Source: Cohaesibacter celericrescens (GTDB lineage Bacteria; Pseudomonadota; Alphaproteobacteria; Rhizobiales; Cohaesibacteraceae). Taken from it: DNA of 38,799 bases. This document shows, in pieces, positions 1-38,799 of this stretch. The first letter of the stretch is position 1; every line of letters begins with the position of its first letter. The stretch covers positions 1-38,799 of the forward strand of contig NZ_PKUQ01000010.1 in assembly GCF_002866925.1 (NCBI RefSeq), read 5' to 3'. Both the position numbers and the translations under genes were made by a program. A model generated the notes under the pieces. That model was not told the DNA's origin. It did not search any database and saw nothing but the letters and a program-made list of their open reading frames with translations.

Positions 1-478
1 ATCATTCAAAAAAAGATGTACAAAACGCTCATGAACGGTATAAAACCGCCGTTTACCGACTATTTATAAGCTGTGAAAAGTTGGAATTATGAGCGCTTTT
101 TATTGCATACCCCACCGATATAACCGAATAGAAAATATCGCTTATATCTGAGTCAACTTTAGGCTTTTCTTACCAGCGTCTCATAGTCCCATGAGGGGCC
201 GCAAAATTCCTTTTTCGCAACGCATTTACTCAGTTTCAGGAACTCGGATTTCGTTAATTGTCCGAAACCCCTCTTAAAAGGAGTGCTGATTACAAGGTTT
301 ATTGCCCTAATAATGGGTTGCAGAGATCGCTACCTTTGTCCATGAGACCTGTAGCTTCTGAGTGCAGCAGTATGCCAACCACCCGCCCCGCGAGGGTAAG
401 TCGGCGATATTTTGATACCGAGTGTTGACCCGCACCATAGAGAACCACTGTTTTAAAGGCCTTCAATTGAGAGCGCAT
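1..478. other. Left-edge non-coding region
   Basis: I see no credible gene on either strand of these 478 bases; short open frames here lack start signals or overlap the response regulator antisense. Two structures stand out. An imperfect inverted repeat pairs bases 22-32 with 89-100, with smaller self-complementary pieces (AACGG at 34-38, CCGTT at 49-53) between its arms. A second stretch at about 162-271 resembles a Tn3-family terminal repeat and is listed separately. Bases 272-478, between that stretch and the response regulator stop codon, contain nothing I recognise. Confidence 0.5.
162..271 (-). mobile_element. Possible Tn3-family terminal inverted repeat (about 110 bp)
   Basis: Read on the minus strand from base 271, the sequence begins GGGGTTTCGG and continues through AACGAAAT and GAGTTCC. 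Tn3-family ends start with GGGG and often carry an ACGAAA-like block about 16-20 bases in. Further in there is a GCGGCCCC...TGGGA block, which recalls the inner part of the roughly 110-bp repeats of IS1071-type elements. The similarity is recalled from memory, not aligned. If real, the element would lie to the left of base 271, mostly outside the window, with its outer end here. No transposase fragment is visible in the window. Confidence 0.3.
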
Positions 479-1201
479 TCAAGCCTCCGCCTCTTCATAG
501 GCATAGCCCACGCCATAGACAGACCGAATGATTTCAGCGCTCGGCGCAACCTTTCTGAGTTTTGTGCGTATATTTTTAACATGGGTATCAATCACACGAT
601 CAAACACATCAGTATCATCTGGGAATGTAAGTTCGACCAATTGCGTCCGTGAGAAAACCCGTCCCGGGCGCTTATGTAATGTAGCGAGCAGCTGAAACTC
701 ACGTCTTGTCAGAGGAAGCTCTTGCCCTTGATATGTGACAGCCCAGCGGTCTTCATCCAATTTCAGAGGACTATCGTCAAGCTCAAAGTCGGCTGACTTT
801 TGCTGTGAAAGCAACATGAGTTTTTCCTGTCTGCGCAAGATAGCCTTCACCCGCGCCACCAATTCACGTGGCGAAAAGGGTTTGCAGACATAATCATCAG
901 CGCCCAGCTCCAGCCCCAACAACCGATCCAGCTCTTCAACCCGAGCCGTTTCAAGGATAATGGGCACATCACTCTTGGCGCGGACTTCGCGGCAGATACT
1001 CAAACCGTCCTTACCAGGCAGCATGACGTCCAGAATGACCAGATCAGGCGCGCGCTCAAGGATTGCTTCCACCGCATGAGCCCCTTCATGCAAAATATCA
1101 GCGGTCATGCCAGCCTGCTTCAGATAGTCCTGAATGATTATGGCGAGAGAGGGTTCATCCTCAACGATCATAATGTGCCAACCATCATTGTATTCCGTCA
1201 T
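479..1201 (-). CDS. OmpR/PhoB-family response regulator, BaeR-like
   Basis: A 240-residue transcriptional regulator with a receiver domain (about residues 10-122) and an OmpR-type winged-helix DNA-binding domain (about 145-235). The acidic pocket (E14, D15), the phosphoacceptor D58 in a VILDVMLPG context, the conserved T85 and K107 are all present. The output domain has the usual LTRREFQLL and VIDTHVKNIRTKLR helices and a C-terminal VYGVGY hairpin. The overall pattern, including LGLELGADDYVCKPFSPRELVARVKAILRR spread over residues 95-123, is closest to BaeR, the envelope-stress regulator, as I recall it. It lies 43 bases downstream of the sensor kinase on the same strand, so the two are almost certainly cotranscribed and partners. 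Its target genes cannot be read from the sequence; the divergent five-gene operon is a reasonable guess. Confidence 0.93.
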   Translation of the reverse strand: MTEYNDGWHIMIVEDEPSLAIIIQDYLKQAGMTADILHEGAHAVEAILERAPDLVILDVMLPGKDGLSICREVRAKSDVPIILETARVEELDRLLGLELGADDYVCKPFSPRELVARVKAILRRQEKLMLLSQQKSADFELDDSPLKLDEDRWAVTYQGQELPLTRREFQLLATLHKRPGRVFSRTQLVELTFPDDTDVFDRVIDTHVKNIRTKLRKVAPSAEIIRSVYGVGYAYEEAEA

Positions 1202-1244
1202 ATCGTTTTCCCGATCCTTTCAATCGCCAAATATAACGATCGCG

Positions 1245-2759
1245 TTAGCCTAGATCCATTCCAATTGGCAAGTGGATTTCAACGGCCAACCCACCCAAAG
1301 ACGAAGGCCTCGCTTGAATGCTACCCCCGTGGGCTTCGACAATAGCCCGACAAATGGCCAAACCCAAACCGGATCCCCCTGATTGGCGCGCTCGAGACGG
1401 ATCTGTTCGATAAAACCGCTCAAATAAGTGACCAATATCCTGTTCATCAGGACGAGGCGAGCTATCTTCTATGACAAGAGTAATTTGATCTGCACTTTTA
1501 TCTACCGAATGCGAGAAAACGCGCACCTTACCCGGGGCATCCGTGTATCGACGTGCATTCTCCAATAGATTGTCCAGCATTTGCCTAATGCGATTTCTAT
1601 CACAATAGACCAGAAGCCCATCAGGCAAGTCCAATTCAACAGTCAGGCCTTTCTCGGCATAGCGCCCACCGATGTGCTGGACCGCATCGCAGACCAAAGC
1701 TGACAGATTTTCTTCAGACAGGTCGCATAATATCCGCCCTTCACGTGCATGCGTCAACATATTGAGGTCGTTCACAAGACGGTTCAAACGATCAACAGTC
1801 TGATGCATCTCAGACAACAAACCGGCATCGGCCTGATAGATGCCATCTTGCAGCCCTTCGATGCGACCTTTCAGGATAGCAAGCGGCGTTTTTAGTTCAT
1901 GCGAGGCGTCCGACATCCACTGACGTTCGGCTTTTTCTGCCGTCTGCAAACTTTCTGCCATCGAGTTAAAGTCTCGCACCAGCGAGCCAATTTCATCAGG
2001 CCCCTCTCCTTTCATGCGAGCAGAATAGTTTCCCGCCGCCAAATCTCGGGTGCCACGAACCAAAGCCCGGATGGGCGTCACAACATTGCGCGCCAGCAAA
2101 AAAGCCGCCAGCGCGGAGATACCAACGGCCAACAACGAAACCCATAACAATGTGCGAAACTGATCCAACAAGAATTGATCATCCCGAGCGGCACGCCCAT
2201 CTTGGGGGCTCGACAGTGCAAGCCACCCGATAACTTTGCCTTCCACCCCGTCTTTGGTTTCGGCATAAACGGGACGCGATGCATAGGCCCGCCCCCCCAG
2301 TCGGGCCCCGGCCAAATATGCCCCATCCGGCGTGAGCAAACTCAGGCGCATACCCAGGTGCAGAGGATCCGGTTGAGCGGGAGGGCGTGGTGGAGACATC
2401 CTGTCCGGCGCCTCAAACCGAGGCGGCATTTGGCCAATCCCCGGCCGCGGAGGACGAGACAAAGATAGAATAGGCGGATTCTGCTGAGCCCCTCGCGCCT
2501 TCATGCCAGAACGGACAAGATCATCCCAAACATTTGCGGCGCTATTCAAACGCTCCCAAACGACTGGGTCGCTATGGGCTTTGGCGATTTGATCGACCAA
2601 TTCATCCATGCCCTGAAGCTCAACCTGAAGCAGATAATCAGAAAAACCAGACCGCATTTTTTGGCCAATAAGGCCCGCAATCACCAGAATGATCAAAATA
2701 CTGGTGACGAGAAAGGCGGCAAACAATTTTGTGGCAAGGGAGTGCTTCTTCCAAATCAT
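1245..2759 (-). CDS. Sensor histidine kinase, BaeS-like
   Basis: A 504-residue inner-membrane sensor kinase. TM1 spans about residues 11-31 and TM2 about 203-224, with a periplasmic domain of about 170 residues between them. A HAMP linker follows (225-275), then the H box with H287 in SHELKTP, the N box with N401 in DNLLENARRY, and a GGSGLGLAI G2 box at 461-469. The D-box region reads EDSSPRP and lacks the usual DxGxG glycines; BaeS, as I recall it, also deviates here (DSAPG). The sensor domain has a proline/methionine-rich stretch at about 95-132 that looks like a low-complexity insertion. I start at the ATG at 2759; an in-frame extension to 2834 would add a Cys-rich tail that does not look native. 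No strong ribosome site precedes this ATG. It is the first gene of a kinase-regulator pair reading away from the five-gene operon. Confidence 0.9.
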   Translation of the reverse strand: MIWKKHSLATKLFAAFLVTSILIILVIAGLIGQKMRSGFSDYLLQVELQGMDELVDQIAKAHSDPVVWERLNSAANVWDDLVRSGMKARGAQQNPPILSLSRPPRPGIGQMPPRFEAPDRMSPPRPPAQPDPLHLGMRLSLLTPDGAYLAGARLGGRAYASRPVYAETKDGVEGKVIGWLALSSPQDGRAARDDQFLLDQFRTLLWVSLLAVGISALAAFLLARNVVTPIRALVRGTRDLAAGNYSARMKGEGPDEIGSLVRDFNSMAESLQTAEKAERQWMSDASHELKTPLAILKGRIEGLQDGIYQADAGLLSEMHQTVDRLNRLVNDLNMLTHAREGRILCDLSEENLSALVCDAVQHIGGRYAEKGLTVELDLPDGLLVYCDRNRIRQMLDNLLENARRYTDAPGKVRVFSHSVDKSADQITLVIEDSSPRPDEQDIGHLFERFYRTDPSRARQSGGSGLGLAICRAIVEAHGGSIQARPSSLGGLAVEIHLPIGMDLG

Positions 2760-3110
2760 AATCAAACCATGCCAGTCAAATGTGAAGGGATCGTGGACCA
2801 CCAAACAACCGTTGCAACAGCAAATTTCGGGCAACAGGATTTCTATTCTGCTCTCAGCATCTCAACAAACCCATAATCCACCAGACAGCAAGATTGAAAC
2901 AAGTGTCATAAAGCCAGACAGCGGCCTCAACGTTCGACGCTGTGCATCAAAAAGCCGATATTCACAAAATTTGCACCACGCAGATTGAAATACCGACGAA
3001 TTCGCTAGTCAATTCAGCCTTTTCGAGATCATGCTGTAATGTAGTTGATTGAACAATGAATTGTTAGATACTACCTTGAAGTTGTAGGGTTGAATTTTGA
3101 AGGAAAGCTT
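2760..3110. promoter_or_regulatory. Divergent intergenic region between kinase and five-gene operon
   Basis: These 351 bases separate the sensor kinase from the coiled-coil gene and must hold promoters for both directions. I find no convincing sigma-70 pair on either strand. The clearest signal is the imperfect inverted repeat at 3041-3073, listed separately. An in-frame upstream extension of the kinase across 2760-2834 is not supported as coding. Confidence 0.45.
3041..3073. repeat. Imperfect inverted repeat upstream of the five-gene operon
   Basis: The outer arms are GTAGT at 3041-3045 and ACTAC at 3069-3073. The inner arms are AACAAT at 3052-3057 and ATTGTT at 3060-3065, separated by GA. 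That gives 11 paired bases in each arm around an asymmetric internal loop. It ends 37 bases before the ATG of the first operon gene, so it could be an operator or a hairpin in the 5' leader. Confidence 0.5.
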
Positions 3111-4187
3111 ATGTCCAGCTTTGATGCACAAATTAGACAATCTAAAGAAGAAATCGAGACCGCTAAATTGAAGATATCGGAAATGTCGTCCAAAATTGAA
3201 ACGGCGAGAGAAAAGCTCGATTCCGGGATTGATATTTCTATCGATATTGAAAATGCATCCCTTCAAGATGTGCATTCTCACACAGAGGCCATGAACGCCA
3301 ATATTGCGGAGCTGATTATGGGTCTCGACGATGTCACGTCGGCCTTTTCCAAAGATTTTGATGCTATGCGCTCCTATTCGGGGTGGGAGACAACGATTGG
3401 CATATTCTCGAAAGCCCGTGCCGATAGCTTGCGGCAAGAACGCATGCGCACAGCCAACATCGACGACAAGCTACAGGACCTGATCTCAAAATCTGACGTG
3501 ATCACCCAACTGCTGCAAGGCCAACTAAACACCCTCAATGAACATTCTACCAGAGTTGAGCAAAACCTGTCCGAAACCCTCGCCAATCGAGAGCAAACGG
3601 TAACAGATCTTGAAAGCATCAAAAGCCAGATCTTGAAGCTTGATCCCGATATCATCGCGCTTGAAAACAAAATTGCAGTTGAAACAGACGCCGCGGCACG
3701 CACAAAACTCGAAACAGATCTGGCTAAATTGAACGGACAATTCAACAAGCTGGCACAGGAAGAACAGGTTAAACTGGCGCAGAGCCAAACTCTTGAGCGC
3801 TATATTGAACAGGGAAAGACCTGGGTCGATAGCTTGCAAAATCAGGCCGCAACTCAGATGGTTCTCATCAATAAACTGCAAACGGACACCAAGCAGCGCG
3901 TTGTTCTGTATGATGCCTTGACCAAGTCTTTAAAAACGGCCCAACAGCAAGATGTGGCGCACCGGATCAATGAAATCGGTGTTGCAACAGATCAGGAAGC
4001 CCAGACGGCAATGGCCGCCATCGGCTCTGCCACCAATCAACGTATGGCCGATATGATGGAAAAACACGAAGATCACATGGTGTTTGCTCGTAAGGTTCTG
4101 GAAGAAAAAGCCAAATCTGATGATCGCTTTGCGCGCAGGTTTGAAAGTATCGTCGAAAAACACGACAAAAACACCTATGGCTCATGA
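3111..4187 (+). CDS. Coiled-coil protein, first gene of uncharacterised AAA+ operon
   Basis: A 358-residue protein with no signal peptide and no membrane segment, almost entirely predicted helix. Heptad-rich stretches lie at about residues 1-45, 100-215 and 225-300, and there are very few glycines and prolines. I do not recognise the family with certainty. The long helices and a QMVLINKL...YDALTKSLK region are vaguely like TelA/toxic-anion-resistance proteins, but the match is too weak to assign. The start is the ATG at 3111, with GAAGGA at 3099-3104 six bases upstream; a TTG at 3090 in the same frame has no comparable site. The stop overlaps the next gene's start (ATGA), so the two are translationally coupled. 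It is probably a cytoplasmic scaffold or substrate of the AAA+ protein encoded two genes downstream. Confidence 0.8.
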   Translation: MSSFDAQIRQSKEEIETAKLKISEMSSKIETAREKLDSGIDISIDIENASLQDVHSHTEAMNANIAELIMGLDDVTSAFSKDFDAMRSYSGWETTIGIFSKARADSLRQERMRTANIDDKLQDLISKSDVITQLLQGQLNTLNEHSTRVEQNLSETLANREQTVTDLESIKSQILKLDPDIIALENKIAVETDAAARTKLETDLAKLNGQFNKLAQEEQVKLAQSQTLERYIEQGKTWVDSLQNQAATQMVLINKLQTDTKQRVVLYDALTKSLKTAQQQDVAHRINEIGVATDQEAQTAMAAIGSATNQRMADMMEKHEDHMVFARKVLEEKAKSDDRFARRFESIVEKHDKNTYGS

Positions 4188-5323
4188 GCGAGCGCGTGGA
4201 TCTAACCTCTGATCATAGATCTCTTGAGGATGCTCACGAGACACGGCGGTATTTTGACAAATTTGGGCGCATTATCACCCACCTGACACAGGTTGCAGAA
4301 AACGCCACCTCGAACAAAATTGCGCTCGATACCGAGCTGCCCACTGTCAAAGATTATCTGACCGCTTTATCGGCAACCTTCACCGCCCTGTCCTATAAAT
4401 ATCTTCTGGCGGGGCGGGTTTCCAACTTGCTGCCAAGCATATTGAATATTGACAGACAGGACAGCGGGTTCCCGATCTATCAGGAATTACTGCAAATGGC
4501 CAGTGACGCCACGCAAGCCGAACGGCGCCTGAAGTCCCTGCCCTCAATGAAACAACTCAAGCAGGATATGGTCCATCATATCCTGACTGAAAACACCGTA
4601 CCGATAGAGCAGCAATTTGCCGCCTCGCAGTTGCATTATTACAATCTATTACGCAGTGACCGGATATTCTGGGCGCACAACGATCCACGCGCTGTCTGGC
4701 AGGGCGACATGTCCGAGAATCGCCGCAGCTATCATATCCATTGGGCGGTTTATGACAGCCAGCAAAATATTCCCGTCATCTATCTCCTGGATGTGGAGGA
4801 TACCGGCCGGCACGCATTACTCAAGGATGAGAGGCGCTGGCCACGGGTTCAAGCCCATTTGATGGCACAATCATCAGCCTCCATGAAGCTAGTGACCATT
4901 GCGCGAGGGTTCGACCAGGATTTTGATGACCTGCACCCCAAGCGGCTAAGGCGCATATTTGTCGGGCCCATGTATAGCCATGCCTTTACCGAACAATCCG
5001 GACCACTGCGCGATGTGTTGGCACAATCCAGCACAGTACCGGAACTGGATTGGGCACTGGCGTGGACTGCGGAAACACTTGTCGCATCGAGATCCGAACG
5101 GCAATCGGCCGGATTTTTTAGCACCGTTGAACGTCAAATCTATCAACTGGATCCACTAGGCACATTGGGTGGTTTTGAGACAGATGGTTTGACCGAGCAA
5201 CAACGGTCGTTGATTTTACCGCAACGACCTTATCAGATTTTGAAAGAACGCAATCCACCGGGTTTTGATCACATACGCAAATATGTCGTCAGCCCTTCGG
5301 GGAGAGTTCTGAGCTATAGATAG
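4184..5323 (+). CDS. Unknown protein, second gene of AAA+ operon
   Basis: A 379-residue soluble protein I cannot place in a family. The first 150 or so residues are helical and the rest looks mixed alpha/beta, with a strand-rich part around residues 180-215 (SYHIHWAVYDSQQNIPVIYLLDVEDTG region) and an Arg/Pro-rich C-terminus. There is no signal peptide or membrane segment. It starts at an ATG that overlaps the preceding stop by four bases and ends nine bases before the likely GTG start of the AAA+ ATPase. Such tight packing suggests the products act together in fixed proportions. No catalytic motif is apparent; a role as adaptor or structural partner of the ATPase is inference only. Confidence 0.75.
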   Translation: MSERVDLTSDHRSLEDAHETRRYFDKFGRIITHLTQVAENATSNKIALDTELPTVKDYLTALSATFTALSYKYLLAGRVSNLLPSILNIDRQDSGFPIYQELLQMASDATQAERRLKSLPSMKQLKQDMVHHILTENTVPIEQQFAASQLHYYNLLRSDRIFWAHNDPRAVWQGDMSENRRSYHIHWAVYDSQQNIPVIYLLDVEDTGRHALLKDERRWPRVQAHLMAQSSASMKLVTIARGFDQDFDDLHPKRLRRIFVGPMYSHAFTEQSGPLRDVLAQSSTVPELDWALAWTAETLVASRSERQSAGFFSTVERQIYQLDPLGTLGGFETDGLTEQQRSLILPQRPYQILKERNPPGFDHIRKYVVSPSGRVLSYR

Positions 5324-5332
5324 GCTTTGTTC

Positions 5333-7279
5333 GTGACCATATCGACAGATCTAATGGAACTCAAAGAAGACCATATCCGCGAGAAATATACACTGGTTGA
5401 GGTTATGCTGGCCGGGTTCGATCACACGCCTCGTATTGCGACCACACGCAATGCAAAGCCCGTCACCGAACGCTCCAGTGGCCTTGGCACGCGGCGCAGG
5501 TTCCGGTCGACCACACCAGGTTTCACCACCCGTCCGAACACAGCATCGGAAGGCGTGCGACTGAGCGAACGCATCACCGAATGCGATGACGACGATCCCT
5601 TAATGAGCCCGCTACAAGCCACGGTTTTGCGATCCTTGCGCCGCGCCTTGTCTGTTGCGCAGGTGGTCAGCGATCAATTTGCCGATCAAACTGGCCTAAG
5701 CGATAAAATGCGGGACAATCTTGCCGGCTCCCTTGCTGCCAACCAAATCGCGGATTTCGAGGAATTGCTCAACGCCACCGCGCTCATTAGCCTTCATGTT
5801 TTCGCCAACATGACCGACTTCTTGCTAGCAAACAGCTCTAACGACCCCGCCAGTGATCTCGATATTGGCGATGTGGAAGAAATTGTCGTAGACAATCCGC
5901 AGCTTGCGTTGCATGGCGCCTTGTGGGAGTTGGACCAAAAACTCTCATCATTCGCCAACTCAGACAACCAGCTCATAGCAGTGGTGATGGCTTTTTGCGA
6001 AAAACTGATGGAAAAGGTCGCACGACGGGCCGAAGCCTCCAGTCGTTTAGAGCCTTTTACCAGCGTCAACTACCGTGTTGAAGCCGAAGATTTTGAGATC
6101 AACGGATTCATACCGACCGCGCGGGCACGCTCTTCCTCTCTGACGATGACCTTTAAAAAGCCCCATGAAGTGGTTGGCAACCACATCGCCAAACATCAAG
6201 CAATGAAACTGTCTAAGATGCTGATGGCTTATGATTTTGATCGCAAGCTCAACCCCTTTGCCGAGCTTGGCGGCTTTATTTTCACCTTCATGGGCGACGG
6301 CAAACCGGGCACAGGCAAAACAACGCTCATTCAGATGATGGCCGGATTGATCAATGAATATTGCCAGAACGCCGGTTATGCTTTCCGATACCAGAATCTG
6401 TCGACCGACAGTATCGACAGTTATCAGGGTAAATCTGCTCAAAATGCCAAAGCTTTTATCAAAAATGTCCTGGATCCGAAGGTAATCGGCTTTGGCACGG
6501 TTGACGACATCGATCAGCTGGCGGGCAAACGCGGTGATCGACAGTCATCCGCAGGCCAGTTGGAAATCACAGCCGTTTTGATGGAAAGCTTTGCTGGGGC
6601 CAATACTGTGGTGCGCGGGAACTGCACATTCGGCATGTTTTCCAATTATCCCGAAAATGTCGATGATGCTTTGCGCCAACGCGCAGGGGCGCGGTTCTTG
6701 GTTGATGGACCACAGACACAAGAAGACTATATCGACATTTTGCACTTGCTCATCGGCAAAAATCACCAGATTCCTCTTGGAGATCACGCCTTGTTCGAAG
6801 CGCAAGTGATCAAAAAAGCGGTTGCCGCCTCCTATGACCGTCACTCCCGCCCCACAGAAGACGCCTTGTTGAATGTCTTTGATCGGGTGTCTTCAGAGAT
6901 TGGCACCTTAGATACCATCGCGAAATTGGGGCGTTATCTCAAAGCCATTCAACAAGCCGATGAGCGCTTCACCGGTCGTGCCATCAAGAACATAACGGAC
7001 GCAATCAAGGTACGGGCGATGGATTTTGAATTGCCGGATGAATGGATGGAAAACACCGCGCTGTTCTTGGCGCGGGATTATGAAACCAAGAAAAACATGA
7101 TCGCAGAACTCGCTAAACCCATCACCACTGAAATGGCGCTGCAGGAAATCAATCGCTATGCCGACAGCGAATTCCGCTATGCGGATAAATCGGATGAAGT
7201 GGCAATTGAGGCCGCCGTGCGCGACATGCAACGCACAGCAGAAGCAAAACGTCGCTATCTGGAGACATTGTCACAATGA
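5333..7279 (+). CDS. AAA+ ATPase with large N-terminal domain
   Basis: A 648-residue protein with an N-terminal helical region (about 1-290) and a single AAA+ module (about 290-500), followed by a helical C-terminus. Walker A is GDGKPGTGKTT with K329. Walker B reads GFGTVDDID at about 386-394, with aspartate (D392) where most AAA proteins have the catalytic glutamate. Sensor 1 and the second region of homology read FGMFSNYPENVDDALRQRAGARF, giving an Asn and candidate arginine fingers. This is the classic AAA clade pattern (FtsH, p97 or spastin type) rather than Clp or MoxR. There is no protease domain and no membrane segment. The GTG at 5333 is preferred over the TTG at 5327 because AGG at 5322-5324 lies eight bases upstream; an ATG at 5354 is also possible. 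It probably remodels a partner encoded in the same operon. Confidence 0.88.
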   Translation: MTISTDLMELKEDHIREKYTLVEVMLAGFDHTPRIATTRNAKPVTERSSGLGTRRRFRSTTPGFTTRPNTASEGVRLSERITECDDDDPLMSPLQATVLRSLRRALSVAQVVSDQFADQTGLSDKMRDNLAGSLAANQIADFEELLNATALISLHVFANMTDFLLANSSNDPASDLDIGDVEEIVVDNPQLALHGALWELDQKLSSFANSDNQLIAVVMAFCEKLMEKVARRAEASSRLEPFTSVNYRVEAEDFEINGFIPTARARSSSLTMTFKKPHEVVGNHIAKHQAMKLSKMLMAYDFDRKLNPFAELGGFIFTFMGDGKPGTGKTTLIQMMAGLINEYCQNAGYAFRYQNLSTDSIDSYQGKSAQNAKAFIKNVLDPKVIGFGTVDDIDQLAGKRGDRQSSAGQLEITAVLMESFAGANTVVRGNCTFGMFSNYPENVDDALRQRAGARFLVDGPQTQEDYIDILHLLIGKNHQIPLGDHALFEAQVIKKAVAASYDRHSRPTEDALLNVFDRVSSEIGTLDTIAKLGRYLKAIQQADERFTGRAIKNITDAIKVRAMDFELPDEWMENTALFLARDYETKKNMIAELAKPITTEMALQEINRYADSEFRYADKSDEVAIEAAVRDMQRTAEAKRRYLETLSQ

Positions 7280-8619
7280 TGCGACTGGTAAAGCGCGGAT
7301 TGATGTTTGGCAACCTGTTTGAGGTGACCTCACCTGCCTTGGTCGGGCGCTACAATCGAGCGCTCAAACACCTGACAGGCAGGACAACCAGGCTTGCAGA
7401 GTTCCACATTGATATTTCCGGTTTCTCGCCCGAAATCGGCGACGAATTTGACGATCTTCTCTATTTGAATCCAGACGGCTTTAACCGGCAATTCATCTTT
7501 CTCTCGATTGAGCAAAGAAAATCGCCACTTCTCAATGCCCAGTTTTCTATGTCACGGACCATCCTGAAAGACTATATCAGCCGCCATGAAGAGCAGTTGT
7601 TTGCGTTGACGGCCCGCAATGCGGTGGTTGGAGAACTGATCAATTCTGCATATTCTATCAATACGCCGCTCGATCTGTTCAGCATCCGCACAATCGAAAT
7701 CGAAGCCGACACCATCGAGGCCCATGTCGAAGCCAGCAACATTCTGACCAACAAAATAACGCGTTTCATGAATGAGCCGGACAGTTGGTGGGACGATGTT
7801 TTGATCGCCGACATGATCGAACTTTCCAAACGCACCGGCGACATCACGAGCAACCCCATTCGTTTGGAAGAGCATGCACTGGAACAAAAGAATTTCTATA
7901 CCGACCATTTTGGTGGCATCTATTTGTTCCGAGATATGCAAGAGCCAGCCTGCATCGCGGTCGACAAGCTGGACAATCCCGAAGACCTGCCAGTGGAATA
8001 TGCCTGCACCTTAAAGGATCGCTTTGAAATCGCCGCCTTTTTGAATATCAACGAATTGGTCGAGCCCATTGTCGAAGCACAGGGTATGCAGGCCAGAGCG
8101 GTGTTGCGGCAAAAACTGGATTTCATTGTCATTGATGTTGCTGCGGACAAAGGCGAGGATTTATCAAACACATCACGCCGGGATTTGCGCAGACTGAAGC
8201 GAAAATTATATCAAGACTTGCCAGCGGAATATCATGCTCTGGAAGAAGTCCTGATGAAGAATGAAGCCGGCCACCCTCCACTCAGGCTCAGGCCAGATCA
8301 CCCTGCTTATTTCTATTTGTTGCGCTCCAAGAACCACCGTGACAAACATCTGATCAACATGCTTCTGGCGCAGATGGCCCCATTGGATTTTAGGCAATTG
8401 TTCATTTGCCACAAAACCGCATTTTATTCAGCCTATCGCTCATGGAGTGATGCAAAGAGAGAATTTGTCGCACAATTCCTCGAAGACGAATATGCCGTTG
8501 ACAAGGCAGGTGCAAGAGAAGAGCTTTTCGGACCAGAGCCAAGCATGGCAGAAGCCGAAGATGCTTACGACGACGATGACTGGCAAGGACCGTGGGGCCC
8601 AATACCCGCAGATCGATAA
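7276..8619 (+). CDS. DUF6638-like protein of unknown function
   Basis: A 447-residue soluble protein whose opening (MFGNLFEV...LVGRYNRALKHLTG, about residues 10-36) matches, from memory, an uncharacterised alphaproteobacterial family called DUF6638; I could not check this. It is mixed helical and strand, with an acidic C-terminal tail (DAYDDDDW at about 430-437). No catalytic motif is evident. The start overlaps the ATPase stop (ATGA), with GGAGA at 7261-7265 upstream; a second in-frame ATG at 7279 is equally usable. The gene ends 11 bases before the DUF1523 gene. Its place next to the ATPase suggests a dedicated partner or substrate-recognition subunit. Confidence 0.78.
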   Translation: MMRLVKRGLMFGNLFEVTSPALVGRYNRALKHLTGRTTRLAEFHIDISGFSPEIGDEFDDLLYLNPDGFNRQFIFLSIEQRKSPLLNAQFSMSRTILKDYISRHEEQLFALTARNAVVGELINSAYSINTPLDLFSIRTIEIEADTIEAHVEASNILTNKITRFMNEPDSWWDDVLIADMIELSKRTGDITSNPIRLEEHALEQKNFYTDHFGGIYLFRDMQEPACIAVDKLDNPEDLPVEYACTLKDRFEIAAFLNINELVEPIVEAQGMQARAVLRQKLDFIVIDVAADKGEDLSNTSRRDLRRLKRKLYQDLPAEYHALEEVLMKNEAGHPPLRLRPDHPAYFYLLRSKNHRDKHLINMLLAQMAPLDFRQLFICHKTAFYSAYRSWSDAKREFVAQFLEDEYAVDKAGAREELFGPEPSMAEAEDAYDDDDWQGPWGPIPADR

Positions 8620-8630
8620 CGGGGGACTTG

Positions 8631-9302
8631 ATGCAAATTCTTAAATGGGCGGTTGGCGCCATCATTGCCATTTTGGTTGTTCTATTCTTGCACTATACAT
8701 TGCCATCCCGTGACATTGTCCGGATTGTCGGCACGGATGTGAAGCGCATGGATATCGGCGCGTCGTGGTTCTGGGCCTCTCCCGACGCAGGAACCACCAA
8801 GGTCGATACCAGAGATGTGCGGTTTATCAATGCCGAGCTACCCAACGGCAAACCCTATGTCTATCGCAACGAAGACACCGATTGGAGCTGGCCACCTTAT
8901 CTGAAATTTGACAGCGGCAACCTCACCGCTCAGGCGCAATCACTGGCACAAAAGAATGACAATTGGGTGGCCGTAACCCACTATGGCTGGCGCATCAAGC
9001 TCTTCACTATTTTCCCCAATGTGGTGAAGATCAAACCTGTTGCAGGACCGGATGTCTTTCTGATCCCATGGTTCAACATTGTCTTCTTCATGTGCCTCGC
9101 TGCAATTGCTTATTTTATCGTCCGCATGATCCGGATATTCAAGGTCGAGCAAATCGATCCTGTCCTTGACGAGATCGAACAAACCGCCGATGAGATGACC
9201 GACAATATGTCCGATTACACAGATCAAGCCCAAAGCCGATTGGGCTCTATCCGAGCGGCTATCAAGGCTTGGTTCAAACGCTGGTTTGGCGAGGTCAAAT
9301 AG
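8631..9302 (+). CDS. DUF1523 family inner-membrane protein
   Basis: A 223-residue protein with a first membrane helix at about residues 3-24 (ending LHYTLPSRDIVRI), a periplasmic domain, a second helix at about 137-160 (LIPWFNIVFFMCLAAIAYF), and a cytoplasmic helical tail of about 60 residues. HYTLPSRDIVRIV, NGKPYVYRNEDT, WPPYLKFD, THYGWR and VKPVAGPD-like blocks are hallmarks of the DUF1523 family, common in Rhodobacterales and relatives; its function is unknown. The ATG at 8631 follows GGGGGA at 8621-8626 and removes 13 unlikely residues from a longer frame starting at 8592. As the only membrane protein of the operon it could tether the ATPase complex to the inner membrane. No clear terminator follows. 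Confidence 0.88.
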   Translation: MQILKWAVGAIIAILVVLFLHYTLPSRDIVRIVGTDVKRMDIGASWFWASPDAGTTKVDTRDVRFINAELPNGKPYVYRNEDTDWSWPPYLKFDSGNLTAQAQSLAQKNDNWVAVTHYGWRIKLFTIFPNVVKIKPVAGPDVFLIPWFNIVFFMCLAAIAYFIVRMIRIFKVEQIDPVLDEIEQTADEMTDNMSDYTDQAQSRLGSIRAAIKAWFKRWFGEVK

Positions 9303-9690
9303 GTCAATTGCGTTTGAGGCGGCGCTGAACGAACTTTTGGTGAAACACCTTTAGCCTTAAAGATATAACACCTGTTCAGTACTGGATTTATCGCATAACA
9401 ACTTGGGATTCTACGAAAATCTAAAATACTTTTAGAGAAAGACTTATCCATCACGCTTATATTTTACTAAGGCTAAAATGGACGATGATCTTATCTGACA
9501 CATTGAATGCATTGAAATTTTCGAATCCGCGAACACTGAACATGCATTTGAGATTTATTTTAAGAATAATAATTCTTAGAAATTTCAAAAATATTTGAGA
9601 TGCCATTATAGAAGCTATAGATGGCAATGTTACAATATTCACAACATTAAAGATTATGAATTTATAAAAAATAGAAAATATCAATGAATA

Positions 9691-9786
9691 TTATGCTTCC
9701 AGCCCTTTATATTCAATATATCTTTCAAAATCTTTATCTGACATACTATTCATTACCGCTTTACGCTTGACGAAAGTCAAGGTCAC
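9691..9786 (-). pseudogene. Possible small ORF or gene remnant overlapping nos promoter
   Basis: A minus-strand frame ends at a TAA at 9691-9693 and stays open up to about 9850, into nosC. From a GTG at 9786 it encodes 31 residues; from an ATG at 9753 it encodes 20 (ending DFERYIEYKGLEA). The residue composition looks like a real protein tail, but no ribosome site precedes either start and the frame overlaps the Fnr-type box. It may be the 3' stub of a gene cut off when the nos cluster arrived, or chance. Confidence 0.2.
9767..9780 (+). promoter_or_regulatory. Crp/Fnr-family binding site (NNR/DNR/Fnr type)
   Basis: TTGACGAAAGTCAA is a perfect 14-base palindrome of the TTGAC-N4-GTCAA form recognised by Fnr-superfamily regulators such as NNR, DNR and FnrP that switch on denitrification genes. 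Its centre (9773.5) lies 41.5 bases before a start predicted from the -10 element at 9801-9806, the classic class II activator position. Confidence 0.8.
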
Positions 9787-9800
9787 TCTAAAGGGAACAC

Positions 9801-9806
9801 CATAAT
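9801..9806 (+). promoter_or_regulatory. Candidate -10 element of the nos promoter
   Basis: CATAAT matches five of six bases of TATAAT. Transcription would begin around 9813-9815, which puts the upstream TTGAC-N4-GTCAA box at about -41.5. No -35 hexamer is needed at a class II site. The predicted start coincides with the first ATG of nosC, so the message may be leaderless, or translation may begin at the second ATG (9863). Confidence 0.5.
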
Positions 9807-9814
9807 TTTCATCT

Positions 9815-10327
9815 ATGAAACATTCACATGGCTCCTCATCTTGCGCTCACAAGCGCTCTGAAATGAAGCAAATATTGGTCGGAGAGCTGAAGCGCTTTCT
9901 AACCGAGTTGTGTGTTGTGCTGTCCCTACTGATGATGCTGGTTCAGACCTATCCAGCAGCTTCCAGCGCGATGAACGAGTGGACACCTATTTGTTCAAGC
10001 GCCGGCCTCTCCCTTGTTCAGATCCCTTCTGATGAAAATGTGCCAAACGACGATTGCACGCGCTGCGTCCTCTGTTTCACGCATCACAATTCATTTGTCG
10101 GCGTGCCTGTTAAAACGACAGACATGCCATCTCCCCATGCAGGCAAGGGTTTTTCTCAACCCGAACTGGTAGCCAATTCGATTCCATTGCCGGATCACCT
10201 TTTGCCATTTTCTGGCGCGCCCCCTCCATTCAAGCAAGTTGAACCAATGTTGCACACTTATTCTGTGTCGGTGTCACCGACACCAAACACTGTGCCTGTC
10301 ATGCCGGAGATCATCTCATGGCATTAG
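9815..10327 (+). CDS. nosC: NosC-like CXXCXXC protein preceding nosR
   Basis: A 170-residue protein with a hydrophobic segment at about 32-52 that could be a signal peptide or anchor. A conserved cysteine part follows: C60 in TPICSSAG, then C81, C84 and C87 in CTRCVLC followed by H90 and H91. The CXXCXXC motif and the place directly before nosR match NosC of the Paracoccus nosCRZDFYLX cluster, whose role is unknown; the ICxxxG...CxxC pattern also recalls DUF2946. The ATG at 9815 falls on the predicted transcription start and has no ribosome site. The ATG at 9863 gives a tidier signal peptide but drops a His/Cys-containing N-terminus. The stop lies ten bases inside nosR, so the two are coupled. 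A metal- or redox-related role is inferred from the cysteines. Confidence 0.72.
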   Translation: MKHSHGSSSCAHKRSEMKQILVGELKRFLTELCVVLSLLMMLVQTYPAASSAMNEWTPICSSAGLSLVQIPSDENVPNDDCTRCVLCFTHHNSFVGVPVKTTDMPSPHAGKGFSQPELVANSIPLPDHLLPFSGAPPPFKQVEPMLHTYSVSVSPTPNTVPVMPEIISWH

Positions 10328-12537
10328 GCAAAAGACTCTTTCCCGAATTTTGGCGCACGCTTGCCCCCTTGTTGGTGCTGTTGGCCGCCACCCTTCTCCT
10401 CACATTGCCAGCTAGCGCACTCGGCAACCAGCCGGTCATCGAGAAATATCTGACAAAAGTAGCCGCGGCTGACTTGGTCGAGGGAGCAACGGACTATGGT
10501 CCGCTCCGAAGCGACGTACCCATAGCGCCTGTCATGAAAAATGATGAGCTGCTGGGCTATGCATTCATCACCAGCGACTTTGTCAGCACAACCGGATATT
10601 CGGGCAAGCCCATACATGTGATGGTTGCGATTGACCCTGATGGCAAATTGCTGAAGGCCAATCTTGTCAAACATTCAGAACCCATCGTGCTGATCGGCAT
10701 TCCCAACAGCAAAATCCAAGCCCTGACCGAGACTTATTCGGGGTTGGACATCGTGCATGAAGCAAAAACCGGCGGATCTGGCCACGATCTGGATATCATT
10801 TCCGGGGCCACCGTCACGATTATGATCATTGATGATTCTATCGTGCGGTCTGCGATTAAAGTTTCACGCGCCATGCAGCTGGGTGGCCTCACTGTTGAAG
10901 CGGGCAGTGATACCCCCCCACGCGCCCTCAAGTCTGACCTTATTACTGTGTCTGATTGGCAAACCCTCTCGGGTGATGGTTCCATCCGCCGCATGACGCT
11001 GGACATTGGGCAAGTCAATTCTGCCTTTGAAAAGGCCGGTGATGCTCGCGCCATCAAACGGCCAGAGCCAGGTGATCCGACCGATACCTATATCGACATG
11101 CAGGCTGCATTGGTATCAGTGCCAAGCATCGGTTTGAGTTTGCTCGGTGACGCAGAATATAAAAACCTGACCGAGTGGCTGAAAGAAGGAGAGCAGGCCA
11201 TTTTGATCATGGGTCGCGGTGTCTATTCCTTCAAAGGTTCTGGTTATGTGCGCGGCGGCATATTCGATCGCATTCAATTGATTCAAGGCGACAATTCGGT
11301 CCGTTTCCACGATCGTCAGCAGAAACGTCTCGGGGCTCTGGCACCAGATGATGCGCCGGCTTTCAATGAGCTGGATATCTTCAAGATTCCGGCGGACGCA
11401 GACTTTGATGTGGGCGACCCGTGGCGCTTGCAATTGCTGGTCAACCGCGCGGTCGGACCGATTGAGAAAACCTTTCTCACCTTCGATCTGGGCTACAAGC
11501 TGCCAGAATTTTATCTTGAGCCGCGCCCTGTTGCTCCGCTAGCAACGAGTGTGGTGGATGGAGACGAAGATGCAGCGGCACGTGCGGCCTTATGGAAGCG
11601 GGTCTGGAACGACAAAAAAGTCGAAATAGCCATTCTGTTGGTGATGCTCACGGTTTTGACTGGGACATTCTTTTTCCAAAAACAAGCCACGCGTAATGCC
11701 AAAGCCTTCTATTGGTTCCGCATGGGGTTCCTGACCTTGACACTGGCATTCCTCGGATGGAGCCAGAATGCCCAATTGTCCATCGTCAATCTAATGGCAC
11801 TTGGCGCATCTTTCTCGGATGGTTTCAGCTGGGATGCCTTTTTGCTTGATCCCTTGGTGTTCATCCTGTGGAGCTCGGTTGCGGCAGCCTTGTTGTTCTG
11901 GGGGCGCGGCGCTTTTTGCGGCTGGCTTTGCCCATTCGGAGCCTTGCAGGAGCTTTCCAATCAGATAGCACGCTTCTTCAAAGTGCCACAAATCACACTG
12001 CCTTGGGGTCTACACGAGCGGCTTTGGCCATTGAAATATATGATTTTCATGGGTTTGGTCGGGCTGTCGATGGTCTCGGTTCCCCTTGCGGAACAATATG
12101 CAGAAATCGAACCATTTAAGACTGCGATTATTCTCAAGTTCGCACGCGGATGGCCCTACGTTCTGTTCGCTGTTGCCTTGCTCAGTGCGGGGTTGTTCAT
12201 CGAACGGTTCTATTGCCGCTATCTATGTCCGCTGGGTGCCGCACTGGCCATCCCCGGTAGAATTCGCATGTTTGACTGGCTCAAGCGCTACAAAGAATGC
12301 GGCAGCCCGTGCCAGACATGCGCCAATGAGTGCTTTGTTCAAGCCATCCATCCAACCGGTGAAATCAACCCCAACGAATGCCTGTCGTGCTTGCACTGTC
12401 AGGTTCTCTATCAAGACGACCAAAAATGCCCTGTTTGCATCAAACAAAGAAAAAGCAGGGAAAAAATAGCAAGAAGCAACGCCACATCAGCGGATGCATT
12501 CAGTCAATTGCTTGGCCAGCCAAGCGCTAAAAACTAG
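10318..12537 (+). CDS. nosR: NosR, membrane flavo-iron-sulfur protein for N2O reduction
   Basis: A 739-residue polytopic membrane protein needed for electron delivery to, and expression or activity of, N2O reductase. An N-terminal signal/anchor (about 10-34) is followed by a periplasmic FMN-binding domain with the flavinylation motif SGATVT at 162-167. A set of membrane helices starts at about residue 435. Two CxxxCP motifs (C534/C538 and C633/C637) lie on the membrane part. A C-terminal cytoplasmic ferredoxin-like region follows, with cysteine clusters [12 protein letters not shown] and CLSCLHC for two [4Fe-4S] clusters. Length and order are those of NosR. The ATG at 10318 has GGAGA at 10306-10310. 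The stop TAG lies in the nosZ ribosome site. Covalent FMN requires an ApbE/NosX transferase, which this cluster lacks. Confidence 0.96.
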
Positions 12538-12550
12538 GAGGAGTGGTCAC

Positions 12551-14455
12551 ATGACTACCGATGACAAACAAAAAGAAGGCATTTCCCGCCGAGGTCTGCT
12601 TGGTGGAACAACCGCGGGTGTCGCGATAGCCGGGTCTTTGGCCGTTGGCGGTGCTGCGATGATGAAATCGAATCCGGCTGTCGCTGCGGAAAATAAAACC
12701 GCCTTGCATCCCGGTGAACTTGATGAATATTACGGCTTCTGGTCTTCAGGACAGTGCGGCGAAATGCGCATTCTTGGATTGCCGTCCATGCGCGAACTGA
12801 TGCGTATCCCTGTATTCAACCGTTGTTCTGCGACCGGTTGGGGCAGCACAAATGAATCCAAAAAAATCCTCACCGAAGGCCTGATGCCAGAAACCAAAGA
12901 GTTTTTGGCAAAACGCGGCATGGAAACTTATGACAATGGTGACCTTCATCACCCGCATATGTCCTTCACCGATGGCACCTATGATGGTCGTTATTTGTTC
13001 ATGAACGACAAAGCCAACACCCGTGTGGCTCGTGTACGCTGTGACGTGATGAAATGTGACAAGATCATCGAGATCCCCAACGCCTCTGATATTCATGGCT
13101 TGCGACCCCAGAAATACCCGCGCACAGGATATGTCTTTGCCAACGGAGAGCATCGTGTGCCTCTGGTCAATGATGGCAGCATACTCGATAGCCCTGAAGA
13201 CTATGTCGCAATCTTCACCGCCATTGATGGCGATACCATGCAAGTCGCATGGCAGGTGATTGTTGACGGCAACCTCGACAATGTCGACGCGGATTATCAG
13301 GGCCGTTATGCCATTTCCTCCAGCTACAACTCCGAAGGCGGCGTCACTCTGGCTGAAATGACCGAAGCCGAAATGGATCATGCTGTTATCTTTGATATCA
13401 AGCGCATTGAAGCCGCAGTCGAGGCTGGCGACTACAAAGAATACAACGGGGTGAAAGTTCTGGATGGCCGCAAGGGCTCCAAATTGACCGCTTATATTCC
13501 TATTCCGAACAGCCCGCATGGGGTAAACACCGCACCAGACGGCAAATATGTGATGGTCAATGGCAAGCTGTCGCCAACCGTTTCGATTATCGAATTGGAT
13601 AAAGTCGAAGCCGTCTTCCAAGGCGCAGACCCTCGCTCTTGCATTGTTGGCGAACCTGAACTGGGTCTTGGCCCTCTCCACACAGCCTTCGATGGTCAGG
13701 GCAATGCCTTCACCACCCTGTTCCTCGACAGTCAGGTCGTGAAATGGAATATCGACAAAGCTGTTCGGCTCTATGCTGGTGAAGAAGTCGATCCAATCCT
13801 GTCAAAAGTCGATGTACAATATCAACCCGGCCACAACCACACTTCGATGGGTGAAACCAATGAAGCGGATGGCAAATGGCTGATCTCTCTAAATAAATTC
13901 TCCAAAGACCGCTTCCTTAATGTCGGGCCACTAAAACCGGAGAATGAACAGCTGATCGACATCACCGGTGACACGCCGGTTGTAGTGCATGACAGCCCAA
14001 CCTTTGCCGAGCCACATGACTGTATTATCGTTCATCGTTCCAAGGTGAATCCAGTCAATGTCTGGAGTCGCGATGATCCTATGTGGGAAGATGCCCGCAA
14101 GCAGGCAGAAGCCGATGGCGTTGAGCTCGAAGACGGCCATGACGAGGTCATTCGCGATGGCAACAAAGTGCGGGTCTATATGTACTCGTCCGCACCGACT
14201 TTCTCGCTTGAGAAGTTCACCGTTAAACAGGGTGATGAAGTCACCATCTATATCACCAATATCGACGATGTGGATGATCTGACTCATGGGTTCACCTTGG
14301 GCAACCACGGCATTGCTTTTGAGGTTGGACCACAGGCAACGGCCTCGGCAACCTTCACCGCAGACCGTCCCGGTGTGCATTGGTTCTATTGCCAATGGTT
14401 CTGTCACGCACTCCACATGGAAATGCGTGGCCGTATGCTGGTTGAACCTGCTTAA
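12551..14455 (+). CDS. nosZ: Nitrous-oxide reductase, clade I (Tat-dependent)
   Basis: A 634-residue periplasmic copper enzyme that reduces N2O to N2. A twin-arginine signal (SRRGLLGG, R13/R14) is followed by the seven-bladed propeller that binds the CuZ cluster; histidine ligand motifs DLHHPHMSF (131-139) and GHNHTSMGE are visible. The C-terminal cupredoxin domain holds the CuA site: C614, W616, C618, H622 and M625 in [13 protein letters not shown]. The Tat signal and neighbouring nosR mark clade I. The ATG at 12551 follows a strong AGGAGGAG at 12536-12543; a frame extension to 12494 would run into nosR and is rejected. The very strong ribosome site fits the high demand for this subunit. Confidence 0.98.
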
Positions 14456-14466
14456 AGGGCATTTGC

Positions 14467-15726
14467 ATGTTGCTTCGCTTGATTTTCATTCTCCTTATGC
14501 TGGCACCAACCACGATGGTCGGCGCAGTGGAGATCGTCGTCTCTGAACAAAGCGGAGCATTGACTCAAGCGCTCAATAACGCGAAGGCGGGTGACATTAT
14601 CCGCCTTCAGCCCGGCTCATATAAAGGGCCGATTGTCATCAACAAGGCAATCATCCTTGATGGTGGTGGGAAAGCCGCAATTGTCGGCAATGAAATAGGG
14701 TCCGTCATCTCGGTTACAGTGCCAAATGTGACGGTTCGCGGCTTGACGATCACCGGATCCGGCTCCAAAGGGAACGGTCGGGACGCTGGCGTTTTTCTTG
14801 GCAAAAAGGCCGAAAACGCAGTGGTGTCCGACAATAAAATTCTAGGCAATCTTGTTGGCGTCGATGTGCGTGGTTCCAAGAATGCCCTTGTCACCAGAAA
14901 TATAATTCAAGGGCGACAAGACCACCGTATGAACGACCGCGGCAATGGCGTTTATATGTGGAATGCACCGGGTGCAAAAGTCATCAAGAACGATTTCCGT
15001 TGGGGGCGTGACGGCATCTTCGTCAACACCTCCAAAAACAATGAATTCTCCAACAACCGATTCCGAGATCTACGTTTTGCCGTGCATTATATGTATGCCA
15101 ACAACAGCGTGGTATCGGGCAATATCTCGCTCGGCAATCATCTGGGTTATGCGATCATGTATTCCGATGATGTGCGGATTGAAGGCAATTATTCAAAGGG
15201 TGACCGCAACCATGGCATCATGATGAATTATACCAACCGGACTCTGGTCCTCAACAATCACATTGAGCAGGTCGGAGACAAATGTGTTTTCATCTATAAT
15301 GCCCACCGGAACAGCTTCAAGGGAAACCTGTTCTCCGGCTGTGGCATCGGCATTCATTTCACTGCGGGATCAGAGCGCAATGACTTTATCTCAAATGCCT
15401 TTGTCGGCAACCGTACCCAGGTCAAATATGTTGGTACGCGCTGGATCGACTGGAGCGTCGATGGGCATGGCAATTATTGGTCAGATCACGCCGCCTATGA
15501 TCTTGATGGCAACGGCATCGCTGACACAGCCTATCGTCCCAATGACATCATGGACCACGTGCTCTGGACACAACCTGCAGCCAAGTTTTTACTTGGATCT
15601 CCTGCGATCCAACTGATCCGCTGGTCACAATCTGCTTTTCCGGCACTTTTGCCAGGCGGCGTCATCGACCAAGCACCAATGATGCACCCTCTTCTGCCCC
15701 AGCCCCCTTCATGGGAGGAATTCTGA
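14467..15726 (+). CDS. nosD: NosD, periplasmic beta-helix copper-maturation protein
   Basis: A 419-residue exported protein that, with the NosFY transporter, supports assembly of the CuZ site in NosZ. A signal peptide occupies about residues 1-20 (ending VGA). The body is a right-handed parallel beta-helix of the CASH/carbohydrate-binding type, seen as repeated short N-rich turns (for example NNEFSNNRFRD, NNSVVSGN, NRTLVLNNH). It starts 11 bases after nosZ. Its TGA shares one base with the nosF ATG, and the nosF ribosome site lies within its last codons. Confidence 0.95.
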   Translation: MLLRLIFILLMLAPTTMVGAVEIVVSEQSGALTQALNNAKAGDIIRLQPGSYKGPIVINKAIILDGGGKAAIVGNEIGSVISVTVPNVTVRGLTITGSGSKGNGRDAGVFLGKKAENAVVSDNKILGNLVGVDVRGSKNALVTRNIIQGRQDHRMNDRGNGVYMWNAPGAKVIKNDFRWGRDGIFVNTSKNNEFSNNRFRDLRFAVHYMYANNSVVSGNISLGNHLGYAIMYSDDVRIEGNYSKGDRNHGIMMNYTNRTLVLNNHIEQVGDKCVFIYNAHRNSFKGNLFSGCGIGIHFTAGSERNDFISNAFVGNRTQVKYVGTRWIDWSVDGHGNYWSDHAAYDLDGNGIADTAYRPNDIMDHVLWTQPAAKFLLGSPAIQLIRWSQSAFPALLPGGVIDQAPMMHPLLPQPPSWEEF

Positions 15727-16625
15727 TGCCAGCTCTTGAGATTGAAAATGTCTTCAAACGCTACAAAGCGCTTGAAACCGTATCGGACGTTAGTTTTGAC
15801 GTTGCTGCGGGTGAACGTGTGGCTCTGCTTGGCCACAATGGCGCAGGCAAGACAACCATCATTCGCATGATTTTGGGCCTTACCTCCGTTTCAGATGGAG
15901 CCATCAGGGTTCTGGGGGGCGCTCCAGGCACCCGCTCCGCCCGCAAACAAACTGGCTTTCTACCCGAAAGTGTGGCGTTTCATGGGGCATTGACTGGTCG
16001 CGAACAACTGCATCATTTTGCTCGTCTCAAATCGACATCAAAATCCGAAGCCGACACTCTTCTTGAGCGTGTCGGTTTGGCAGACGCTGCCGACCGCAAA
16101 ATCAGGACCTATTCCAAAGGCATGCGCCAGCGCATCGGACTGGCACAAGTGATGCTAGGGCGCCCCAAACTCGCGGTACTTGATGAACCAACCAGCGGTC
16201 TTGATCCGGTATCAAGGCATGAGTTTTATGACATTGTCGATGAACTAGCCAACAACGGCGCAGCGGTGCTGTTGTCTTCACACGCCCTGACCGAGCTAGA
16301 ATTACGCACAGACCGCGTTGCCATTTTAAGCAAGGGAAAGATGGTCGCCAACGACAGCCTGTCTCACCTGCGCCAATCCGCTCAATTGCCGATTAGAGTG
16401 ACTGTCACCGCAACGCCCGACACCATCGAAGGTATGGCAGCAAAACTGGGGGGGCAACGGGTCAATGGCCAGTCGCTTGAACTGTTGTGCCAACCGCCGG
16501 AAAAGGTAGCCCTTCTGTCTACGATCACCGCCTTGGGATCCGCAGTCAAAGATCTCGATGTAACACCGGCAAGCCTTGAAGAACTCTACCGGCATTTCAG
16601 CGGTTCCAACGGGGAGCAGATCTAA
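15726..16625 (+). CDS. nosF: NosF, ABC transporter ATPase for CuZ maturation
   Basis: A 299-residue cytoplasmic ABC ATPase that powers NosDFY. Walker A is GHNGAGKTT (about 36-44), the signature is YSKGMRQRIGLAQ in place of LSGGQ (about 131-143), Walker B is LAVLDEPTSGLDP (about 152-164), and the H-loop is SSHALTE. The ATG at 15726 overlaps the nosD stop (TGATG) and follows GGGAGGAA at 15712-15719; an upstream in-frame ATG at 15711 sits in the ribosome site itself and is not used. The gene ends in TAATG, overlapping nosY by one base. Confidence 0.96.
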   Translation: MPALEIENVFKRYKALETVSDVSFDVAAGERVALLGHNGAGKTTIIRMILGLTSVSDGAIRVLGGAPGTRSARKQTGFLPESVAFHGALTGREQLHHFARLKSTSKSEADTLLERVGLADAADRKIRTYSKGMRQRIGLAQVMLGRPKLAVLDEPTSGLDPVSRHEFYDIVDELANNGAAVLLSSHALTELELRTDRVAILSKGKMVANDSLSHLRQSAQLPIRVTVTATPDTIEGMAAKLGGQRVNGQSLELLCQPPEKVALLSTITALGSAVKDLDVTPASLEELYRHFSGSNGEQI

Positions 16626-17443
16626 TGTATATTCTTGCAATTGCACGACTGGAGTTGCTCATCGCGCGCCGCAATCTTTGGGTGGCGATTGCCATTCTTC
16701 TTATGGTGCTCTTCGATGCGGTGCTTACCATGGCAGGGGATGCGCCAACGGGCATGTTGGGCGTTAGCCCGCTTACGGTCGCCCTCACCTCCATCACGAC
16801 TTTATCAGTTTATCTCGTGCCGCTGATTGGCCTTTTGCTTTCCTTTGATGCCATCTCGGGCGAAATGGAACGAGGCACACTCACCCTCAGTTTGTCTTAT
16901 CCTTTATCACGGGTCGAAATCCTCATTGGAAAGTTCTTGGCTCATATCTGCGTTCTGGCGATTGCCATTGGTATTGGCCTTGGTCTCACCGCCACGCTTG
17001 TGATTGTGCAACACGGGTCTCAACATCTGGAAATCCTGCCCCTAGTACGTTTGCTTTTAACGTCTCTCGCTTTAGGAGCAAGCTTTTTGGGGCTGGGATA
17101 TGCTGTTTCTATTCTGGTGCGCCAAACAGGAGCAGCATCCGGCATCGCCATCGCCATCTGGCTGGTCTGCGTAGTGCTGTATGATCTGGGACTGTTGGGC
17201 GCGCTGGTGGCCAATGGATCAGGGGTCTTCGCCAAAAGCGTTTTTCCCTGGATGCTAGTTGCCAATCCGGCCGACGCCTTCCGTTTGATCAATACGCCGG
17301 ATATCACCGCCAATATTCTAGGCTCGGGTGTATCCGCCGCAGGTTCAGTGGTCGGCTTCACCGGACAGCTCCTCTCCTTGACGCTTTGGCCCCTAATCGC
17401 GCTTGCCTTATCCTGTCTGGTGTTTGAAAAGGCAGAACCATGA
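16625..17443 (+). CDS. nosY: NosY, ABC transporter permease for CuZ maturation
   Basis: A 272-residue integral membrane protein with six predicted helices (around residues 17-36, 55-76, 103-127, 143-165, 175-200, 248-268). It is of the ABC-2 permease type that pairs with NosF, and the cytoplasmic SFDAISGEMERGTLTLSLSYPL stretch is typical of NosY. With NosD and NosF it forms the complex thought to supply sulfur or another CuZ component across the membrane. It overlaps nosF by one base and nosL by four bases (ATGA), so nosFYL translation is coupled. Confidence 0.95.
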   Translation: MYILAIARLELLIARRNLWVAIAILLMVLFDAVLTMAGDAPTGMLGVSPLTVALTSITTLSVYLVPLIGLLLSFDAISGEMERGTLTLSLSYPLSRVEILIGKFLAHICVLAIAIGIGLGLTATLVIVQHGSQHLEILPLVRLLLTSLALGASFLGLGYAVSILVRQTGAASGIAIAIWLVCVVLYDLGLLGALVANGSGVFAKSVFPWMLVANPADAFRLINTPDITANILGSGVSAAGSVVGFTGQLLSLTLWPLIALALSCLVFEKAEP

Positions 17444-17985
17444 AACAGTTTCACGCTCTCTTACTGGCCTTTTTCCTTATTCTGCTTGTTGGCTGCGGTG
17501 AAGAAACACAAGTTACCTCTGTTCCAGAACCCATTGCTCTGACCGAAGACGCCGCCGGACACTATTGTCAGATGATAATTCTGGACCATCCCGGCCCCAA
17601 AGCACAGATGTTCATGGCAGCCTATTTGCACCCTCTCTGGTTCTCGCAGGTGCGCGACGGCCTCGCGCGGATGAAGTCAGCAGAACGCACATCTGAGATT
17701 CAGGTGCTCTATGTCAATGACATGGGTGCTGCCAAAAGCTGGCAGGAACCGGGGGTCGACAACTGGATCAAAGCTGACAGCGCCTTTTACGTGGTTGGCT
17801 CCGATGCCGTTGGCGGCATGGGTGCTCCCGAATTTGTGCCATTCTCTTCAAGAGACAAAGCCGACCAGTTCGCGCACGCACGAGGTGGAAACGTGCTTGC
17901 GTTCACTGATATCTCCGCCGAATCCGTCTTGTCCCCCATCGACATCACACAGTCATCTCAAAAAATCCGTACAATGGACGACTAA
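17440..17985 (+). CDS. nosL: NosL, copper chaperone lipoprotein
   Basis: A 181-residue lipoprotein that binds Cu(I) in the periplasm and delivers it to the NosZ maturation complex. The lipobox LLVGC puts the lipidated cysteine at residue 19. The family motif YCQMIILDHPGPKAQMF (about 42-58) contains the Cys and Met expected as copper ligands. It is the last gene of the unit. In several relatives nosX follows here; in this window a minus-strand glycan gene follows instead. No convincing rho-independent terminator follows, only a 7-base-pair stem (18022-18028 with 18036-18042) without a T-run. Confidence 0.95.
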   Translation: MKQFHALLLAFFLILLVGCGEETQVTSVPEPIALTEDAAGHYCQMIILDHPGPKAQMFMAAYLHPLWFSQVRDGLARMKSAERTSEIQVLYVNDMGAAKSWQEPGVDNWIKADSAFYVVGSDAVGGMGAPEFVPFSSRDKADQFAHARGGNVLAFTDISAESVLSPIDITQSSQKIRTMDD

Positions 17986-18087
17986 CCACCAACCGTGAGC
18001 CATGATCATCCAAAATGCAGCTGTAGCCATCGCAGGGCTACATCAGGGATCAACAACCTCCTGAGATACGGGTATCAAACAGAAAAA

Positions 18088-18810
18088 TCACAACTCAAAG
18101 GTGCTATTGCCACAACCAACGCCATAGTGCTTGGCCAAGGCTTCCCCGACAGTCCAGTCATGTGCCGTGTCCAGATCAATCATCTCCAGTGGATGAGAGC
18201 AGATGACGCCGCCTGTCTTTTCAGGAAAAAATGTATAGTGATCTTTTACAGATTGCACCCGACTTAGATACAGATTGCCCGCGACGGCAAAAGCCGGCGG
18301 CAGATCCTGAGTGCGCATTTTCCGCACGTCTGTGTCGATAAAGGGGGATAAACGCAAGTCGCTATTCTGCGTAAAGCAATGATAGGGATGATGCCGCGCC
18401 GGAGAAACGCCTATCACAGCATCCAGATGGCTTTGCTCAATCATCGCAAGGGCCTTAATCCAACGGCTTTTATGCCGTATAGGAGACGTCGGCTGCAGCA
18501 GAGCAACATAGTCATAGTGACGCCCCTCTTTCTCCTCGACCTCAAGAGCATGCAAAACAACATCAATAGATGTCGCGGTATCACCGCTGAGGGTCGCCGG
18601 TCTCAACCAAGGCACATCGACACCTTCCGTTTTCGCCACCGAAGCAATTGTGTCACTATCCGTCGAGACAATAATATTCGAAAAATCCGAAATCGCTTGA
18701 GCAAAGCGTAAAGACCAACAAATAAGGGCATCATCAGAGAACAGCTTGATATTCTTGTTGACGATCCGTTTGGATCCTGATCTTGCCGGAATAATAGCCA
18801 GAATTTTCAT
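18088..18810 (-). CDS. CMP-nonulosonate synthetase, NeuA/LegF-like
   Basis: A 240-residue cytidylyltransferase that would activate a nonulosonic (sialic-like) acid with CTP. The N-terminal nucleotide-binding loop IPARSGSKRIVNKN (about 7-20), VSTDSDTIA, LLQPTSPIR and a DLDTAHDW metal/substrate motif near the C-terminus are those of the NeuA family. The gene faces away from neuB, sharing a 115-base divergent region. The sugar is more likely legionaminic-type than sialic or pseudaminic, judged from the other pathway genes in the locus. Its 3' end comes 102 bases from the nosL stop, so nos and glycan units converge here. Confidence 0.9.
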   Translation of the reverse strand: MKILAIIPARSGSKRIVNKNIKLFSDDALICWSLRFAQAISDFSNIIVSTDSDTIASVAKTEGVDVPWLRPATLSGDTATSIDVVLHALEVEEKEGRHYDYVALLQPTSPIRHKSRWIKALAMIEQSHLDAVIGVSPARHHPYHCFTQNSDLRLSPFIDTDVRKMRTQDLPPAFAVAGNLYLSRVQSVKDHYTFFPEKTGGVICSHPLEMIDLDTAHDWTVGEALAKHYGVGCGNSTFEL

Positions 18811-18851
18811 TTCAATGCTTCCGAATTACGATATGCCACAGACTATTAGAT

Positions 18852-18857
18852 TATAAT
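18852..18857. promoter_or_regulatory. Candidate -10 element for neuB and/or neuA
   Basis: TATAAT lies in the divergent region, and the surrounding ATTATAAT reads the same on both strands, so it could serve either gene. No matching -35 hexamer is found at normal spacing. Confidence 0.3.
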
Positions 18858-18870
18858 GCTTGAAGCTACT

Positions 18871-18891
18871 CAATTGCATGACCTGCAATTG
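18871..18891. repeat. 8-base-pair palindrome between neuA and neuB
   Basis: CAATTGCA (18871-18878), a five-base spacer TGACC and TGCAATTG (18884-18891) form perfect inverted arms. It lies in the 115-base divergent region, 34 bases before the neuB ATG and just past the TATAAT. It may be an operator controlling both directions or a leader hairpin of neuB. Confidence 0.5.
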
Positions 18892-18925
18892 GATGTAAAG
18901 CAATAGCAAATGCAGGAGTTCTGGA

Positions 18926-19957
18926 ATGCCAACGTTCATCATTGCTGAAGCCGGTGTCAATCATAATGGTGATGTCGGATTGGCACTCAGGCTGATTGAA
19001 ATTGCCGCTCAATGCGGGGCCGACGCCGTAAAATTTCAGACATTTAGTGCAGAAAAATTGGCCGCAGTAGGCGCGCAAAAAGCCGAATATCAGCAAGAGA
19101 CCACCGGAGATGGCGATCAGCTTTCCATGCTAAAAAAGCTGGAACTCACCAGAGATGAGTTTGGTCGTTTGAAGGCACGATGTGACGCACTTGCTATCGA
19201 GTTCATGTCCACGGCCTTTGATGAGGAGTCTCTGGATTTTTTGGTTTCCATCGGCATCAAGCGCATTAAAATCCCCTCAGGTGAAATTACAAATCTGCCA
19301 TTTATTGCCCATTGCGCGCGCAAGATGATGCCGATTATTTTGTCTACAGGCATGTCTGACTTGGATGAAATTGAACAAGCTGTGGCCTGTATCCGGAGGG
19401 CATGGAAAGACATCGATTTTAAAACAACCGATAAAGAATTTCTGACCATTCTCCATTGCACTTCAAATTATCCCGCCCACCCTCAGGATCTCAATCTCAC
19501 CGCCATGACAACCATCGCGCAAAAGACCGGCTGTCCAACAGGATATTCCGATCACAGCCAGGGCATTGTGGTCTCGCCCGCAGCGGTTGCCTTGGGAGCC
19601 AGTGTAATTGAAAAACATTACACTCTGGACAAAGCCATGGAGGGGCCAGATCACAAGGCTTCTCTGGATCAAGGTGAGCTTTCTACCATGATCAGAGATA
19701 TTCGCATCATTGAACAAGCTCTTGGCACTGGCGAGAAAAAACCCAGCGAAAGTGAATTGCCTGTTCGGGATGTGGCGCGCAAAAGCATTGCGGTTGCCAG
19801 AGACATACCGCAAGGAACCGTTTTATCCCAAAGTGACTTGATTATGCTCCGTCCCGGGACGGGAATTTCTCCAGCTCGCCGTGAAGAGATCGTGGGGAGA
19901 AAAACAAAAAGCGCTCTGCAATCGGGTGCTTTGCTCGATTGGAAAGATATAACGTAG
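18926..19957 (+). CDS. Nonulosonate synthase, NeuB/LegI-like
   Basis: A 343-residue enzyme that would condense phosphoenolpyruvate with a six-carbon amino sugar to form a nonulosonic acid. The N-terminal TIM-barrel begins with AEAGVNHNGD and continues with GADAVKFQTF, KIPSGEI, ILSTGMS, LHCTSNYPA and YSDHS, the standard NeuB blocks. A C-terminal SAF/antifreeze-like domain (about 280-343, RKSIAVARDIPQG) completes the fold. GGAG upstream at about 18913 supports the ATG. It opens the plus-strand glycan run. Sialic, legionaminic and pseudaminic synthases share these motifs; context favours legionaminic. Confidence 0.93.
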   Translation: MPTFIIAEAGVNHNGDVGLALRLIEIAAQCGADAVKFQTFSAEKLAAVGAQKAEYQQETTGDGDQLSMLKKLELTRDEFGRLKARCDALAIEFMSTAFDEESLDFLVSIGIKRIKIPSGEITNLPFIAHCARKMMPIILSTGMSDLDEIEQAVACIRRAWKDIDFKTTDKEFLTILHCTSNYPAHPQDLNLTAMTTIAQKTGCPTGYSDHSQGIVVSPAAVALGASVIEKHYTLDKAMEGPDHKASLDQGELSTMIRDIRIIEQALGTGEKKPSESELPVRDVARKSIAVARDIPQGTVLSQSDLIMLRPGTGISPARREEIVGRKTKSALQSGALLDWKDIT

Positions 19958-20060
19958 AGCATTCTAGCAATACAATATGTGCATCGCGCGCAGAGTGACC
20001 AACTGTTAAGCTCAGCCGCAGTGCCGCTACCGCATTGAAACAAGCCGATTGGAAAGTCTC

Positions 20061-21191
20061 TTGCCTCGGAAAATTTGTTACATAACAGGAACACGTGCAG
20101 ATTTTGGTTTAATGAAGTCCACCCTTCATCTGCTCAATAACGACCCAAATCTGGAATTGGGTATTGTTGTAACCGGCATGCACCTTGATCCAGCATGCGG
20201 AATGACTGTGAACGAGATCGAAGAGGCGCAACTGCCGATAGAGGCGCGCATCAAGCTGGAAAAAATGACCACGTCCGGCGAAGCCATGGCACTCCATATT
20301 GGTACCATGCTGCGCGGCTTCACAGCCCATTTGTCAACCAACCGCCCTGACATTGTTTTATTGCTTGGCGATCGAGGCGAGATGTTAGCAGGAGCTCTGG
20401 CTGCCATCCACCTCAATATACCTGTCGCACACATTCATGGCGGAGAACGTTCCGGAACAGTCGATGAATCGGTTCGCCATGCCATAAGCAAATTGTCCCA
20501 TATTCATTTCGCGGCAACCGAACAAAGCAAGCAACGGCTGATCAAAATGGGAGAGCAGGAAACATCGATTTTTGTCAGTGGCGCGCCCGGTCTCGATGGA
20601 CTTGACGAAATAGAATTACCATCGCTTCAACAACTGGCTGAAAAATACAATCTCGACGCCCAGCGCTCTATTGCCATCCTCTTGTTTCATCCTGTTTTAC
20701 AGGAAGCAGATGAGGCAAAAGCACAAACTGAAATTATCCTGAAAGCCCTGCAGACGAGCAATCATCAAATTCTGGCGTTAATGCCGAATTCAGATAGCGG
20801 CGGCCAATATGTGCGCCAGGCACTGCAAGACTATACAGAAAAATGTAGCTTGCGGCTTGCAACACATTTACCCCGGCTAGAGTTTTTGAGCTTTTTGAAG
20901 AATGGCGATCTCTTGATCGGCAACTCGTCCGCCGGTATCATTGAATCGGCCTGCTTCGGAATACCGGTTATCAATGTTGGCTCCCGTCAGAATTTGCGGG
21001 AGCGCAATGCCAATGTCACAGATCTGCCCATTGATCAGCAGAGGCTTGAACAGGCCCTCCAAGACCTAAAAGGGATGCGCTTCCCTTGCCAAAACATCTA
21101 TGGCAATGGCACTGCGGGACAGGCCATCTTGAGCAAATTGAAAAGTGTCGATCTAACACCAAACTTGCTAAACAAAGTTATCGCATATTAA
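20061..21191 (+). CDS. UDP-GlcNAc 2-epimerase (hydrolysing), NeuC/LegG-like
   Basis: A 376-residue GT-B-fold hydrolysing epimerase that would release ManNAc or its 2,4-diacetamido-6-deoxy analogue from a UDP sugar, giving the NeuB substrate. Family blocks are GTRADFGLMKSTLHLL near the start, LLGDRGEMLAGALAA, HIHGGERSGTVDESVRHA, and GNSSAGIIESACFGIPVINVGSRQ in the UDP-binding C-terminal half. I start at the TTG at 20061, just after GGAAAG; an in-frame TTG at 20049 would add four residues. There is no ATG near the conserved N-terminus. It lies 103 bases after neuB and 64 bases before the acetyltransferase. Confidence 0.9.
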   Translation: MPRKICYITGTRADFGLMKSTLHLLNNDPNLELGIVVTGMHLDPACGMTVNEIEEAQLPIEARIKLEKMTTSGEAMALHIGTMLRGFTAHLSTNRPDIVLLLGDRGEMLAGALAAIHLNIPVAHIHGGERSGTVDESVRHAISKLSHIHFAATEQSKQRLIKMGEQETSIFVSGAPGLDGLDEIELPSLQQLAEKYNLDAQRSIAILLFHPVLQEADEAKAQTEIILKALQTSNHQILALMPNSDSGGQYVRQALQDYTEKCSLRLATHLPRLEFLSFLKNGDLLIGNSSAGIIESACFGIPVINVGSRQNLRERNANVTDLPIDQQRLEQALQDLKGMRFPCQNIYGNGTAGQAILSKLKSVDLTPNLLNKVIAY

Positions 21192-21255
21192 AAGCACGGA
21201 TCGGCATGCTCATTCCAACGAATGATCCAAAAGTCAGACGATTTTGTGAGGGTAT

Positions 21256-21921
21256 ATGACAGCGCAAACCACGAATGATAGCCTCCCTTCGCTCAATATC
21301 ATTGGAGCCGGTGGCCACGCTAAAGTTGTTTTGGAAGCCGCTCTCAAGACGCATTCAATTGCTGATATCCGCATATTTGATCAAGATAAGGACAAGACAG
21401 GCGGCCGATTCCATCTGGATTTGGCAATTGAATATTGGGAGTATCCCCCCCTAACAGGTGCCATACATCTAGCAATCGGTCACAATGACGCCCGTAGGGC
21501 AATCGTTTCTTCTTTGTCAAAATATCACATGCAATTCCTCACCATCACTCACGAAAGGGCGTGTCTCTCCGACACAGCCATTCTGGCCGAAGGCTGTTTT
21601 ATCGCGGCTCAGGCCAATATTGCAGCAGCCAGCAGCATTGGCGCGCATACGATCATCAATCATAATGCCAATGTCGATCATGACTGCAGAATCGGTGCCT
21701 TTTGTCATATAGCCCCCGGCAGTACGATTTGCGGCAATGTTTCGGTCGGAGACGGCACATTGGTAGGGGCCAATGCAACGCTTCTGCCAGGGGTGAGTGT
21801 TGGAGAAGGCTCTATTGTTGCGGCGGGAGCGGTCATCGCCTCCAATGTTGCGCCCTTCACACTGGCATATGGCGTGAACTCAGCGAAGATCGCCCAGAAG
21901 CTCTCTCGGCCTATAAGGTAG
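21256..21921 (+). CDS. NeuD/PglD-family sugar acyltransferase (LegH candidate)
   Basis: A 221-residue left-handed beta-helix transferase. An N-terminal Rossmann-like part with IIGAGGHAKVVLEAA (about 15-29) binds the sugar nucleotide. A C-terminal hexapeptide-repeat region (about 105-210) carries the acetyl-CoA site, and H142 in the NHNANVDHDC stretch is the likely catalytic histidine by family analogy. PglD homologues acetylate the 4-amino group of UDP-4-amino-6-deoxy-GlcNAc; NeuD homologues O-acetylate sialic acid. Since dehydratase and aminotransferase genes are nearby, the PglD/LegH role is favoured. Confidence 0.85.
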   Translation: MTAQTTNDSLPSLNIIGAGGHAKVVLEAALKTHSIADIRIFDQDKDKTGGRFHLDLAIEYWEYPPLTGAIHLAIGHNDARRAIVSSLSKYHMQFLTITHERACLSDTAILAEGCFIAAQANIAAASSIGAHTIINHNANVDHDCRIGAFCHIAPGSTICGNVSVGDGTLVGANATLLPGVSVGEGSIVAAGAVIASNVAPFTLAYGVNSAKIAQKLSRPIR

Positions 21922-22014
21922 CATTTGATGGCAAATATTGCCCGATCCATCATGTCACACTGCCGCGAAACCAACCACGTCTGGCCCCGCCTTATGAATT
22001 TGGGAATGAGATGA

Positions 22015-23271
22015 ATGTCTTTAATCACTGAAACAGGAAAATTCCCCAAAGCGGGCGAAGTGGACATTCTGCTAGGCGCTTATGGTGGCGGCCATATGCG
22101 TATGATCATTCCGGTGGCCAAACAACTGCAGGCACGGGGCCATAAGGTCTGTATTTTTGCCTTTACCACCGCAGTCAGCATGGTTCAATCGAGCGGACTT
22201 CCTTGGTTCAGCTATATGGCTCTGCCTCAAGCGCAGTTACCAGAAGTGAAAGAAAAAGGCCAAGAGCTTGCGTCAGGCTTCCCAGACGGCGGCCCAATGT
22301 CAAAAGCCCACAGCAGCGCCTATTTGGGATGCAATTATCGCGATTTGGTTTTGCAAAACGGGAGCGCAAAAGCAGCAGAAATCTACCAACAAGACGGCCG
22401 CTTTGCCTTCAACCCCATACATTTGATGGAAGAGGTTCTCGACTACATTCAACCCAAGGTCGTCGTCACCACAAGTTCTCCCAGATCCGAAAAAGCCCTA
22501 ATCAAAGCAGCAGGCAACAAGACCATCAATTCGCTCTGTATGCTTGACTTATTCGGCATGCAAGAAGTCGCATGGCTAAAAGAAGCGGGTTTTGGCAATG
22601 AATTATGTGTCTTGAATGAAGGTGTAAAGCAATTTGTTGCCGAGAGCGGACGACCATCAGATGAGATTATTATCACGGGAAACCCTGCCTTTGATCGTTT
22701 GCAAAATGAAGACACAATACAAGCAGGGCGTCTCTTACGCGAAAAGAAAGGGTGGGGTAAAAATGGTAAGATCGTTGTCCTCTACGCGTCTTGCGCAGAA
22801 CCTGCAGTCCATCCTTTCACCGGGGAACCCGGACTGGAAGATCTACCCCGTAAGATTGAAGCCCATTTAGTTGACCTTGTGACCAAAGATGACAAATATG
22901 AGTTGATCATTCGCAGACACCCCAATGAACCTCAAGATGTAAAAACATATGGCTCTATTCATCAAAGTACCATGAAAGATGACATCGATAACCTTATGCA
23001 CGCAGTTGACTTGGTCGTCGTAACAAGATCAACAGTAGCGGTTCAAGCTGCGTTGGCCGGCAGACCTGTCTTGAGCGTTGAGTGCTCCTCTCTTCAAGAC
23101 AGCCCGTTCGGCAAACTGGGGTTTAGTACGGCCGTTTTCTCAATCGAAAAAATAGAAAAAACTTTGAATGCCTTAAGTGAAAAACTGGCAAGCAACAACG
23201 AGAAAAACAGCAATGAAAGCGCCTCGTCTGCTGAGACTGTTGCAAATAGAATACTTGCATTCATGCGATAA
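22015..23271 (+). CDS. GT-B-fold glycosyltransferase-like protein, family not recognised
   Basis: A 418-residue cytoplasmic protein with the two-domain look of GT-B enzymes. A glycine-rich N-terminal loop LLGAYGGGHMRMIIPVAKQL (about 19-38) resembles MurG-type acceptor loops. The C-terminal half has IIRRHPNEP and TRSTVAVQAALAGRPVLSVE, typical of sugar-nucleotide binding. It has no membrane segment. It is the only plausible glycosyltransferase between NeuD and the amidotransferase, so it may transfer the nonulosonate or another locus sugar. The start is the ATG at 22015, with GGGAATGAG upstream. I cannot exclude an epimerase-like or modifying role. Confidence 0.7.
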   Translation: MSLITETGKFPKAGEVDILLGAYGGGHMRMIIPVAKQLQARGHKVCIFAFTTAVSMVQSSGLPWFSYMALPQAQLPEVKEKGQELASGFPDGGPMSKAHSSAYLGCNYRDLVLQNGSAKAAEIYQQDGRFAFNPIHLMEEVLDYIQPKVVVTTSSPRSEKALIKAAGNKTINSLCMLDLFGMQEVAWLKEAGFGNELCVLNEGVKQFVAESGRPSDEIIITGNPAFDRLQNEDTIQAGRLLREKKGWGKNGKIVVLYASCAEPAVHPFTGEPGLEDLPRKIEAHLVDLVTKDDKYELIIRRHPNEPQDVKTYGSIHQSTMKDDIDNLMHAVDLVVVTRSTVAVQAALAGRPVLSVECSSLQDSPFGKLGFSTAVFSIEKIEKTLNALSEKLASNNEKNSNESASSAETVANRILAFMR

Positions 23272-23283
23272 GGCCGCCTGATT

Positions 23284-23298
23284 TTTGAACAGTTCAAA
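23284..23298. repeat. 15-base palindrome in leader of amidotransferase unit
   Basis: TTTGAAC, a single A and GTTCAAA form a perfect palindrome just after the preceding gene and 172 bases before the amidotransferase ATG. It could be a regulator site or part of a weak terminator; no T-run follows. Confidence 0.35.
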
Positions 23299-23393
23299 GA
23301 CTATAAATGTCAGCAATTGGAGGCCGAACCTGAGGCTTCGCGCCACAGCGCTTGATCGTAAAAACCTCACTTTTTTGCAAATATGATGTGCTA

Positions 23394-23421
23394 TTGCTTG
23401 CAATGGCTATGCATGTATAGG
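23394..23421 (+). promoter_or_regulatory. Candidate sigma-70 promoter for amidotransferase-hisF-hisH unit
   Basis: TTGCTT at 23394-23399 and TATAGG at 23416-23421 are separated by 16 bases and lie 48 bases before the ATG at 23470. The 198-base gap upstream supports a separate promoter here. Both hexamers deviate from consensus. Confidence 0.3.
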
Positions 23422-23469
23422 TATGAGACAGACACCACATCGTCGTTCATATAATGAATAGGGTTGCTT

Positions 23470-24798
23470 ATGGCTTTCTTGCACTCGGATCCCCGCAAAG
23501 ATAATTTGGATCTTTCTCTTTATGCGCCAAACTTAGAGGCACCGGAAACGATGTACGGTTTGCCGCAGAAGGTTACATTTTGTAAGAAGTGTGTGATTTC
23601 CAATCAGCGCCCCAATTCAACTGTTGAGCACAAGCATACCTCCACCAGCAAAAAACAGACAATCAACTTTGATAAAGATGGCATTTGCGATGCCTGCCGC
23701 GTTGCAGAACGCAAACATCAAGACATTGATTGGGAAGAACGCCGCCGTGAGCTGGAAGTCCTGTGTGACAAATATCGCTCACGGAATGGCTCTTATGATT
23801 GCTTGGTTCCAGGCTCCGGTGGCAAAGACAGTTTCTATCAATCATGGATGCTGAAATACGAATTTGGCATGAATCCGTTGACCGTTACGTGGGCACCTCA
23901 CATCTACACGGACTGGGGTTGGCGGAATTTTGATCGCTGGATCCACTCGGGGTTTGATAATTATTTGATGACTCCGAACGGCCGTGTAAAACGCCTCATT
24001 ACGCGATTGGCCGTTGAAAATCTGTTCCATCCCTTTCAGCCATTTATAGTTGGCCAAAAATCCTATGCCCCCCAAATGGCAATCCAGATGCAAATTCCCC
24101 TCGTTTTCTATGGGGAAGACGAAGCTGAGTATGGCAACCCAATTGCTGATACGACAAGCGCACAACGCAATTACACCTATTTTTCAAGTTCATCAGATAG
24201 TGAGATCTTTTTAGGAGGGACATCCGTCCAATCTTTGCAAGATGATTATGGCGTGCGCCCCGCGGACCTCAAGGTCTATTGCCCATCCAACCCCGACGAT
24301 CTTCGCGCCAACGACATCAACGTGCATTATCTTGGCTATTATTTAAAATGGCACCCACAGGCCGCCTATTACTTCGCCGTTGAAAAAGGAGGCTTTGAAG
24401 CCTCCCCCCATCGCACACCCGGCACCTATTCCAAATATCATTCGCTTGATGATCGAATTGACGATCTACATTATTATACAACGCACATAAAATTTGGCAT
24501 CGGGCGCGCAACACATGATGCTGCGCAAGAAATTCGTTCTGGTGATATTGAACGAGAAGAAGGTGTCGCACTGTGCAATCGGTATGATGGTGAATATCCA
24601 GAGAGGTTTTCTGATCAATTGATGGCGTATCTGTCCTTACCAGAGGAAGAATACCCTCAAGCATCGAAGATGTTTGAAACACCGATCATAGATCGCGACT
24701 ATTTCGAGGCTTTGTCAAACCGTTTTCGTCCTCCTCATCTCTGGAGTTTTGGAAATGAAGGATGGAAGCTACGCCATCGTGTCGCAAACAATGTTTAA
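23470..24798 (+). CDS. N-acetyl sugar amidotransferase (WbpG/PseA/LegA-type)
   Basis: A 442-residue ATP-dependent enzyme of the PP-loop superfamily that converts an N-acetyl group on a sugar to an acetamidino group with ammonia. Two Cys pairs near the N-terminus (CKKC at about 35-38 and CDAC at about 72-75) probably bind zinc. The PP-loop PGSGGKDS has G115-S121, with K119-D120. Length and layout match P. aeruginosa WbpG and the Campylobacter flagellin-sugar amidotransferases. The ATG at 23470 has AGGG six bases upstream. HisF and HisH paralogues follow at once, the usual ammonia supply for this enzyme. Confidence 0.9.
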   Translation: MAFLHSDPRKDNLDLSLYAPNLEAPETMYGLPQKVTFCKKCVISNQRPNSTVEHKHTSTSKKQTINFDKDGICDACRVAERKHQDIDWEERRRELEVLCDKYRSRNGSYDCLVPGSGGKDSFYQSWMLKYEFGMNPLTVTWAPHIYTDWGWRNFDRWIHSGFDNYLMTPNGRVKRLITRLAVENLFHPFQPFIVGQKSYAPQMAIQMQIPLVFYGEDEAEYGNPIADTTSAQRNYTYFSSSSDSEIFLGGTSVQSLQDDYGVRPADLKVYCPSNPDDLRANDINVHYLGYYLKWHPQAAYYFAVEKGGFEASPHRTPGTYSKYHSLDDRIDDLHYYTTHIKFGIGRATHDAAQEIRSGDIEREEGVALCNRYDGEYPERFSDQLMAYLSLPEEEYPQASKMFETPIIDRDYFEALSNRFRPPHLWSFGNEGWKLRHRVANNV

Positions 24799-24810
24799 TA
24801 AGGATGTGGC

Positions 24811-25566
24811 ATGAACATCAGATTGATTGCGCGGTTGGATGTAAAGCTGTCCCATCTGATTAAAGGCGTTCAGATGGAAGGGTGGCGCAAAATGGGCAAC
24901 CCTGCGGAACGGGCTAAGTTATACTATGCGCAAGGTGCCGATGAACTTCTTTATATGGATGTCGTTGCCTCACTTTATGAGCGCAACAATCTAAAAGACA
25001 TCGTCCGCGAAGTGGCATCCGAAAGCTTTGTGCCAATTACCGTCGGCGGAGGTATCCGCACCCTGGACAGCGTCAAAGAACTGTTGGATGTGGGTGCAGA
25101 CAAAGTAGCGATCAACACGGCAGCAACCCAAAGACCTGAACTTTTACGCGAAATTTCAGATACATATGGGTCGCAGGCCACCGTGCTTTCTATTGAAGCA
25201 AAGAGCCAACCTCAGGGCGGCTGGGAAGCAATGACGGACAATGGACGGAACAATACCGGTTTAGACGTCATCAAGTGGGCTGTTGATGCCGCACGGCTTG
25301 GCGCTGGAGAATTATTGCTTTCGTCGATTGACAAGGATGGAACCTCGAAAGGGATGGACTTGGCGTTAATAGACGCTGTATCCCGCGAAGTAGACATTCC
25401 GGTAATAGCGACTGGTGGCGTCGGTCAGGCCAGTGATGTAATTGAAGGTGTCCGACATGGAGCAAGTGCGATTGGACTTGCTAAGGCATTGCACACGGAT
25501 GCGCTCACATTTCCCGATCTTCGAAATGAATTAAGAAAAGCAGACATCAACGTACGTGCTGTTTGA
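24811..25566 (+). CDS. HisF-like ammonia-channel subunit (WbpI/HisF2 role)
   Basis: A 251-residue TIM barrel homologous to HisF. D10 aligns with the catalytic Asp11 of Thermotoga HisF, but the second catalytic aspartate (Asp130) is glutamate here: E129 in SIEAKS. The phosphate-binding loops GGGIRT and ATGGVG, and the SSIDKDGTSKG loop, remain. The CLDVKDGRVVKG opening is altered to RLDVKLSHLIKG. These features, and the position between a sugar amidotransferase and a HisH, mark it as a paralogue that channels ammonia rather than making histidine. AAGGA upstream supports the ATG at 24811. It lies 12 bases after the amidotransferase. Confidence 0.88.
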   Translation: MNIRLIARLDVKLSHLIKGVQMEGWRKMGNPAERAKLYYAQGADELLYMDVVASLYERNNLKDIVREVASESFVPITVGGGIRTLDSVKELLDVGADKVAINTAATQRPELLREISDTYGSQATVLSIEAKSQPQGGWEAMTDNGRNNTGLDVIKWAVDAARLGAGELLLSSIDKDGTSKGMDLALIDAVSREVDIPVIATGGVGQASDVIEGVRHGASAIGLAKALHTDALTFPDLRNELRKADINVRAV

Positions 25567-25577
25567 AAAGGATTGTC

Positions 25578-26231
25578 ATGACCAAACAAGTTGTTGTCAT
25601 TGATTATGGCATCGGGAATGTTTTTTCTGTTTGCAATGCACTGAAAGAAGTGAATGTTGATGCGGTTTTATCAGGCGATCTTAACGTAATAAAATCCGCA
25701 GATCGTATCGTCTTACCCGGCGTGGGAGCTTTTTCGCGCGCCATGTCTGCGCTAAAGGACAAAGGAATAGATGATGCCATCCGGGCTTTTGTCGAAACCG
25801 AGCGACCTTTCTTAGGAATTTGCATCGGCATGCAAGTTTTAATGCAGCACTCCACGGAAATGGGAACCCATCAGGGGCTGGGCTTGATTGAAGGCATCGT
25901 GGACAGGATCGATTCCAAAACCACGGACGGGGCACGTCTGCTTGTGCCTCACATCAGCTGGGCACAATTGCATAAACCTAAGTCTGCGCCAGAGGATATC
26001 TGGAACCAGTGCGTCCTCCCCCAAAGAAACGATCACAACCCAGCCTATTATTTCGTGCATTCCTATTCTGCACGTCCTGTACATAAGGACAACCTGCTGG
26101 CAGAAGCCACTTATGGTGGACATGCTTTAACCGCAGCAATAAAGAAAAACAATATCACGGGCCTTCAGTTTCATCCTGAAAGAAGCGGCAAGGCGGGCTT
26201 GGAATTGTTAAACCGCTTCACCCAGATTTAG
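25578..26231 (+). CDS. HisH-like glutaminase subunit (HisH2 role)
   Basis: A 217-residue class I glutamine amidotransferase of the HisH type that would release ammonia from glutamine and pass it through the HisF-like barrel to the sugar amidotransferase. The nucleophile is C82 in FLGICIGMQ, and the triad is completed by H199 and E201 in QFHPERSG. DYGIGNVFSV near the N-terminus and the GVGAF loop are HisH hallmarks. The ATG at 25578 has AAGGA five bases upstream; a TTG at 25563 overlaps the hisF stop and is less likely. It ends the amidotransferase-hisF-hisH unit. Confidence 0.9.
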   Translation: MTKQVVVIDYGIGNVFSVCNALKEVNVDAVLSGDLNVIKSADRIVLPGVGAFSRAMSALKDKGIDDAIRAFVETERPFLGICIGMQVLMQHSTEMGTHQGLGLIEGIVDRIDSKTTDGARLLVPHISWAQLHKPKSAPEDIWNQCVLPQRNDHNPAYYFVHSYSARPVHKDNLLAEATYGGHALTAAIKKNNITGLQFHPERSGKAGLELLNRFTQI

Positions 26232-26535
26232 GAGCAACATAGCATCGGGCAGCAAAGCAGTTTCTTTGAAGCACCACGAGTGCTTGGGTGTACAAGATAA
26301 CAATTGCACCATTGGAACGGTGGATTTAGTACCGCACCATTCAAAAATAATATTAAGATGCACTCGCTGAACTCAAATAGTACGACGACACCATCATCGT
26401 TGGAAAACATCCAACAGAATGATTGCGATGATGCTTTAATGTCAGCGTATCCTGTACCTCGAGACCCTTTTTAAAATACAATTTCTACAATACCATATCG
26501 ATCCTTCTTTTCCATTTTTCTGAATTGAAATTGCC
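26232..26535. other. Intergenic region between hisH-like and deacetylase genes
   Basis: These 304 bases hold no credible gene. A six-base-pair hairpin (AAGCAC at 26269-26274, GTGCTT at 26280-26285) lies 38 bases after the hisH stop but has no T-run, so its role as a terminator is doubtful. The octamer GCACCATT occurs twice (26306-26313 and 26334-26341). A promoter for the deacetylase-formyltransferase pair is expected here, but I cannot point to one. Confidence 0.4.
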
Positions 26536-27483
26536 ATGCAACTCTACCAGTTCTTTGATCACCCTCATTCTGTGATGTTCCACCATTTTTATGGTGACCA
26601 GCATGCCAAGGGGCAAGGCGCAATTTCCTCTCAAGATTTTGCAGATCTTCTAGAGTGGCTCTCATCGCAGTTTAATTTGATCGGTGCGCGAGAATTTCAG
26701 AAGAAGCTGCTCAATCAAAATCTGAAAAGCAAAGACATTTGCCTTTCCTTCGATGATGGCCTGCTGTGTCAGTACGATATTGCGGCTCCGATTTTGGAAG
26801 CACGAAACATTGATGCATATTTCTTTGTTTACACATCCCCTCTGCTCGGAGACCTCAATGTATTGGAGATTTTTCGGGATTTTCGGTCGACCCAATTTGC
26901 TGATATAGAAGAATTCTATGCCTCTTACTTCAAGCAGGCAAAAAACCATCTAAGTGAGAGTTATTCAGATCGGCATGAAGAGTATTTGAAGCTGAATTAT
27001 CTGAAGGAATTCCCATTTTATACCGAGTCAGATCGATGGTTCCGATATCTACGGGATCGAGTTCTAGGGCAACAGACTTACAATGATCTTATGTGGTCGT
27101 TGTTAAAGGAAAGCGATTATGACTTAAAAGGTGCATCCAGCCGGCTTTGGATGACAGAAAAGCAAGTCAAAGACCTGTCAGACAAAGGGCATAGTATTGG
27201 CCTGCATTCCTATAACCACCCAACGGTTATGAGCAACCTACCGCTTCCAGATCAGAGAAAAGAATACCACGCTAATAAGGAGCATTTGGAAGGCGTTATT
27301 GGCAAACAGATTGATTGCATGTCACACCCGTGTGGGAACTATTCCCCTCAGACACTGGATTTGCTCACAGAGATGGGTGTACAAATCGGCTTCCGCTCAA
27401 GCCTTAGTGAAGTAAAAATCAAATCAAATCTTGAAATTCCACGGCAGGATCATATTCTGGCTTTTAAGGAGATGAGGAAATGA
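26536..27483 (+). CDS. Polysaccharide deacetylase, NodB domain
   Basis: A 315-residue protein of the carbohydrate esterase 4 (NodB) superfamily. The metal-dependent motif 1, SFDDG, has D73 and D74, and motif 2, HSYNHP, has H224 and H228. The roughly 150 residues between them include a long helical insertion absent from minimal NodB domains. There is no signal peptide, so it should act in the cytoplasm on a sugar nucleotide or lipid-linked sugar rather than on a finished polymer. Its last codons overlap the formyltransferase gene by four bases (ATGA). The pairing suggests it exposes an amine that the partner then formylates. No good ribosome site precedes the ATG at 26536. Confidence 0.83.
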   Translation: MQLYQFFDHPHSVMFHHFYGDQHAKGQGAISSQDFADLLEWLSSQFNLIGAREFQKKLLNQNLKSKDICLSFDDGLLCQYDIAAPILEARNIDAYFFVYTSPLLGDLNVLEIFRDFRSTQFADIEEFYASYFKQAKNHLSESYSDRHEEYLKLNYLKEFPFYTESDRWFRYLRDRVLGQQTYNDLMWSLLKESDYDLKGASSRLWMTEKQVKDLSDKGHSIGLHSYNHPTVMSNLPLPDQRKEYHANKEHLEGVIGKQIDCMSHPCGNYSPQTLDLLTEMGVQIGFRSSLSEVKIKSNLEIPRQDHILAFKEMRK

Positions 27484-28274
27484 AAATCACCGTTTTCACA
27501 AGCAACCAGCCTCGTCATATTTCGCTGATCAACAATCTAGCGAGCATTTCTGATGAAGTTTTTGCCATCCAAGAATGCAACACTGTCTTTCCAGGTGAGG
27601 TTGATGATTTCTTTAAGCGCTCCGATATCATGCAGCAATATTTCCGGAATGTGATATCTGCGGAAAACAATTATTTTGGCGACATAAGCTTTCTTCCGCG
27701 TAACGTCCGCTCTTTGTCGATCAAGACCGGCGATTTAAGCCGACTACCCCCAAAAGTTCTTGAGCAAGCAATGCAGTCCGATTTATTTGTTGTCTTTGGC
27801 GCAAGTTATATTCGGGGATGGCTCATTGATGAGCTCGTTGCAAAAAAAGCAATCAACATCCATATGGGAATTTCCCCTTATTATCGCGGGTCTTCTTGTA
27901 ATTTCTGGGCATTGTATGACAACAATCCTCACTATGTGGGGTCGACTATTCATATGCTTTCAAAGGGTCTGGATAGCGGTGAAATGCTCTATCATGCAAT
28001 TCCACGTTTCGATGGTGAAGAACCATTTGAATTCACGATGAAATCTGTAAAAGCGGCACATGAGTCTCTCGTCGATCGCATCGCCAGTGGTAAGATCCAT
28101 GAAATGGGGTCCCATAAACAGGATAAAACACAAGAAGTGCGCTATACCAGAAACAAAGACTTTGACGACAGGGTCGCCGGACAGTTTTTAGAGCGGAATT
28201 TATCCGCTACAGATTTAGGAGCGACATTCGCAGAGGCCGAATACCCAAGTCTGCTACACCCCTATTGGTATTAA
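27480..28274 (+). CDS. Formyltransferase-family protein (sugar N-formyltransferase candidate)
   Basis: A 264-residue protein with the core of methionyl-tRNA/sugar formyltransferases. N126 and H128 lie in INIHMGISPYYRG, followed by the SPYYRG loop, and D165 in GLDSGEM completes the N-H-D set. It has no C-terminal tRNA-binding domain and is shorter than Fmt, as in sugar N-formyltransferases such as WlaRD or VioF. It is translationally coupled to the deacetylase. Likely reaction: formyl transfer from N10-formyl-tetrahydrofolate to a sugar amine. The exact substrate cannot be read from sequence. Confidence 0.83.
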   Translation: MKITVFTSNQPRHISLINNLASISDEVFAIQECNTVFPGEVDDFFKRSDIMQQYFRNVISAENNYFGDISFLPRNVRSLSIKTGDLSRLPPKVLEQAMQSDLFVVFGASYIRGWLIDELVAKKAINIHMGISPYYRGSSCNFWALYDNNPHYVGSTIHMLSKGLDSGEMLYHAIPRFDGEEPFEFTMKSVKAAHESLVDRIASGKIHEMGSHKQDKTQEVRYTRNKDFDDRVAGQFLERNLSATDLGATFAEAEYPSLLHPYWY

Positions 28275-28359
28275 TACCTCGCTTGATTTTGAGAGATATT
28301 TTAATCAATTCCCCTGACAACCCTTATGTCTCCAAAGCAATCTCAGGCTATAAATCACA

Positions 28360-29829
28360 ATGAACGATATTTACGCTATTTCCATTAACGCAGAACAGAG
28401 CCTCAATGAGGCTTTAAAGCAGCTGGATGCAACAGGACGGGGAATCTTGTTGATCACACAGCCTGACGGCCGCTTTTTGCGCACCGTTACCGATGGGGAT
28501 GTGCGCCGTTTTCTGTTGAACGGAGGGTCACTTGAAGAGCCGATCACGGCTCTGGGACAACGGGAATCTGTTTGGGTACCTGAACACACAAGTGAAGTGG
28601 ATGTGTTGACCCTGATGGATGAGCGCGAACTGGATCATATTCCGGTTATGGATGCCGATCACAAGCCTGTTGCGTTGCATTTACGCAAGGATATCCAGCC
28701 GCGAATTTTGCTCTCCGTTCCCCATTTGGGAGAATTGGAGAGGCAGTATATTCACGAAGCACTGGATACCAACTGGGTTGCCCCTGTCGGACCCAATATT
28801 GATGCCTTTGAGGCCGAAGTCGCAGAGTATGTGGGATGCGACCATGCGCTTGCCGTCACCTCGGGGACAGCCGCGATCCATCTCGCCCTGAGACTACTCG
28901 ATGTAAGCCATGGGGATTTCGTTTTATGCTCCAGCTTCACCTTTGTCGCCAGCTGCAACCCGATCCTCTATCAAGGTGCAACGCCGGTTTTTGTCGACTC
29001 TGAAACCGACACCTGGAATATGTGTCCCATTGCATTGGAACGAGCCATCAAGGCTTGCAAAGAGCGGGGAGCTCTACCCAAGGCCATCATCGTGGTGCAT
29101 TTATATGGCCAAAGTGCACGTATGGGTCCGATCATGGAACTGGCAAATGCCTATGACATTCCGGTGGTTGAGGATGCTGCAGAATCCATGGGCTCCTACC
29201 ATCAAGGCAAACACACAGGCACCATCGGTAAAATGGGCGTCTTCTCGTTCAACGGCAACAAGATTATTACCACATCCGGTGGTGGCATGCTGGTGTCTGA
29301 CGACAAAGCCCTGATCGACAGAGCCCGTTTCCTTGCAACCCAGGCAAAGGATGACGCGCCCTATTACCTGCATAGTGAAATTGGCTATAATTACCGTATG
29401 AGCAACATTCTGGCAGGGATAGGCCGTGGGCAGCTGAAGGTGTTAAATCAGCGTGCACAGCGGCGCCGAGAGCTGTTTGATCGCTATATGTCTGAGCTAA
29501 AGGATATCAAAGCCTTACACTGGATGCCCGAGTTGGAGGGTGACTACTCCAACCGTTGGTTGACGGTCTGTCGGCTGGATCCAGCGCATACGGATATCAA
29601 GGCGCAGGATTTCATCCAAAAACTGTCCGATTTGGGTATGGAAGCAAGACGCGCTTGGAAACCAATGCACAGCCAACCCCTTTTTGCTGACGCAGAATAT
29701 TTTACGGCCGCCAATACCAGCTATTGTGATGACTTGTTTGAGCAAGCGATTTGTTTGCCCTCGGGTTCCAGTATGACAGATACAATGCAGATGTACGTCA
29801 TCAGGGCAATTCGAAGCATTTTGGCCTAG
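28360..29829 (+). CDS. CBS-domain/DegT aminotransferase fusion (PglE/LegC-type)
   Basis: A 489-residue protein. Residues 1-115 form a tandem CBS pair (LITQPDGRFLRTVTDGDVRR in the first; ELDHIPVMDADHKPVAL in the second). Residues about 118-489 are a complete DegT/DnrJ/EryC1/StrS aminotransferase, with the PLP lysine K301 in FSFNGNKIITTSGGGML and DAAESMGS before it. That signature is typical of PglE-type enzymes, which aminate UDP-4-keto-6-deoxy-GlcNAc. CBS pairs usually bind adenosyl nucleotides and gate activity; in legionaminate clusters a CBS pair is normally fused to the nucleotidyltransferase PtmE, not to the aminotransferase. The fusion reads in one frame without a break. Confidence 0.9.
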   Translation: MNDIYAISINAEQSLNEALKQLDATGRGILLITQPDGRFLRTVTDGDVRRFLLNGGSLEEPITALGQRESVWVPEHTSEVDVLTLMDERELDHIPVMDADHKPVALHLRKDIQPRILLSVPHLGELERQYIHEALDTNWVAPVGPNIDAFEAEVAEYVGCDHALAVTSGTAAIHLALRLLDVSHGDFVLCSSFTFVASCNPILYQGATPVFVDSETDTWNMCPIALERAIKACKERGALPKAIIVVHLYGQSARMGPIMELANAYDIPVVEDAAESMGSYHQGKHTGTIGKMGVFSFNGNKIITTSGGGMLVSDDKALIDRARFLATQAKDDAPYYLHSEIGYNYRMSNILAGIGRGQLKVLNQRAQRRRELFDRYMSELKDIKALHWMPELEGDYSNRWLTVCRLDPAHTDIKAQDFIQKLSDLGMEARRAWKPMHSQPLFADAEYFTAANTSYCDDLFEQAICLPSGSSMTDTMQMYVIRAIRSILA

Positions 29830-29886
29830 CCAATGTGCGCAGATTTCGGGATAAATCCCGACGAGACAGGGGAAGGCAAGGGGGTC

Positions 29887-30441
29887 ATGAAAAGAGCATT
29901 CGATATTGTAGTATCGGCCATGCTGTTGCTTTTAACCAGCCCCATATTGTTGCTGGTCTGTTTGGCCATCAAACTCACAGACAAGGGACCGGCACTGTTT
30001 AGCCAGACCCGCGTTGGCCTGAACGGTAGATTGTTTGAAATCTATAAGTTCCGTTCAATGGTGGTCAACGCAGCCGACCTTGGCGGATTTTCTACGGCCG
30101 ACAAAGACCCCAGAATCACGGCAATCGGGCGGCTGCTTAGAAAAACGAGTTTGGATGAGTTGCCGCAATTGTTCAATGTTCTGAAAGGTGAAATGAGCTT
30201 GGTAGGGCCTCGGCCAGATGTGCCAGCCCAACGGGCCTTGTATACCGAACCCCAGTATCTCAAAAGATGCTCAGTACAGCCCGGCATTACGGGCTTGGCG
30301 CAGGCCACAAAACGATCAACTGCCACTATTGAAGAGCGCTTGCAGCTCGATTTGGACTATGTCGATCAGTCCAGTTTACGCTTTGATTTATGGGTTATCC
30401 TGCTCACAATCAAACAGGTGATTGCCAAAGGAGGCATCTAA
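29887..30441 (+). CDS. Initiating phosphoglycosyl transferase, PglC-like
   Basis: A 184-residue monotopic membrane enzyme that would transfer a phospho-sugar from its UDP form to undecaprenyl phosphate, starting glycan assembly. It has a single reentrant helix (about 6-28), FSQTRVGLNGRLFEIYKFRSM, the catalytic dyad D90-E91 in TSLDELPQLFNVLKGEMSLVGPRP, and the PGITGLAQ loop. It is the short PglC form without the extra WbaP/WcaJ membrane domains. UDP-diNAc-bacillosamine is a likely donor because its biosynthetic genes are here. I start at the ATG at 29887, which has GGGGAAGG upstream and gives the family's MKRxFD opening; an ATG at 29833 would add 18 unrelated residues. Confidence 0.9.
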   Translation: MKRAFDIVVSAMLLLLTSPILLLVCLAIKLTDKGPALFSQTRVGLNGRLFEIYKFRSMVVNAADLGGFSTADKDPRITAIGRLLRKTSLDELPQLFNVLKGEMSLVGPRPDVPAQRALYTEPQYLKRCSVQPGITGLAQATKRSTATIEERLQLDLDYVDQSSLRFDLWVILLTIKQVIAKGGI

Positions 30442-30484
30442 CCGCTTTCTGTGGTAGATGCCTGATAAATCTGAATTGGTGAAC

Positions 30485-30504
30485 TGGGACCGCCAGAGGT
30501 CCCA
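30485..30504 (+). repeat. GC-rich hairpin just before asnB-like start
   Basis: TGGGACC (30485-30491), a six-base loop and GGTCCCA (30498-30504) form a perfect seven-base-pair stem. It ends two bases before the GGGAAG ribosome site (30507-30512) of the asparagine synthetase-like gene, so it may tune translation. There is no T-run, so it is not a canonical terminator for the gene before. Confidence 0.45.
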
Positions 30505-30518
30505 ACGGGAAGTAGAAT

Positions 30519-32327
30519 ATGTGTGGAATTTTTGGGCGTTATTCATTTGATGATCGACCTGTCGACCAGGGCATTCTTGCTGCAATGTCAAATTCCATTC
30601 GGCATCGTGGTCCAGACGCAGATGGATATGACCAGACCGGCGCCATGGTGGTTGGCAACCGGCGCCTGTCAATTCTGGATTTGACACATGCAAGTGATCA
30701 ACCTCTCTATTCACAGGATCGCAAAATCGTTGTGGTCCAGAATGGAGAAATCTACAACTACATTGAGTTGCGCGATGAATTAAAAGCCTTGGGGCATATT
30801 TTCCATTCTCTTGGAGATACAGAAGTCCTTTTGCGCGCCTATGAAGAATGGGGACCTAAATTTGTCTCCCGCCTGAATGGCATGTTCGCAATTGCCATTG
30901 CAGATCATCGGAGCAAGAAGCTCCATTTGTATCGGGACAGACTGGGAGTGAAACCATTTTTTCTGGCGGGGTCCCGCGAGAGCGGAGCCCTCTGGTTTGG
31001 GTCCGAGATCAAGTCCATTTTGGCCAATGGCCTCCATTATCCGCCCAATCTTCAAGCATTAGCGCAGTTTTTTGCCCTGAACTACATCCCGCAACCGCAT
31101 ACCGCGTTTCAGGGGATCACCCATCTGCCTCCCGCCCATATCGTCACGGTCTCAAAAGAAGGCATCGAGATGGAACCCTATTGGGCGCTATCCGATACAA
31201 AGCAAGATACCGCCATGACGGTTGAGGATGCCAAGACAGAGCTATTCTCATTGCTCGATGATGCAACGCGTTTGCGCATGCGCTCCGACGCGGCTTATGG
31301 AGCCTTTTTATCTGGCGGGCTGGATTCCAGCTCTGTGGTCGGATTAATGACCCGCCACACCGACAAGCCAATTAAAACTTTCAGCATCGGCTTTTCTGAC
31401 CCCCGCTTTGATGAAACCTATTATGCCGAACTGGCCTCCAATCGGTTTGCTACTGAGCATATTTCGAAATGTGTTGAGCAGGATGTTACAAAAAACTGGC
31501 CACGTGTGGTTTGGTATAGTGACCAACCGCATGGTGATGTTTCCTTCATGCCTACCGATTTGGTCGCCCAGCTCGCCGTGCGCGATGTAAAAATGGTCCT
31601 GACCGGTGACGGTGGCGATGAGCTATTTGCCGGATATGAAAAATATCTCGATTTCTTCCCCAATGGTCAAACCGATCATCTTGCCACGGGTTGGGAAAAT
31701 GACTTTTGCAGGCAAACGGGCCTTCTGCTGGGAGACGAGGCTTCTCAGTTGCTGCGAGGAGATCTCGCTCAGGCTTTCTGTGATATTGATCCCTATAAGG
31801 AATTGAGCCAAAGCATTCAAAAAGCCGACCATCAAGATCCGATCAATCGGGTTCTGATAGCCGAGACAGAAGTTTTATTACCAGGCAACAATCTCGTCAA
31901 ATCCGATCGCATGAGTATGGCCAATTCACTGGAAGTACGCTCTCCCTTCTTGGATTATAGAATGGCGGAATTTTCTATGCGGGTTCCTGGCTGGATGAAG
32001 TTGGAAGGCAATCAGACCAAGGCTATTTATAAGCACGCCGTCCATGATTTGCTGGGAACGGAATTAACGTACCGTAAGAAGAGAATGTTTACGGTGCCAA
32101 TCGGAGAGTGGTTTCGCGAAACGTTACAGTCTTATTGCAATGATGTGCTGCTGGATGGCCGTCTGGAAGCCCGCGGACTGTTCAATATGGATTTTGTTCG
32201 CAAAATGCTCGATAGCCATGTTCGCAATGAGCATAATTATACTCGCCAAATCCGCTCGCTAATAGCCATCGAACTCTGGTACCGGATCTTTGTAGATCGC
32301 GAGATACACGATTTCTCACCGTCATGA
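30519..32327 (+). CDS. Glutamine-dependent asparagine synthetase-like amidotransferase
   Basis: A 602-residue two-domain enzyme. The N-terminal Ntn glutaminase domain starts MCGIFG, with C2 the nucleophile. The C-terminal synthetase domain carries the PP-loop SGGLDSS (265-271) and the LTGDGGDELFAGY stretch. Genes of this type are common in surface-polysaccharide loci (for example WbpS), where they may amidate a sugar carboxylate rather than aspartate; both remain possible. GGGAAG six bases before the ATG supports the start. It is the last plus-strand gene and converges on the O-antigen ligase gene. Confidence 0.88.
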   Translation: MCGIFGRYSFDDRPVDQGILAAMSNSIRHRGPDADGYDQTGAMVVGNRRLSILDLTHASDQPLYSQDRKIVVVQNGEIYNYIELRDELKALGHIFHSLGDTEVLLRAYEEWGPKFVSRLNGMFAIAIADHRSKKLHLYRDRLGVKPFFLAGSRESGALWFGSEIKSILANGLHYPPNLQALAQFFALNYIPQPHTAFQGITHLPPAHIVTVSKEGIEMEPYWALSDTKQDTAMTVEDAKTELFSLLDDATRLRMRSDAAYGAFLSGGLDSSSVVGLMTRHTDKPIKTFSIGFSDPRFDETYYAELASNRFATEHISKCVEQDVTKNWPRVVWYSDQPHGDVSFMPTDLVAQLAVRDVKMVLTGDGGDELFAGYEKYLDFFPNGQTDHLATGWENDFCRQTGLLLGDEASQLLRGDLAQAFCDIDPYKELSQSIQKADHQDPINRVLIAETEVLLPGNNLVKSDRMSMANSLEVRSPFLDYRMAEFSMRVPGWMKLEGNQTKAIYKHAVHDLLGTELTYRKKRMFTVPIGEWFRETLQSYCNDVLLDGRLEARGLFNMDFVRKMLDSHVRNEHNYTRQIRSLIAIELWYRIFVDREIHDFSPS

Positions 32328-32365
32328 GCGCATGCTCTATGCGCGGCTCCCGAAAAACAAAGACA

Positions 32366-32412
32366 GTTGGCCCCACGGATTGGGCCCTCCTCCCCTCTAT
32401 TGAAGCTGGAGG
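32366..32412 (-). terminator. Candidate terminator between convergent asnB-like and ligase genes
   Basis: Two stems occupy the gap: GGCCC/GGGCC (32367-32371, 32380-32384) and CCCCTC/GAGGGG (32390-32395, 32407-32412). On the minus strand the first is followed by a T-rich run (CTTTGTTTTT, about 32345-32360), which fits termination of the ligase transcript. Termination of the plus-strand transcript is less clear. Confidence 0.4.
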
Positions 32413-32420
32413 GGCAGGTA

Positions 32421-33662
32421 TCACACCCTATCCTTGAGTCGCGAATTTTTCAGAGATGCGCTTTTTGCAAAAGCCAACGCCAATCCAATGGTGTACCAGG
32501 TGAAAAAATTCCGATGCTGCCCAAAGGCTTCCGAATAGGAGGAAATCGGCCAGAAAACAGTCACCAACAACGTAACAGCAATGGCTGTTTTCATGGAAAG
32601 CTTCAGGATCGTCTCAGAGGCAAAGACAGCCTTGAACAACAAGATAACCATAACAACAAACAGACCGAGCCCGATCAGCCCGGACTCAGCCGCCGTTTGA
32701 ATATAGATCTGGTGCGGATGGCTGTTGCATTCAGGCGCACTGCTGACCACCAGCATTGCTTTGCTCGTACAAAAATTCTCGAAATTTTCGGCGCCGACAC
32801 CAACAAGAAGGTTGAGTTTGGCAACACCCAACCCCTCCATCCATGGGACGTGATAGGCACTGGACGGATACCACGGCAAATTATTCTGTAAATTAGAGAT
32901 AAAGGCTTCAGCCGTTGCGGGTACGGCAACGGCCAAGACCCCAACCAAAACGGCACTCACAACAGAACAGGCAACAATATAAGGCAGACCCAATCGCGCA
33001 AGCAGCGTGAATACCCCGAGCCCCAAAAGCAGCAACAAAGTCATATAGATCTCACCAGAATTGACTGATGTACCGACCAACAGTGCCAACAATAAAACCG
33101 CCACCCAAACAGGTATGGTTTTTTCCGCAGCCTTCGCCATAAACCATAAACAAACAGGCAGTCCCATACCCACGACATACCATCCTGCTTTTCTATTTTG
33201 TTGCCATGGTCCAAACAATTTATCGGCATCGGGCTGTCCGATACGCTCAACAATCAGCATCGCAGAAACAATAACAAGGCCAAGGCACATCGCCCAAATA
33301 AGCTTCTCTTGCAGCTTCTCATCTGACTGCAGAGACAGCAGGCAGATCATCGCAAACAGTGGGAAGCGGATCCAAGGCAAAGCATCCTCAAATCCATTGC
33401 CGGGCCAATCAGAGATTGCCGCTGTAAAAACAAGCCACAGCCAAAAGACAAGCGCTGCAATCATCCAAGGATGTCGCAACCATTGCCAATCACGCGTTGC
33501 GATGGATGAGACAAGCAGGAAGATGGCCCCGATGCTTAACCAAATATCTGACCCAGCACTGCCTAACAAAGCGACGAATGGACCGATGAACCAATAGAAT
33601 ATAGCGATTTGGTTTCTCAATGAAGGAGACAGCTCAGTGCCAAGCATTCTGCCAAATTGCAT
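32421..33662 (-). CDS. O-antigen ligase/polymerase (Wzy_C family) membrane protein
   Basis: A 413-residue integral membrane protein with about ten to twelve predicted helices. A large periplasmic loop (about 265-320) contains GVGAENFENF and SHPHQIYIQ, the H-P-H family motif associated with WaaL and Wzy-type enzymes. It would join lipid-linked glycan to lipid A-core, or polymerise repeat units; sequence alone does not separate the two. AGGAA upstream on the minus strand supports the ATG at 33662. The pglF-like gene lies 196 bases upstream on the same strand. Confidence 0.85.
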   Translation of the reverse strand: MQFGRMLGTELSPSLRNQIAIFYWFIGPFVALLGSAGSDIWLSIGAIFLLVSSIATRDWQWLRHPWMIAALVFWLWLVFTAAISDWPGNGFEDALPWIRFPLFAMICLLSLQSDEKLQEKLIWAMCLGLVIVSAMLIVERIGQPDADKLFGPWQQNRKAGWYVVGMGLPVCLWFMAKAAEKTIPVWVAVLLLALLVGTSVNSGEIYMTLLLLLGLGVFTLLARLGLPYIVACSVVSAVLVGVLAVAVPATAEAFISNLQNNLPWYPSSAYHVPWMEGLGVAKLNLLVGVGAENFENFCTSKAMLVVSSAPECNSHPHQIYIQTAAESGLIGLGLFVVMVILLFKAVFASETILKLSMKTAIAVTLLVTVFWPISSYSEAFGQHRNFFTWYTIGLALAFAKSASLKNSRLKDRV

Positions 33663-33858
33663 TACAGTTTCCTATGTGAAGAATTTTTGTTTGATTGAAC
33701 TATGGCAGATTTTTCAGTCACGAACAGCCAAGCGCGGGGTCACTTTATGATTTGCCCGGAGCTTATATTTTGCAGCCTTTGTTTACAAGAAGAAGTATTG
33801 CAACTCAGCAGGAGGCGCCCCGTCAGAAAATTATAGATCAAACTCCTCACCAATGGAG

Positions 33859-35841
33859 TTAGATCTTGCTTTGGCGAACTATACCGTCAGTCAATTTCGA
33901 AGTTGGACTTTCAACCAAGCGCACATTCGCTGCAGAAAGGCAGTCGACGATTGCCTCATCCGGTTTATAGCCCTTTGCGACGGTCGCCAAGACCGATCGA
34001 GCGCGCGCAATATCATTGGCTTCGCTGGCGCTTTTCAATGCGTCCAGGTGAATATCAAGAGCTTCTTGTGACATCTCTTCTTCCATTGCGCGCATTATCA
34101 AAGGATGCCGTGTTCTTGTAACACAATCACCAATCAGCAATTCCTCGCGGACTTTTTCTCCGGGTCGCAGACCTGTATATTGGATTTCAATATCTCCATC
34201 AGGATTGTTTTCATCTCGGACGTCCAAACCAGACAAATGGATCATTTCCCGCGCCATGTCCTGAATTCTAACTTCTTGCCCCATATCCAGCACAAATACG
34301 TCACCACCTTTGGCTAATGATCCAGCCTGAATTACAAGCAAGGCTGCTTCTGGAATAGTCATAAAATAGCGGGTGACATCGCGATGTGTGACAGTAACCG
34401 GACCGCCTTCTGCAATTTGGCGCCGAAAAAGCGGAACGACGGACCCTGATGACCCCAGAACATTGCCAAAACGCACCATAGAGAAAATGGTTTTTGTATC
34501 TGGATTTGCAGCTTTGGCCTGCACAATCAATTCTGCAACGCGCTTGGTGGCCCCCATCACATTGGTTGGCCGTACGGCTTTATCCGTTGAGATGAGTATG
34601 AAGCGCTCAATGTTGTTCTGAAACGCTGCCTCACAAGCATTTAAAGTGCCCTTGATATTGTTTTCAATTCCGACAAACACATTCTGTTCGACCAGAGGCA
34701 CATGTTTGTAAGCGGCGGCATGGTAAAAAACTTGAATGTCAAAATGAGAGACCACCCTATTGAGACGATCGAAATCACAAACAGACCCCATGATCGGAAC
34801 AATAGTGATGGATAGATTCCGCTTCTTGATAATCTGGGAAAGCTCTTGCTCAATCTGATAGAGATTAAACTCGCAATTTTCATAAAGAACAAGACGATCA
34901 GGTCCAATGTTCAGAATCTGGCGGCACAGTTCAGAGCCGATGGAGCCCCCTGCCCCAGTGACCAAAACCGACTTTTCCTTAATGCTATTCTGCAGTAAAT
35001 CTTCACGCGGAGGTACGGTCTCACGCCCAAGCAAGTCGTCGATTTCGACCTCACGCAAGACATCAACGGTCGCGGCTCCGGTAACAATTTCCATCATCGA
35101 TGGAACCGTCAAAACATTGATATCTCCCTTACTCAAGCGCTCCAAAACCTGCCGTTTTTCCGCAGGAGAAGCTGACGGGATAGCGAGAAGAACGCGTTTT
35201 AAATCAAACCGATCCTGTAAATCTGGCAATGCGCTGGAGGGGTAGACCCGAATGCCTTGAATGATAGAATTATGCAAATTTGGATCATCATCAATAAAGG
35301 CAACCGTCTTGTATTCCCGGCTATCCGCAAGGGCGACAGCAAGCTGCACACCGGCACCACCAGCACCGTAAATGGCAATCGTCTCATGAGGCAGAATATT
35401 TTTCAAAATCCAGTGGTAATAATGGCGATAAATGAAACGGCTAAGCCCTGCATAACACAGCGTCACCAGCGCAAATATGATAGGAATTGAACGTGGAATA
35501 TACTGTCCCGATTTGAAGAAATCGAGTGCCATCACAAAAAGGGCAAGGAAGAAGACGGACCGAAACAATTGTGTCACCGTCTGCGCCCCGGCAAAACGCA
35601 GGATCGTGCGATAGACCCGGTTCACAGAGAAAATGGCAACACCGACGACCGACACCAGAGGGAAAATCCACCAATTCGGGACGATATAGCTTTCCGGCCA
35701 CCAGTCTGACAAACGTAAGACGTAGGAAGCCCACAAGCAGATTGGTAGAAACAAAGCATCGAGCCCCATCATAACCTTGCGCTTGATGCTTCGGCGGACT
35801 TGCAGCAAGTCTTTCTGTTTCTCGTGTAACGAAGAAAACAT
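33859..35841 (-). CDS. Membrane UDP-GlcNAc 4,6-dehydratase, PglF/WbpM/CapD family
   Basis: A 660-residue nucleotide-sugar dehydratase. Four membrane helices fill about residues 25-140. A first Rossmann domain has GAGGAGVQ (159-166). The catalytic SDR domain has GAGGSIG (296-302), HAAAYKHVPLVE, STDK (418-421) and MGATK (429-433). The Ser-Met-Lys arrangement, with Met where short inverting PseB/FlaA1 enzymes have Tyr, marks the long WbpM/PglF type. These make UDP-4-keto-6-deoxy-GlcNAc, the entry step to bacillosamine and legionaminic acid. It is the only 4,6-dehydratase in the window, so it probably feeds the CBS-aminotransferase. Confidence 0.93.
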   Translation of the reverse strand: MFSSLHEKQKDLLQVRRSIKRKVMMGLDALFLPICLWASYVLRLSDWWPESYIVPNWWIFPLVSVVGVAIFSVNRVYRTILRFAGAQTVTQLFRSVFFLALFVMALDFFKSGQYIPRSIPIIFALVTLCYAGLSRFIYRHYYHWILKNILPHETIAIYGAGGAGVQLAVALADSREYKTVAFIDDDPNLHNSIIQGIRVYPSSALPDLQDRFDLKRVLLAIPSASPAEKRQVLERLSKGDINVLTVPSMMEIVTGAATVDVLREVEIDDLLGRETVPPREDLLQNSIKEKSVLVTGAGGSIGSELCRQILNIGPDRLVLYENCEFNLYQIEQELSQIIKKRNLSITIVPIMGSVCDFDRLNRVVSHFDIQVFYHAAAYKHVPLVEQNVFVGIENNIKGTLNACEAAFQNNIERFILISTDKAVRPTNVMGATKRVAELIVQAKAANPDTKTIFSMVRFGNVLGSSGSVVPLFRRQIAEGGPVTVTHRDVTRYFMTIPEAALLVIQAGSLAKGGDVFVLDMGQEVRIQDMAREMIHLSGLDVRDENNPDGDIEIQYTGLRPGEKVREELLIGDCVTRTRHPLIMRAMEEEMSQEALDIHLDALKSASEANDIARARSVLATVAKGYKPDEAIVDCLSAANVRLVESPTSKLTDGIVRQSKI

Positions 35842-35880
35842 TTATTCTCGGCCTTCAAATTATAATTTAGATGTCCGCTT

Positions 35881-35900
35881 TATATCGCTGGTCCGATATA
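35881..35900. repeat. Palindrome upstream of pglF-like gene
   Basis: TATATCG (35881-35887), a six-base loop and CGATATA (35894-35900) form perfect arms 40 bases upstream of the dehydratase start, in a 238-base AT-rich gap. It is a possible operator or leader hairpin. Confidence 0.35.
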
Positions 35901-36079
35901 TTGTATAGCTCGAAGAAGAAGCCAATATAGCTTTGATTATAAAGATAGTTGCATTTTTCAAGCGTTTATCAATCCGGTTATTGAATCTTTATAATTGCCC
36001 GACACGAATATTTTAAACCAAGGCGATAGGCACATACTTTGCAATGCAACGAACCGAGGAGAGTGCGTATAACCATCAT

Positions 36080-36904
36080 TCATTGCGCAAGCGCGCGCTT
36101 TTTCTCAACAACAATATTGACCGATTTCCTCAATTCCTCCTGATCATCCCGAACCTGTTCAGAACTTCTTTGCATCAAAATACGTTCCGCCTCGCGCAAT
36201 TGGGCAATCGCCTCGGCAAAGGCTTCAAGATCATGCTGACCATCGTCTTCTTTTCTATAGAAGGTACGCGACAGAATTACCAACTCAGACCCCAAGCGAA
36301 CATGTTCGGACACAACGGCGCGCCCTGAGACCAGCCCTTCGCCCATGCGCGCCACACCACCAAATCCAAATGGCTTGTCATACTGTTTGGAGCACTCTGC
36401 AAAATGCTGAATCTTACCATCGATTAGAGGCTCAAACATGAAGTCCATCCCCATATCCAGATGCAAATCATTCAGGCCGACAAACAATTCCGTCACGCCT
36501 GGGACCTGAGCAATCCTATCCAAATCCTCAAAGGCCGCAGCTGTCTCAATCAGGGGAACAATACCGGCTCTTCCCCGCACCATAGTGCTGAACTGCTGCA
36601 ACTGCGTTGCAGACGTGAACATCGGCAACATCAAAAAATCAGCGCCGGCCTCTATCGCTTGATCAATTTCACGTTCGGTCCCATCGTAAAGCGGGTTCAG
36701 CCTGACAAGCAATTCAGCCTTTGAAAGCGCTCGTTTAACCTTGGCAACATCGTCCATCTTGTGGCTCGTGATAAAGGTATCAAGATGTTGCTGGCGCGCA
36801 AGTTTGCCGTTGATTTCCAAGTCAACAAAGATCCTGTTGACACCCACACCCTCCGCAAATTTTGCAAAATCAGGATCGTTGGTAATCAGCATTAGTTTCA
36901 ACAT
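36080..36904 (-). CDS. HpcH/HpaI aldolase/citrate-lyase family protein
   Basis: A 274-residue TIM-barrel protein of the family that cleaves or forms C-C bonds with pyruvate or oxaloacetate using a divalent metal. Visible blocks are MLITNDPDFAKFAEGVGVNRIFVDLEINGK at the start, RLNPLY, GADFLMLPMF, PLIETAAAFE (the metal-ligand Glu strand) and GLNDLHLDMG. Its role in a glycan locus is unclear: it may supply or trim a pyruvyl-type substituent, or act on a 2-keto acid. I start at the ATG at 36904, which gives the MLKLMLITN opening; an ATG at 36922 adds six residues, and neither has a good ribosome site. The MurJ-like gene lies 93 bases upstream on the same strand, so they may be cotranscribed. Confidence 0.8.
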   Translation of the reverse strand: MLKLMLITNDPDFAKFAEGVGVNRIFVDLEINGKLARQQHLDTFITSHKMDDVAKVKRALSKAELLVRLNPLYDGTEREIDQAIEAGADFLMLPMFTSATQLQQFSTMVRGRAGIVPLIETAAAFEDLDRIAQVPGVTELFVGLNDLHLDMGMDFMFEPLIDGKIQHFAECSKQYDKPFGFGGVARMGEGLVSGRAVVSEHVRLGSELVILSRTFYRKEDDGQHDLEAFAEAIAQLREAERILMQRSSEQVRDDQEELRKSVNIVVEKKRALAQ

Positions 36905-36997
36905 ACTGGGACTAATCCACATTTCTATTCAGAGCCAAAGGATCCTTAAAATATTTCCTTCGCAACAAAGCAAAGAGGTTCTTGTCGCACAACACAT

Positions 36998-38503
36998 TTA
37001 TCGCCTTTCTTTGCTTTCCGCCAAGGCAGCCCGCATCAAAGGCAACACGGTCAGAGCATTAGCGGCAACGAGCAAAATACCGATCACGACAGCCAAGAAG
37101 CAAGAGAGCAAAATAGACGGCTCTGGGATCCAGCGCGACAATCCCCATAACAGCGGCACACTCACAACAAAAGTGATGCAGGCAACAAGTATCAGTTGTT
37201 TTACAGTTTCCGTGACAAAGGTCCACTTGCCTTTTGACAAATTGACTATGTTGAGCCCTGAATGAACAAAATAAAACACCAAAAACGGTAACAGAAGCCA
37301 TGTTTGATTGACCTGACCATAATTGATGACCACAAATTGGGAGCCAGTCGCAAGAGCCGCAGCAATGATTGAATTTCGCAAAACAAGCCGGGGCAAACCC
37401 AATGCATTCAATCCAATTGTCGTCATAAAAGTCACCCCAGCGAAAGGTAACGCCAGAAACAAATATTGAGATGTTTCTGCAATCCGCAAAACATCCTGAA
37501 GAGACATAGCCCCTCGGAGAAAAATCAGCTTGGTCAATCCCTCCCCAACGCACAGCCAAACACCTATGATTGCAGCAGAAAGTACGGCAATACCCTTTAT
37601 GGCGTTAAGCACCTGTGCCTGAAATTTCTCTAACTCATTGTCTGGAATTTTAGACAACCGAGGCAACAAGATCGTCACCAAAGGTCCAAAAATCAGAGCC
37701 GACGGCAATTCAAATAGCTTATAACTATAATTGAAGATAGCGAGATTGCCCTCTCCGCCAGTCGCGTAGATTGTGCGGAAGATGATTGGCATGGCCACCA
37801 GCAAACTAAGACTGAGGACACCAGCGCCAAAATCGCTCCAAAACGGCAGCCCGGGCTTGCTAGAGCCAAGCTGTATCGAGCGTCGGAACAACCCTCTCGA
37901 ATTGAAGCCCAAGAGAGACAGTCGGATAAGACTGGCACCAATAATAGCGCTGGCAAATGCCAGTAATTTTTCATCATTCTGCCACCAAGCAATCAAAAAC
38001 ACGCAAATAGAGGCGTTGAAGGCCAAGGTCCCCAGATTTGGCAGAACGAAAATTTCATTAGCATTCAAAAAGGACACAAAAACACCGGTCAGTGCCGCAA
38101 CAGGCAACGAGATCAGCGTGATCGTCATCGCCATTTCATATATAGACAAGGCTTGCGACGATGCACTGGGCGCCAGTAAAGCGAGCAGAGGCCCCGACCA
38201 CAAGGCTAGACACCCTGCCAGAAGGGAAAATGCCAATCCGACAACGACAGCAATATATCTGGCCAGCGCCTGACGCTCTTGACCGTGTGCTTTGCACAAG
38301 CGAGGGGTCAGGACCGCACTGAATCCCCCTGCCAACAGCAGGCCCACTGTAAAATCCGGCAAGCTAAGCAGCACGATGACAATATCGGCCTGTTCCGTCA
38401 CGCCATAACGACCGGCCAGAATTAAATCACGCAGAAAGCCAGACAAGCGTCCGAGAAGCAATGCAAAACTGACAAGGGACATGGTCACAAAAAGGGATTT
38501 CAT
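36998..38503 (-). CDS. MurJ/MviN-family lipid flippase
   Basis: A 501-residue integral membrane protein with about 14 helices and the MOP-superfamily features of MurJ/MviN, including GRLSGFLRDLILAGRYG near the N-terminus. It lies within the glycan locus and no Wzx-like gene is present, so it may flip the undecaprenyl-linked glycan rather than lipid II; this is inference. I start at the ATG at 38503; the frame extends to a TTG at 38542 and includes an AGGAGG 18 bases upstream of the ATG, so the exact start is uncertain. It heads the minus-strand run murJ-like, aldolase, pglF-like, ligase. Confidence 0.87.
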   Translation of the reverse strand: MKSLFVTMSLVSFALLLGRLSGFLRDLILAGRYGVTEQADIVIVLLSLPDFTVGLLLAGGFSAVLTPRLCKAHGQERQALARYIAVVVGLAFSLLAGCLALWSGPLLALLAPSASSQALSIYEMAMTITLISLPVAALTGVFVSFLNANEIFVLPNLGTLAFNASICVFLIAWWQNDEKLLAFASAIIGASLIRLSLLGFNSRGLFRRSIQLGSSKPGLPFWSDFGAGVLSLSLLVAMPIIFRTIYATGGEGNLAIFNYSYKLFELPSALIFGPLVTILLPRLSKIPDNELEKFQAQVLNAIKGIAVLSAAIIGVWLCVGEGLTKLIFLRGAMSLQDVLRIAETSQYLFLALPFAGVTFMTTIGLNALGLPRLVLRNSIIAAALATGSQFVVINYGQVNQTWLLLPFLVFYFVHSGLNIVNLSKGKWTFVTETVKQLILVACITFVVSVPLLWGLSRWIPEPSILLSCFLAVVIGILLVAANALTVLPLMRAALAESKERR

Positions 38504-38799
38504 GGAGTTTAGAGCCCTAATAGGCCTCCTGCGTGAGAACAATAAATTTCTTGTTTATTCTGCTAATTGAGTGAATTGAAAACGGCAAGTCATCCTGTGG
38601 GAGCGCCTTTTCAAGGCGAATCCACCAACATCAAGGGATCCGCCACCATAAAAGACAATTTCATCGTCGAATTCAACGGTTACACCGCCATTTTAGAGCC
38701 CATGCTCCTCGTTACAGAGTCTAGGCGTTCGCATCTGCCTTGGTGTATGCTTCGAGAGACTTGTCTCCGCAAGCGTCGATGACGTAACCACAGGCTCTT
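38504..38799. other. Right-edge region without a complete gene
   Basis: No complete gene is visible. A plus-strand frame at 38567-38782 starts with TTG, lacks a ribosome site and matches nothing I know, although its codons look fairly protein-like. A minus-strand reading at 38721-38798 resembles part of a tyrosine recombinase and is listed separately. The promoter of the MurJ-like gene should lie here but is not evident. Confidence 0.4.
38721..38798 (-). pseudogene. Possible truncated tyrosine recombinase (integrase) fragment
   Basis: From the right edge, the minus strand encodes 25 residues ending at a TAG at 38721-38723. The stretch GDKSLEAYTKADANA resembles the N-terminal (core-binding) part of phage-type integrases, where the pattern GDK-L-x-Y-T-x-ADA is followed by an F-R-D segment. 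Here the frame stops exactly where that segment should begin, so the gene looks broken. The match is from memory and the fragment is short. Confidence 0.3.

Follow-up and report, generated by a model that had tools for sequence, protein, structure and literature searches.

Which genes of a compact AAA+ operon in Cohaesibacter celericrescens belong together, and what could their products do? The operon lies within the window, the whole 38,799-nt stretch of DNA that we analysed, and consists of five open reading frames at positions 3111-9302, all on the plus strand (Table 1). ATGA overlaps join A to B and C to D, 9 nt separate B from C, and 11 nt separate D from E; these positions agree with an earlier note on this DNA that had described the five genes as tightly packed and had taken them for a single unit. 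For gene C, an alternative in-frame TTG start at 5327 is possible; the length counted from the GTG start is that of the 100% identical cluster P0006. Upstream of the operon, the window also carries a response regulator and a histidine kinase in divergent transcription.

Table 1. Positions of the operon genes and of the motifs and junction discussed in the text.
Feature	Positions	Strand	Description
Gene A	3111-4187	+	358 aa; coiled coil; no Pfam family; first core gene
Gene B	4184-5323	+	379 aa; no Pfam family
Gene C	5333-7279	+	648 aa from GTG start; AAA+ ATPase, PF00004
Walker A in gene C, GDGKPGTGKT	6293-6322	+	pattern in 79/80 relatives
Walker B region in gene C, GFGTVDDID	6488-6514	+	GFGT[IV]DDID in 80/80 relatives
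ATGA overlap, stop of C and start of D	7276-7279	+	site of the cargo slot, empty in the window
Gene D	7276-8619	+	447 aa; DUF6638, PF20343; final core gene
Gene E	8631-9302	+	223 aa; DUF1523, PF07509; membrane protein; exchangeable partner

The arrangement recurs widely. Among 80 loci retained from a scan with the ATPase, 69 carry all five genes in the same order and on the same strand; the 11 exceptions are nine loci cut by contig ends, L011, in which gene A was not found and an N gap adjoins B, and L039, in which the AAA gene stands alone. We also fetched 80 regions around DUF6638 by working down a list of 173 genomes with a match; about a dozen were passed over, mostly near contig ends. All five genes share one order and strand in 75 of these regions, and the genes stand in order in all 80; three of the five exceptions are cut by contig ends, in L160 5.9 kb separates C from D, and in L199 there is no C inside the fetched 6.4 kb. 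Because order and strand are kept in 69 of 80 loci in the first set and 75 of 80 in the second, the operon is more than a chance arrangement. In one family, 173 of 394 sampled genomes carry DUF6638; in one genus, 52 of 54 do, 51 of them with a full-length match above the cut-off.

The order A-B-C-D is kept in Rhodobacterales, in Hyphomicrobiales, and as far away as Vibrio: we found the four genes on pSymB of S. meliloti, in Shinella, on pRlX5 of R. leguminosarum, on a Vibrio vulnificus replicon, and in eight genomes of one other genus. Gene E is replaced by a DUF2333 gene in Sinorhizobium, Shinella, and the eight genomes of that other genus, and no E was seen at the Vibrio locus. The idea of one unit stands for A-B-C-D, which recur together across genomes, and falls for E, which is exchangeable; tabulating gene neighbourhoods, we did not find the genes of A-D apart in most of the examined loci, and found this partly so for E. 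E matches DUF1523 with 220 bits, above the curated cut-off, and has two hydrophobic segments in a hydropathy window (residues 1-27 and 137-172). As A-D have no such segment, E is the membrane protein of the operon. Passages from two papers that mention DUF1523 do not deal with its function, and a literature search found no paper naming DUF6638.

The junction between C and D adds a second layer of exchange. At 169 distinct loci, the spacing between these genes exceeds 250 nt in 131, is 61-250 nt in 23, and is at most 60 nt in 15; by these measures 15 junctions are empty and 23 short, among them all seven Roseibium/Labrenzia/Stappia loci and L134, L189, L198, and L204 of the family-wide set. The earlier note made no mention of this slot because the junction in the window is empty. 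Most of what fills it reads with the operon: 71 of 79 slot ORFs of at least 150 aa are co-directional, and the 142 co-directional ORFs of at least 80 aa fall into 81 families, 68 of them singletons, with some frames doubtful. Exactly one such ORF is present in 99 of the 120 loci that have any, and in these 120 loci a 4-nt overlap with D occurs in 74 and with C in 55. In one genus, all 30 slots examined are filled, with 333-996 nt of 19 DNA types. The ORFs in these slots appear real; the longest sense ORF has a median of 184 aa, compared with 68 aa for antisense ORFs and a mean of 63 aa after shuffling.

From one species to the next the slot changes its content, and the flanks stay much the same. 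Pairs of loci with C at least 84% identical have at least 100 bp of slot DNA in common in 9 of 112 cases and D/E DNA in common in 82 of 114, and close species differ in their slots although the flanks are up to 97% identical. In the pair L256/L257, for example, D is 96.7% identical and the slots do not match at all. In L272/L273, the slots are 97.2% identical and D is 86.7% identical; here the high identity of the slot runs almost 400 nt into D, with a boundary that is clear on the D side and blurred on the C side (four pairs were profiled). This mosaic suggests that the slot was swapped by recombination through the flanking genes, and the rapid turnover between conserved genes is as expected of a recombination-driven hotspot.

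Taken together, we favour, at close to even confidence, a reading in which a four-gene AAA+ core works with an exchangeable E and the C/D slot supplies interchangeable effectors to one membrane-linked, ATP-driven machine, predicted to serve in conflict with phages or rivals. Under this reading, C would act as an ATP-hydrolysing ring, A and D would couple it to the membrane partner, and the machine would have the cargo proteins as its alternative outputs. Cargo would be swapped by homologous recombination through C and D, and frequency-dependent selection could keep the slot both filled and diverse. The empty and short junctions, that of the window included, weigh against this reading, as do the lone AAA gene of L039, the blurred C-side boundary in L272/L273, and cargo relatives that lie away from the slot.

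A rival explanation, which we consider somewhat doubtful, takes the C/D junction for a landing site that a housekeeping or envelope-stress operon tolerates: passengers with no functional link enter by recombination in the flanks and ride on the expression of the operon. PMC5635113 describes hotspots that lack mobile elements and recombine at the core genes flanking them, and the C/D site resembles these hotspots in its fast gene turnover between conserved neighbours. It differs from them in being gene-sized, inside an operon, and often start/stop-coupled on both sides, although ATGA coupling could be selected merely to spare D and E. The 15 empty junctions also fit passengers, as do cargo relatives found elsewhere: proteins related to an AbiJ-type cargo are encoded on seven plasmid records of other genera, and the soluble cargo L062 has six relatives, two of which are found away from the operon, adjoining an ABC-F-like gene. 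On the other hand, the filling of every slot in one genus despite differing content is unlike a neutral site under deletion, and in genomes that differ in C/D content, the D/E interval retains its gene. Strong matches to the L066 membrane cargo are confined to the site, a further difference from the hotspots described: all nine relatives in 54 genomes adjoin C or D, as do 10 of 14 matches in 325 genomes, and these 10 include every match above 100 bits. No plasmid match turned up in searches with two other cargo proteins, nor a phage match with a third.

What the slot carries bears on the role in conflict that the preferred reading, of a core with interchangeable effectors, predicts. The cargo consists mainly of membrane or orphan proteins with a minority that is nuclease- or toxin-like; in one genus, 24 of the 30 longest slot ORFs encode membrane proteins. 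About ten of 55 slot representatives match Pfam at 1e-3 (15 families, one member each) and about 45 do not, so the argument for conflict rests on a minority of the cargo. Nor is the cargo enriched in PADLOC matches at 1e-5, a result that also suits the landing-site explanation: there are matches for 3 of 55 slot representatives, a count in which slot membership is itself deduced, compared with eight single-member families among 55 flank genes. Support for defence comes indirectly, from the behaviour of the slot and part of its content. We propose, tentatively, that A-D are the chassis of an undescribed conflict system, in which the AAA+ machine, sensing or remodelling something at the inner membrane, triggers the effector that currently occupies the slot. 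The effectors would be a membrane pore, a nuclease, or a HEPN- or PIN-type toxin, and species would trade them as the chassis genes undergo homologous recombination, which would re-arm an immune or competitive machine and spare its rebuilding.

One cargo family raises a different possibility. A 115-aa membrane protein family accounts for 19 of the 142 co-directional slot ORFs and has 78 matches in 76 genomes; in 6 of 30 loci checked, it adjoins DUF1523 in genomes that have no DUF6638 match. Together with a conserved 88-aa membrane gene that lies between D and E in relatives, this family and DUF1523 could form a separate envelope module into which A-D were inserted as a regulator, the slot being a remnant junction of the modules. 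The replacement of DUF1523 by DUF2333, or its absence, in far relatives would agree with such an origin. We regard it as very improbable: it covers this one family and leaves the other 80 unexplained, and a C/D slot persists in far relatives that lack DUF1523, where DUF559 occupies it in S. meliloti and four of the eight genomes of another genus.

The proteins themselves fit the architecture that the earlier note had proposed: Pfam and hydropathy agree with an AAA protein for which Pfam reports no protease domain, soluble partners that include a coiled coil, and a membrane protein. C matches the AAA family with 47.8 bits (Pfam cut-off 21.2), is 49.9% identical to its S. meliloti and 42.8% to its Vibrio counterpart, and has a long N-terminal part of its own ahead of the AAA module. 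Its Walker B motif has Asp-Asp in every one of the 80 relatives; many AAA proteins have Asp-Glu at this place. D, which had been called DUF6638-like, does belong to that family, and the qualifier can be dropped, since D is a full member that matches PF20343 with 614 bits, above the curated cut-off, over model positions 1-436 of 439; its relatives score 256 bits in S. meliloti and 199 bits in Vibrio vulnificus. Gene A is 66-81% identical in 28 relatives, 42.6% in S. meliloti, and 37.2% in Vibrio, and the corresponding values for B in the latter two are 31.5% and 27.8%. Neither A nor B has a Pfam or NCBIfam match that reaches the cut-off. The predicted structure of B has an alpha/beta fold (pLDDT 87), and comparison of the predicted structures of B and D with solved structures gave no clear match.

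Some of these features recall a machine for envelope or membrane repair, in which, as in ESCRT-III/Vps4 or PspA systems, C would remodel A at the inner membrane, E would be the anchor, and the cargo would be lineage-specific membrane clients. Compared by sequence with solved structures, C best matches an i-AAA ATPase domain, fidgetin-like protein 1, and Vps4 (E values from 6e-5 to about 1e-3); like AAA proteins of this kind it has an AAA domain in which Walker A is conserved and Walker B acidic, and Pfam reports no protease domain in it. The coiled coil of A, the membrane protein E, the predominance of membrane cargo, and the divergent two-component genes would all suit such a role. C differs from these ATPases in its long N-terminal part, its DDID Walker B, and its fixed set of partners (A, B, and D). 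The 25 largest families of ORFs listed from the flanks include none recognised as two-component genes. TelA and PspA/IM30 are coiled-coil proteins tied to envelope or stress functions, and A resembles them in being a coiled coil; profile comparisons, however, detect no sequence relation. A has no Pfam match to PspA/IM30 (PF04012), with an hhalign probability of about 1 and a best hmmsearch E value of 0.04, and none to TelA (PF05816), with an hhalign probability of 1.9 against a thin profile of seven TelA proteins. Sequence profiles therefore lend no support to A as a TelA- or PspA-like (ESCRT-III-type) coiled coil, and we judge a repair machine unlikely.

Among known defence systems, CBASS operons combine a TRIP13-like AAA protein with interchangeable effectors. 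The present operon is similar in having an AAA protein and a putative output that varies between nucleases and membrane proteins. It differs in that PADLOC at 0.1 gives A, B, D, and E no match to a signalling enzyme or HORMA protein, and A and B have no known family; the same scan of A-E lists no CD-NTase-type enzyme, and fold comparison of B and D gave no clear match. The PADLOC matches of the core proteins are generic (C to TRIP13, E 1.4e-6, and to IetA; A to JetC, 1e-4; D to RmrA, 0.028), B and E have none, and none of the five proteins has a specific match to a known anti-phage defence system. Another comparison is with cDHS1/2 of Pseudomonas aeruginosa, which PMC10250203 describes as variable sites flanked by core genes, occupied in the majority of isolates, with medians of 26 and 6 kb, and holding whole systems, mostly genes without assigned function and some defence genes. 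The C/D slot is also a variable site between core genes with content that mostly lacks an assigned function; it differs in typically holding one co-directional ORF and in showing no PADLOC enrichment. The note had asked whether the operon is clearly similar to a characterised system: our searches gave no system equal to it, and combined-term literature searches returned no matching system among the matches listed.

If the slot genes are effectors, the 81 ORF families, some with doubtful frames, offer candidates to assay against phages or bacteria, with DUF6638 as an easy marker for locating them. Even if they are passengers, a start/stop-coupled, gene-sized exchange site in a conserved operon offers a clean system in which to measure how recombination replaces non-homologous genes. 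In relatives, a second variable interval lies between A and B.

The five genes under study, A (coiled coil), B (no family), C (AAA+ ATPase), D (DUF6638), and E (DUF1523), lie on the same strand and are packed as tightly as the earlier note had claimed: ATGA overlaps join A to B and C to D, and 9 nt separate B from C and 11 nt D from E. No gene stands between C and D in the window, and this C/D junction, which we call the slot, is thus empty. A curated family search identified C as an AAA ATPase, D as a full DUF6638 protein, where the note had ventured "DUF6638-like", and E as a member of DUF1523 that has two hydrophobic segments; neither A nor B matched a curated family. C has one match in its own genome. 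B and D bear no clear resemblance to a solved structure, and sequence-profile comparisons do not show A to be TelA or PspA. The two-component genes of the window were not recognized among the largest families of flanking genes in relatives; the NosR-like protein and nitrous oxide reductase make it likely that this genome reduces N2O.

Features of the window around the operon
Feature	Position	Strand	Relation to operon
Response regulator with Trans_reg_C domain; HAMP histidine kinase	479-2834	minus	divergent
Genes A to E	3111-9302		operon
FMN_bind and Fer4_5 protein (NosR-like by appearance), then nitrous oxide reductase (nos_propeller)	10318-14455	plus	downstream

We scanned genome contigs with a profile of the ATPase alignment, which gave at least 588 pattern matches; 561 of the matches listed were relatives, and 80 loci were kept. 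Tabulating neighborhoods, the check that the earlier note had proposed, we found the complete A-E set in 69 of these 80; nine of the 11 incomplete loci are cut by contig ends, and the other two are L011, where an N gap stands and A is missing, and L039. The latter, from a metagenome-assembled genome, has the ATPase gene alone; no A, B, D, or E turned up in the roughly 10 kb flanking it on each side. Across the family, 173 of the 394 genomes searched proved to carry DUF6638. Among the 80 regions fetched from these (about a dozen were skipped, mostly near contig ends), 75 hold all five genes, and the order of whatever genes are present is kept in all 80. Because DUF6638 occurs in 3/190 genomes of a class-wide sample, the window's own genome included, and the ATPase (at 1e-30) in 20/299 genomes of a phylum-wide sample, the operon is concentrated in a few families. 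The viral contigs searched yielded no relative. The presence of the A-E set in G623, a genome of another class, suggests horizontal transfer.

The order A-B-C-D is kept on S. meliloti pSymB, in Shinella, on R. leguminosarum pRlX5, and, in Vibrio vulnificus, on a replicon of roughly 0.9 Mb; in V. parahaemolyticus records, A and C are annotated in a matching arrangement. Identities to the window proteins in Sinorhizobium and V. vulnificus, respectively, are 42.6% and 37.2% for A, 31.5% and 27.8% for B, 49.9% and 42.8% for C, and 30.3% and 26.4% for D, which Pfam still calls DUF6638 (256 and 199 bits). A DUF2333 protein takes the place of E in Sinorhizobium, Shinella, and all eight fetched genomes of one further genus, and neither DUF1523 nor DUF2333 was found at the Vibrio and pRlX5 loci. 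The unit, which the note took to comprise all five genes, is thus A-D, with E as an exchangeable membrane partner. On R. leguminosarum pSK03, only a distant A and DUF2333 are left between the neighbors that flank the S. meliloti operon. In both Vibrio loci (L216, V. vulnificus; L218, V. parahaemolyticus; replicons of about 0.9 Mb), the core lies directly upstream of an annotated mfd and near an A24 peptidase; L216 also has an annotated RNase H family gene nearby. Given the conserved ATPase motifs of C and its constant partners, the core would naturally be read as an ATP-driven remodeling machine, held at the membrane by E.

The slot is usually filled. After eleven duplicates were dropped, 181 distinct loci remained, of which 169 hold both C and D; the C/D interval is at most 60 nt in 15, 61-250 nt in 23, and more than 250 nt in 131 (median 586 nt). 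In 120 loci it contains a co-directional ORF of at least 80 aa, a single one in 99; the overlap is exactly 4 nt between the last such ORF and D in 74/120 and 4 nt between C and the first one in 55/120 (taking the start nearest C), with tight coupling on both sides in 69/120. ORFs of at least 150 aa are co-directional in 71 of 79 cases. Slot ORFs are longer than chance, with a sense median of 184 aa versus 68 aa for antisense and a mean of 63 aa for shuffles (30 loci of one genus). The 142 co-directional ORFs of at least 80 aa fall into 81 families, 68 of them seen once. At L160 (559-6474 as oriented), the interval spans 5.9 kb and holds ORFs of 327 and 1314 aa, not one small gene.

The content of the slot turns over rapidly. 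Among pairs of the 80 named loci with C at least 84% identical, DNA of at least 100 bp is shared at C/D in 9/112 pairs and at A/B in 10/109, as against 82/114 at D/E. We take one genus to be Ruegeria, since the cargo of L283 found there is identical to that of L066, a Ruegeria record; of its 54 genomes, 52 have DUF6638, 51 of them above the cut-off. There, the 30 loci examined all have a filled slot (333-996 nt), representing 19 DNA types. The slots of L256 and L257 do not match each other, with D 96.7% identical. The 916-nt slots of L272 and L273 are 97.2% identical, with D only 86.7% identical; the high identity runs almost 400 nt into D before dropping to about 82%, but has no sharp boundary toward C. 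Such a trace is what one would expect of allelic exchange mediated by recombination within the conserved genes, but only this pair shows it clearly.

Tentatively, we prefer to view the core as a chassis whose slot cargo would serve as interchangeable outputs, or effectors. Alternatively, the slot may be a tolerated landing site for passengers without a functional link to the operon, as the empty slots of other lineages, the window's included, might indicate; we consider this somewhat doubtful, since a neutral site should often be empty, and the 30 filled slots of one genus, changing in content between species, fit diversifying selection on output better.

Placement of cargo relatives is mixed: cargo is not wholly exclusive to the slot, yet neither is it a random sample of genes. 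Relatives of the L066 membrane cargo adjoin C or D in 9/9 cases among 54 genomes and in 10/14 among 325, those ten being all the matches above 100 bits; of six relatives of the soluble L062 cargo, four adjoin C or D and two an ABC-F-like gene. A 115-aa membrane family has 78 matches in 76/325 genomes; among the best 30, 24 adjoin C or D and six adjoin DUF1523 in genomes where DUF6638 was not found, indicating that it belongs at least partly to a DUF1523 module. In L325 and similar loci without DUF6638, the 115-aa protein is grouped with an 88-aa protein and DUF1523, and in L325 this set of three follows a lipoprotein-like gene. Seven plasmid records carry relatives of an AbiJ-type cargo; none turned up in plasmid records for two other cargo proteins or in phages for a third.

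A hydrophobic segment is predicted in the longest slot ORF of 24/30 presumed Ruegeria loci and in 34/55 slot representatives of all families. At 1e-3, about 10 of these 55 match Pfam (15 families, one member each), compared with 92 families for 55 flanking genes. The matches include Mrr, DUF559, PIN_10, DUF433, Schlafen AlbA_2, AbiJ_NTD4, DUF3825, DUF2971, HATPase, and thioredoxin-like domains. A DUF559 endonuclease fills the slot in 4/8 genomes of another genus and in S. meliloti, there next to an insertion sequence. Within the effector reading, we infer a possible role in conflict solely from this nuclease- and toxin-like minority; PADLOC found no enrichment of slot cargo over flanking genes, so cargo content does not demonstrate a defense role.

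The D/E interval is steady, exceeding 250 nt in 164/171 loci (median 281). In the 64 named loci where this interval contains an ORF, the ORFs all belong to a single family of membrane proteins of about 88 aa, which have two hydrophobic segments and match nothing in Pfam; the gene precedes DUF1523 in L014, L019, L030, L033, L085, and others and is missing from the window and from Roseibium/Stappia loci. The second variable interval is A/B, above 250 nt in 55/146 loci. It is hypervariable (for example, L015:1294-1653), and many of its ORFs, for which relatives are lacking, resemble small membrane proteins; at one locus it contains a Phd/YefM-type antitoxin-like gene that scores below the Pfam cut-off. 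In relatives, the GC-rich sequence CTCCGGCGGGAGTA recurs in B/C intervals together with variants of it, no single form occurring in more than 14/110; the sequence has the look of a terminator or attenuator component ahead of the ATPase gene.
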